From positions 1 through 64,000 of the forward strand of contig SMMW01000580.1 of the NCBI GenBank assembly GCA_004794655.1: a stretch of DNA of 64,000 nt. The letters are read 5' to 3'. Positions 1-64,000 of this stretch are shown here, in pieces (the first letter of the stretch is position 1; every line of letters starts with the position of its first letter). The stretch is from Marisa cornuarietis (lineage: Eukaryota; Mollusca; Gastropoda; Architaenioglossa; Ampullariidae). Both the position numbers and the translations under genes were made by a program. The notes below the pieces were generated by a model, which worked only from the letters and a program-made list of their open reading frames with translations, had not been told where the DNA came from and searched no databases.

Positions 1-1140
1 CATATAACCATAACACCATCAAATAGTGGCACATAGCTTTTATGGGATGTTCATGTTTACGCTCATTTCCAGTGCCTTTCTATAAAGGAATAAATAAATA
101 AATAAAATATAGGAAGGGACTTTGTATTGGTGCTGCGTGTTTGCCTCCTTTGTTATGTAAATTGATAACAGAGACAACAGATGCGCTCTGCTGTTCATAG
201 CAGCAAACACTTTTTTCAAATGAGGGTATTAACGAATCTGTCGAGCTTTTGACATCGCTGTTGACCTAACAGGCCTTCCTTACCCTGGGGAGGTTTTCTA
301 TGGAGCGGGGTACTACACGTTTGATCCTTTAACATCATTTTTCCTCATTTACTATAACCACTCACGTGTAAACAATTTGATGTCAAGTAGTGATGTAGAT
401 CATAGTTCACGTGTTCTAATGTTTGCAGTCTATATTTAGTTACTGAATGAAATGTAGATATTAACAATCGAATTGTAAACATATCATTATATACTGTGAA
501 AATAATTTACGATTGCAATTACAAGGGGCCCGGAGAGTCGTCTGTCCCAGGGCACGTGCTGGCTCTCGGTGGCCCTGGTCTCATCTCTCTGTCTGTTAGT
601 CAGTCTCTTTCTGTCTCCTGTCTCTTCAGATCAGGTTGACTCTTCAACAGACAGATTTTCTGAGACAATCGGCTGTCCTTCCCCTGAATGTGTGGTACAT
701 GAGCGCTGAACAAAGAGCAGACAATCCACGCTGACATGTTATCTCCCCTCCCTCCCTCTCTCTCTCTCTAGTGCCGAGGTCGCGTAATAAAAGAAGGGGC
801 CTTAAATTATATTGATACTTGTTCATTGAGCAAAGAGGATCTATATCCTGTCGGTAAACGAGACACCATTCGGGTCGGAAATAATCGGACTTAATTTTTG
901 AAACGCCAGGCGGAACCTGTGCACAACACTGCAGTCAGTCACTAATCGTGGTGGTTGACAGTTTAGCAAGTTACAGCAGAGCATAATCACAGTTCACTGA
1001 CTTGAGGCTGTGACGTCCCAGGTGAAGTGAAATCAATGCACAGGTAATGAAATCTGATACAGTTTGTGTCACGCGCTGTCTGACAAGAACAAGAAAGAGT
1101 TCGCAACGGCTTTCCTGCTTTAAGTCGAGAACTTCACCTG
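1..1140. other. Sequence upstream of gene 1, no gene seen
   Basis: No reading frame with recognisable protein similarity and no RNA gene is visible. There is a short CT-rich simple tract near 749-772 and several AT-rich patches. It may hold the promoter or non-coding 5' exons of the glycosyltransferase gene that begins coding at 2480, but nothing in the sequence fixes a transcription start. Confidence 0.5.
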
Positions 1141-1482
1141 CACCAGGGTGTCTGTCTGTTGGACAACCACACACCCACCTCAGCCACTCTCCGCCTGCAC
1201 CAGTGGGTCTCTCTGTTGGACAACCACACAGCCACCTCAGCCACTCTCCGCCTGCACCAGGGCGTCTGTCTGTTGGACAACCACACAGCCACCTCAGCCA
1301 CTCTCCGCCTGCACCAGTGGGTCTCTCTGTTGGACAACCACACACCCACCTCAGCCAGTCTCCTCCTGCACCAGGGCGTCTGTCTGTTGGACAACCACAC
1401 AGCCACCTCAGCCACTCTCCGCCTGCACCAGTGGGTCTCTCTGTTGGACAACCACACAGCCACCTCAGCCAGTCTCCTGCTG
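1141..1482. repeat. 57-bp minisatellite, 6 units
   Basis: Six consecutive 57-bp units begin at 1141, 1198, 1255, 1312, 1369 and 1426. Two subtypes alternate: units starting CACCAGGG and units starting CACCAGTGGG, so the higher-order period is 114 bp in three copies. Because 57 is divisible by three and the unit has no stop in several frames, long ORFs appear on both strands across it. They read as a 19-residue repeat in each frame, so openness is no evidence of coding. It lies about 1 kb before the first coding exon of the GT92 gene and could be in a 5' UTR or promoter. Confidence 0.95.
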
Positions 1483-1653
1483 CCTGCCAGCTCAATTCTG
1501 CCGTGAGTGATATTGCGATTGTCAGTGTTGATGTCGAGACCAACTTTACCGACTAACTGCATCAGGTGTACCTCTCGTAGGCATCACACCAGTCTTCTGA
1601 AAGGCAAGACTTTTATAAAGCACTGCATGGAAGCTTACACCTCAGGGTATCAA

Positions 1654-1719
1654 AAGAATTAGCACTAGACTGACTAAGAATTAGCACTAGACCGACTAAG
1701 AATCAGCACTAGACTGACT
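1654..1719. repeat. 22-bp tandem repeat, 3 units
   Basis: Three 22-bp units (AAGAATTAGCACTAGACTG plus ACT) follow each other with one or two substitutions each. No function is suggested. Confidence 0.9.
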
Positions 1720-2479
1720 AGAAAGACAGAAGAAACTATATCCTTTAAACACTCGACTTTTGGAGACCAGTGAGATATAAATTACAAAGGATCTCGACCG
1801 AACAGCAACAGCATGAGGAAATCCCAGCAAGTGGACACGGCTGAGAAAAGGAAGTTGTTGTGGGTGTGTGTGGGGGGTGGGTGGGGTGGGGGTGGGTATT
1901 TAGGCTCAGTAGCCTCCTAGTTGGAGTGATCTTCCCTCCGGAGTCTAAGGTGGCCTTTACGATGCTTGACTGACTTTGTGACCGGAAACTTCATCTGTTC
2001 GCCCATCAGACGGCTCTCTCACCTGTCAGGGAAGGGCAAGGTGGTAAAGGCACCCGCTTTATTCATGCTGTCCCCTTGACTGTCCCATCGGTCATTATGC
2101 TCTGCCCTTTACTTTTCACTTTAATGAGAAAGGCAACAAATAAGATCATCTGTAAACAGTGATCGATGTTTAGATGTACGTGTCATCTGGAATACAGAGA
2201 AGATCGTCACTTTATGCACTTTATGCTCTCTTGGTAGTAAGGTAAGAAGTCCAGGTAAACATGAGAAGCTGAGTTTGTCGTCTGCTGAGTGTGTTGACAT
2301 AATGCAGCCATGAAACTCAAGTGTGTCTGATCTAATGTTTCCATTTTGTTTACTTTATCATCAGTGGGAGGAAACCATGAGGTAGTGACAAGGAAGACAC
2401 GAGTGGCCTGACACCTGCAGCAAGTGTATTACAAGTCACCACCAAGCCACATCAAGAGAGAAACTCTTCCTATCAGGCT
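1720..2479 (+). other. Probable 5' flank / 5' UTR of gene 1
   Basis: No ORF of interest lies here. A pyrimidine-rich stretch ends in TTATCATCAG at 2364 and would make a reasonable 3' splice site, so the exon carrying the start codon at 2480 may begin at 2365 after a non-coding upstream exon. This is inferred from splice-site appearance only. A G-rich tract (GGGTGGG motifs) is at 1860-1895. Confidence 0.35.
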
Positions 2480-2631
2480 ATGGTGGTTAAAGCAAGAAGA
2501 GATAACTCAGCGTTACTTCAGAAACTGGGAAAATATCTTACGACCGACAAGAAGACCCGTGTGTGGACCCTGTTTGTTTTGTTCCTCCTCGTGCTGTGTC
2601 TACAGCTGATCTCTTTCTCTGCCATGTACAG
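2480..2631 (+). CDS. GT92 coding exon 1: cytosolic tail and signal anchor
   Basis: The ATG at 2480 (context GCTATGG) opens a frame giving MVVKARRDNSALLQKLGKYL, then DKKTR, then the hydrophobic run VWTLFVLFLLVLCLQLISF, a textbook type II anchor with positive charges on the N-terminal side. The exon ends CCATGTACAG|GTATGT in phase 2. The last 32 bases of the exon (from CTACAG at 2600) are the first copy of the 41-bp unit that fills the following intron. The frame is short and easily overlooked because a longer overlapping frame starts at 2424; hydropathy and phase match to exon 2 decide for this one. Confidence 0.85.
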
Positions 2632-5600
2632 GTATGTCTACTGAAGGTGATCTCTTTCTCTGCCATGTACAGGTATGTCTACTAAAGGTGATCTCTTTCT
2701 CTGCCATGTACAGGTATGTCTACTACAGCTGATCTCTTTCTCTGCCATGTACAGGTATGTACAGGTATGTCTACTGAAGGTGATCTCTTTCTCTGCCATG
2801 TACAGGTATGTCTACTAAAGGTGATCTCTTTCTCTGCCATGTACAGGTATGTCTACTACAGCTGATCTCTTTCTCTGCCATGTACAGGTATGTCTACTAA
2901 AGATGATCTCTTTCTCTGCCATGTACAGGTATGTTTACTACAGCTGATCTCTTTCTCTGCCATGTACAGGTATGTCTACTAAAGGTGATCTCTTTCTCTG
3001 CCATGTACAGGTATGTCTACTACAGCTGATCTCTTTCTCTGCCATGTACAGGTATGTACAGGTATGTCTACTGAAGGTGATCTCTTTCTCTGCCATGTAC
3101 AGGTATGTCTACTAAAGGTGATCTCTTTCTCTGCCATGTACAGGTATGTCTACTACAGCTGATCTCTTTCTCTGCCATGTACAGGTATGTCTACTAAAGA
3201 TGATCTCTTTCTCTGCCATGTACAGGTATGTCTACTACAGCTGATCTCTTTCTCTGCCATGTACAGGTATGTCTACTACAGCTGATCTCTTTCTCTGCCA
3301 TGTACAGGTATGTCTACTACAGCTGATCTCTTTCTCTGCCATGTACAGGTATGTCTACTACAGCTGATCTCTTTCTCTGCCATGTACAGGTATACAGGTA
3401 TGTCTACTACAGCTGATCTCTTTCTCTGCCATGTACAGGTATGTCTACTACAGCTGATCTCTTTCTCTGCCATGTACAGGTATGTCTACTACAGCTGATC
3501 TCTTTCTCTGCCATGTACAGGTATGTCTACTACAGCTGATCTCTTTCTCTGCCATGTACAGGTATGTACAGGTATGTCTACTACAGCTGATCTCTTTCTC
3601 TGCCATGTACAGGTATGTCTACTACAGCTGATCTCTTTCTCTGCCATGTACAGGTATGTCTACTACAGCTGATCTCTTTCTCTGCCATGTACAGGTATGT
3701 CTACTAAAGATGATCTCTTTCTCTGCCATGTACAGGTATGTCTACTACAGCTGATCTCTTTCTCTGCCATGTACAGGTATGTCTACTACAGCTGATCTCT
3801 TTCTCTGCCATGTACAGGTATGTACAGGTATGTCTACTACAGCTGATCTCTTTCTCTGCCATGTACAGGTATGTCTACTACAGCTGATCTCTTTCTCTGC
3901 CAATTACAGGTATGTCTACTACAGCTGATCTCTTTCTCTGCCATGTACAGGTATGTCTACTACAGCTGATCTCTTTCTCTGCCATGTACAGGTATGTACA
4001 GGTATGTCTACTACAGCTGATCTCTTTCTCTGCCATGTACAGGTATGTCTACTACAGCTGATCTCTTTCTCTGCCATGTACAGGTATGTCTACTACAGCT
4101 GATCTCTTTCTTTGCCATGTACAGGTATGTCTACTAAAGATGATCTCTTTCTCTGCCATGTACAGGTATGTTTACTAAAGATGATCTCTTTCTCTGCCAT
4201 GTACAGGTATGTACAGGTATGTCTACTACAGCTGATCTCTTTCTCTGCCATGTACAGGTATGTACAGGTATGTTTACTACAGCTGATCTCTTTCTCTGCC
4301 ATGTACAGGTATGTACAGGTATGTCTACTACAGCTGATCTCTTTCTCTGCCAATTACAGGTATGTCTACTACAGCTGATCTCTTTCTCTGCCATGTACAG
4401 GTATGTCTACTACAGCTGATCTCTTTCTCTGCCATGTACAGGTATGTCTACTACAGCTGATCTCTTTCTCTGCCATGTACAGGTATGTCTACTACAGCTG
4501 ATCTCTTTCTTTGCCATGTACAGGTATGTACAGGTATGTCTACTACAGCTGATCTCTTTCTTTGCCATGTACAGGTATGTCTACTAAAGATGATCTCTTT
4601 CTCTGCCATGTACAGGTATGTCTACTACAGCTGATCTCTTTCTCTGCCATGTACAGGTATGTCTACTACAGCTGATCTCTTTCTTTGCCATGTACAGGTA
4701 TGTCTACTACAGCTGATCTCTTTCTCTGCCATGTACAGGTATGTCTACTACAGCTGATCTCTTTCTCTGCCATGTACAGGTATGTTTACTACAGCTGATC
4801 TCTTTCTCTGCCATGTACAGGTATGTCTACTACAGCTGATCTCTTTCTCTGCCATGTACAGGTATGTCTACTACAGCTGATCTCTTTCTCTGCCATGTAC
4901 AGGTATGTCTACTACAGCTGATCTCTTTCTCTGCCATGTACAGGTATGTCTACTACAGCTGATCTCTTTCTTTGCCATGTACAGGTATGTCTACTAAAGA
5001 TTATCTCTTTCTCTGCCATGTACAGGTATGTTTACTACAGCTGATCTCTTTCTCTGCCATGTACAGGTATGTACAGGTATCTCTACTACAGCTGATCTCT
5101 TTCTCTGCCATGTACAGGTATGTCTACTACAGCTGATCTCTTTCTCTGCCATGTACAGGTATGTCTACTACAGCTGATCTCTTTCTCTGCCATGTACAGG
5201 TATGTCTACTACAGCTGATCTCTTTCTCTGCCATGTACAGGTATGTCTACTACAGCTGATCTCTTTCTCTGCCATGTACAGGTATGTCTACTACAGCTGA
5301 TCTCTTTCTCTGCCATGTACAGGTATGTCTACTACAGCTGATCTCTTTCTCTGCCATGTACAGGTATGTACAGGTATGTTTACTACAGCTGATCTCTTTC
5401 TCTGCCATGTACAGGTATGTTTACTACAGCTGATCTCTTTCTCTGCCATGTACAGGTATGTACAGGTATGTCTACTACAGCTGATCTCTTTCTCTGCCAT
5501 GTACAGGTATGTCTACTACAGCTGATCTCTTTCTCTGCCATGTACAGGTATGTCTACTAAAGGTGATCTCTTTCTCTGCCATGTACAGGTATGTCTACTA

Positions 5601-6590
5601 CAGCTGATCTCTTTCTCTGCCATGTACAGGTATGTCTACTAAAGATGATCTCTTTCTCTGCCATGTACAGGTATGTTTACTAAAGATGATCTCTTTCTCT
5701 GCCATGTACAGGTATGTACAGGTATGTCTACTACAGCTGATCTCTTTCTCTGCCATGTACAGGTATGTACAGGTATGTTTACTACAGCTGATCTCTTTCT
5801 CTGCCATGTACAGGTATGTCTACTAAAGATGATCACTTTCTCTGCCATGTACAGGTATGTCTACTAAAGATGATCTCTTTCTCTGCCATGTACAGGTATG
5901 TCTACTAAAGGTGATTTCTTTCTCTGCCATGTACAGGTATGTCTACTGAAGGTGATCTTTTTCTCTGCCATGTACAGGTATGTCTACTAAAGGTGATCTC
6001 TTTCTCTGCCATGTACAGGTATGTCTACTGAAGGTGATCTCTTTCTCTGCCATGTACAGGTATGTCTACTACAGTGCAGCAGGCAAAGTTTCACCTTCCT
6101 CCAGGTGTGAGGCGCTTGGCGCCAGCAGAAGCTCAGTGGAGGATATTCTCCGCTGGAGAAGAACAGACATTCCCGAGGGACAGCCGCAGTGGCAGCGGGT
6201 GGACAATGCCGGTGGTGCCTTTGTCTACTCGGCGCACTTCCACGACCTACAGGCAGACGCCATGGTGAGGGTGGTGGGCATCGCTCGACATCCCCTCCCC
6301 TACTCTCGAGTCTGGTGTCGCTACTTCACTCCGGGCCACCCTGTCACACTCCTGTACACCGTGCGTGGCAGGATGTACCACTTTCGATCCCCAAACAGGA
6401 GACGGTAATCCACTATTTACACAGTCCTCGCACAGGTCGTCGTTAAGAGTGACTGTTGTAGGATATGCGGAGTGGGAGGTGTCGGAAACTTCTGTGTAAT
6501 GCTCTGCCCCTCTCACCCTCTGCCTGCCTGTCTCTCTGTGTGTACAAAGAACGCACAGTACAGAGAACACAAGTGTTATGCAACAACAAC

Positions 6591-6631
<41 letters not shown>

Positions 6632-8816
6632 ACACAAAAACCATAGCCACAGGGATGATCTGAACTTTGTATTTTGTACATTTGTTGTTTGTTCTTATGG
6701 TTTGAATGTATTTCCACTTTGAGAGGATAGCTTGCCTGCCTCCAGGAGAACGCACTTGTCGATATGATGTCGTTATCCTCGACATGGGCATCATTGCGGG
6801 AGTCATCACCGTCGTCACCCTCTTCCTCCTCATCCTTCTCGTCATCACCACTGATCTCTGACTGCAGGTACCTCGGGGTGTTTGTCGACTGCCCTCTCCA
6901 CGCGGCGCACCAGGCTGTGCCATACGCGGTGTCTGTGGACAAGGACCATGTGACTGTCAGAACCAACTTCATGATCATCCATTACAGCGACCTCTACAAC
7001 CACAATTCCAGCAGCTGCCACGACACCGCTGGTGGTGCCCGGGTGGACAGGCGTTGTCTCCACGCTCAGCATGGGGTTGGGCGAGGGGCGTACGAGAAAA
7101 GTGAGGGTCACGTGACCAGGTGGAACGTCACCCGCTGTGTGCCGGCGCTTCAAGATGGATTCAACAACTACACCCTCTTGCTGGAGATGGTGGCCGTCAG
7201 CACAACCCTGGGCGTCGACCACTTTGTCTTCTATGTCGAATCCATCGGCCCTGAGGTCAACAAAGCATTGATGGTCTGTCGTGTTGTTCTATTGCTTGGT
7301 ATTTCGTCAGTGCGTTCTTTCTCTCTCTTTCTACGTGCGCAAGTGTGTGTGTGTGTGTGTGTGCGTGCGTGCGTGTGCGTGTGCACGTGCGTGTGCACGT
7401 GCGTGTGCACGTGCGTGTGCACGTGCACGTGAGACAATGAGAGAACGAAAAAAAATCGTTGCATTTTTTGCATTGCGAGCTTAGGTGGAAGTGACAAGTG
7501 TTTAGAGTTGATGAATTTATCAAACAATAACATTTTGTGGCTTTGTCCGTGTATATGTTGTGCGTGTAATTTTGTAAATTGTTGGAGTTTTTGATTCGTT
7601 GTTTTGATACCTTTGGTAGTACTTCTGTGTGTATTTAACATGAGTCTACATCATATTACTGCATCCATCTCTCTCTCTCTCTCTCTGGGAAACTCGACCT
7701 CGTTGTGGTGTCTGTGACGGTTCGCAGGCTCTAAAGCGCTTGGGCTTGGCAGAAGTTCTTCCGTGGAACCTGCATCTGGAGGATGAGGACCTGTTCTACA
7801 AAGGCCAGTTCCCGGCTATCCAGGATTGTCTGTACCGACACCTGCACTCCTCCCGCTATCTGCTCTTCGGAGACGTGGACGAGGTGTTCGTACCCAGGTC
7901 ATACCCTTCGCTTCTCTCTCTCCTCGACCATTACTTCACACAGGTACCGAGCGTGTACACAATTATTCCTCACATATACATAATACTCTCCATTTCTTCA
8001 CACAGGTACAGTGTGTACACAATTACTCCTCAGATATATACAATACTCTCCATTACCTCGCACAGGTATAGAGTGTGTACACAATTACTCCTCACATATA
8101 CACAATACTCTCTATTACCTCACACAGGTACCGAGCGTGTACACAATTACTCCTCACATATATACACACTACTCTCCATTACCTCACACAGGTATAGAGC
8201 GTGTACACAATTACTCCTCACATATATACACACTACTCTCCATTACCTCACACAGGTATAGAGTGTGTACACAATTACTCCTCACATATACACAATACTC
8301 TCTATTACCTCACACAGGAACCGAGCGTGTACACAATTACTCCTCACATATATACACACTACTCTCCATTACCTCACACAGGTATAGAGCGTGTACACAA
8401 TTACTCCTCACATATATACACACTACTCTCCATTACCTCACACAGGTATAGAGTGTGTACACAATTACTCTTCACATATATACACACTACTCTCCATTAC
8501 CTCACACAGGTATAGAGCGTGTACACAATTACTCCTCACATACACACTACTCTCTATTACCTCACACAGGTATAGAGTGTGTACACAATTACTCCTCACA
8601 TATACACAATACTCTCCATTACCTCACACAGGTATAGAGTGTGTACACAATTACTCCTCACATATACACAATACTCTCTATTACCTCACACAGGTATAGA
8701 GTGTGTACACAATTACTCTTCACATATACACAATACTCTCTATTACCTCACACAGGTACCGAGCGTGTACACAACCCTCAGGTACATAATCCTCTCTCTA
8801 GCTAGGTCCAGGTGAT

Positions 8817-8867
<51 letters not shown>

Positions 8868-8875
8868 ACACGCAC

Positions 8876-8906
<31 letters not shown>

Positions 8907-9429
8907 TACACACACACTTTTCTCTCTTTTACGATCTCACTTTAGTTTCAGAGGAGAAAAATCGGCCAGCTTGACACTATTTCAATTTCATTTCCAGAAT
9001 TCCGCCTGCGGTGCTTTTCTGTTCCTAAACACATTTTTTTACCTGGATTTTCAAACGGAAAGTCCACCCGCGTCAGACCCTGCATCAGTCCAATACGTCA
9101 CGCGTCACAGGGTGGATCTCCTTCTCCACACCCGCCGTCAGCGCAGCATCTTCCCACCCAGGGTGCGCTCCAAGCCTGCTGTGCGCCCGAGCAGGGTGGA
9201 GACTGGAAGTGTGCACTTCATCCAAAAATTCCGCCGGAATTACACGCTGTGCGTGGTGAATAAACGTGATGGACTTCTTCACCATTACAGGTACCATGGA
9301 GGGTTCCCCACTACCCGAAACACCGCCGTAGACCCATTTTTGTGGAAGCACGTTGAGAAAATTGTACAAGAGTTGCAAACATTGATCTTGACTTTCAACC
9401 AGACGATTGTAGAAACGTGTGTGTGCTGA
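2480..9429 (+). CDS. Glycosyltransferase family 92 (DUF23) protein, type II membrane, five exons
   Basis: The coding join 2480-2631, 6060-6404, 6868-7273, 7728-7943, 8998-9429 gives 516 residues plus TGA; junction phases are 2, 2, 0, 0. Residues 1-27 are a basic cytosolic tail, about 28-48 a signal anchor, and the rest a lumenal stem and catalytic domain. Family-like motifs are VDHFVFYVESIGPEVNKAL (exon 3), GLAEVLPW and LLFGDVDEVFVP with DVD at residues 350-352 as the likely metal/nucleotide-sugar motif (exon 4), and FLNTFFYLDF, VRSKPAVRPSRVET and LLHHYR (exon 5). GT92 members include the C. elegans galactosyltransferase GALT-1; the substrate here cannot be deduced. Several N-glycosylation sequons (NSS, NVT, NYT, NQT) fit a Golgi lumenal domain. 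Length is normal for the family. Exon 3 uses a weak donor (ATG|GTCTGT). Family assignment is firm; exact 5' UTR and specificity are unknown. Confidence 0.9.
2600..6074 (+). repeat. 41-bp tandem array forming the whole first coding intron of the GT92 gene
   Basis: About 80 head-to-tail units (81 fits the arithmetic, not individually counted) of 41 bp, with some 51-bp variants carrying an extra GTATGTACAG. Each unit holds a pyrimidine tract, CCATGTACAG, then GTATGT, so a 3' splice site abuts a 5' splice site. Unit variants differ mainly at CTACAGCTG / CTAAAGGTG / CTAAAGATG / CTGAAGGTG. The array begins inside exon 1 and ends inside exon 2 at a second CTACAG, 41 bp being exactly the spacing of the two CTACAG sequences in the spliced exon. 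As 41 is not a multiple of three, the array must be removed whole to keep frame. ORFs called across it are repeat artefacts. Confidence 0.97.
6060..6404 (+). CDS. GT92 coding exon 2: stem and start of lumenal domain
   Basis: The exon follows the last array unit (CCATGTACAG|GTATGTC) and continues the exon 1 frame as R-YVYYSAAGKVSPSS. It encodes residues 52-165, including GGAFVYSAHFHD and MYHFRSPNRR, and ends CG|GTAATC in phase 2, four bases before an in-frame TAA. The stretch with VVGIARHP and WCRYF resembles the N-terminal part of GT92 proteins, where the sequence is usually less conserved. The joined codon 166 is CG|G (Arg). Confidence 0.85.
6405..6867 (+). other. GT92 intron 2 with CA repeat
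   Basis: This 463-bp intron runs GTAATC to CTGACTGCAG. It contains a (CA)n microsatellite at about 6594-6630 and a run of TCATC/TCCTC triplets near 6800-6850 that produce long antisense and sense ORFs of low complexity. No gene is supported in it. Confidence 0.8.
6868..7273 (+). CDS. GT92 coding exon 3: N-terminal part of catalytic domain
   Basis: The exon begins after CTGACTGCAG and reads YLGVFVDCPLHAAHQAVPYA to VDHFVFYVESIGPEVNKALM (residues 167-301). Cysteines at DCPL, SSCHD, RRCLHA and TRCVP may form disulfides in the lumen. Sequons NSS, NVT and NYT are present. The C-terminal block, hydrophobic core then GPEVNK, is the conserved GT92 entry to the Rossmann-like fold. The exon end at ATG|GTCTGT (phase 0) was chosen because it joins exon 4 to give VNKALMALKRLGLAEVLPW, matching family spacing; the donor itself is weak, and a cryptic alternative such as GTATTT at about 7300 is possible. 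Confidence 0.85.
7343..7432. repeat. GT / GTGCAC simple repeat in intron 3
   Basis: A (GT)n run passes into tandem GTGCACGTGCGT units and ends with overlapping GTGCACGTG. It contains CACGTG E-box cores and is an alternating purine-pyrimidine tract that could adopt left-handed DNA. It lies in the 454-bp intron 7274-7727, whose remainder shows nothing further apart from a (CT)n run just before the acceptor. Confidence 0.95.
7728..7943 (+). CDS. GT92 coding exon 4: DxD motif exon
   Basis: After GGTTCGCAG the exon reads ALKRLGLAEVLPWNLHLEDE to SLLSLLDHYFTQ (residues 302-373). GLAEVLPW and FGDVDEVFVP are the most diagnostic GT92 stretches; DVD at 350-352 is the presumed divalent-metal/nucleotide-sugar motif and is intact. 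The exon ends CACACAG|GTACCG in phase 0. Its last 15 bases are the first copy of the repeat that fills the next 0.85 kb. If this intron were retained, the frame would stay open to a stop at 8259-8261. Confidence 0.9.
7929..8775 (+). repeat. ~63-bp tandem array across the exon 4 donor site, 14 units
   Basis: Fourteen units, each containing TTACCTCACACAG followed directly by GTATAGAG or GTACCGAG and then GTGTACACAATTACTCCTCA. The first unit consists of the last 15 bases of exon 4 plus the first 48 bases of its intron. Every unit therefore offers an AG|GT pair, except one with CAGGAACC near 8317. Units are 62-66 bp. Long ORFs across the array are artefacts of the near-triplet period. Confidence 0.95.
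8831..8924. repeat. (CA)n / (CGCA)n microsatellite in intron 4
   Basis: A long alternating CA tract with an internal CGCACGCA section lies between the end of the 63-bp array and the pyrimidine-rich region before exon 5. It generates a spurious N-terminal extension of the exon 5 reading frame. Confidence 0.97.
8998..9429 (+). CDS. GT92 coding exon 5: C-terminal catalytic domain and stop
   Basis: The acceptor ATTTCATTTCCAG is chosen because it alone restores phase 0 and gives DHYFTQ-NSACGAFLFLNTFFYLDF, where the FLF-N-FFYLDF block matches the family. An earlier TTTAGTTTCAG at 8951 would put exon 5 in the wrong frame. Residues 374-516 include RQRSIFPPRVRSKPAVRP, VETGSVHFIQKF and LLHHYR, which are typical of GT92 ends, and sequons NYT and NQT. 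The reading frame closes at TGA 9427-9429. The GTACC after LLHHYR could be read as a donor, but the frame continues with helix-like VDPFLWKHVEKIVQELQ as in relatives, so it is taken as exon. Confidence 0.88.
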   Translation, partial: NSACGAFLFLNTFFYLDFQTESPPASDPASVQYVTRHRVDLLLHTRRQRSIFPPRVRSKPAVRPSRVETGSVHFIQKFRRNYTLCVVNKRDGLLHHYRYHGGFPTTRNTAVDPFLWKHVEKIVQELQTLILTFNQTIVETCVC

Positions 9430-10467
9430 CTAAGATCTTAGAGTTTATTTAAATTCCCCAAATAGCCTTGCAAGATGGATAACGACACCCAAACAAATGT
9501 GGCTTTAATCCAGACAGTTATAGAATTTGCACACATAGAGCATGAAGTCATGGGTACCCGTACCCGTCTTGCCTACTCATCGCGGGTGTGAAACTCTATC
9601 ACTTTGCACAGCGTCCAGTTTTACTTGATAACAATGGTGGATGGCTACATTTATTATATCACTTGACTGATTTGCATTGAAACCAGTTCCTTTGTCTACA
9701 TGCAACGAGTAATGACTGTGTTATTATACTGAATAATAATTTCTGTACTCAGTCATCAAATGGACACAGGGCTATAGTGGAATCGACTCGGGGCTGTGAC
9801 CAATTGATAAATGGTCCAAAGATAGATGGGAAGCCTATTGGCTATTACAGAGCCCTAAAATAAAAATAAAAAACAAACAAATAATCAGTCAGCCAGGGAT
9901 TCCATGTCACATAAAGACAGACGGGACAACACAGAGAGAGAGAGAGAGCAGTACACCTGCTCCAGCCCAGGTTTCAACAAACCACGTGCAATCCGCAAGC
10001 TGCGCTGCTCACCATGACCAGAGTTCTTATTCTCTTATTCAGTCCTTTAACTATGTGCAGACAATGGAAAGACTTGTCAGTCTCTCAATTCTCTGCCGCA
10101 GAACTGCACGACTGTTGTAAAGCATCCTCCTACATTTTCTAGCAAAGGTGCGATCTTGGACCCCGACAGTTAATTGTTAGAGGGCGAGGACTAACCACTC
10201 CATGACTTGGGCTCTTGGTAGTCCTTGGAGGCTGAGTGAACACTGCCCTCCATACATTGTAATAGTCTTAGTTTCTCAAATAAAGTGTCGCCACAACAAA
10301 ACATCTCTTAAATTCCTTGATGTTTAGGTTGTGATTGATTTTTTTTATAATAAGGCTCATGAACCACTCACCTTCCAAGGACACATTTCTTTGCTTCTGT
10401 ACAGTTACTATTAATCTATGCATGTGAGTAAACCGCGAGCAGTGACTTGGTCTGCTTTGTGCATGTG

Positions 10468-10498
<31 letters not shown>

Positions 10499-10540
10499 TT
10501 ATCCACTGTAGTTCTCATGTAAAGGAAGGGCGTTTAGACC
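9430..10540 (+). other. 3' flank of GT92 gene; candidate poly(A) signals
   Basis: No gene is seen. AATAAA hexamers lie at 9859-9864 and 9865-9870 and again at 10279-10284; any of these could end the GT92 transcript. Simple repeats include a (GA)n at about 9934 and (GT)n at 10462-10500. Confidence 0.4.
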
Positions 10541-10673
10541 TTTACAATCAATATTTAGGATTTGGAATGTTCCTGTCATTCAGTGACATATTTAAATTCC
10601 CTTGACTGAAAATTGTTGCTTCCACTACTAGTACGCACTTCCCACAACATACACCCCTCCCCACTATGCAAGC

Positions 10674-10680
10674 CCGCGCG

Positions 10681-10736
<56 letters not shown>
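10674..10736. repeat. (CG)n(CA)n microsatellite
   Basis: A pure CGCG run passes into a long CA run. This alternating purine-pyrimidine composition favours left-handed DNA. ORFs starting in it on either strand are artefacts. Confidence 0.97.
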
Positions 10737-10738
<2 letters not shown>

Positions 10739-10861
10739 CACTCAACTACTTATTTCAGTACTTCCATGGGGACTGGTTTTGGAAGGAGCTGCCTCTAGAT
10801 TTCTTGTGGAAATATCGCTCCCGTATCCATCAAACCGCATACTTTTTGTCATTATGTATAT

Positions 10862-11600
10862 TGTTGTGTAGTATGTTGGGAAGGGAGAGTGGTAGGAGAG
10901 GAGGTGAGAAGGGAGTGGTGAAGGGACTGCGGTGGAGAAGGAGGGGAATGGAGGTCACTGGTGAGGGTGTAAGGGGGATTGGAGGGGAGGGAGTGGAAGG
11001 GTGGAGAATGATGGGATGGACGGGAGGGGGATGGATCGAGAGGAAGAGTGTGCAGCGTGGGGAAGCCAGGGGGTATGTGGGGGAGGGAAACAAGAGAGGT
11101 GGTCACGTGGGAGAGGTATGGGGCATGAGTGGAATGGGAGGATGGGGAAAGGAGGGGGAGTGGAGGGAAGGTGGAACGGAGGAGGAGAGAGATGGAACTG
11201 AGGAAAGGTGGAATGAGTAGGAGGGGAGGGAGAAGAGTGGCGGGTGTGAGGAAGGAGGAGGGAGGTGGAAATAGGGGGAAGGGAATAGGGGTTGTGAGGG
11301 GGTAAAAGGGCTGGCGGAGAGCACAAGGAAGAGAGAGAACGGGTGGCGGGGGTGAGAGACGGGTGGCAAGGGTCAGAGAAAAGGTGGGAGGGGAAGGAGG
11401 GGATAGAACATAGAAGGTGAGGGAGGATGGAAGTGTAGTGTGGGAAAGAGTAGGAAAGATGGGGAGGGAGTAGGAGGGAACCGAGTGGAGGCGTGGGATG
11501 GGATGGGTGGAGAGGAGGAGGTTTGGAGGTTAGAGGGAAGGATGGCTGTGGGGGCTGGAAGAGAAGGAACAGGGTTTAGGAACAGGGGGTGGAAGAGTTT
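10862..11600. repeat. 0.7-kb purine-strand (GGGA-rich) tract
   Basis: The + strand is almost entirely G and A over about 740 bp, built from degenerate GGGAGGGG, GGTGGA and GGAAGG words without a fixed period. Overlapping ORFs arise on both strands because TAA-type stops are rare in such sequence. Similar polypurine-polypyrimidine tracts can form triplex or G-quadruplex structures; that is inference here. No gene is supported. Confidence 0.9.
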
Positions 11601-11619
11601 GTTCCTAATCTTCCCCACC

Positions 11620-13070
11620 CTTTTTACACCATCTTTAACATCCCACATCTTTGCGCTTTTTCTGACCTCTTTCTCCTAAAACTAGAAGAAAAGGGTGTCA
11701 GAAAGAGGTGCAGAGAGGTGGAGAAAAGAAGAGTGTATTGTGAGTGTTTTTTATATTAAAAAACCATTCCAGCCTGTTTTTTTGTATAAAAATTGTACTT
11801 ATTCTAGCAAACAAATTATCATTATGGTATCCCTCTTAGCTTGTGCCGACAGTTCTTTCTACCAATAGAGACTACTAGTGGTGAGACACTCTGTGGCCTC
11901 AACTGACAGTTTTCTGTTCTTTGAAAGGCCTTTTTATTCTCCATGAAAAATGTCAACCAGCTTTGCAGTGTCATGGATAGTTGTTATAGTTTTAAGATTA
12001 GTTTATGATAACTAACACTACTTCCTGTCACATCTTGTATTTATAAGCACAAAAGGGTTTCCAGACAGAATCAGCTTCGAATTGACAAGTACAGATGATG
12101 TTTTGGACCTGGAATGGGAATCTGAAAGACCAACAATGAGGGTCTACAAGCAGCAGCAGCAGTCAGTCTTCAACTTTTATATTGAATGTTCTCGGATATT
12201 CTGGCTTTTCATCAATCTATTTAATACAATTAACGGAATAAAAATGTATTAAGTGTATTTAATATCGAACGAAGTCTTTAATAATGAGTTTAGAAGGATT
12301 ATTTCTCCCACACATTTCAGACACAGCAGTTGAGCATGGCTGCAGGAGCCAGTGTCAGGAAAGTCTGCTGCAACACGATGTTGTATTTACTTGAGAACAT
12401 GTTGCACAACACTGCTGCTGGACAGAAGTAACAACAAACCATTAGTTTCAGTCTCTGTGCTGGATGGAAGTAATGTTCAATAAGAACCACAATAATCTGT
12501 TGATTTTATTTTCGATAAACATCCGTGCACCAATGGGAGTTTCTTTCCTATGTTCAATCCATCCATTCGTGGACAAACTCTGCTGACAGGAGAAATAACG
12601 AAACTGCAATGGAAGGAATTGAAAACAGTTCAGTCGGTTCTACAAGTGAGCTGAGTGAACAAAAGAAGGACAAACATATTAACCATCGCTTCGCCCAACA
12701 GTGGATGATCGCTTCTCAACTAGGGTAGTGTCACACAACACATCGCACTGTGCGTAAATGAAGGAATACATGAGGGAGGGAACTACTGGTACCTTCAGGA
12801 GGTATTCTAGTCTGGCATTTACCCTTCCCATCGGTATGGACTGGACTAGGCCATTACTCTGGGAGGGCCACCCACACTTGCGTCCCTGCCCCCTTTACTC
12901 TGCATCTGTAAGTGAAAAATATTTAGCAAAAATTATCTTTGTAAATCAACTGATTAAGCACTCACCAATATGTGATTGGATGTAGATCTTGAAACTGTAT
13001 CATTAATAAATCAAATGTAGTGTGAAAACATGGTATAGGTTGCAAATGAGAAAATGAGTGGGTTTACTCA
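11620..13070. other. Intergenic, no feature recognised
   Basis: Mostly AT-rich unique-looking DNA with only short ORFs and no protein-like composition or splice-linked exon that I can recognise. A short (CAG)n run is near 12150. Confidence 0.5.
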
Positions 13071-13079
13071 ATAAAGAAG

Positions 13080-13150
13080 ACTCACTCGCTCACGCACGCA
13101 CTCACTCACTCCCTCACTCACTCGCTCGCTCACGCATTCACTCACTAATC
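13080..13150. repeat. (CTCA)n-like simple repeat
   Basis: Degenerate tandem CACTCACT/CGCTCGCT tetramers. No function inferred. Confidence 0.85.
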
Positions 13151-13811
13151 ACTCGTTTGTCCATCTTTACTTTTTTCTCCATCTTTTTCGCGGTTATTGC
13201 TAAGTGTGACCAAGCTGTCCTGATTATTTGTCAACGTTTGACATGGTTTGCTTGCTGTCCAGGTCACATGTTTCTGTCGACACACTCGGCCTTCAGTCAC
13301 ATTTGCAGGCGCCAACATGTATAGTGTTCATCTCACTCGTTCATCATCGCCTCTTTGATGGACGACGTCGTTTCATGGCTGTGTTGTCGCTGTCAGCGAT
13401 GCTGTCACCAGCGACGTTTTCTACGTGTGATGGATAATCGTCAGCGGCCAAGACTACAACAAAGGGAAATAACTATAACCGAGCCCAAGTTGGTTCGCGG
13501 TTTAAGCGGTAGCCGCCCTTTATAAGTTATAGTCTGCAATATTCATGTACATTCTAAACGATAGGTAGCTTTGATGTGCCAGCTGTTGTCTTTCATCGCT
13601 GTTATAATTCTACCTTTCCTTTCTTGACGTGCTAGCCGCTCTCGTGACTGTTAGAAGACAGCCTTTCAATTCTTTTCTTTCCTACCTGTTTAATTTCTTC
13701 CGCATAATCGTTAATTACAGTATTTGCATGTCTGGGACTTAAAATGTTTGTATGCCTCATTTTAGTTGTTACAATATGCAAGATACATGGTACATGGTTC
13801 ATTTTCTCTCG

Positions 13812-13868
13812 CGCGTGCGTGCGTGCGTGCGCTGTGTGTGTGTGTGTGTGCGCGCGCGCGCGCGAGCG
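13812..13868. repeat. Alternating GC/GT microsatellite
   Basis: A run of GCGTGCGT, then GT, then GCGC. It is a Z-DNA-prone tract and explains the short ORFs called over it on both strands. Confidence 0.95.
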
Positions 13869-14019
13869 CCCGAACAATGTACAATGAAGTGAAGGTTTCT
13901 GTGAGTGTCAAACAGGGAGGGATACCACACTGTTACTCTCTCAAAATTGTAATAACTTTTGGGACCTGTTGAAGCTGTAGGAGACACAAGAAAAGAGTTC
14001 ACAGGGGTTACAAGTTCAA

Positions 14020-14300
14020 GGTTGCCATGACGACGGGCGCGGATGAATGGATGACGCCATTTCGTGACGTTTGCGAGAAAGTGACGTCAGTGACGTCACA
14101 ATCGTGTGACAGCCTCAGGCGATTGTCGCCTGCATTCAGCAGCGAAGGCCTGCGACAGTTCGGCGCCCACAGTCACACTGAGGTTTGTGTCAGGTCGCAC
14201 ACGGCCGGCGCCCTCGTCAGCTCCATGGTTTTGAACGCAGTCCGTAGTGCAAACTTTGGCGATCGTCTGTTTTGATGGCGGCCTTGAGACCGTCAGCTAC
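14020..14300. promoter_or_regulatory. CpG-rich patch with paired CRE sites, candidate promoter or enhancer
   Basis: Two full palindromic cAMP-response elements TGACGTCA lie at 14082-14089 and 14091-14098, one base apart, with further half sites ATGACG and GTGACG just upstream. CpG is much denser across these 280 bp than in the flanking kilobases, and GATGGCGGCC at about 14274 resembles a YY1-type core-promoter motif. CREs bind CREB/ATF bZIP factors. Whether this is a promoter, and of which gene, cannot be told; the nearest supported downstream gene is the Tincar-like one at 31.5 kb. Confidence 0.45.
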
Positions 14301-15109
14301 ATCCTCGCTCTCACTCTTCTACTGCCAACCAGCGGACTACATGGCAACTATCTGCCATCCGTCAAAAGGAATAGACTCCTAAGGTGTCAAGGACTGTGAA
14401 AGGATCAAAGGTAAGCAGGCGAGTTATCTTGAGTGTCATTAGTTCTGCCAGCCACTGGTCCAGCACCAGACACACAGTAAGAAGTCGGCAACCAACGTGT
14501 GAAGACTCTAGACTCTCTACACTGGCAGCAACTCGTGTTGTACTCAGGGTTTGAGGTATGGACGTTGTCTTCTCACCCATGGAAAACAAAATGCACAATG
14601 CACAGAGCGTCTGCACCGCAAAACATTATTATTAATATGAATGCATTGTTTGATGCACTCTGTGACTATTATTTCATTCGTGTCTTGTAGCATGAGGGCA
14701 GGACGCACTGAGTAGCCCCCTGATGTGAGTGCTTGATGCCCACCTCAGCTTCGTCACGCCTCTGGAATCTTCGGGAGGTAAGCCAGGCAATTTGCAATTT
14801 TCTCTCAGCGAAGAAAAGCATGCATTTTTAGACCTGGTAATCTACTCAACCAGTCCATCACTTTCAGCTTTCCTTTCTTCCTTTGTGCATTTCTGTTTGT
14901 CTGTTTATTTTCAAACATCGTGAAAAGAGATGGGATTCAGCTCTCCCCAATTTTTTTTGCCAGGTGCCAAAAAAGGTCCTTTCTGTCGGCACCTCAAAGG
15001 CCCCCTTCACCCGGTCCTTCTCTCTTATCCCCTTCTTCCTCACCTTCAGCTTTTTCTCATCCGGTTTTTCTGATGAAGCGCCTTCTATGGGAGAGAGAGC
15101 ACGTGCGTG

Positions 15110-15130
15110 CGTGCGTGCGTGTGTGTGTGT
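15110..15130. repeat. GCGT/GT simple repeat
   Basis: A short GTGCGTGCGTGC then GT run. The surrounding 14300-15285 region shows no supported gene. Confidence 0.8.
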
Positions 15131-15287
15131 GTGAGGCATCGAATCTTAATAGAGCTTCCTGTCTGAACCTGGTTCAATAAAATCAACGATCATCCTCGAT
15201 CCCAGTTTTGTTCTTAATAAGAAAGAACTTCGCCTGAACCAGGGTTCGAACATTAAGTCGCGAACTAGGTTCTAGTGAGAAATAAGT

Positions 15288-15463
15288 GAATTTCCATGTA
15301 CTCTCCTTTCTCGTCTTTGGTTGATGCATGTCGATCTTGCTTGCTTGCGCCCACGCGCGCGCGCGCGCGTGTGTGTGTGTATGTGTGTGAGACATGGAAT
15401 ATGTATGGGTAAGAGCAATACCATTACAGTACCTCGAACACCCCGTTATAACATCACCACCAA
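15288..15463 (+). repeat. Dispersed direct repeat, copy A
   Basis: This segment and 16182-16346 share a colinear series of words: TGTACTCTCCTTTCTCGTC, GGTTGATGCATGTCGATCTT, GAATATGTATGGGTAAGAG and CGTTATAACATCACCACCAA. Between them sits a GC/GT microsatellite that has diverged in length. The pair is either two copies of a short mobile element or a local duplication; no terminal repeats or target-site duplication are obvious. Confidence 0.85.
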
Positions 15464-15784
15464 AAGTTTGTTGGTGTTTATCTGCATGACACTAGGAAAG
15501 GCGAGAGACGATACCATGCAATAAGAAGTGTAGAGATATTGTATCTTTATTGCATAATCTCTGGTCAGATATGGAGAAATCATTTGAACCCTCAGATCTC
15601 ATTACACTTCGTGCACAGTTTATTCTGTACAGAAAATATTGGTCTCGCAATGTAGGTGTTGTAGGAAACAGTGCCCTGTATAAGTGGCTCACTGCATCAA
15701 ATCTTTTTGTTGGAAGGCGGAGCCTCTCTCCTTTCGCCGTCTTTTGCTTTTCTTGATAAATCAGGTACTCGCTGCTGCTGGGCA

Positions 15785-15945
15785 GGCAGAGGGGTGGGGT
15801 GGAGGGTGATTACGTGTCCCAAATCCGGGTGAGCCTTGAAACGGCGACCTTCTTCTCTGAAACTAATCCCACTAACTGCCAGGCTACATCGCATGCCTAG
15901 CTGTTAGCTAACCGTATTAACTGCCAGGCTACATCGCATCTCCTG
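15785..15945 (-). mobile_element. SINE-like tRNA-derived fragment (tentative)
   Basis: Read on the minus strand, GATGTAGCCTGGCAGTTAGT could be a degenerate A box and GTCGCCGTTTCAAGGC a degenerate B box of a tRNA-derived promoter. A piece containing TAGCCTGGCAGTTA occurs twice about 46 bp apart, so the head is partly duplicated. There is no clear poly(A) tail or target-site duplication, so this is only a suggestion. Confidence 0.35.
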
Positions 15946-16029
15946 TTGGCTGTCGGGGGTAACGTCTGTTTCTCCTTCATCATTTCCCTTCCCAAATTAT
16001 TTACAAATTTTTTTTAATTTGCCAGAAAA

Positions 16030-16181
16030 AATTAGTATTGTAGATCAACACAGAGGGTCATCGCTCTGAGGGCAGGTCGATTCAATCATTTGCCAATTCG
16101 ACCACGGCATGAGGTGATTCGACCTCTGCATATAGTCGATTCGACGAAATCATCTGTGTGATAATTCGACCTCAAAATTAC
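16030..16181. repeat. Short region with repeated ATTCGAC words
   Basis: The word ATTCGAC or a close variant occurs several times (GCCAATTCGACC, GTGATTCGACC, GTCGATTCGACG, ATAATTCGACC), partly in inverted GTCGAAT form. It suggests a degenerate tandem repeat next to direct repeat copy B. Confidence 0.5.
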
Positions 16182-16346
16182 TGAATTTTGATGTACTCTC
16201 CTTTCTCGTCATTGGTTGATGCATGTCGATCTTGGTTGCTTGTGTTTGTGTGTGCGCCCGCGTGCGTGCGTTTGTGACACACTGAATATGTATGGGTAAG
16301 AGAAATACCATAACCTCCAACACCTCGTTATAACATCACCACCAAC
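16182..16346 (+). repeat. Dispersed direct repeat, copy B
   Basis: Partner of 15288-15463 in the same orientation, about 0.9 kb away; the shared words are given there. The internal microsatellite is GTGTTTGTGTGTGCGCCCGC here, against a pure GC then GT run in copy A. Confidence 0.85.
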
Positions 16347-19300
16347 ACCACTACAACATATTCTATATTCGTTTTACTCTTCTTCACTGATCGATGATAA
16401 AGCAATCGTTGCTTTAAAAAAAATGGATGGTATTTTAAAGTAACGATCATCTGAACCGTTTTACGCTGGTCACAAGAAATGATGTGCTATTCACATTCAA
16501 AAGGCAGAAAGCGTGTTCAAGATCTAAAAGACTGAGAAGGGAAGGCAGCCGCAGAGAACTGGCGCTGTTTATGGACAGCACCTTGGCCTCCAAGCATCTT
16601 GCCTGTCTCCAGTCTAGACGACCATGATTTACGTCCATTGAGCAGGCTGGTGGTGCAAGGAGACCAGCGACACCTGACGGAAGAGGCGGTCGTCAAGAGG
16701 TTATGGATGAGAGCCGAGTGGGCTCTCGCACGACAAGCTTTCCAGCGCCACGATCAATGAAGGAGGAGGTACAACTTTGTCACGCCACAGTCTGGTCGTG
16801 ACAGGCAGCAGACTGCCATCATTGGCGTATCAAGTAAGTCTCGCGAAATGACGCGAAACTTCGCTGGATGGACGCTCTTCCGGATCACCGGAGTGGACAA
16901 ACTCGCTGTAGACAATTCACGGGCTTCAACTCCTGGGGGTTGAGAATGAGAAATGGATGACTGAAGACCGGAATGAAGAAAAAAAAAAGGCCCACAAAAA
17001 GAGGCAGCGGAGAGAACATGGTTGGTCTTTACCATCCCCTTACGTATCCTAGACATAGTAAGCCTTTTTCCATCATCATCATCATCATCATCGATCAATA
17101 TTTTAACTGATAATTCTTGCTTTCTTTTACGTTCCTGAGAACATGTCTGTCAGATTTGTAGGTTTTCAGTGATTATATTTATGAAGTGGAATGTTTTTCA
17201 GCTGTTAATCTTTCCCGAAAACCTTCACCAACCATTTCTTGTGGTGTCACAAGTATCCAAACTCCTTTGTCAAAGCCAACAAAGTTTTCGTGGCCTCCTG
17301 TGTTGAATTTTGGGTTTTTAAATAAAGGAAGCCTTGGCGTGCACGATTGTTTATTGTTGTCAGGGCCTCGCACAAACCCCTTGTGAATTGCACTTGAAGA
17401 CTTTGTGTACAATCAAAGTCTGTCTAGAAGAATCAGGCGAATGGGTTTGGTTTTAACACCCGAAGAAGTTGCACAGAGGCGTGTTTTTCTCCCGGAACAG
17501 AGGCTAGTATGATCTTTGCTCGGCTCAGAAAGTCTGCTCACAGGTGTGTTGTGAGACGGCTAAGCACTTGTCATCAGTAGATGGTGGACTGAGATGGTGG
17601 ACTGGTTGTTTTTACTTCACGATTAGTCTCAGGCACCCTTGTCTTGTTCTATACACATTAACGCCTTGATGTAGTTGTAGATGTTGGCTCAAACACCGCC
17701 TGCCCTCGTTTGTCATCTCACCTCGTTATCAGCTGCTGTTGGCACCGCGTGTGCACAGACGTCCTGTTGGCGCCTCCCATCAGTTAATTATCCTGCAGAG
17801 CGCCGCAGACCCTCTTAGATAATCGCTGCGACGACAATCGAGTGCAACACCTAACACTAGGATGTAACACGTAAAACTGACTTGTGACACAGAGCAAGGA
17901 GTTGTTCCAAGACATTCCTCATCTTTCATCCGCCAAATCGCCCGGGGTTTCGGGGTTGGACGGGGGGGGCTTCACTGGGAGGATTGCTACTGTTTTCGGA
18001 TCTTCTCTGTTGCTCTTTAGGTTGTGGGAGAACGTTTATGGACAGTTAGAGATGAGAGAACATCACTGAACATTGAAGAGGGAAGCTTGAAGACATGCTA
18101 GGGGCAAAATATGAACACAGGGGATGGAGAAGGGAAGTTCGTATTAGTTGAACACTGGGGGAGCAGGTTACATGGGGCACAGACGAACTAGCTGGCTAGC
18201 AGCCAACACACGGTTAATATATTTTTTTATATATAAAAGTGTAGCTGACAGCTAAGCTTAGCAGCTAGTGGTTGCGTATATGAACCCGGCAAGTGGGCTC
18301 TGATTTTAGTTTACGGATTGGTACTGGGTGAACTCGAATGATACAGATGTAGACCTTGATAAATTATACTTGTTCTTGTGACTAAAGAATGTGTTTGCTG
18401 ACTGTTCCCACGACCTCCAGGGTCAGTTAGCGTGTAGCAAGAGGCTGCAGGACATACTCTGAGTGAAAGTTTTGTAGTCCCAGCTTCTCGATTCCGCGCA
18501 CGGCAAGATAACAACATTGAAAACGCCTTTGTTGGCGACTTACTGCTCCAGTCACTTTGTTACCTGTAATTTCGCTTTTCCACTTTTTCCTTTGATCCAA
18601 CATCTCTGTGGTGACCTCTCACCTTGGCGGAGGGCAGGGTGGAGGCTCGTTGCTGACAGACCATCAGTCACCGTGTGCTGCCAGTTTCTTCCCACAAAAC
18701 ATCGTCTAATGCTAAAGTTGGCGTCAGGACAGGTTATGGGTAAGAAAAATTAAAAACTCATGAGTTGTTTCCATTTTAGTTTTTAATTGAAAATGCTCAA
18801 CGTTCTTTGAGATTCTCATCTGTTGGAATGCTGCTGATGAGTTTTCTCCTTAAATGCCTTGCAGCAACAAAGACTAGACTCTCCGACCTGAACCACCCCA
18901 TCTTTAAATCTCTTCTTGAATGTCATTGATGGCCAGTGTCACGTGGGCTAAGGCTAGTTTTATTTTATTTATCCAACCTCTTGATTATTTCACTCTTCTC
19001 AAATGTATATTTCTTAAAGATGAGGGTGGAGGGGGCTGTCTCAACTCACAACTCACGGCCTATTCCATATACTGAGCGCTCATCACCAGCTAACAGCAAA
19101 CAGACAACAGAGTCAGACACAGTCAGCGCACCACTGGCACCAGACGAGGAAAAAGGCAAAATGATGAAAATGAGGTTTGCCGGTTGGCTGCGTGGCACTT
19201 TACCTTTTAAACTGATTCACCCTCGTGGCGCAGAATGTTTGAGATGCTGTTAAGAAAGTCATGTACCCAAACAGATGCCCGCACAAACTCACTCGCTTCT

Positions 19301-19850
19301 CACATCTCACTTTCAGACCCTCGCTTGTAATAGCGGGACCTAGGGGTTCCAGGGGCGGAATAAAGTATTACAATTAATGAATTAAAAACCTCTTACAACG
19401 GGAATGTCTATGCCGGGGCTCAGGTATATATATGTATATGTATCAATACATACATTACGCATAGTGCAACCCTTACGTCGCATTATCATGTAAATGTTGA
19501 TCATGTTAAACTCCGAAATACTTTTATAAACTATAATAATAACATTATTAAAATGTTAACAATGTTAACAATAAAATTATGATAATGTCTGTTAGTCTAT
19601 TTATCTGGAGAGACGGTTCGTGAGCAGGGAGAGACACTTCAGCAGAGAGAAACCCTACGTCGGACAGCCCCTGCATGAACAAGAAATGAGGAAAAGAAAA
19701 ACTATTATAACGAGTTATGTCTTCATTCTGTCAACAAAAGGTAGCAAACGTTTATTTAACTGACTCAGTTTAGTCCAGATCTGTGCTTGAAGAGAAAGAA
19801 TGTTGTGCGCTGTATGCACATGAAGGCTTGAAGCAGTTTTTTTTTCTATA
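16347..19850. other. Intergenic, no gene recognised
   Basis: Only short, unconvincing ORFs occur. A (CAT)n run is at about 17070-17092. No exon with recognisable protein similarity, RNA gene or structured repeat was found. Confidence 0.5.
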
Positions 19851-19859
19851 ATTTCTGAA

Positions 19860-19945
19860 GATTGGTGGCTAGCATTAAGTCAGGCGCCATCACTCCTTCC
19901 TTCTACAATTTCTGGCGATAGGTGGCGCCATCACTCCTTCCTCAT
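19860..19945. repeat. Partial duplication around GGCGCCATCACTCCTTCC
   Basis: The words TTTCTGRAGA/TTTCTGGCGA, a GGTGGC block and GGCGCCATCACTCCTTCC occur twice about 50 bp apart. The second copy reads GATAGGTGGCGCCA, which resembles the animal CTCF core (AGGTGGCGC). Weak, short evidence. Confidence 0.5.
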
Positions 19946-22190
19946 AATCTTCTTTTCCTTTTTTTCTCTTCCTTCCAGTCTTCCTCTATTTTTCCCCTCC
20001 TTTCTTAGAAGCGCGGACTCCAGCCTGTGGGAGGTATGCGTCCATCTGGACGTTGTTGAGGTTTTCAGTTCCGTAGACGATGAGGGTGTGGGTTATGTAC
20101 GAGTAATGGTGGAGGGAGGGAGGATGCAGGAAGTGTTGGGTGTCTGTCGTGAGGCAGTGACTGCTTTGTTTGCAAGACGTTCCCCTGAGGTCCATGATGA
20201 CCTGGCGGTCTGGACGCTCCTTGAATATTTTTGACCTCACCGTGAACAACGTGCCTCAAGTCAAGCCACCGACACACGGACAGACTGTCTCCATCACAGC
20301 TGCAGCTGACAGCAGCACAGGACCCTCTATACTCCTCCATTAACACGGGTGGCTGTCACACATGCCAACATCATGCACGGCCTTCCTCCCTAGCCCCTCC
20401 CATCATTTACACTCAAATGCAGTCCTGTATGGGGGTGTGTTCACATGTCTTCGGAGGTGCTCGGACCTTTTCGGGTGTGTTGGGGAAAGCAGGCTTAAAG
20501 AACAAGCCAACACTAATTTGAGAAGCTGTGGTACGTTTTGGGTAATGACGCATCAATACAATAATGTAGAGATGCAATGATATAACGATGCAACGATTTT
20601 TCTCCGTGAGTAGGGTAGGAAGGGAGTGGACAAGGCAAGGTCTGGACACGAAGATGAAAAGCAATCTGGAGGAGCTATCAGCCGTAGAACTAGCTGCCTT
20701 ATGTACTCGCTGGCTAGAAAAACATGCTGGGCCTGTCTCGCCGCAAAAAGAAAAAAAAGTAGCTCCCCAGGAAAATCGATCTCGGGGCGCTTGGTTCCCA
20801 GCTCCTGCGACACTGACTGGCGCGTGGCGTGCGCGTGCGCAGGGAAACATGAGCTTGACGTCAGGCATGGAGACTCCGTGTGTATATACACAGCCGCAGG
20901 TTGTCCTCCTCGAAACGATGTCTGACATGTAAACTGTCCTGTTACATATCTGCAAGAGAAACCATGCTGCTCTACAATGTCTACAAAATAAATCTGTAAG
21001 TGCTGTCTCCGTGCCTTTGGAGTAAGCAATGGAACGATGCTTCAGATGTCCCTCAGGCACATGGTCAGGTTTCTGAGCGATGACCTTACATCTCGCTTTC
21101 AGTTAAGTGTATACTCAGGCTTTTGACAAGTGGCAAGGACCCCTTTCGCCGTCAGCAATTTCCTTGCTTGTCCCATTTTTATAGTGACTCTCCCTGTCTC
21201 CCTGTCTGATGGTTCCTTCCTCGTGTGAGAAAAGAATTTGAGGGAGGTGTTCTTTTCCTTCTTCGTCTTCTTTCTCCTCGTCCTGCGTGCGGTAAAGGGT
21301 GTGGGAGCAGGATTGCGACGCCATGAACATACCCGAAATGTCGGATATAAAACAGCACTGGATGAAGATAAATATTTACTCTCCTGAGCGTACGGGAGTA
21401 AACTCTTGAAAATGTGGCCAAGAGCCTACTGGCAACTTGACGTCGCGCGCTGGGCTGGAGAAGAAGCGGAAGTGGAGGCAAATGCACGTTTAAGTGAGCT
21501 AATGAAATCCTGCGACTTCTGAACTTGACATTAAATAGACTCCCATCAGTCTCAAATCACTCAGCAGAGTTATAAAATTGTGAACTTTGTATCTGGGCAG
21601 TTGCGAAACTTTCTGTGCAGAAGATTAGAGGATTCTTTAGCCTCTTTGCTGCTAGTCATCCCTTCCTCCGGCTCTCACTCACCTCCCCCCCACCCCCCGC
21701 GTCCCTCCATCAGTACCCCGGATGGAATGACTGATGGTTCTCACTTTCTCTTCGACTCCTGTTCTGCCACTTTTCACCTGTCTCTTATCTCTGCCTCCGC
21801 TCCGCTCCGCCTGCCCACCTCCCTCCTCCTCCGTCACTTCTCATCTTTGCCCACTTAACTCACGCCTTACTCAGTCACCTGTTATCTCCTCTTCTGTCAC
21901 CTCTTAATCTCCGCCCCTCACCGCCGCGCCTCCATGTTTCACCAGCTTCTCTCGACGTCATGGGCCTCCCCCGTAACCTGCATGTGGCATCCACTCACAC
22001 CTTTCTTATCCCCCTCCCCCCCACACACACACACACCACTACGATTGACGGCCTTGTTTGGCCCCTCATGCCCGAACGGTCAAAATACCAGGAAAGGGGG
22101 ATCCATCCCCTCTACCAAAGCTTCTTGGTCTCGATTATCGCGTGAATCTCGCGTAGTCTGCACCGGAAATAGCAGAGACATTGTTAGTAA
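19946..22190. other. Intergenic, no gene recognised
   Basis: The longest frame is antisense over 20413-21060 (215 codons). It has no family-like motif, low predicted structure, and an overlapping sense frame of similar quality, so it is treated as chance. Pyrimidine-rich sequence dominates 21660-22040. Confidence 0.5.
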
Positions 22191-22193
22191 CAG

Positions 22194-22241
<48 letters not shown>
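22194..22241. repeat. (GAT)n trinucleotide repeat
   Basis: A clean run of about 15 GAT triplets; it gives poly-Asp or poly-Ser in overlapping ORFs, without evidence of coding. Confidence 0.97.
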
Positions 22242-22818
22242 CTTGCTGCCAAATTTGAAGGCGGTGTGCAAACCCAACTTACATCGACGTCTGGGGAATC
22301 CCCACAGCCCCTGACATGTTGCCCCTCCACCCTTTGCTGGGAGTAATAAGAGTGTCATAAGGGGATGTGATTGAAAGGGATGATGTGTGGTAAACTGACC
22401 AAAGACTGGCGGCTAAACTATGCAGCTGACAGACACTGAGGACCAACATGCAAAATCAGTGTAATTGGATGTAGGGTGATGTAAATTCCACCACCATAAT
22501 CATCAGCGATGTAAATTCCAACAACATAATTGGACATAGCGATGCAGATTATACACACTTGGGACTATTTTCTGCAGGCGGAATCAGGTGCCAGGCTTGT
22601 GGAGGGCTACCCTACACCCTCCGCTCTCTGTCTGTGAGAAACAGAAGTTTTCAATGACCGGGTACCTAAGCAGACATCCTGAGGTCGGAGAGACTTCCCG
22701 GGCGCTTGAAGCCACATCAGAACTCCACGGGGCTGTGAGACGACGCTTTGTGTTTGTGCACGCGCCCCCGAAGCTTAAAGAGAAAAGGCGCAGGCCATTG
22801 ATCTGCACGTGCCAACAG

Positions 22819-22833
22819 ATAGCGCCCCCTAGC
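22819..22833 (-). promoter_or_regulatory. CTCF-like binding motif
   Basis: The minus strand reads GCTAGGGGGCGCTAT, close to the well-known CTCF core consensus (CCASYAGRKGGCRS). It lies between the two genes of the window. Function is inferred from motif similarity only. Confidence 0.45.
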
Positions 22834-23025
22834 GAGCAGCGCTTGTTGTTGCGGTTGCAGGAGGCGCGTGCTGTGCGCCCATCGCTCATAGTCCGGGCGT
22901 GGGTGGCTGAGTGGCCTTACACATGTATTAAGTGCTTGTCTAGAAGGCATGCAAGCTTGTCTTTGAGGCCGTGTGTACGTGCACAGACAGACAGACGCAT
23001 AAACGCGAGGCCAGCTGAGGACAGC

Positions 23026-23031
23026 GGCACA

Positions 23032-23062
<31 letters not shown>
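23026..23062. repeat. (CA)n(CG)n microsatellite
   Basis: A CA run followed by a CG run; alternating purine-pyrimidine, no gene. Confidence 0.95.
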
Positions 23063-23065
<3 letters not shown>

Positions 23066-23621
23066 CCAGTCCGGCTCTGTGCCTTAGAAAAATAACTACT
23101 TGACTGTAAAGACGATTGCACTGATCAGTAATTTCTTTTACTGAGCACACACCCATGTTGTTGAGGTGGGGAGGGGGGATTGTGAATACCCTGGCCATCC
23201 TGAGGTGTCTTATGAACATGTCACACCTGTGCCATTGCATGGTCTAGTCAGAAAAAAATTGTTTGAGAATCTTTTTTTCCTTGGGGAAGTGTGAAGATGG
23301 AGGTATGCCATCATAAGGATTGCAAGGTGGTCTGTGGACAGACCACAAGTCATCACTCAGTTTGTGGTGAGGGACGTACACGTACTGGCCTGAACATGAA
23401 GGCAGAAGGCACTGTGGGGAGGGGAGATACACCCTCAGTCATCCTTTTCCATCAGTAGTCCCGAGTCGTCTGTCAACCATGTGATGTGACGAGACAGTTC
23501 TGACTGAGCGTGCAAGACGAGCGCTGACCTGTGGCTGTAGATGTCATGTCCCAGGACGGCCCTTACGTCATCGTAGAGACTGTAGAGCTGTACTCGTGTC
23601 GCCTCATTATTGGAGACTTTT

Positions 23622-23777
23622 TAGTACAGTGGCGTAGGAACCGGGGGAGGAGCAAGGGGGGCAGCCCCCCCCCAAATAAGATGCTGGGAAGGCAAAAATG
23701 TGAACGTCGTTCATTGTCAGCATGGAGCTGCCCCCCCCCACCCCCAAAGCCGAGCATCTTCCTTCGCCACTGTAGTA
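23622..23777. mobile_element. MITE with hAT-like CAGTGGCG ends and short TSD
   Basis: The 146-bp element 23627-23772 has terminal inverted repeats CAGTGGCGTAGGAA and, on the other strand at its far end, CAGTGGCGAAGGAA (13 of 14 match). TAGTA directly flanks both ends. Inside, a G-rich left half (GGGGGCAGC then poly-C) pairs with a right half AGCTGCCCCC, so the element folds back over much of its length. CAGTGGCG termini are common in hAT-type non-autonomous elements, whose usual TSD is 8 bp; only 5 bp match here. It encodes nothing. Confidence 0.8.
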
Positions 23778-24129
23778 TTGTCAGCAGACTCAAATTTACC
23801 GATAACTTCACCCTCCAAAAAAAAAAATTCTTGGTCATCGTGTCCCTTGTCCAGTGACTGGGCGTAGTATGACTAGTCCACACATACAAAAATAAACAAA
23901 GAAACACACACACATACACTTGCACGTCTCAGAAAACACGCACCAGCTGCTCACACACACACACAGTGCTAAACTGTCGAAAGTTGTCATGGGGACACAA
24001 CTCTTGCTGGTTGAGAGAACAAAAGTTGCGTGCTTGTCTGCGCTTTGTTTGCTGGCAACCAAACCACACTTTTTTTGTGTGTGGTAGTTTTGTAGTCCTC
24101 ACCCATTTATCTTCTTTCTTCTTTTGGAC

Positions 24130-25140
24130 CTTGGCAAGCTACAATCACTGACGTGTTACCTGACTTGTTCTTCTTTCTCTTTCGTTTCCTTAATTCTCCG
24201 GCTGCAGTCCCCCCACGCTGCCGCCACCCCCCATCCCCGGCTGTCGGACAGCCGCCCGCCACCAACAGCCGCAGCCGCTGCCTGCAGTAGGACCCTGGCT
24301 CCGGCCGCCGTGCTGCCCCCTACGATGGGATGGGTGGTAGCTTCAGCAGCCAGCAAACGCCACTCAGTTGGTGTTGCGGTGCAGGCAGCACGTGAGGGCG
24401 CGTGCCGTCAGACCCCGTTGCCGCTGGTCGTTGTGGAGTAACCGGCGCTGTGTGGACTGCGGTTAGTTGCTGACACGGTCAGTGGCTGGTTCCTTCGCAA
24501 GTTAACTGCCTGGGCTTTCGCTTGATGTGGTCAGCACGTCGACAGAAATTGTGGCGGTGCATCGATTTCACCTGCTTGTTGCTGAGCTCGCTGACAGAAG
24601 ATGTGGCAGTGGCCCAGCTGTAGATGCCGGTGATTGAACCCTCAGCGCTGTCTCCGCTAACCAGGACACAGTGGTGAGATCAAAGGGTGCGAGTAAGATC
24701 AGGTGGAAACTTCTGACAGCTTGTCTTGTGTGGGAGGCAACTGTCGCGAGACAAGGCTACTTCACATGTGAAACAGTCTCAAGTCGCCACACTGACTGAA
24801 GCACCTGAACAGGACCTAAAAATACAAACAAGCAAGCATTGTGAGTTTATTATTCCTACTTTAATATGGTTAATGCTTTAACCGACTCAACAGGCTTCAG
24901 GAATTCGTTCCCTTTATCTCTCCCTCCCTTGCTCCGTCCACTCCATATTTATTCTTCGGAATCTCAGCCCCTGTGAAAACAGACTGTAAAGGTCTGACAC
25001 GCCTGGCAACAACAGAGGAGCAGAAAACAGACTACCTCGACTACCCTCCGCCCCCAGCAAGTGTCATCAGGTTACACACTCTTGAGGGGAAGGTGTGCGA
25101 CGACAGTGCCAAAGGCAGCCCCCCCTCCACCCCCGCACTT
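24130..25140. other. GC-rich stretch then unannotated DNA
   Basis: 24200-24420 is GC- and CpG-rich with CCGCC, GCCGCC and CAGCCGCAGCC words, unlike its surroundings. It could be a promoter or non-coding first exon, possibly of the Tincar-like gene 7 kb downstream, but no start is provable. The rest shows no gene. Confidence 0.3.
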
Positions 25141-25150
25141 CATTGCAGGT

Positions 25151-25214
25151 GAGGAAATGGGTGAACTGGCTCCCTTGCCGCTTGGTCTGGCACTATTCTT
25201 GAACGTACTGCCAG
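25151..25214 (+). other. Possible short signal-peptide exon
   Basis: After CTTCATTGCAG|G a short exon would contain ATG at 25157 and encode MGELAPLPLGLALFLNVLPG, a leader-like hydrophobic stretch, before a perfect donor CCAG|GTAAGA in phase 1. No following exon can be assigned: joining to 31461 would be out of frame with the Tincar-like start. It may be an exon of an unrecognised secreted protein or chance. Confidence 0.2.
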
Positions 25215-26280
25215 GTAAGATAATGTGCTACCCGTAAGGTGGCTGGGTGGACGTGGTTTTCTTTTGCTAAGTAATTCATAAGCAAAGTACCCGTGACAAG
25301 GAATATTTCTTTTCGTGTTTCACATTCAACATCATCAACGATGTTTATCAAATGACGTCAATAGAAATGACAGCAACAGTGGATGTTGTTAGTAAGTTGA
25401 TGTCCAGCCTCTGTGGTGTGTGGTGTGTGTTTGTAGTCACGCGCGCTCGTAGTTCTCTCTGTATGTAACAAACACTCACGCGCGTGCTCGCCCCTCACCC
25501 GCGGTCTTGCTCCCCGTGAATGCACCTGGAATGAAATGAATTTAGATGAATGAGCAGCTGTGTGCCGGTGTCACGATCGCAGCTTTCTTTCGCGAGAACC
25601 TTTCCAAACACCACATTGTGTACCCGCTACCCGCTGGCAACATCAGAGACCCATGCGCAGAGGAAAGAAAAAGTATAATCAAGACAGAAACGAGTGAGAT
25701 CTGCAACATACCAGAAACGAACAATAAAATATCAGAAACAGAAAATAAAATAACACCAGTGACTACAGCTGAACAGTTGTGATGTCCAGTTCAGTGATGA
25801 TGAGCAGAACTGTTAGACGAAGTCGAAATTCACGATGATTAGGGGCTTTTAGTGAAGCCAAATGAAAATCGAAAAATTGTAGTTAAACACTTTGCTATGC
25901 TCATGTAGCACGTGCGTGATGGTGAGACTGGTGAGCAGGACGGCGGGTGGCTGTGTATCATGTACGTGGTGATGAGGCTTCGCCAGTTAATCAGCGGACG
26001 CCTTGTGAAAGGACCTGTTGCCGCCGCCGCGTGTAGAAAAATCGTCTCGAAGGAAAGTTGAGATCGTGATACAGTCCTGCTGGACTGTGCACAGACCCTC
26101 GGCACCTTGCAGATCTCAGTTCTCCCTCTGTTGCATGGTTCTGGGGACATTCTTCTTCCGGTCCGTCGTCATTGGAGACAGACACGAGAAGCCGCTTCGT
26201 CCTTCCTGCTGACGTTTGAGACAAACGACATCGTCCGTCTATTGTGCTGAGTCAGCCTCTTGTGCTGGGAGCCGATCTGC

Positions 26281-27425
26281 GCGTGAGACTGGGCACAGTT
26301 ATACAGGGAATATCGTGAGACTGGACACAGTTATACAGGGAATATCGTGAGACTGGGCACAGTTATACAGGGAATATCGTGAGACTGGACACAGTTATAC
26401 AGGGAATATCGTGAGACTGGACACAGTTATACAGGGAATATCGTGAGACTGGACACAGTTATATAGTCGTGAGACTGGTCACAGTTATACAGGGAATATC
26501 GTGAGACTGGACACAGTTATACAGGGAATATCGTGAGACTGGGCACAGTTATACAGGGAATATCGTGAGACTGGGCACAGTTACACAGGGAATATCGTGA
26601 GACCAGTCACAGTTATACAGGAAATATCGTGAGACTGGGCACAGTTATACAGGGAATATCGTGAGTCTGGGCACAGTTATACAGGGAATATCGTGAGACT
26701 GGGCACAGGTATACAGGGAATATCGTGAGACTGGGCACAGTTATACAGGAAATATCGTGAGACTGGTCACAGTTATATAGTCGTGAGACTGGTCACAGTT
26801 ATACAGGGAATATCGTGAGACCGGTCACAGTTATACAGGGAATATCGTGAGACTGGGCACAGTTATATAGGGAATATCGTGAGACTGGGCACAGTTATAT
26901 AGGGAATATCGTGAGACTGGGCACAGTTATACAGGAAATATCGTGAGACCGGTCACAGTTATATAGTCGTGAGACTGGTCACAGTTATACAGGGAATATC
27001 GTGAGACTGGGCACAGTTATACAGGGAATATCGTGAGACCGGTCACAGTTATACAGGGAATATCGTGAGACCGGTCACAGCTATATAGTCGTGAGACTGG
27101 TCACAGTTATACAGGGAATATCGTGAGACTGGGCACAGTTATACAGGGAATATCGTGAGACCGGTCACAGTTATACAGGAAATATCGTGAGACTGGGCAC
27201 AGTTATACAGGGAATATCGTGAGACTGGGCACAGTTATACAGGAAATATCGTGAGACTGGGCACAGTTATACAGGAAATATCGTGAGACTGGGCACAGTT
27301 ATACAGGGAATATCGTGAGACTGGTGCACAGTTATACAGGGAATATCGTGAGACTGGTCACAGTTATACAGGGAATATCGTGAGACCGGTCACAGTTATA
27401 CGGGGAATATCGTGAGACTTGGCAC
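26281..27425. repeat. 32-bp minisatellite, about 36 units
   Basis: Tandem units built from GTGAGACTGGGCACAGTTAT and ACAGGGAATATC, period 32 bp. Units differ at GGGCACAG / GGACACAG / GGTCACAG and GACTGG / GACCGG. Several shortened units (TTATATAGTCGTGAGACTGG) lack the ACAGGGAA part. Degenerate copies trail to about 27560. It is open in no long frame. It lies 4 kb before the Tincar-like start codon. Confidence 0.97.
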
Positions 27426-27564
27426 AATCATACAAGCGAATACAAGGTATTTTGTGAGGATGGTCTCAGAGGCACAGAACAGTTCGTGAGCCTGGTCACA
27501 GATGTTACAGCGAATTTCGTGAAAATGAGTTCAGTGATACAGGAGGAAATGTCGTGAGCCTGAG

Positions 27565-30500
27565 CACAAAGAAAGCCAAAGGCACCACGAGAGAATTATA
27601 ACAAAGTGCGAAGACAGTTTATTATGTTGGTATGTATAGTTTATTACGCTCACGGTGTATAGTTTACCGTCTTACTGGCTTCCCCATTCAACTATGATTG
27701 TATACGTATGGGATATATCTTCAAATGTATTCTGCCTGTATTGTTTGGAAATCCTCGTCGGCGTTATCATAGTCATTTAAGTGCGTGAATACGACCTGCA
27801 CTGTCTTCACTGTCAAAGACAACCGAAGAATCAAAAAGATTGCTTTCTCTTTCTGTGGCCAGAACGCGCAGAGAGAGAGAGAGAAGACAAGTCACACCCT
27901 ACAAGACAAACAACGAAGACAAATTGGCCCGAAACTGCAGGGAGCATCGCTTCAGTGGCGGGTCAGTGGTTGAAGCTGACGAGAACGAGAGAAATAACGG
28001 TATCTAGCGAACCACTTGTCATTCGATTGGGGGATGAGCCTGCGCGGCTATTACTCATTCTTAGCCAAAAGGATGACCGTGACGATGCAGGACTGACAGA
28101 CTAGTCCTGCCGAAGTCCAGTCACTCACATCAAGTTCTCCGTCCATCAGGCTTGGCCGCTTTTGTCGTCCCAGGCAGCAGTCACGTGACTTAGGATTGTC
28201 CGCCGACGTGTTTCGTCTCCCTCTCATGTTGAGTAGACGGCAGGCCAGAGGGAGGAGTGAGAGGGGTGGGTGGGTGGGTGTGTGTGTGTGGCGGGGTGGG
28301 ACTGAGTCACTGGGCCTTGCTGCCTGCAGACCACCACTGACGCTTGGCTAGAGGCGTGTTTGGGTAGTCATAGACCACAAGTCCCCTTCCCCCGTCCTTC
28401 TGCCTCCCGACTTACAGCCGCGGGGCCGTCAAACCGACATCAGGCAGACAGACAGACAGACAGACGCGCGTGCGCTGCCTGGACTGACGAGTCATGGGAT
28501 GGTCACCGAGTCCTGTATTAATTAGCCGCCAGCGTGCACAGCCTCATCTGCATGCTGCACCCCCTAGTCGCTCCCCATCCCTCCCCCCAACACCACTCAT
28601 ATCGCCTCCCAAAAGTCAGACCTCGCTCCGAGCTCAGCACCCATTTTCATCCTCCATCATCCTTTTCTGATTAACGATCGACGGAATTGGAATCAACATT
28701 TTGTGTATGTGTGTGTGCGTGTTGGGGGAAGATGGCAAGTGAATGGTAACAGCTCTGAGAGGATAGAGGAGGATGAGATGTTTTGATCGGTGTCCCAACG
28801 TGTTTGACTCGAACGTCTACCACGATAATGTCAGAGCTAGTGACCTCGTGTGATTTGGTAGCCACTGACCTGGTACTCGCTGTACGACCCACAGATTCTC
28901 TCGGCACCTTGTCCCAGTTAGGGTGGGACGGGATGTCTAAAGGGCAAAGGAAGAATTCATCTCGGAATTTCTCGCTGAAATCCGTAATAAACACGGACCC
29001 ACGCAGCTGCTTGACACACTTGTGACTAGTTAACATGTTTGGGTTTTTGTGAAACTTTCTAACTACACCGGGTTTGGGGGGGGGGAGGGGGAAGAGGAAT
29101 CTTGTGGGACGTGGAAGGAGTTTGTGGGCGCCTCAACATTCTTGTGGGACGTGTGACAGACCTTGAAGAACGAGGAGCGAATCTCATGGGAACTCGGACA
29201 AACTGTGTGGGGCAGTCTTGGATGATCATACGAATGGGGCATGGGGGGTGGGGGAGTGGTGTGTGTGGTGCTGGTGTTTCTCCCAATACCTTCATCGCCG
29301 TGCGTACGTCAGAGTCCGTTGGTCACAGGGCGCTGTCTGCATTTTCTGAGACTTCTACGGGCACGTGACCCTCACCCACACCTGGGGAAAGACGAATTTC
29401 ATGTTGGCTTAACACTGTGCGTAGTGTCTGAACCGTGGCGATTCTTACTACAACAGATAGTTCGTTGAAATCCTTGCCAACATCACTGGAGTGTGAGTAA
29501 GTTTCTAATGCGTTAACGAACAAGAAAGTTCAATTAAGAGCCATGTGAGAATCGACCCCAGACGATGGGCATCTCTTTCAGCATCAACATTACTTCGCCT
29601 CTCACCCTCAGTTTCTTGGTTCTGTCAAATGTCTATGTAGAGATTGTTGAGCTCGCAACAGTTGTTGACCCAACACTCAATGTAATGTCGTCATTAAAAT
29701 ATTGTAAAAAAATGTGAAAGTAAAATATAAGATAAAACTGAAGTCAATGGATGTTTCGTTGTGTAATACTATCAGTAGTAGGGAAGCAACAATAATATGA
29801 AGATTCTATTGGCGTAATAAATAATATGACTGAGATATACTAGATGGCAAGACACTACGGATACGGCGATAATCTAGTAATAAAAAGTTATAAAAAGAAG
29901 CTGTCATAATTACCAGCGCAGTCTCTTCACTTGCAACACATTCGCTCTCAACTACATCATCTGCGCTTTAACGAAAGAACAAAGTTTCTTACACTTAGCC
30001 GCATCAGAAATTTATTATATTAACAAACTTTCTTGGCTTTTAAACTCATTTTAATGGGATGTTGCCTTCCTCATTTGTTTGATTGTTATTGTGTTGTATT
30101 TGTACGATGTTGAAATTACTACCTTCTTGAGATTTGTTTCAAGCTCGTAATTGTTATTGTATGTTGTTATTTATTGTATGTTGTTATTTGGTCTGACCGT
30201 CTCTACTGTTATACGTGCGGTGGCCTCGCTCATGCATGTGTGATGCTGTGTTATCAAGCTTATATTTGTATTAATTTGTAGCCGCTATCACGTGACATTT
30301 TATACAAGAAGTGGATGGTTCCACCTCGCTAAATGAAATCCACAGAACGAAGTGGAAATTTCGACAATTCCCAAGAAGAGGATTTAGTGTTTGTGCTTCA
30401 GCATGGCTGAGTGAGACTAGACCGGAGCAGCCTGCTCCCAGGTGCTGCGGCGCACAGCCTTTGCGCACCTAATTAGCAAGAGGTCCATGGATGCTCTCAT

Positions 30501-31455
30501 ACGCTGCCCAGCTTCAGAAGGTGGCTGCCCGCTGCCGACTGTAGACGGAATTTTGTCAAGCGTGAGAAGACAGCGGGGTGCATGGGAAGAGTCGTCTGCT
30601 TGCCTTGACAAGTGGACGAAGGGGAAGAGGAGTGGGGGGGGGGAGAGGCGGGAGCAGAGGAAAGGGTTCTTGACTAAATTCTCCCGCCATGTCCCATCCC
30701 CGCTCCTTGGTGCGTAATTGGGTTGATTTGAGCTTGTTTGATGTGTTGATGGGGTTCTTTGTGTTTGTCTGGCGGGTCCATTAACGTTGCTGAATGTCTG
30801 GGTTGAACCGAGTTTTGTTGGTGGGTTGATTGAACGTGTTTGGTAGGTTTAACTGAACTTGTTTGGTGAGTTAGTGGGTTTGCTTGAGGTGGTTTTCCCA
30901 GTGAATTTCACTTATTTAATATTTTGATGACGAGAAGTACAAGTCAATCTGCGGTAGTAATAACCTAATTTTTTCCTTTACTTTCAGCTGCTGAGAACTT
31001 TACTCCTGATTGGATTTTCCCAGAGCAAACATAATAAATATTAAGATATTTGACCAAACTGCCCACCAGCCACCTAGCTGTGGTCTGCAAGGACGATTTG
31101 ATGATAACGACGATGACTCTTATCTTGCAAACATACTGATACCTGGCCATCGTGGGCACTGTGAGTGCAGAGCCGCTTACAGAGGGTGGACAGCAAGCAG
31201 TGACAGCTTGTTTGTGGATGTTGTCTGTGACGATGAGCGTCAGATTCTGCTCTTGGCATTCAAAGACTGTCACAGACACGAAGTGCAATGAATCCGACAT
31301 ATCTGACTACGTTCCGGCAACGTACAGAGCACGTCACATAGCGCAATGAAGACGTTACATAAAAGGATGTGGGGGGTCCCCTACCATGCTGTAGTTTTTT
31401 AAGTTCCACAGGGACAGGTAAAAACCGCACAGGTAGCCAATTTTCAAGACGGTAA
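27565..31455. other. Intergenic / upstream region of the Tincar-like gene
   Basis: No other gene is supported. A (GACA)n run lies at about 28444-28466, a G-run at 29075-29092 and degenerate GTTTGGTGGGTT words at 30720-30890. TTTACTTTCAG at 30988 would be a good 3' splice site and could mark a 5' UTR exon of the downstream gene. An in-frame TAA at 31453-31455 shows that coding cannot extend upstream of it without splicing. Confidence 0.4.
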
Positions 31456-31500
31456 GACAGGCCACGTCATCTCTGGACGAAATACTTCTGTGACGTCACC

Positions 31501-31972
31501 ATGGTGGGGATCATCACGCAGACCACCCACCTCAACTCCTTCTGGTCCGTGGGGACGTGTTTGCTGGCGCTGTGCCTGCACGCGTACACCTCCTACCTGA
31601 CCGCCCTCCGCTACCAGGGCGCCACCGCACGGGCCTGGCCCGGCCCACCGTCCAGAGCGGGCCTCCCCTGCGAGGTCAACTCACTGCTGGCTCTCCTGGT
31701 TCTGGCCCAGCTCTGCATGCCCTGCTTCGTCATCGCCTCCTTCCTGCGCGTGGGCAACTATGGCAACGACGGGGTCAAGCTGGGCAGGGACCACGCCCTC
31801 AACCCTCACCTGGACGCTGCGTGCAAGCGCGTGAAGAGTCGTCTGGTGCGGAGAGTGTGGCGCAATTGCGTGCCCTTGGCCCAGACCTTCTACCTCAGCG
31901 CTGCCTTCTTTCTGCTGCTGCCAGACACCTTGCTGCAGGCCGTGGAGGTGGAGTTTGGTTATCGCACGACAG
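31501..31972 (+). CDS. tinc: Tincar-like multipass membrane protein, first coding exon
   Basis: ATG at 31501 in strong context (GTCACCATGG) follows an in-frame TAA at 31453. The exon encodes 157 residues plus one base and ends ACGACAG|GTGAGT (phase 1). It has three hydrophobic segments, about residues 14-36, 59-82 and 123-148. HLNSFWSV, FLRVGNYGNDGVKL (81-94) and FFLLLPDTLLQAVEVE match, from my knowledge of the family, the start of Drosophila Tincar, an eight-pass membrane protein studied in heart and eye development whose molecular function is unclear. The segment before the first helix is short compared with the long fly N-terminus. Codon choice is strongly GC-rich relative to the flanks, as expected of a real exon. 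The gene continues at 63799. Confidence 0.85.
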
Positions 31973-33569
31973 GTGAGTGCACGTGACTGCTTGTTTGCGT
32001 GTGCGCGCGCACAAATGCATTTCTGTGTACAGCAGGAGAAAGCAGATATGTCAACAAGGTTGGCGCACCTTCACAGAAATTTCAGCTCTGACACACTCAA
32101 TCCAAAAAACTGGAAATAATAAGTAAAAGTAAAGCTTTCGTGCTCTAGTGGGAAGGGTCCATCATGTCTAGGGTAGAGCACGTGGCAGGTGGAGGCAAAC
32201 CATCCCGAAGGTTTTCTTGTCTTGTGATTAACGCCATCCACTGGAAACAAAAAGCTGCCAGTTCAAAGGTCTCAGGCTACTGCCTGGAAAACTCCCATCG
32301 TCATCATGGGAATAACAATAGCTCCTGGCAGGCAAGTAGTCACACACTCCTTGCAGTAGCTCAGGAGAGCTAGCCTTAATATTTATTCCCTCCTTTTACC
32401 ATGGAATAACAAAGCATTTCACCTGCTGGCGAAGAATAGATGCGCAGTAGACCAGGGAACGACTGGGCAGCACATTCCTTGATGGGATTGAAACATTGAA
32501 CTTGTGATACTTTGGCTGATTGTAGCAACGTGCGCCTCCTCCTTCCCCTGCACACTTAAGTTTTACCTGAGGTCCTCCCAAACATTTGTGGAAAAGAGAT
32601 ATATATATATATATGGCAAATACACGGACAAATATTTTGTACAGAAAGAAATATCGAAGTGGCCACGTATTGTGCATGGAAAGAATAGCAATGTTCGTGC
32701 AGCCATTTCTTTGGGAGATGGAAGATGAGGGTGGGAAACTGCTGGCGAAGATCATGAAGCACAAATCAAGGAGGACAAATGGCTGATGTGTAACTGTGTG
32801 GGGGAAACACGCGAGATACATCCTGTTGTTAATGTGGTTACATGTAATATCAGGACACCTACCGTAACAACAGCGCAATGGGCTTCAGCTGTCTTGCTCC
32901 TGCTTCTTATTTCTTATCCCTTGCTCCCTGTTCCCGCCTCCTCCCCCAGCCCCCCCTCCCCGACTGATGACTGTTGTAGTGATGTTCTCCCTTACCTACA
33001 CAGCACTTGTTTCCTGCAGCGCCGTAACTATACTCGTCTCCCCGAGTTTCATGTTTGTACTCGTGTCTTGTTATAAAAGAAGGCGCTACCTGCTCTCCGC
33101 CCCCCTTCTCCTCCATCCTCCCCCTTCCTCCACACAACGTGTACTGAGGCGCCCAGACATATTCACCTGCTGTTGGCATGGTGATACCTGCCAGGCGGTG
33201 TAATCGCTGGGTGCCTGGGGCAGATATGGGACTTCTTTCTTCTCAGTCTTCTCAGCTCGGGCTTTTACGAACCCACTTCAGACGAATGATTTACAGGAGT
33301 TTGAAGTCTGCGGGGGGTGGGGGGGAGATAGTGGGGCCGTCAACATACTCGCCACTAGACACCGCGTCACCAATGATGCTTCTAGAAACTCCAGCGACAA
33401 CTACGTCTGCAGTCTGCGCCCCGACGACAAGTAATTAGAAATAAATTTGTGCGAAAGTTTCGATAATTTCTTCTCTCCCCTCTCCTTATGTCGCTGGAAT
33501 GTGAGGTTAGTTGCTTGTCGTCTGCTCGTCATTGAAGTGGTTCAACATCACCCAAGGCAGAGCTCGCAA

Positions 33570-33608
33570 GGTGTGTGTGTGTGTGTGTGTGCGTGCGTGC
33601 ACGCGTGT
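33570..33608. repeat. (GT)n microsatellite
   Basis: A GT run ending in GCGTGCGTGCACGCGTGTGTG. No gene. Confidence 0.9.
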
Positions 33609-33944
33609 GTGGATATCCCTTGCGGCGATCTAAGACTGCGCCTACACCTGGCCGGTCATTCTGATCAAAGTAAAGTCCGGAAAAGAAAAAATGTGGATGT
33701 TTCACATTCATACTGACCATTGTGAAACTGAGACAAGGGTTGTACCGCTTGATATACAATGCTAGAGTGAAGAAAAAAAAAGTAAGAATGAATAAATTTG
33801 TGTTCTGATCTTAATTAATTACACTTGGTTGACATCACTAATCAGTGCACAGGACGCGTATTTTAAGCTGATTTTGCGGTTTGTCTTTGAGCAGAGCTTT
33901 TCTTCTCTTATACTATGTACAGCTTCAGCCCCCGCCTTTCAAAC

Positions 33945-34112
33945 GCGTCTGTCACCAATACTTTAGGGGCTGGGTGTTCTGGGTTCAGATCTCGTCTCAG
34001 GCACGCTGTTCTTTCTCTGCATGTGGCATCTTTTTACAAGCCCGGCTGCTTTGCTGTAATATAGCTTTAGCTGCTGGCTCGGCATAAAATAGCAATCCCT
34101 CCCCCCCCCATG
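33945..34112 (+). mobile_element. tRNA-derived SINE, 5'-truncated copy
   Basis: The stretch from GCGTCTGTCACCAATAC through CTGGGTTCAGATCTCGTCTC, CTGTTCTTTCTCTGCATGTG, GCTGCTTTGCTGTAATATAG and CTGGCTCGGCATAAAATAG matches, colinearly and with modest divergence, the minus strand of 50378-50578. The B-box-like GGTTCAGATCT is kept, but the A-box head present in the other copy is missing. It ends in a poly-C tract. Confidence 0.85.
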
Positions 34113-34261
34113 TGCGCCATTCAAAAATAATCTTTCCGGACAAGTGTAAGGCTGTTGATCCTGATGCCATTCACCACAAATAAACAGAACTTCCTGTCTT
34201 ACATCTTCCATGTCTGTCTTCTTCAGTCACCTCCCTCCCTCCACCTTTCGTGTCTTTCCTT

Positions 34262-34425
34262 GTGATGCCGAGCTTTCATTGTGTCTTTTTTATTTTTAGT
34301 GATGCTGAAAGCTTTGAATGTGTCTTTTGTAGCGATGCCGAGAGACCGAGAATGTGTTTAAAAGCGATGCTCAGAGGTGGATAATGTGTCCTTTCAAGTG
34401 ATGCTGAGAGCTCAGGAAGGTTTGT
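34262..34425. repeat. Degenerate ~50-bp tandem repeat
   Basis: Words GTGATGCCGAG, GTGATGCTGAA, GCGATGCCGAGAG, GCGATGCTCAGAG and GTGATGCTGAGAG recur about every 35-65 bp, separated by AATGTGTCTTTT-like spacers. It is an old, diverged minisatellite. Confidence 0.75.
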
Positions 34426-36036
34426 TTTCTAGCAATCTTTTTAATAACAGTTATCGTTGATGACACCGGCACGACACTTTAACGAAGACTGTCCTTAAGG
34501 TACCCTGGACGCCGCGGTGACTGGAGGAAGAACTGGCTTATGAACGGGTACCAGTCAAGGGATGAGTGAATGAAGCACTGGGAGCAGTACAGTTGTCACA
34601 GTTGCTAAATTGGTCGTGATGTAATCTGTTGCCAAACACTTCCAGGTGTTGAACTAATGTTGGCTGCTGTCATCTTGTACGTCCAGAAGTGACTCCGCGA
34701 CTTTGAGAAGAGCGTGTGAGTTGTTACACTCTGGTCTGTGACAGTCAGAGAGACATTAATTGTTACAGATTTTCTGAGCAATGGGTCGACCAAACTTCGA
34801 GTCCCTGGCACGGCACAAAGTAGTGAGTAGAGCAACTTTTGGCAACATCGACGATTGTGAGGTCAGTGCTGTTGCTGCTGCTGCTGTGAAGGCCAAGGTG
34901 GTGGCAGGTAATAACCGCCTGTCGGAAGGTGCGGCAGGCAACTCATCAGACGATAGCGCGAGATGCCGTAAATTGTTTGACTTACCATCTCTAGCAAAAG
35001 CCGGTGACGAGCATGCTTTCGCCCTTTTCCCTTGCCAAGCACGCGTTGCACGTGTTGTGGTATTCATCACTGGGATTTCCACCTTCCAGAGGCGGTGCTT
35101 GTCAGGCCCGTGATTACCAGCTGAGGTGTCTGCTAATGAAGGGAGCGTGTCACACAGCGCGCTGTCTTCACTCCCATTACTGCTGGAGCTGTCAGACCTC
35201 ATTGCCCTTCTCTCTCGGTCCTTGCCACCAGCAACTGGCCAACGTGTTGCGTGTTGGACTGCAGCTTGTCGTTGGTCGGAAGGCAAGCAGGAGGCTGTGT
35301 GTTGAACTGCAGCCTGCGGTTGGTCGTTAAGTCAGACACGGTGACTGAGAAACTTGTCTTTGCTGGATGCTAAAGAAGCTGACAAACTGTCTGCCTGCAG
35401 AAGTCGGGCTCTGGTCACATTTGCGTGTTTCTCGCGTTTACTTTCTAGTCCACCGCCACAAAGTCGCGAGTATTTTATGCATTTGGTTCTTATGGTAAAG
35501 AATTACACCTTGTTGTGATGTAAGGATGACATTACAGACAAAGGATTGTCATTTGACGACATCAGCACCCTGACAACTGTTTTCAGTTTCCCATTGTTGT
35601 GACTGTCACAGAATACATTACTTTGAACTAAGATGGTAAGAGTGTAAAAAGATAGACTGACTCAAACACAAAAATAGTGACAAGGCCACTGTCCTTCACC
35701 TGGCGTGTCTGACGGGATAACTCGCATATAATTTGCTGATACCCACTATTATTTTACAAGATGGTCTGGTCAGACAGCCCACAGTCAGTCTACCGACCAC
35801 CGTTACTATCAGTACAAATGGTCTGCTGGCTGAGACAACCTCTGACGACGCCGTTGTTGAAGAAGGACCTGTGTAGACTTCACATCGGACTTGTCCCTTG
35901 TCCCTTGCTTCACCTGCCTGTCCTGCTACATGAGATTTATGTACAAAGCCCCTGGGGTTGTGTTGAACTTTCTTTGCCACACTCTCGTCACTTGTCTCCA
36001 CCCGTCTGTCTGTCCGTCCGTCTCTCTTTCTGTCCG

Positions 36037-36091
36037 TTTGTATTTCCGTCCGTCCGTCCGTCCGTCCGTCCGTCCGTCCGTCCGTCCATCC
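36037..36091. repeat. (CCGT)n microsatellite
   Basis: About ten CCGT tetramers. It gives a spurious proline/arginine/serine reading frame. Confidence 0.97.
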
Positions 36092-36207
36092 ATATGTGTG
36101 TCTGTCATGTACTTTCTGTAGAATAGCTGCCGTTCTTCCACGTGCGTAATCTGTGTGTGGTTAATCTTTATAACATTAGTTTACTGCTTCATCGAGCGGC
36201 CTGGGGG

Positions 36208-36462
36208 CAGTTGCACAACACATTTCTAATTTTAAACACGTTTAGGCCTTAACTCTATTTAGATAATTAGTTTCAAGTGCACACCACAATTTTAGAATTT
36301 TAAAAAACTAAAACTGCTTTAAGTAAGATAAAGTTGTTTAAGTCTGACTTTCCGTCCTGCCAGTACAATTTTTTATGTTTTTCTGCAAAGAATCGAAAGG
36401 GCTAAGAAGAGATTTTGCTTCTTTAGAACAGTTTTAAGGTTTAGAAACCTGTTGTGCAACTG
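36208..36462. mobile_element. MITE with 13-bp terminal inverted repeats
   Basis: A 255-bp element has perfect termini CAGTTGCACAACA and TGTTGTGCAACTG. The interior is AT-rich and non-coding, with TTAGATAATTAG and AAACTGCTTTAAGTAAGATAA blocks. A target-site duplication is not clear because a second, inverted copy abuts its right end. Confidence 0.85.
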
Positions 36463-36700
36463 GCTGCTGGGCCCTGTCGCACAACATGTTTCTAATCCTT
36501 AAAACTGTTCTAAAGAAGCAAAATCTCTTCTCTGCCATTTAGATGCATTGCACAAGAACATACAAACAATTAAACTTGACAATTAAACAATTAAATCAGA
36601 CTTGAACAAATTTATCTTACTTAAAGCAGTTTAAGTTTTAAAAAGTCTATAATTGTGGTGTGCACTTTCAACTGATTATCTAAATAGATTTAAGGCCAAT
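36463..36700. mobile_element. Inverted, truncated second copy of the same MITE
   Basis: From CTGTCGCACAACATGTTTCT onward this segment is the reverse complement, with scattered differences, of the preceding element: CTTAAAACTGTTCTAAAGAA, TTATCTTACTTAAAGCAGTT, GTGGTGTGCACTTTCAACTG and TTATCTAAATAG pair with it. Homology stops near AAGGCCAATAG at about 36700, so the outer terminus of this copy is absent. Together the two copies form a hairpin with arms of roughly 240 bases. Confidence 0.85.
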
Positions 36701-37118
36701 AGAAGTCCTGTCCGTTTCTTTAATAAAGCTCCCATAGCCTAGTGCACGTACGGGTAATAAACTGTGAGTGGGTAATCTTGTCAAGGGCGCGGCATATTGA
36801 AGGCACTACCCAACACTTTCTTTCTGCCGCGTTTAACATTCCATGTGAAATCTGTGGGTGGGCTGAGGGAGTTATTTAATTACCACCTCACAGGTTATAG
36901 AAGAGCTCATTCTCATTTTGCTTGTGCATAAAGGAAGGTAGGGACTCCTCTAAGTGGCAGGTGTAATGGCAGGATGATGTTTTGAGAAGCCCGCCTGTTT
37001 ATTTATTTTCCCAAAAACATTTTTTTCTGCTATCTGCGAGGTTAAACGGCACAGCCGGTACTTGGCACTTTTCAATCTGCGAGTGGCGAGCGAGAAGGTC
37101 AAGTCCAAGAGGCCGCCT

Positions 37119-37246
37119 GCCGACTCCCTGGGGCCACCTCCTCCCTCACTGCCGACTCCCTGGGGCCACCTCCTCCCTCACTGCCGACTCCCTGGGGCCA
37201 CCTCCTCCCTCACTGCCGACTCCCTGGGGCCACCTCCTCCCTCACT
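37119..37246. repeat. 32-bp minisatellite, 4 perfect units
   Basis: Four identical units of GCCGACTCCCTGGGGCCACC plus TCCTCCCTCACT. The lack of divergence points to recent expansion. The ORF passing through it changes frame from unit to unit, which argues against coding. Confidence 0.97.
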
Positions 37247-37694
37247 GTGCGGCTGACCTTTCTGGGGCGGGGGTCATCTCTTGGCCTGTGGGGCGGAGAC
37301 CTGTGAGGGTGCGAAATGCAAACTTAGCGATCGAGGTGGTTGGGGCGTCTTGCCCACTTTCTCGCAATCTCTCACCAGCTCTTCTGATTCTTGCCCGCTG
37401 TCAGAGACTCGCCTAGTGCCAGCCTGACCATTGAGCATTTACAGAGATTATCTTCTCTCACCTCTGTCTGCGGCGACCTCATCGTTCTTTGTGTCCTGGG
37501 AGGACAAGTCCTTGCTGACCATTTCTTAACCTTTCGGTGAATGATTCCAGGAGATTTTCCCAGAGCTGGCGGGTTGCCGTTCATTATTCTGAACTAATCT
37601 GACCTCTGACCAGAAAAATCCCTATAGTTCCAGTATAACCTGGTGCAATATAAGAACTATTTTCAGTACCGACCAGGCTCCCACATTGTTATTT

Positions 37695-37738
37695 AGTCTC
37701 ATCGTCCACGAAACATTTAGTCTCATCGTCCACGAAAC
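37695..37738. repeat. 22-bp direct duplication
   Basis: TTTAGTCTCATCGTCCACGA plus AA occurs twice in a row. Confidence 0.9.
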
Positions 37739-38727
37739 TGCTTGTAGCTGAATGACAACAGTGTGTAGAAATGTAGATTGAAGCGTTCACCAGAAATATT
37801 AACAAGATGTAGACAAGACAATGACGAGGACACCTTCCTTTCCTTCGCCAGTCTGCCCAGATGGCGCTGCACGTGCTGCCAGATTGATTTGTAGAGCCAG
37901 AGAGAGAGAAAATTACAAAATTTCCCTCTTGGTGCCCCGTACTCCCAGGGGCCCGTTGCTGCTGGCGTTTCTGGCACCGACAGCAGCGCTCACAGCGGCA
38001 GCGTCTGAAACGTTTGCCGCAAAGCTTCCAGACGCCACAAAGCTTGGTGGCAAATGTCAGTCTCAGGGCCAGAGGTCTGGTCAGCCTTCAGTTCATCCTC
38101 CTCCTCCTTCTACACTCCACATGGTCCAACCCCCTCCCACTACCTTACCTCCGCCGTCTGGTTCATGGTTAGGAACAAACCGAGACGGCTGAAGGATTTC
38201 ATTCTCTCTCTCTCTCTGTCTCTCACACACACACACACATGTTTGTAGACTGTGGCGCCATCTCGGCCTACCAGGGAAGGAGAAGCAGAAGCGAGTAGCG
38301 AGGTCCATCTTTCGCCACCCAGTGTTTCCCAGGTATATCTCTGTGCACGTGTGTTTTAATAACCATGTCCGATGTACGGTCGCTGTAAACGACGAGAGAA
38401 TGAAGTCCTGCAATCATTAACGTGTCATCACTGGCATCGCACGTTTGGAATATATAACAGCTGGTCAGAGTTTGTTGTCGGCAGCCAGATAGCAGCTTAT
38501 CAAAGACCATTTCAGTGCGCGCAGTGCCACACTTGAGGAAGTGAACAAGTCGACAAGTGCACCTTGTCACACAGACTGGGCACGTGACGTGTCACCACGT
38601 GATGAGTCCCGTCTTGTGCATAATGTTTGGAGCGGAAACTCAGTCAAACATGCAGCCATCCACACTGGATGGACAAGGTGCTTCAGTTGGAAATAAGGTT
38701 TGATCTGAAAATAAAATTCAACGAAAC

Positions 38728-39036
38728 ACGCCACCTAGCGGGTATTGCTAGCCACGCCACCTAGCGGGTATTGCATGCCACGCCACCCAGCGGGTATTGC
38801 TAGCCACGCCACCTAGCGAGTATTGCTAGCCACGCCACCTAGCGAGTATTGCTAGCCACGCCACCTAGCGGGTATTGCTAGCCACGCCACCTAGCGAGTA
38901 TTGCTAGCCACGCCACCTAGCGAGTATTGCTAGCCACGCCACCTAGCGAGTATAGCTAGCCACGCCACCTAGCGAGTATAGCTAGCCTCACCACCTAGCA
39001 AATATTGTAGCCACGCCACCTAGCGGGTATTGTAGC
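38728..39036 (-). repeat. 26-bp minisatellite, 12 units, each with a CTCF-like core
   Basis: Twelve units of about 26 bp, each with CACGCCACCTAGCGGGTAT or the GCGAGTAT variant followed by TGCTAGC. On the minus strand the unit reads CCGCTAGGTGGCGTG, which fits the animal CTCF core (YAGRKGGCRS). Units 3 and 11 have a mutated core (CCACCCAGCG, TCACCACCTAGCAA). Array and units are direct; the functional reading is inference. Confidence 0.95.
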
Positions 39037-39114
39037 CACGGCAAGGAAGCCGACATGTATAAACAAGTAGAAAAACAAAGATCTGGATGACATGAGAGTG
39101 GAGTGGCTTTGTTT

Positions 39115-39146
39115 CACAGACAGACAGACAGACAGACAGACAGACG
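39115..39146. repeat. (CAGA)n microsatellite
   Basis: Eight CAGA/GACA tetramers in a row. Confidence 0.95.
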
Positions 39147-39566
39147 AGGGACAAATATCTAATTAATGTGTGTCGAGGAGATAAAGCAGTCTGCTGCCCC
39201 GCTGTTCCAGGAAATGACTTCAGACATCTGCAATTTGGATAAAAAGAAATATTAAAAAACTCAGAATGAAGATTGCAGTCATCTGCAAGGAGGTCTTGAG
39301 GTGCAGAAAGCAAACTGACATGTCGGCTGCTTGAAAATAGAGAAACTGTTACAGAAGGCGGATAATGTGAGAGTGGACAACTACAGCAACTACCGCAATG
39401 CAAAAACGTAGACAGCGAGAAAACCACCAGAATGCTTTTGTCTGCCTTCTCTCTACCACTTTCTCTCCTGCTTCCTCGTCATTAAACATTTCTGTTGTCT
39501 CCACAAAGGGAACCAGGACGCAAAGTGCACTAATTTGACCCTTGTTTCAAATTGGGAATTGTCAAC

Positions 39567-39600
39567 AGCACCAGCACCAGCACCAGCACCAGCACCAGCC
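39567..39600. repeat. (CACCAG)n hexanucleotide repeat
   Basis: Five to six CAGCAC/CACCAG hexamers. Poly-T tracts follow at about 39652-39682. Confidence 0.95.
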
Positions 39601-41252
39601 CCTAATTCACAGTCGATGTTGCCTGTACATTGTCACTGTATTTTCATGCTTCTTTTTTTCTTTTCTTTTCTATTTTTTTTTTAGGAGATTGATGTCTTTA
39701 AGTCTCTTGAAATAACGTCCCATGTCTGTGTCCTTTCAGCGACGGCTTTGCTTTGCAAGTCAAGAGTTTAGAAAAAAAAAGTGAAAAAAGACGATGTGAT
39801 GAAGACAGATCCGCTGACTTGCAGGAGGAAAATGTCAACATGCGACATGTTTATGTTTGTTCTTTACACGACGCACGAGCCAGGGAAGTGCGTCGATGGT
39901 GATGTGAAATTAATCAGGCGCGAGTTCGCCAGGGACCTGGAGGACGACTGCTAACGATGTCCTCTCTTCTAAAACTCTTCAAGACGCTGACGGGGACAGT
40001 TAATGGCTTGTTAATGGCAGTTAATAGATTGTTAATAGAGATTTCATTTCCCCCCCCCTGTCCTTTTTCCTCTTTTTTTTCGTCCCTGCCTTTGATCCTT
40101 GGCTTTGTGATAGATTCTTTTCTTTCCCATCACTGCCTGCACAAGCAGGGCATCAGCCCGACCCGTTTTACCAAAATCTTTGAGATGGGAAACAAGGTCT
40201 GCCATCTTGTTCCGACATTTTGTTGCCTCGAGATGATCATTTCTTCTCAGAGACAGTAGGACATGGTGCACTTGCTCTGGTCTCCGGGACACGGGGTTAC
40301 TCGACCTCAACACTTGCTTGACCTGAACAGTTACCGGAGTGAGCACGTTCAGCCCCCCCCCATTGCAAATGTGTTAGCCGAGGTGAGCAGTGTTCATCTT
40401 CTGTTCGTGTCAGATGAACGAAGCAGCATCTGTCTTGATGTGCATGCGACACGCCGCCCACGAGGAGGCTTTTTGAGTGAACCTCGTCTTTGATTCAAAC
40501 TGGATGCAAGGCTTGAGTAGAAATTGCGATCACCGGTTCTGAGACTAGTGTTTGGGGAGGACTAAAGAAACGATCTCAGCATCAATAGAAAGAGGTTTGT
40601 AGGGAGGGAGCAGCTCTAAGAGCAGGTGCCTCGACCCTTGCCTTACTCTTTCTCTCCCTCACACTGTCAGTGGGGTGTGATGTCACCAACTTGCACTGCA
40701 CAAGGGACGAGGACATTGAGGATCGCTGTACACTTGTCATAAAACACTTCCAGGATTGTTAGGGTCAAGTCACCAAGGCTCGTGAGGTCACGCTCAAGGG
40801 TCATGTTTCGTTATTGATTATTGCCGGCCTCGTCAAGTGTTGCAAGACTCAACTAGCAGGAGGGCAGAAAAAAAGGGGGGGGGGAGACACGCCAGCAAGG
40901 AATCTGGTCACATCAAAGAATGGATTCATCTAGAAAAAATGGTAGTCAGGCTGTAAGGAAACGTACAGGCCAGCAGACACATGGGCAAGAAAGTCTGAAG
41001 ACCCGGCAGGAGGAGTTGATGCTGGAGGTAAGAGCAGGAGGAGTTGATGATGAACTTTAGTTCTGGGCACCTCATTTGGTCCTTTCTTCCCCAGCCTTGA
41101 ATTATTACTAAAGAACAGAAAGCTGTACACGAGACTTGGAAAAAATGCTGGCATTTTGCACGTGTTGTGCCGGGTGCTGCTGGTGGGACGATCTGGGTGG
41201 TCACTTTATGCAGGCGAAGGTCCTAAGTTCTTTAAGACAGGTTTCACTTTTC

Positions 41253-41268
41253 TTTCTTTCTTTCTTTT

Positions 41269-41300
<32 letters not shown>

Positions 41301-41301
41301 A
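41253..41301. repeat. (TTTC)n microsatellite
   Basis: A near-pure run of TTTC tetramers ending in TTTCTTAAATAAAA. Confidence 0.97.
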
Positions 41302-42649
41302 AATAAAATCGACACGTCGGGAGTGTGTCGTGGGCAATGCTCTTGCATCTACAGGGAGTATCGTGGCTGATTTCTTTTCATCGATTGAAGCGTGAGAAGT
41401 GTTCAGCTCTGCTGCCACCCAGACCCCGTCAGGTGTCGTAGTTTTTGTCTACCTTCATGCGTACAAAATATTGTGCCAACAATTTCTCCTCTGTGAATCT
41501 CTTGTCTCTGGCTTCGTTGAAAGACCTGCTAACGGTTCAAGAGGTCACAGAAGTAATGTTGGTGACGTAGTACCAACTACGTCTTGTAACGTGTTCAAGA
41601 CGTTCTCCGTGCGGTGGGCCCTTCGGTCCAGATGACACCAGAGTGAGAACCGTGAGGAGGATAGTGACCCTGCCATGGCCACCGGAATGTTGCGGGGGGG
41701 GTGTGCTGGGGGAGGGGACTGGTCCCCACGTACTCCGTATTGAAAGAAATCTTGCATCCTTTTTTAACTATTAGTTTCACAAAAGAAATGTTATTATGGC
41801 TTTTCCTGGAGGTTTACCTGGTTTTATTCGATTAACAAATTGATAGTTAAGGGCCGGCATTGCAATTGAGACCTAGTTTCAGTGATCAAAGGGCTAATTA
41901 ACTAAGTGCAGCACGATGATATTCATCGTCTCCCTCTTCACCCTTTCCTCTTTAATTTATGAACCTCCATCGCAAGGAGGCAATTCTCTGAACCGGGGGG
42001 GGGAGGGGACGCAGGATGTGGGTGGATGCGGAGCTTAGAGGAGTCAAGCAGTCTTTTCCTCTTGTTACCCAGACCTTCACTTGGTTATCACTTTACCCAT
42101 GTCTTTACTTTGTCTAGCTTTGTTGTTTTGACGAAGACCTTTTCTCCCTGGCATGTCATCATACAGCCCCGTGTCAACATTCGCTGACCAGGTTTCATTT
42201 TGTAGGCAAGGGAGCGCGCCGTTAGCAGCTCAGGCTGCAGGTGAAAACCAAGGCGGAACCAGTCTCGGTGCCGTGGTCGGCATTCCTTGAGGCACCTCCC
42301 TCCAGGTGACTGGGCATCACATTTCGCACACATTACCAGACCTAGTGCTACTTTCCACTTCTATAGTTTTATTGTCATCCGCAGAATTCCTTGGCTGCGA
42401 GCGGGACGAATGAAGTGACAAGTGGAAGAGAAGGCATGCAGGACGACAAAAACCTACATGTGTGGAGGCTGTTTGTCGAGAGAAGTAACCTGGAAATGAT
42501 CTGCCAGCTGAGGAGCATCAGGGTGAAGGCAGCAACAGCCGTGCAGGCCTCTTCTACATTCAGTCCATCTTTTGTCTCTGACGTGCGCTCGTTTGTTGTG
42601 TGGGGAAGGGGGCGTGCCTTGCTGTATGTACAGAGTGGGAGGGAGGTGG

Positions 42650-42990
42650 AAGCTGGCTGGATTATGGATTATAAGGAACACATGAGGGACGCCCGGAGTG
42701 GGGCTGGTAGGGGCTGGTTGAATTATAAGAAAGAGATGAAGGATGTTCATGGGTGTAGTAAAGACTGGGTGGAGCGTACGAGATGAGGGCTAGGTGCAAT
42801 GCGATGGGAGGCAGTTATGATTATCAGGTAGAAAGAAGGGACGTGCAGGAGGAGGCTGTGCGCAATTTGAAGGATCAGATGAGGGATGTGTTGGAAGAGG
42901 GGGTGAGGGTAGGTAGGCGAAGGCTAGTTGAGTTATAGGAAACATCTGAGGGATGCGGGGAGGAGAGGAAAGGCTGGGGGAGGCTGGGGG
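42650..42990. repeat. Degenerate tandem repeat with GGCTGGTTGAATTATAAG words
   Basis: GGCTGGATTATGGATTATAAG, GGCTGGTTGAATTATAAG and GGCTAGTTGAGTTATAGG, each followed by GAACACATGAGGGAYG-like words, recur at irregular 60-190 bp spacing. The sense ORF at 42391-42786 runs into it and is probably not coding. Confidence 0.55.
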
Positions 42991-43177
42991 GAAGGTAGGC
43001 TAATTGTGGCCAGCAGCGTGTCCACTCACCTCATGGCGGCGCCAGACACCCATTGTTCTCTTATCGATTGGCTGGTCCCTTGTTTGTCTTGACCACCGCC
43101 CAGCACCCGCGGAATTTCGCTGAGCGACAGAAGGCGACCCTGTGCCCCTCACCCTCCGCTTTGTTCAGTCTTGCATC

Positions 43178-43201
43178 GACAGCAGCAGCAGCAGCAGCAG
43201 C
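43178..43201. repeat. (CAG)n trinucleotide repeat
   Basis: About seven CAG triplets. No coding context. Confidence 0.95.
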
Positions 43202-43265
43202 GCCTCCCAAGATCATCAGTTCGCACTCAGTGATGTCTGCGCTAGACTTGTTGCCCTGATACTGT

Positions 43266-43745
43266 GCTACGTCGACGTTTTTGTTATATGACGTTGTGAC
43301 GTGACGACGTTTTGTTTCATGAGTGACGTGACGATGGTTTGTTACATGACGTTGTGATACACCAACGTTTTGTTACATGACGTTGTGACGTGACGACGTC
43401 TTGTTTCATGAAGTGACGTGACGTGACAATGGTTAGTTACATGACGTGATACACCAGCGTGTTGTTACCTGACGTTGTGACGTGTTGACGTTTTGTTACA
43501 TGACGTGGCGTGACGATGGTTTGTTACATGGGGTTGTGATACACCAGCGTGTTGTTACCTGACGTTGTGACGTGTTGACGTTTTGTTACATGACGTGGCG
43601 TGACGATGGTTTGTTACATGGCGTTGATACACCAACGTTTTGTTACCTGACGTTGGGACGTGTTGACGGTTTGTTACATGACGTTGTGACGTACCGACTG
43701 TTTGTTACATGGCGTCGTGACATGTCGACGTGACGTGCTGGTGTT
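43266..43745. repeat. TGACG-rich degenerate tandem array
   Basis: Degenerate units combining GTTTTGTTACATGACG, TTGTGACGTG, ACGATGGTTTGTTACATG and TGATACACCAACG repeat over 480 bp. I count about 27 TGACG words on the + strand, the CRE/ATF half site. Some longer blocks (for example the pair starting near 43467 and 43555) are almost identical, showing duplication of multi-unit segments. Confidence 0.9.
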
Positions 43746-44653
43746 ACGTGATGTGATTAAAATGATGTTTATTATTTTAAGCCCGTTGAAATGTGCATGT
43801 GAATAGTTGTTACTGGCGCTGTATGTTAACTACACGTTGTTGCCTTTACTAGTTAACTCCTTGCAGTGACATGCACTGTGCACGTGTACAGGGCCCGAGG
43901 GCGGGTGTAACAGAGACAAAACCATGAGCTCAGTCATCATCAAAATCAACAACAACAACAACAACAACGTCTCTCAGTTAAAAGTTAGAGGGCAACCCTC
44001 TGGGCAGCTGCTCCATGTGTCTTTGCTAAACATGCAGACTCCAGCACACGGTCTCTTCACCTCCTTTCAGAGAAACAGTTCTCGCAGGCAGAGTAAGGTA
44101 GGAGATGGAAGGAGGAGAGCAAAAAAAAAAGTGCAAAACCAAATTTTATGTGCTGATGACGACGAACGATGACGCAAGCAAAACATTCTGGCTACACTGA
44201 CAGTGAATGCAGTTCGGCTTCCTCCCCCCTCCCCCTCCCCCTCCACCTCCACCCCACTCACCCCGCAATCACTAAGATTCTTTCGCTTGTTGCTCGGATT
44301 CCATCCCTCCCTCCTCCGACCCGAGTCTTCCGATTGCAGATGAGAATTTTCTTTTCTTTTTTTTTTTTCTTTTTTTTTTTAGCAGCTTTGCCTTTTACCT
44401 AATGCGCATGCGTGCTCAAGAGGTTTTTGTGCGCTTGCTTGGCGAGAGAGTGAGAGAGCGCTGTAGAGATGTGATTTGTTTTTCTTGAGTGTAGGCCACG
44501 CGCTGCAAATAGAATGCATCTTTCGATCAATCCAAAAATATTTTCTGGAAGATTAGTGGCCTGGATAACAAAATACAAGATTAGAGAGCTTGGAGAATGA
44601 ATTATGAATGTCGAGGGCTCAGGTCTACAAATACGCTGCACTACATCTTTGTC

Positions 44654-44955
44654 TCCCCAGTTCTGTCTGTCGTTGTATCGGTCTCTCAGTCTGTCAGTCT
44701 GTTCTCTCCCCAGTTCTGCCTGTCGTTCTATCAGTCTGTCAGTCTGTTCTCTCCCCAGTTCTGTCTGTCGTTCTATCAGTCTGTCAGTCTGTTCTCTCCC
44801 CAGTTCTGTCTGTCGTTCTATCGGTCTATCAGTCTGTCAGTCTGTTCTCTCCCCAGTTCTGTCTGTCGTTCTATCAGTCTGTCAGTCTGTTCTCTCCCCA
44901 GTTCTGTCTGTCGTTCTATCGGTCTATCAGTCTGTCAGTCTGTTCTCTCCCGCAC
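44654..44955. repeat. 45/57-bp minisatellite with repeated CCCCAG acceptor-like sites
   Basis: Seven copies of TCTCCCCAGTTCTGTCTGTC followed by GTTCTATCAGTCTGTCAGTC. Some have an extra 12-bp CGGTCTATCAGT. Each unit has a pyrimidine-rich CTCTCCCCAG that resembles a 3' splice site. ORFs in all three + frames are repeat artefacts. Confidence 0.95.
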
Positions 44956-45436
44956 TAGCACGCCTCTCACTCTCTCAGTGCCCTGAGCCTTACGCTGGTC
45001 ATCAGCTTAGTCTACTCAGAACTTATCTGTTTGAATATCTTCACCACCAAATCGTCTTATTATCCTAACAACTTGTTCAGTCGCCTGATATCTTAACTGC
45101 CAAATCATTTTATCATCTTAATAACGTTAGCGGTCAAACTGAATATTTTCACTGCCAAATCACTTCATCCTAAAAACTTTATTTTTCGTTTGAATGTCTT
45201 AACTGCTTAATCATATGATCATCTGAATAACTTCAGTGTTTAGTCACCAAATGACCTGATCATCTCAATAACTTTAGTGTTCAGTTGTTTGTCTTTATTA
45301 CCCTCTGGACGTCCAGCAGCTTGGAGAAGCTTCTGGAACCATACCGGGAAAGTGATTTAGGAAAGTGGAAGCAAAATACGTGTGACTTTCGGACGACACT
45401 GGTTACAAGCAACTAACTGAGTCTGTGATAAACCCT

Positions 45437-45672
45437 GGGCTTGATGGTGACTGGGATACAAGTCTCACCATGCTCACATACTGAGCTACATCTCGGGCTT
45501 GATGCTGACTGGGATACAAGTACACCATGCTCACATACTGAGCTACATCTCGGGCTTGATGCTGACTAGGATACAAGTCTCACCATGCTCACATACTGAG
45601 CTACATCTCGGGCTTGATGGTGACTGGGATACAAGTCTCACCATGCTCACATACTGAGCTACATCTCGGGCT
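45437..45672. repeat. 58-bp minisatellite, 4 units
   Basis: Units start GGGCTTGATGGTGACTGGGA at 45437, 45495, 45552 and 45610, with a partial fifth. They are nearly identical, one with a one-base deletion (AAGTACACC). Confidence 0.95.
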
Positions 45673-46097
45673 TGATGCCCACGCCGTCCACCTATCGTTC
45701 CATCATTGTACTAGAAGGAAGAGCTGTAACAGTTGTAGATGTTTTTCCGAATTGTTGGCATCTTCTCCTCCCGTCCAGGTGCTGGCGAGAGTCAGTCGGC
45801 CAAGGCGCAGGTAAGCTGCACACGGCACTAAGCAGCACATCACGCGCCGTCTGTCAGAACTCAGCTCCTAGCTTTGTCTTCCCGCCATCACAGGCTCCTC
45901 CGTCCCCCCCACCTCACACAAATCCCAAGCATTGTGTAGACACCAGTGCAGCTCATACGTCATGTTCAGTCCACCGCCGACAGACAAAACACAGCGAGGC
46001 CCTGGCTGCACGTGCTGCGCGCCCTCTGTACCTCGTGCTCTGAAGGTTAACAAGCCTCTGGGTAGTTTCTGTCCACCCGCTCTAGAGGAAGACAAGA

Positions 46098-46167
<70 letters not shown>
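46098..46167. repeat. (GT)n microsatellite, about 35 dinucleotides
   Basis: A long pure GT run. Confidence 0.99.
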
Positions 46168-46172
<5 letters not shown>

Positions 46173-47526
46173 TGCGTTCGTTTCCTCTCGATCACAGTCT
46201 TATTTGGTCACAAGACAGTGAGCTTGTAGACGGGAAGATGTCAGTCTTATTGAGTCAGGACGAGACTGCAGCAGTTTGCTTGTAGATGGGAGCCCGGCCA
46301 GGGTGTGGGAGCGGGGTAGGAATGGAGGCGGAGGGGGGAATGGGAGAGGACTGAGAGAGTCAACAACCGCTGGCCTCCCCTCGTACTTCTCCCCCCCCAG
46401 ACGTCCTCCATCCTCACAAAACATGCAGGCAGGTGACGAAGTGTGTTCACTCGGGCCATCTTAAGCGATGACCTGTCACGTGATCTTTGTTAGTGGACAC
46501 ATGACCAGAGATGATACTGTCTCTGAGCAGACGTAGACAGGGGGAGGGATAGCTGAAGTAGAATGGTGGGGGATGGCCATGATGGATGAAGAACCGGGGT
46601 ACATCCTCTCGCAGTTTATCAGCTAATATGTTTGGACCTTAGCCTCTAGTCACGTCGATAGATTTACTTTGTGTGGGGACATTGGGGATGGTACTGTCAC
46701 GCTGGGGCCTGTGTTTCTTGAATGTTGTCAGCTCAGACCACCTCATCTCTCGATGGTGGGGGGACCACCTAATCTCTCGACGGGTTGGGGGTGGGTGGGA
46801 GTGGGGGTTACAGTGGTGTCGGTCACTCTGAGTGGGTTGAGGTTCCCAGAGGACAAAACATAAACTCTGGAGGACCTAGAGAGGACAGTGGACAACTCTT
46901 CATGCACCAGAACGACTGCGTGAACCCAGAGGTTTATAGTGATGGTCAGGGACTGATGACCTGCATTGTTGGAGAAGTGGGAAAGGCAACGGTGGCATGC
47001 AGTTGGTGTGGCGGTGAATGTCCGTTGTACTTCAGTTGCAGAGAAAGGAGGGGTTCTTAGGGTGTGGGGTAGGGAACGTAGAATGCTTTACTTCGGAGAC
47101 AGAAATGGAGAAGTAGATTGGATACCCATCAGGTTTGAAAAAAAACCAACATTACGTTAGGTGCAGACGGGGGATTGTGGGGGGAACCTTGTCTTTGGCA
47201 AAGCAGCCGACAAGCAGTTCGGCTCTGGAAATGACTTTCTCTGGTGACCGTGGGTGATGCTGACAAGCGAGATACGCCCCTCTCTTTCACACGTGAGGGC
47301 CAAACGAAGCCGCTGATTGATCTGAAGAACTCATTCCGTGTACCCCGAGTACCTCCTGTCATCCGACACTTGCCCCCCCCCACCCCCGTTGCTGTCATTG
47401 CGGCAGGCGCTAGGCCGTGTTAGTCGCACCCGGTTGACCATTCGCTCAACTCCGTAGACGTCAGGGGTTTGTAAAAGAATCAGCCAAATGTCTTCTGGCA
47501 GCCACCACCACAAGAAGCTGCTACGT

Positions 47527-47690
47527 CAGTCGTGACGTCAGCGGTCCCCGTTACAGTAGTCAGTCGTGACGTCAGCGGTCCCCGTTACAGTAGTCAGCAG
47601 TCAGTCGTGACGTCAGCGGTCCCCGTTACAGCAGTCAGCAGTCAGTCGTGACGTCAGCAGTCCGCGTTACAGCAGTTAGGAGTCAGCAGG
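47527..47690. repeat. Tandem repeat with four full CRE palindromes
   Basis: Units of 34-41 bp of the form CAGTCGTGACGTCAGCGGTC then CCCGTTACAGTAGT. The palindromic CRE TGACGTCA is exact at 47533-47540, 47567-47574, 47608-47615 and 47649-47656. A trailing fifth unit lacks it. Confidence 0.93.
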
Positions 47691-48655
47691 CCTTATTTCA
47701 AACTATCAACGCCCGAGTCCCTCTCAATCACGTGTCACGAAAAAGAAGCGGCGCTGAGAGCGAGAGACTAACTAGTAACTCAGTTGGTGTAGCGGCAGGT
47801 AGTTACGAGCGGGTGGGTGAGTCATCACAAGCACACATCTCGGTACGGTTCGATCGCTCGAGAGAGAAAAAGACATCTTCATCTGCTGAAGATTATCCCG
47901 ACAACTGTGTGGTGCAGCCTTGATCTTCCTCCGCGAATCGACACCCGATTGTCCGATAAGAAGGCTTTGGGGCGAGTTCATTCAAGGGAGATCATTGCAA
48001 GGCGGCCAGACGGGGCCTGGAGGGAAAAATGGTTTTGTCGTCTGCCGGAAGTATTTAGAAGTTGGTTCTTTTGATCTTCCAGAAGGCCATTTTGATGGCG
48101 CTGTCTCTTCTGGATTTTACTTGTCGTGATTCATAATGAGCATAGGCTCAGCGAGAGTGAAAGAATCACTTGGAAGGGAGAAGGAAGGAGAAAAGGAAAG
48201 ACAGCAACACTCACAGACACGGAGGGGTCGGAAGCTGTCGTGACACACTCACAAACAGTGTGACCAGCAGTTGTCGTGACTGAAGCTTGAGCTGATGGTT
48301 AGCCGTAAGATCCCACGACGTGTCATCGACATACCGCAACGGGGCGACGACGATGACAGAGCGTGGGGAGGTACACTGATGACGACTGCGCATCCTACTG
48401 CACGCTGCAATGTCACTGCGTTTGTTTTAAAATCTCTCACTGCAGGGCAGAGGTCACATGTGCTGTCAACGTGCTAACGATCGACTTCCAGGTTGTTGTT
48501 AGTGTTGATGATGTTGTGCTTGTTGTTGCTTGTGGTGGTGGGAGTGGTTTAATACCAGATTGTTAGAAGGCCTGTGTGCACTGTGTTTACTTCATTGATT
48601 GGTAGGATATTAAATTGTCGTGCAGGTTTTTTTGTGCACGTCACAGTGTCCCCTT

Positions 48656-48656
<1 letters not shown>

Positions 48657-48703
<47 letters not shown>

Positions 48704-48742
48704 CCGTGCGTGTGAGCGTGCGTGCATGTGTGTGTGTGTGTG
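48657..48742. repeat. (GT)n with GCGT interruptions
   Basis: Pure GT run, then GCGTCCGTGCGTGTGAGC, then a further GT run. Source of several spurious ORFs. Confidence 0.97.
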
Positions 48743-50362
48743 CCATTCTCTGGAAACAGTTGTTTTGGCAGCACGCTGAGGATCAAGGACGTGTGCGACA
48801 CGGTGACATGGTGGGCGGCTGTTGTGATGCTGGCTCGCTGTCTTCGTTCGGTCGATCGTCATCGTTGCTCAACGTCCTTGTTGCCCACGGCTGAGACCAC
48901 ACTGCCCCACACTGCCCCACCCCCACACTGCCCTCTCTCACACACGCGGCACGAAATAGTTGTTACTGTGATGAGACACACAGACAAGTCTGACATCGGC
49001 CCCCATGTCCCAAGTGCAATGATTGCATGGAGGATCAAATGTGTCCCTGTGCTCGGTTTTCCTGAGGGAGGGGGGGGCTGGCCATTCTCACAATCAGCTC
49101 GTGGCGCGAACTTCTGAGGGAGGACAGTGCTCGTGACCGGAGGTGAGAGGCGGGAGGGAACGTATCGTCTCAAACCTACAGAGAGAAAGAAGTCGGCTTC
49201 GATTTGATGGACGGCGATCCACATGACCTGCAAGTAGAGGAGCTCGACCCAGTCACGTGATTACTTGCCGAGTCAAGAAGCGCACAGCTCGCCCCCCACC
49301 GCTTACTGTAATGCTACGATGATACTAGAATACCTACAATACTATATGATAGTGTAATACCTGCAATATGACAATACTATACTATACTATAGGGGGTACT
49401 GCACAATACTACTGTACCTTAAGACTATACTACATTTACTTCATACAGGTATTTATTATTAGAAAGAGCTTATATAGTACAGAGTCTCTGTTCTTAAGTA
49501 CTTTTAACCACGAGGCTAGAGGATGCTATGAAGGCTTTACAAGTTAGACATCAGTAGTCCCTTCACTTGGTGGTTGTGGTCATCTCGCTGTACATGCTGA
49601 TGTCTGTCTCCTGTTGGTGCCCCTTGTCTGGTCAGCGTTTACCCCTGGGATGTTGTTGTTGATTTATTCTCACACAGCTGGACCCTTCCTGTTGAAAGCG
49701 TGTTTTCTGGGGAAATTCGCAACAATTTATGTTTATGTTTAAATCAGATTTATGGTTTGCAAGAATTTCCCCCCCTCTATGAGGCTACGCGCCAGTGTCG
49801 TCAGCACATGGGTGTCTGATAGTCGGGAGCCTTTGATGAGCTGTGTTTACATCTGATGAGGACAGCGGAGATTGGCTTGACGGCGCGTCTGTTCACCACA
49901 TTTCTCGGCTCTATTTTCAGACTGTTTATTTGATGGCTTGAGAGCAAGCTTTAGTGTGGCTTGCCCCTGGAATGCGGGGAAGTGTGTCCTGCCAACATCA
50001 AGTGGACTCTGCCAACTTAGGGAGAGAGCTCGTGCTGGTCTGTCTGTCCCTTCAGTCGCCGTCTGTCCGCCCGTCTGTCCGCCCGTGTTTCATATTTCGA
50101 ATTGTCTGTCTTTCTGTCTCTCCTGCAGGCAAATATGATGTGGATATGTCGTTAGGCCTGCTTCTTCGCAAGACATTTTTATCGCTGCCAACTTGTGTAA
50201 AGATGGGGATGCAATGTGTGTGTGTGTTTTCCCATCCTGCCATGACTTAAGCAACCCTTGTTTTGGGGCCAGCAACATCAGACTATTTCTCACGTGCTGC
50301 TGCCAAATAATGTTTGTTACTAGTAACCAGCATTTCCCAGTGCACTGAATACAAAAGATCGT

Positions 50363-50593
50363 CAACGATACAACACAAGGCGGGGGGAGGGGGAGGGAGG
50401 GAACTGGTGTTTAAGGCAGAATCAGCAACTAAGGCTATATCACGGCAAGGCAGCCAGCCCTGAAAAAAGATGTCACATGCAGAGAAAGAACAGCGTTCCG
50501 GAGACGAGAGCTGAACCCAGGACAGCCAACCCTCACTGTATCGGTGACAGACGCTTATCGTTGCACCACCAGACCACCCAACGATACAACACA
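50363..50593 (-). mobile_element. tRNA-derived SINE with 15-bp target-site duplication
   Basis: Element 50378-50578 is flanked by identical CAACGATACAACACA at 50363-50377 and 50579-50593. On the minus strand it starts GGGTGGTCTGGTGGTGCAAC (A-box-like TGGTCTGGTGG), has GGGTTCAGCTC as B box about 45 bases later, then the family body CTGTTCTTTCTCTGCATGTG, and ends in a C-rich tail. A second, 5'-truncated copy is at 33945-34112. An exact TSD and an intact head indicate a recent insertion by LINE-type machinery. It encodes no protein. Confidence 0.93.
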
Positions 50594-51654
50594 GAAACAT
50601 AAGTAACAGCAAACAGACGACACCACCACAAACATGAACAACGTGCAGGCAGGAGCAGTGGACGGACTTTTCTGAAAGAGCAAAGTGAAAAAAAACAGAT
50701 TTGTCTACAGAAGAGGTATAAATATCGAAAGGAGGAAAAAAGAATCTGACAAAAGAAATAGCTGATTATTAACTCTGTCACCTGCACCTGCCTGCAGAGA
50801 CGGAAATAATCTCACACAAAGTTATCAACACGTTGACGGAACAGCGACCACTTTTGCTACAGTTACCTGTGGTCCTCCTACTCACCCGTCTCCATCATGT
50901 CTGAGTAGTGCTCAGACTGTCGCAAGACGCCAGCAGACAGGATGGACAGGAGTTTGCTCACACGCATGGCTTCCATCATTTCATTAACAAGGACGGCAGC
51001 CAGGAGACTCGCCCCTTTCTTCACCAGACTAGAGGAACATGACGACCTGTCTAACTTAGTGCCATGGCCAGGTCAGTGCCCGGATGTCACACGTGTCTAG
51101 CCTCATGATCAACAACTACTGGATGGCTCTGGAGCTAAAGCCACCACGCAGCCATCTTACTTGTTACTGGTAATGACCAGTAAACCAGCGTGGCAACAGG
51201 AACAGATTGACATCCACCTTCTCGGTTTTTACATCAAAAACAGCTATATAAAAATAAGCAAGCAATGTTGCCTGTTTATGAAAAATATGAAAATATATTG
51301 GTGGGACTTTTCAAACACTGAGACATTGTCGCTTTAAGTACCCATATGGTAGTTGCCAGCTTCATGCTGTGCCATCCAGGGTCTGTCCATCAGTTGCAGA
51401 TCCGTTTTCAAGTCCGAATCAACTTCTGGTCATGTGTTGAGTGTTTAATAGTTTGAGTCCAATTTTACTGCATCTGTTCTTCTCTACTGGTTCTGTATGC
51501 CAATTATGAAAAAACAAAAAAGCTAACTCTCATGTCTCACGCTTGTTGCCAGTCAAAGGTACAAAAAAGATACATGAGTCAAAGAAGCCAGGTGGGCAAT
51601 GAACGTAAGGGGTTTACCGTGTCGAGAGCCGAGCCCTTTTCTTCCATCGCCTTT

Positions 51655-51872
51655 ACTACTTGCGATTAACCTGGTACCTATTTCTGTGTTCACCTGCCTA
51701 GTTAATCAGGTACCTATTTCTGTGTTTACCTGCCTACTTAATCAGGTACCTATTTCTGTGTTTACCTGCCTGATTAATCAGGTACATAGTTCTGCTGCGG
51801 AGCAAGAGACTTTTCCTGGCTTCGAATCAGCGACACGCTCCACAACTGTCTAACCACCAGTCTACGGAGTCT
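51655..51872 (-). mobile_element. tRNA-derived SINE-like element with internal 36-bp repeats
   Basis: On the minus strand a tRNA-like head has TGGTGGTTAGAC (A box, 51849-51860) and GATTCGAAGCC (B box, 51819-51829). It is followed by TACCTGATTAATCAGG and then about three 36-bp units with ACAGAAATAGGTACCTGATT. The 58735-58842 element has a similar head and the same AATAGGTACCTGA word, so they belong to one family. Ends and target-site duplication are not clear. Confidence 0.65.
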
Positions 51873-52409
51873 TTATATACCAAATATACAACAAGCAAAC
51901 GATAACTGTCCCATCCTGTGTATCAGTTAGTTAACTCTCTCATCCTACCTGTTAAATACTCGGAGACAATAGAATGAAATAGCGTGTTGATCTAGTAAAT
52001 CCACCAGATCCCACCCTTGTGAAAGTACCCCTGTCTAGAAGGACTATCTAACTGAAAGGTCGTGTTTGGAATTGGCCGGTGTTCACCCTTTGCCCTATGG
52101 AAAGGTGGAGAGTATTCTTAGACTTGCCACTGGCGTGGTAGGCAAGAGGGCGGGAGGAGAAAACAGAAGGAGTTCATAGACCGAGCGGAGGTTACACTGG
52201 CCCAGGTGTTTGGTAGTCATGCTCATGGCTACTCTGTCAGGTTCTCATCAGTCCAAGATTTCAAAGAGAGACGAGTCTCGTGCACAAAGAAAGTTGTTTC
52301 CCATATGTGCCTTAGTTGTCTGGGTGCTGCCTCCATTGTGTCTGCCATGGGTGAGTGTGTGCAGAGGTGAGACCAGCACCCATCCACCTGTGTCTGCCGA
52401 CCTGGGGAC

Positions 52410-52412
52410 ACG

Positions 52413-52450
<38 letters not shown>
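52410..52450. repeat. (CG)n(CA)n microsatellite
   Basis: Short CGCG run then CA run; a second CA/CGCA tract lies at 52681-52715. Confidence 0.95.
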
Positions 52451-52452
<2 letters not shown>

Positions 52453-53345
52453 GGCGTGAGCACTGCTCACATGCACATACGCATTGTTATTCTCCAAGTG
52501 GGAAACATCAAGCATACAAGCTCCCTCTCCTTTCCTCTCTCTGTTCTCCTCTTTGTTCTCATCTGTTAGGCTGTCAGCCTCGTTACACTCTGTGTTAATT
52601 GCCATCTGATGTCGGAATATCTCCCACGTGTTAACGCCGACAAAAGTAAAAGAAAAACCACTTTATCATCGGGCAAGACGCACGTGCACACACACACACG
52701 CACACACACGTGCGCACGGAGCCAGGGACAAGGTGCAGACACCACACGTGTCTTGTGTCAGCGCCAGGTAGCTGAGTAAGCTCACCGGTCTGGCAGGGAA
52801 GATCAAAGCCAGCTCAGGAATTTCCGAGTCGCGCTTTCAGGCGAATCCAGCAGCCATCGCTACCCCCATCCTCCACCATCCACTCCGGTGATTAAAGCAT
52901 CTCATGATCTGCCGACTATTCATCTTCCACCTGTGGTGCTTCAGTGACACATTTTTTTAATTAATTTGTGAAATTTAGGCGTCACCCAGATAATATATTG
53001 TTGACTGACAACACAAAGTGCACTCGTGTATATATTCATACAATACATTGTTACACACCAGAGAGCAGACGAGCAGGATCGGCGTTAGCCTCATCTCTAC
53101 AAAGTCCGTAAAATGTACAGCTATGTACCTGTGGAGAAAGAGCGAAAGATAAGTAAGGGATGGCAGTTGCTGTGATCAGGTTGAATGAGGATAAAGCAGT
53201 GTGTCAGTACAGTTGTGTGAAAACAGCACGAGACAGAGAGAGAGAGGGTGTGTGTGTGTGTGTGCGCGCGCGCGCCAAAAGATGTTTTCAGACAAGAAGG
53301 TTGCGGCATTTTCGGCGAAGATGTGTCCCACCCCCACCCCCTCAT

Positions 53346-53806
53346 TGGATGGATTAACCAACAACTAATGTCAGGTGTTACATCCCGCACCTCACCGACT
53401 GGATTAACCAATAATGTCAGGTGTTACATCCCGCACCTCACTGACTGGATTAACCAATAATATCAGGTGTTACATCAACTACCTCACTGACTGGATTAAC
53501 CAGTGATGTCAGGTGTTACATCCCGCACCTCACTGACTGGATTAACCAATAATGTCAGGTGTTACATCCCGCACCTCACTGACTGGATTAACCAATAATA
53601 TCAGGTGTTACATCAACTACCTCACTGACTGGATTAACCAGTGATGTCAGGTGTTACATCCCGCACCTCACTGACTGGATTAGCCAATAATATCAGGTGT
53701 TACATCAACTACCTCACTGACTGGATTAACCAGTGATGTTAGGTGTTACATCCCGCACCTCATTGACTGGATTAACCAATAATGTCAGGTGCTACATCCT
53801 CCCAGT
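53346..53806. repeat. 46-bp minisatellite, 10 units
   Basis: Units contain GACTGGATTAACCAATAATG and TCAGGTGTTACATCCCGCAC. GGATTAACC recurs every 46 bp from 53402 to 53770. Two unit types, CCCGCACCTCAC and CAACTACCTCAC, follow a partly regular order, so blocks of 92-138 bp have been duplicated as a whole. Confidence 0.96.
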
Positions 53807-56703
53807 TCCCACGACGACCAGCACAGGTCAGGAAGAAAACCTCCCACCTTACCGACCTCGGGTAGAGGAAGGGGCCCAGTGTGAAAATAGACAATGTTTT
53901 CTGTCTGTACACGTCCAGGACAGGTGCTGCCACACCCACAGTGAGAGGTCAGGTGTTTGCCATAGACCTGGCTGTCCATGACCTCTGTTAGTTTGTATTC
54001 CTCCTGCCTTCAGCTTAGATCTGAGACCGAACTTTCTGGAATATGCCACCTGGGTATTGGTGCCTGTCGATGGCTGCCATATCTTTCAGGTGCTAACAAG
54101 AACACAGGGTGGGGGGGGGGGCCTGCTGTCATCAGATGCCGGCTGTCGGGACTGTGAGCAGTCCTAAAGGTGCTGAGATGATGGTGGTGATGGTGGTGGC
54201 CATGATAGCGATGTAAGGACGGTTCTAGAATATTGCATGTGTACCTGCGTACTTTGAGGTGCAAGAAGCCAAGGCGGAAGGCAAGACTGTGGGAAGCAGC
54301 CTGCGTGTCTGTGGTGTATGAAGGGAGCCCATGAGCCTGTCGCAGAACCTTGACTGATCCGTTAGTACAGAAGTGGAGTGTAAGCGCACTGACCAACAGC
54401 CGCTGTATAACTGTTCTCCTCTCAACAATACCACCCGGTCTTCACTGACAGGCTGCAAGGTGCATGCACTCTAAGGATCCTTAGGATTTTCACTCCCCTT
54501 GCTATCCATACGTACGTTGACGCACGCATACACACAGATATGTGTATATACACGTATCGAGATATGCAGGCAGGCAGGCAGACAGAAATATGGAGAAGTA
54601 TCCTCAAGGCAGATGTCTGTTGACGGGTCTTCGTGTGCAAGTCACGTGACGTGTCGCGGGGATTGACAAAACACTCAAGAACAGAGAGAGGAGTCGATGG
54701 TGTTGAGGCTCGGGGGGATAGGTACTTGCCTTTCTAAGGGAAGGAAGTATAGAGGATAAGAGACCATAATTCAGTCTGAGGGCCGCATTGCATGGCGCTT
54801 GTTTGGCGCTTGGGAAAAAAAAACGGTGGCTGTGGTTGTGGGAGGGAGCTTGGTTAAGAGGGGAGGAAGAGGTGTAGAGATCGTCGCGCACCGTGGGCTG
54901 AATGTACTTGAACATGTTTGTCTTGAACATGTCTCCATCTGTCTACATCACTGGCAGACTACGACTACGAGGTGTTGGTCCTGGACATAACGGTCCTTGA
55001 CTCGAGATGCCATGCACACAATGTTTCCCTCATCTTTCTCACCCTCCGCGTGCCGTGTGTGCGTGTTGCCACTGTTCCCTCGCCCCCCCCCCAAGCCTCT
55101 CCACCCAGATTCACGATCTCACGCACCTTCCTCCACACACACACTACCCAACCCAAACTCCAGCCGACAGCACGTGCGCCTCGTGCATGTTGGGACGTAA
55201 GCATCTCCAGGACAAGGTCGACAACGTGAGGCTGATGTGGAGGCTGTTGTTTTAGTCAAACTGCTCATGGTAAAGACTATAAACATTTCAGCCGTTTGGC
55301 TAACAGTTCAGTGCACACCATTAAGTGGTCAGGGAAAAACTTTAAACGGGTGCAAAGAATTTCGACGCGTATTATGTAGTACTGTCAAGGGACTTGAGAA
55401 GTCTACTATCTTTGGTAAAATATAATATTGTGAACAACCTTGAGAAGTATGTTGTATTTTATTTTTGATAAGTATGAAATGTTTGTGATTTCTTTCATCG
55501 CCAGTCAGTCGCTAGAGGCTCCGACTGCTGGTTGTCAGCCACCCTGGCTGTTAGTCTTCAGAGGGTAAAACTGCTGTTTGTAATCCCCCTCCTTATACTA
55601 CGACTGTCTTGTCACTACATTCATCGGCATGAAGGTCTGTTACTGAATCATGTAATCGTCTTTTCAGCCACATTTTTCATGTCAACAATTAATTGGCTGT
55701 TGGAAGAATGTCACAAACAGCAGCGGCCACTGTCTTGCTTGCTCCGACTGTTGGATGCTGGAAACTGTTGTGTGTGGAGTTGACAGTTCAGTCTCTTGAC
55801 ACCTGGCTGCTGATGCCACCAGGTTAGACACAAGTCGTGTGTTTACACAAACATTGCATTGTGGTGGGCATCTTTAATTAAAAGCAGCTTTATAATGTCT
55901 CATGCGCTTGTTTGACATCCCGTACACATCATAGGAGACTAGTGTGAACTTTGACCAGCGATTGTCAGGGACCTTCTCTTGTAGGTGGGTGGTGGTGGGT
56001 GGCGCTCTTTCTCTTGGCCGTTGACACCCACAACCGATGGCCCACGTCCTCGCTTTCCACCCTGTTTGATTTTTTGTCATGGGTTGATGCTGTTACTGAC
56101 AGCCTAATCGTTTATTGCTGGTGGTTTTATTATTTTTTCTTTAATGAGATGAACATTTTACGGAATGAAATTTCAGGGTGTGTGCGTGTGTGTGGCTAAG
56201 TGTGGAGATGACGGCAGATTCTTGGATAATTATGCAGGTAACACTAGTAAGAGGACTTTTGTAGTTTTTCTACAATCGTTTCAGACCTGTGTCTTTGTCC
56301 AAACCATGGCACCCTTACCCCCACCCCACCAACACACACACACACACAACTTTTTCAATTGCTGTGCCCGTTTGAAGGAATGAATGGACTTATATGATGA
56401 CAGATGTGTTTGAGCGTAAAACTTTGTTTCTGTTGTGTACAAGTCAAAAGAAGTGTTTGAATAATTTCTTCTGTAAATTCCATGAGCTACCACCCTCTTC
56501 CCATCGAGGGGAGGTAAGTGCCTATAAATCTGTATTATTGGTATTACAATACATCTGGTTTCTAGGCACAATGGTTTATGAGGTACTTGAGATATTCCTT
56601 AATGTACTAAACGAAAAAATATGAGTCTCTCGTTCTCGTGAGCTACACATCACTTTCAGTCACAAACCCTGGGCTTTTGCACTGGGCGTACTCATTATAC
56701 AAA

Positions 56704-57088
56704 CCTGATGACACCAGTTGTACAGACTTGATGATGACACCAGCTGTACAGACTTGATGATGACACCAGTTGTACAGACATGATGATGACACCAGTTGTA
56801 CAGACTTGATGATGACACCAGTTGTACAGACTTGATGATGACACCAGTTGTACAGACTTGATGACACCAGTTGTACAGACTTGATGATGACACCAGTTGT
56901 AAGACTTGATGACACCGGTTGTACAGACTTGATGATGACACCAGTTGTACAGACTTGATGACACCAGTTGTACAGACTTGATGATGACACCAGTTGTACA
57001 GACTTGATGACACCAGTTGTACAGACTTGATGATGACACCAGTTGTACAGACTTGACGATGACACCAGTTGTACAGACATGATGACAC
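56704..57088. repeat. 23/26-bp minisatellite, about 16 units
   Basis: Units GATGATGACACCAGTTGTAC plus AGACTT (26 bp) mix with 23-bp units lacking one GAT. The minus-strand ORFs with repeated Val-Ser-Ser and Tyr-Asn-Trp-Cys words all derive from it. Confidence 0.96.
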
Positions 57089-57299
57089 TAGTGAAAGGAA
57101 GGGGCAAAGGGAGAGAGAGGTAGGCGAGGGGGTTGGGAGGCGAATAACGAAGCATATTCCTTTCATGGTCGTTCGTCATTCCCACCATCTTTCTTTCTTT
57201 GTTTCGAGAAGACAAAAGCCTCACACAAGTTGAACACGTAGCTGCACGCTGTACATTTAATGGAACTAGATTTACTACATGTAACGACCTTTACTAATC

Positions 57300-57470
57300 T
57301 CTTTCTTCTCTCCCCCCCCCACCGTCACTGTCTCACACTCTCACTCTCTCACTCTCTACCATTCTCTGTCTCTCACTACTTTTGCCTGTCTCCCTCTCTC
57401 CCCGTCTCTTAGTCTCCATCTCACAGTCTCTCTCTCTCTCTCTTCACACACACACTCTGTTCTCTCCCTG
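57300..57470. repeat. TC-rich low-complexity tract
   Basis: CTCTCACTCTCTC-type degenerate pyrimidine sequence. No gene. Confidence 0.85.
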
Positions 57471-58734
57471 TCTCTATTCTTCGTTTTTCACCTGTGGATG
57501 GTGAGACAGTTTGAGGTATGAACTACACTGTGGAGTTTTTACACAAGTAGGTATGCTGATGAGTTTCTAAACAGACGAGGCGTTAGGGAAAAAACTGAAG
57601 GTTTTTGGCATAAGAGTATTTCTTGGACACATCTTCCGATGAGTTTCACCTTGCACTGGCAGCCTGCCATACCTGCATCCAAACCTACGACTTTTTTCGA
57701 AATTGTTTGTTTGTGTTTGTTTCGAGTAGATAAGTTTTACAGCTACAGGAGAGATATTTACGAGGGCAAATGTAAACACATTCAATGATTACCTTAATTA
57801 TTTCTGCCCTATCAATGTCTCATCTCAGTAGCAAACACATGTTTTCACACGGGCTAAAACTCGGTAAAGGGGTAGCGGAGCGTACAAGGCTCTAGTCTGA
57901 TGGTAGGAAAAGATCTTTCTTCACCCAATAAACCAATGAATGAAGACAGGTCAGGCTGAGAAGCAGGCAGGCAGACAGACAGACTGGTAAGCATACAGAC
58001 AGCTGGTGAGTCAAACAGACCGAAAGAGGATCAGTAAGCAGACAAGAGGGTCAGACAGGTGTAGAGAAACTTTGACAAATACATTTATTAGACAAATACA
58101 AGATGGAAAGCAACGTAGGCGCGCTGGGAGACTGTTGAGAGTGAAATGATGGTTAGAAGATGACGAAGGTCGCTACGGCAAGTAGGCAGCGGGTTAGTGA
58201 CAACCATGTCATCTTCCAAACAAAAAGTAGCCGAACTCTTGTGGTTGGCAGTCGTGATGCCGTACAACATCCTTGTGGACACGTGCAGATCATGGGTTAG
58301 ATACAGAAAGCGGAGCAGACAGGCTTTTGTGGTATTTTAACAAACTGAGGGAGGTAGTCCCCTTACCTTTTACCTCGCTGGGGAGTGCAGTGCTAGAGGA
58401 CTTGGCAGGCCTCCTGCCTCCTGGGCACCTACAGCAAGAGACCACGACAGGAAAAGATGGCACCAGCAACAGTAGACAACACCTACGGCGTCACGGAGCA
58501 ATGATCTTGCTCCCAAACCTCCTCTTCCCCCTCCTCTAATCCCCATATTCCCCCAGATCCCTCGCTCCCCCCCCCCATAATTACAGAGTGAAATCGCCTT
58601 TAGATGGAACCGCGGTTCTCTCCCAAAATCAACAACAACAAAGTGTTTGAGGCCTCACTTTTCTCAGCGCCAACTTTTTGTGAGGTCGATGTCCGTCTCT
58701 TTTCCCTCACCTCCCCCAAACCCTCTGTAGAGTC

Positions 58735-58842
58735 AGGTACCTATTCCTGAAAAATGGGTGAACTTTCGCTTCACAAGAATCGAACCGGCGTGTTCCGAGT
58801 TGAAACGTCAGTTCTCTAACCACTCGGGTGTCTGCTCTCGTT
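58735..58842 (-). mobile_element. tRNA-derived SINE head
   Basis: The minus strand reads CCCGAGTGGTTAGAGAACTG (A box GAGTGGTTAGAG, 58814-58825) and then GGTTCGATTC (B box, 58778-58787), with TTCACCCATTTTTCAGG and AATAGGTACCTGA after it. The two boxes are spaced as in a type II tRNA. The region does not fold as a full tRNA that I can see, and the trailing sequence is shared with 51655-51872, so a SINE is more likely than a tRNA gene. Confidence 0.7.
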
Positions 58843-59216
58843 GAGATTAAAAATCACTTACACATGCACGCGCGTGCGCGCGACACAGTCTAAGTGGCAG
58901 GGAGCCAAAGAGATGTCACTAAGACATTTTATTCCGCATTTAGCAGCTTAAGCACCTTAACGTGACAGGCAAGATACAGACGGGGGGGGTGGGGGGGTGC
59001 GGGGGAGAAGGGTTGAAACGATGAAAGCTTCACCAAGATGTCAGGGATATTAGAAACTAGCGCCCTCCGCTACTGCTATTGGAGAAGTGCAGTGAGAGAG
59101 ATTAGACATCATCTCTGTAGCAAGTGGCCTGGCGTGCTGCAGTCCCGCTCTGATAAAAGATGCGGCCAGCTGCTTGCAGTTTTTATCATTCGTGTCGGTG
59201 TGTCAACAGTAATTCG

Positions 59217-59494
59217 TGTCATCCGTGTCCCTGACTCTAACGTTACAAGTCATTAGTGTCATCAGTGTGTCAGTCTCTGACATTACAAGTCATTAGTGTC
59301 ATCAGTGTGTCAGTCTCTGACATTACAAGTCATTAGTGTCATCAGTGTGTCAGTCTCTGACATTACAAGTCATTAGTGTCATCAGTGTGTCAGTCTCTGA
59401 CATTACAATTCGTTAGTGTCATCAGTGTGTCAGTCTCTGACATTACAATTCGTTAGTGTCATCAGTGTGTCAGTCTCTGACATTACAAGTCATT
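59217..59494. repeat. 40-bp minisatellite, about 6-7 units
   Basis: Units AGTCATTAGTGTCATCAGTG plus TGTCAGTCTCTGACATTACA repeat with exact 40-bp period; the first unit is degenerate and two units have AATTCGTTAG in place of AAGTCATTAG. CAGTCTCTGACATT holds a small palindrome-like TCAG...CTGA. Confidence 0.96.
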
Positions 59495-60651
59495 AATGTC
59501 ACTCTGTGGTCCTTTGAGGTCGTTGTCACTGTTGTGTCCTGGTGTTGTCAGACGTGTCTGATGTGTCATCGATGTTCCCCAGTAGTGCAGGCTGTGTCAT
59601 TAGTTCCCTCCTGACATCATGCACCTCATGTGCATCCTCCACCGTCTAAGTTCTCAGGATTTCTTTTTTGTTGGGGTTGTGGGGGGGAGTTCTCTTTTAT
59701 TTCTCGTTGTGTCCCCCGTATCATTGTTCATGTCTTGAGAGATGTACTGTGTATTTTACAACCAAAATGTGCCCAAGAAAACTGCAAAGACAAATTCTTC
59801 GTGTTCTTCGATTGTGTTTAGTTTATATATCAACGCTGGTAAAACACAGTTCACGGCCTTTTTTCGAACACAACCTGTGGACAGTCATTATCAGTGTTTA
59901 TGATGTTTATGATCACTCGCACCAAGGGGGCGGATCGAGGAGAAGGATCTGTTGTGGCGGAGACGGAGGTACTGTACGTCTGGTTTATTTCCCGGCTGTT
60001 AGCTATAGTGTAACTGTAGAGGGACAAGATGGCTGAGACTGTCCTTGTGTAAAGGTCCAGCTGAGCGCCACTCACGAGGACTAATTTGGCTGCTGACAGT
60101 CGGAGAAGAGCGCGGCGATTACAAGGGACTTAAAACGCATCTGACTTTTTTCCTCGCAGTTATCTTATCCTTTCCGCAGCCGACATTTTGAGATGTTTCT
60201 CAGGTCACCATTAAGCTTTTCTTGTTCAGGCACCTGGAACGCCGGGCATGCAGCCTGATAGGATGTTGGTAAAATAAACAGATGCTGTCTTTCTGGTGCG
60301 CAGACGTCACGCGAGATTTTGTTCTCCTTCGAGATATCCCGCCCTCTGGGCTCGTCCTCCCAGCCTCTGTTTGATGTGTGGGCGAGATGGGGGGTGGGGG
60401 GTGGGGAGACAAAAAGGTGGGCTTATCTCCCCAAGTGGTGAGTGCCGCTCACCGTTAACACTGGCATTTTCAGGGTCACCTCCCCGTGTGGGGTAGACAA
60501 CCACACAGTCAAGGGAGCAGGGAGCCAAATGTCGCAAGACTTTTGTGTAGCGTTAGGTATGTGAGAGTGTGTGTAAAGATATCCCACCCGACACACACAC
60601 TCACGGTCTCTCTCTCTCTCTGCTCCACAAGTTCCCTTCATTCCCCACTAA

Positions 60652-60680
60652 TAAAACAAACAAACAAACAAACAAAGAAA
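60652..60680. repeat. (AAAC)n simple repeat
   Basis: Five to six CAAA tetramers. Confidence 0.9.
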
Positions 60681-61199
60681 ACAGAAAGTTTGGGTTTGTT
60701 GCGTCATTCAGACTCAGTGTTAGGCAGCATCCCGCTGCAGCGAAGTCTTTGATCATGTGACTCCCCTTGAGGCGGGTGCCTCCGCCCCAACCCCCCTCCC
60801 CACAAAGTGCATCATCCTCCCACCAGCTCCACCTCAAATAGCTGACACGGGGGAGTCGTTCACCCCCCTCACCTCACCTCACCTCACCCATCACAACCAG
60901 CGTCAGCCTCGCCTGACATGTCACAGTAACCCTGCGCTGCCTCCCTGGTGTGCAGCCGTCAGATGCGCTCAGCCAAGTAAGTCACATTGTGCACGTGCAC
61001 ACGGGCAGCTAACACATTGTGCAGCAGACGTTCTCACTGTCATTATCCCATTGACTGGTAGGTAGTGAAGTAACATCATCAGCGTAAGTAAGAAGTCCAT
61101 AAACAAGACCATAGCAATAGTCAACCCACAAAAAATTAGTTCGTAACTATAGTTCATTAATTTAGTTAGTTGGTCGACAAGAAAATTATTTTAATAGTT

Positions 61200-61200
<1 letters not shown>

Positions 61201-61256
<56 letters not shown>
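61201..61256. repeat. (CA)n microsatellite, 28 dinucleotides
   Basis: A pure CA run. A 23-base poly-T lies further on at about 61465-61487. Confidence 0.98.
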
Positions 61257-61258
<2 letters not shown>

Positions 61259-63554
61259 GCTACAATAAAAGGAAGACATGCAGTCAGTCGTTGATGCAGA
61301 GACAGAGACTTGTTTGCTGGATACTGTGATGGTCGGACTTCAAGGCCAAAAATAGCTACTGATGGATTATTGATAACTGTTAAGAGATGGAAGGTGAGAA
61401 CTACCACAACCACAACCACCGCCGTCGTTCATCTGCATCTCTCGCGCTCTCCCAACCCATCAGTGTTTTTTTTTTTTTTTTTTTTTTGCTGGCAGCCGGT
61501 AGGTGGTAGAGTCATGCACATCTCTCTCCATAACGGGTGGGTACTGGGAACAGACGAAGGGAAAGCGAAGGCTGCTTCATGCTCTTATCATAAAATAACC
61601 AACGTTTAAGTGGCCTACGGCCTCGAGAACAAGTGTTCGATACATGTTGATATTTACTTTGGTGTGTTTATGTCTTGTGATATCGTCTTGCTACTTGTGT
61701 TGATCTCATGTTGATACAAGTGTTGATGTCTCTGTTGATATCTTGCTGATACTTGCATTGACATGTTGATAAGTGGATGCTGTGTAAATAAATGTTTCAA
61801 GCGGCAATGCTACGAGTGAAGAATTGGGAGTAAAGCAGGTCTGAAACTTGGTATAAGGCTGACTTTGTTATTATGACAAACCAACGACAGAAGACATAGG
61901 ACACACACTATAGACTCGTACTGTGGCTTGTTTACCTGGTGTCAACATGTCTGACCAGGTCAGTCGTACTTTCACAGCAAACAAGGCCAAGCTGTGACCT
62001 GTTAATAAGGCCATTTCTCCGCTTTGCTGACAAACTCTCCAGCAGACTGGAGGATAAGCAGCCTCCGTGGCGAGTATAGACAAGGTGGATCTTCTAACAT
62101 GTTGTGGGAATGGAAAGTAAAAAGAATTAGTCCACAGACTTGCAGAGATGACAGTTAATCCCACCACATCGTCCACTCCACAGGAAGGAAAACGTTTAAG
62201 GCTGCGGAAAGAGAGCTGAGCTGTTTAGGTACGGTGAACCCCTTACGCTCCACCGACTTTGACTATTAGTTTTCAAAGTCATGAAGATTGTCTTTGTGAA
62301 CACGGTCTTTACATTCATCTATATAATCTTCTTAACCGTTTATTATTCAAACTGTATAATAATTCACTTCTTCAACTTCCAGAATGCACCACAGGGTGAG
62401 GGGTCAGAGTTAGATGTGTAAGGAATGGCATGCAGACAACTCTTGTTTACTTACTCTGTCTGGAAGGCGTTGTGCCCCCTCCTCTCGGCCTCCCCCCCCC
62501 CCTCTGTTTCCGCTTCCCTCATCTCCTCCTTTTGCTCCATGAGGCATCTCACATAATCATTTACAGCTCGTCTTCCTCCCACCACTGTTGTATTCTCCTG
62601 GAAGGTTCTTGTTTGATTTTACCAAAAATAAGCTGCAGTCATAACTGCAGACAACTTGCTGCTCTTTGAGACAGTCGGGTGTCAGCACCGTTATATACAT
62701 TGTTATGGCATAATGTTGCTTCTATTACCGTGGACTTTCTTTTCATCCCCCCCTCCCCAGGAGAGAAGTGTGCACGGATTGTGTCAGAGCTGTTCTGGAG
62801 ACTATTTCTAACTGAGTAGACAATCTTCTGCGGCTCCACTGTCGTGGAAGTGCATCACGGTCTGATAAACAGTCAAATAAAACCTACACGCGTGCACTCG
62901 CATCTTCACACACGCACAAACATACATCAGAAACAGCATCAGGGAACTGAAGAAAAAACCAACAGCATGTTGTTGGTAACAGTACCACCAGGTGTTGCTA
63001 ATTTGGCTGGGAGGAGTGGGGGGAGAGAAAAGAAGAACGAGGTATGAACAAAGAAGATTGTAGAGCACATCAAAAGGATGGCAGACCGTCTGCTGCCTGG
63101 TGTTCGATGCCGGTGATCTCAGACCTGCAAGCCGCCACTTCCCACCCCCACCCACTACCACCACCACCATCCCCCCCCCCACTGCAGCTATCAGGTGTCG
63201 GGAGGTATGCGAGTCTTCACCTTCACTCGCACTGGAAGCTCGATCTCGAGGTTTCCCCATAAAGGTCGGGAGAGCAGACTGAAAGATTGCCTCCTTCCGA
63301 CGGCTGATCGTGCTGCAAACAAACAAGTTTGCTGTAGCTTGAAAATATTTGTTGGTGAGCGGGTGTACTTTGCAGGCTCAGCTGCTCATGTGATTTGCAG
63401 TAAGTTCTCAAAGTTTGTAAAACTAGTTGAAGCAGCAAACAGCTTCTGACAAGGGCGGGAAAGATGTTCGCGGTCACAATCAAAACAGTTTCTTCTCACA
63501 ATCACATACATGCGGCATAAAAGAATCAGGAGCATAATAGATGTTAATACTCCC

Positions 63555-63683
63555 ACAAAGAATGTTACCATGGTGATATCAAAGACTTTGTCACCTGTAG
63601 GACTTCACTGTCCACAGTGTCCCTGGACAGTGAAGTCCTACAGGTGACAAAGTCTTTGATATCACCATGGTAACATTCTTTGT
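63555..63683. repeat. Perfect inverted repeat, 60-bp arms, 9-bp spacer
   Basis: Bases 63555-63614 are the exact reverse complement of 63624-63683; the spacer is CAGTGTCCC. Each arm includes ATCACCATGGTAAC (63661-63674; inverted at 63564-63577), which fits the RFX X-box consensus RYYNYY-N2-RRNRAC. It lies 115 bp upstream of the second exon of the Tincar-like gene, in intron sequence. Confidence 0.97.
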
Positions 63684-63798
63684 TGTCTTCATCTGTCCCT
63701 AGAACTGACCAGCTTGTAACACGGGGTATAGTGCTTCTCCTCTCACTCCTCCACCTCCTTCTTTTCCAATAATTATTATTATCATAATTATTATTCAG

Positions 63799-64000
63799 AT
63801 GCTCTGTGGAGCACCGACTTGGACTTCCTGTTCAAGGCTGAGCGGGCGCACATGAGTGACATCATGGGGAGCATCAACCTGACCAACCTGGTGACCAACA
63901 GCTCGCGAGTGGTGGTGCCCACCCCGAACCCTCCCTTAGGTGGGTGGGGCAGCGAGACGTCCCTGTCGCTGGCCTTCGTCAACTTCGTGGCGGCGCTGGT
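63799..64000 (+). CDS. tinc: Tincar-like protein, second coding exon (runs off the window)
   Basis: After TTATTATTCAG the exon opens AT|GCT CTG TGG in the phase required by the exon at 31501-31972 and encodes ALWSTDLDFLFKAERAHM through SLAFVNFVAALV, open to the last base. The LWSTDLDFL block resembles IWTTELDF at the equivalent place in fly Tincar, as I recall it. Sequons NLT and NSS fall in the loop between hydrophobic segments, which would suit an extracellular loop; FVNFVAALV begins the fourth hydrophobic segment. An antisense ORF here is a shadow. Confidence 0.85.

Follow-up and report, generated by a model that had tools for sequence, protein, structure and literature searches.

The window, that is, the whole 64,000-nt stretch of Marisa cornuarietis DNA that was analysed, carries a GT92 glycosyltransferase gene on the + strand. 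The predicted exons of this gene, its first intron and the repeats that accompany them are as follows (positions are those of the window, and a slash within a motif marks a splice junction).

2480..2631, + strand: GT92 exon 1, with the start codon, an N-terminal hydrophobic segment (VWTLFVLFLLVLCLQLISFSAMY) and a phase-2 donor after ACAG (translation)
2600..6074, + strand: 41-bp tandem array running from exon 1 into exon 2, 81 copies plus mini-units (TRF, unit splitting)
2600..2605, + strand: left microhomology CTACAG
2632..6059, + strand: predicted intron 1, 3428 nt, GT...AG units throughout
6060..6404, + strand: GT92 exon 2 if the acceptor at 6059 is used; its frame is open and continues that of exon 1
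6060..6104, + strand: 45-nt stretch, coding or a former intron end, ending in an in-frame acceptor, TTTCACCTTCCTCCAG/GTG
6069..6074, + strand: right microhomology CTACAG, which doubles as a weak alternative acceptor at 6074
6868 to 7255 or 7273, + strand: GT92 exon 3 (translation, Pfam GT92)
7728..7943, + strand: GT92 exon 4 (translation, Pfam GT92)
7928..8774, + strand: sister array of 60-64 bp units that copies the 16 nt at the 3' end of exon 4, together with the donor, into intron 4 (TRF, unit splitting)
8998..9429, + strand: GT92 exon 5, which ends at the stop codon (translation)

The gene product matched Pfam PF01697 (GT92) over residues 253-474 with 110.7 bits (cut-off 23, E 1.2e-31), and a PDB search returned a galactan synthase over residues 283-367 (E 5e-6), the second match being insignificant. 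The Pfam match excludes exons 1 and 2, and the basis for both of them is the frame, the splice sites and the N-terminal hydrophobic segment. Exon 1 is a single open frame starting at ATG. Its 19-residue hydropathy peaked at 2.58 over residues 31-49 when residues 16-78 were scanned, and residues 41-50, the second part of the hydrophobic segment, are encoded by the repeat unit. It was proposed in the preliminary description of this DNA that joining 2631 to 6060 restores the frame, and translation bore this out: the in silico join kept the GT92 frame and ran through exon 2 without a stop. No other copy of GT92 in the window was found among the best 40 tblastn matches, all of which lay in the GT92 gene or its array. 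A separate tandem array with 57-bp units (114-bp higher-order units) occupies 1137-1483, about 1 kb upstream of the GT92 start codon, and is perhaps located within the 5' leader or promoter of the gene.

TRF placed the 41-bp array at 2600-6074, with a period of 41 and 81.1 copies. The units were also located by an anchor motif, TTTCT[CT]TGCCA, which was chosen independently of the splice junction and was found 81 times, once in exon 1 and 80 times in the intron. Both methods thus confirmed the figure of about 80 copies given in the preliminary description, although the copy number is assembly-dependent. The 80 anchor-to-anchor spacings were mostly 41 bp (65 cases), with 14 of 51 bp and one of 49 bp; the longer spacings were due to extra cassettes at the junctions, GTATGTACAG (10 nt, n=14) or GTATACAG (8 nt, n=1). 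The length of intron 1 (3428 nt) is accordingly 80x41 + 14x10 + 8 and not a multiple of 41. The claim that the intron consists wholly of 41-bp units therefore had to be narrowed, since the 80 such units are accompanied by 14 GTATGTACAG and one GTATACAG mini-units. When junctions were located by their own motif, ACAG/GTA, it was found that all 96 CAGGTA sequences of the array, the first donor and the last acceptor included, read ACAG/GTA. Because 81 junctions follow an anchor and 15 belong to the mini-units, which makes 96, there is no unit without a junction. AGGT occurs 108 times in the array, and the remaining 12 occurrences fit the AAGGTGAT variant within the unit. A 17-mer of the unit was found 81 times with at most 3 mismatches (0.29 expected in shuffled windows), and a 25-nt piece of the unit had no exact match in viral contigs.

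The array is highly uniform but not at its ends. Forty-two of the 80 intronic units were identical to the unit built from both exon edges, 12 of the 41 columns varied among the intronic units, and 13 distinct sequences were present among the 41-nt units. The mean number of differences from the exon-derived unit was 1.5 in the first 10 units and 2.3 in the last 10, against 0.6 in the middle 60, and none of 20000 permutations was as extreme as this excess of divergence at the ends. Such a pattern would fit an array in which the core was homogenised and the ends are older.

The capacity of the junctions to act in splicing was evaluated with weight matrices made of rounded metazoan frequencies, so that the scores rank sites and are uncalibrated. 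With these matrices, the exon-1 junction scored 9.5 as a donor and 11.2 as an acceptor, and the sum of the two exceeded that of all 247 other + strand AGGT sequences scored outside both arrays. Over the 96 junctions, these matrices gave donor scores of 4.6-9.5 and acceptor scores of 11.2 (74 junctions), 11.5 (6), 9.3 (1) and 2.3 (15), the last number being equal to that of the mini-units. The acceptor at 6059 scored 11.2 on the same matrices, compared with 7.0 for intron 2, 4.3 for intron 3 and 9.4 for intron 4. The 41-nt unit is thus a GT...AG cassette that holds a donor and a pyrimidine tract; CTGAT occupies columns 16-20 of the exon-derived unit and of 57 of the 80 intronic units, and no consensus yTnAy branch motif was found in the 60 nt that precede 6059. 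Every unit boundary has AGGT in a donor as well as an acceptor context, so that intron 1 would, as judged from its sequence, belong to the dual-specific arrays. Invariance of AG/GT taken alone was not significant given 12 variable columns of 41 (P 0.23), and that of the 9-nt core had P 0.029; therefore, no selection is claimed. Two further acceptors lie close to the right edge. Use of the one at 6074 is unlikely, as it scored 1.8 and the previous AG is only 15 nt away. The other, at 6089-6105 (CCTTCCTCCAG/GTG), is in frame, and its use would remove 15 residues.

It is quite probable that 2632-6059 is removed as an intron via the outer sites. Since the units all run from GT to AG, excision of any whole number of them rebuilds the same AG/GT, and one-step and recursive splicing should therefore end at one mRNA. 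Given such convergent excision, the copy number would be free to drift with little effect on the protein. Incomplete excision is a different matter. Codon 55 of the unspliced frame is a stop, and retention of a single unit, in any of the 95 possible ways, neither kept the frame nor left exon 2 open; an expressed protein repeat encoded by the array is therefore unlikely. Longer retentions were open through exon 2 in 14 of 94 cases for two units, 1 of 93 for three, 3 of 92 for four, 0 of 91 for five and 1 of 90 for six, and these open cases are read here as incidental.

A toy splicing model was run with random choice of donor and acceptor (400 runs per minimum intron length) and with a bias towards short introns (150 runs per minimum). 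With random choice and a minimum of 30-41 nt, 94-96% of the 400 runs left no unit. At minima of 50-80 nt, 52-58% of the runs were clean and 42-48% ended with leftover repeat, most frequently one 41-nt unit; at 100 nt, the corresponding values were 40% and 60%. With the short-intron bias, 91% of the runs were clean for a minimum of 41 nt, and 49-51% for minima of 60 and 80 nt. Considering that no single leftover unit leaves an open frame, the model predicts either that the outermost sites are used efficiently or that dead-end transcripts should be visible.

A second array of related design was present in the same gene. Most of intron 4 is taken up by the sister array, beyond which come unique intron sequence and then an ordinary acceptor. 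Thirteen of the 14 junctions of the array read AG/GT and one read AG/GA. As a dual site, the exon-4 donor stands out less than the exon-1 donor: it was matched or beaten by 7 of the 247 other AGGT sequences on both scores and by 19 of 247 on the sum. With arrays in introns 1 and 4, two of the four predicted coding introns carry such repeats, and the sister array suggests a process that is more than a single accident. That the two are independent, self-converging splice-site minisatellites at different stages, the one in intron 4 spanning a donor and the one in intron 1 being exon-born and making up the whole intron, is a tentative proposal.

Over its full length, the window holds many tandem repeats, with 62 TRF rows, overlapping ones included, that range from dinucleotides to a 190-bp period. 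The units of the minisatellites at 51665-51794 and 53366-53799 contain CAGGT, and no adjoining exon was seen. None of the 127 open frames of at least 62 aa that start after 9500 and were retained after a low-complexity filter had a Pfam match, a search in which shorter exons would be missed.

The edges of the 41-bp array were compared with the exons. Identity between exons and unit extends for 32 nt on the upstream side of the junction and for 15 nt on the downstream side, and CTACAG is found at either edge of the array. As had been described before, the two CTACAG sequences are 41 bp apart in the spliced sequence. With an equal-base model, breakpoint homology of at least 6 bp is expected for about 0.0013 of random breakpoints. 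These edges support a duplication between the two CTACAG sequences, whether the right-hand 15 nt were then exonic or intronic.

Taken as a whole, intron 1 appears to be a minisatellite of dual-specific splice sites whose units are copies of the exon sequence on both sides of the junction, a reading to which a probability of about 0.55 is assigned. It is plausible, with odds slightly on its side, that the intron was born at its present site by tandem duplication. The ancestral sequence CTACAG-CTGATCTCTTTCTCTGCCATGTACAG/GTATGTCTA-CTACAG would have been continuous coding sequence, of which 41 bp would have been copied when the two CTACAG sequences mispaired by slippage or served in microhomology-mediated repair. 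Because the duplicated segment contains the branch-point-like CTGAT, a pyrimidine tract and ACAG/GTATGT, the second copy would have been spliceable and the peptide unchanged. The array would then have expanded to about 80 copies; here the dynamics are conjectural and the sequence is observed. Both ends of intron 1 sit in repeats, and the repeat part on the left is coding sequence for the hydrophobic segment. Of the preliminary account of a birth by duplication, the anatomy was recovered, namely exon-derived units, AG/GT junctions, a 6-bp microhomology, an unchanged peptide and a strong donor, but not the birth itself.

Since the array of intron 4 copies a donor, array growth inside an intron that was already there has to be taken seriously for intron 1 as well, and intron 4, in which a donor-copying array precedes unique sequence and an ordinary acceptor, has the very anatomy that this alternative assumes. 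According to this explanation, which is possible but is regarded with some doubt, an intron was already present after ATGTACAG, with its acceptor at 6104/6105 (or since lost), and the duplication took the end of exon 1 together with the first 15 nt of that intron. The array then grew and the old intron lost most of its sequence, an additional loss that duplication at the present site does not require. The exon-1 donor and the acceptor at 6104 are in frame (45 nt), so that 6060-6104 may once have been intron, and with the uncalibrated matrices this acceptor scored 7.7, in the range covered by introns 2-4 (4.3-9.4), although it is outscored by the acceptor at 6059 with 11.2. Also against its use, the previous AG is only 16 nt away from 6104, and the sole yTnAy in the last 60 nt is located at -12, whereas the usual distance from branch point to acceptor is 18-40 nt. 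The codon score of the 45 nt was as low as that of 5.5% of coding windows, while 39% of non-coding windows scored as high, which makes the stretch more non-coding-like than coding-like by a test biased in that direction, because it was trained on the exons that supplied the coding windows. Moreover, the last 10 codons of exon 1, which were likewise outside the training set, scored just 0.03. The weak codon test thus leans towards an older intron, and a stretch after 6059 that scores low as coding and ends in a good in-frame acceptor speaks against birth at the present site.

Two other explanations are considered improbable. One supposes that a former 3' splice site was duplicated, so that the branch point, the pyrimidine tract and the AG of the unit derive from the terminal part of an older intron, of which the last stretch of exon 1 would be an exonised copy. 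That stretch does resemble an intron end, its acceptor score of 11.2 with the uncalibrated matrices being higher than those of all three of introns 2-4, and there is a precedent in the potato RdRp (PMC4974935). However, the end of exon 1 encodes the second part of the hydrophobic segment, and this exon is one open frame. The other, to which slightly less weight still is given, is an artefact of the assembly or the gene model, in which the length of the array was inflated or exons 1 and 2 are not joined. The variety of unit sequences and the greater divergence of the ends argue against the former, and the continuity of frame and hydrophobic segment across the join argues against the latter.

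Intron gain of this kind is an established route, in line with the preliminary description. In the review PMC3443670, 188 events of intron gain by tandem genomic duplication of AGGT-containing exon segments are reported, together with an in vivo demonstration. Drosophila introns ascribed to tandem duplication also lie at strong dual proto-splice sites (PMC2891723). In ATP2A1/ATP2A2, an AGGT-bearing duplicated exon segment likewise supplies both splice sites with the peptide unchanged (PMC4974935, PMC3443670); intron 1 differs from this case in its approximately 80 copies and in that its intronless ancestor is hypothetical. In the potato RdRp, the duplication spans an intron-exon boundary, and the source sequences of new introns are said to be seldom identified (PMC4974935). 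The gained introns of fission-yeast SPOG_01682 and SOCG_00815 consist, like intron 1, of tandem copies of a nearby exon segment (PMC3629103), but their units are 24 nt long and present in four and two copies (PMC4974935), compared with 41 nt and about 80 copies here. Those introns are backed by species comparison and ESTs, one EST mismatching the annotated intron (PMC3629103); their proto-splice site is given as AGGC in PMC3629103 and as AGGT in PMC4974935.

Among the cases compared, human UBC comes closest in mechanism with its array of dual-specific splice sites. In UBC and VCX3A, as in intron 1, the boundary AGGT serves as donor and acceptor (PMC10809524). UBC has 9 ubiquitin units, compared with 96 junctions here, and the human copies are kept as coding units, whereas the unit of intron 1 is 41 nt long, non-triplet and predicted to be removed. 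Dual site usage was observed in the human genes and is predicted from sequence in intron 1. The same paper lists 77 human introns of repeat-multiple length with an expansion model, and its authors propose that introns are created de novo via expansion of dual-specific repeats (PMC10809524). Intron 4 is reminiscent of human internal tandem repeats at exon-intron boundaries, which are partly spliced out and can form novel introns (PMC2812944); those, however, are recent paralogues with transcript evidence. A limited literature search found no array with as many copies of a unit that is both non-triplet and wholly intronic. Tandem-duplication gain and dual-specific arrays are therefore already published, and the copy number, the non-triplet unit and the sister array make the present case an extreme variant of them.

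If relatives are without intron 1, this locus would be an unusually legible birth record, in which the microhomology, the source exon, the diverged ends and the homogenised core can all still be read. Intron 1 would also make a natural test case for recursive splicing, as its 96 similar sites should converge on a single mRNA, and its copy number should vary among individuals with little effect. If the two arrays are indeed independent minisatellites of this type, introns in this lineage would repeatedly be created and lengthened by minisatellite growth across AG/GT, at little cost since the junction is rebuilt unchanged whichever units are excised.
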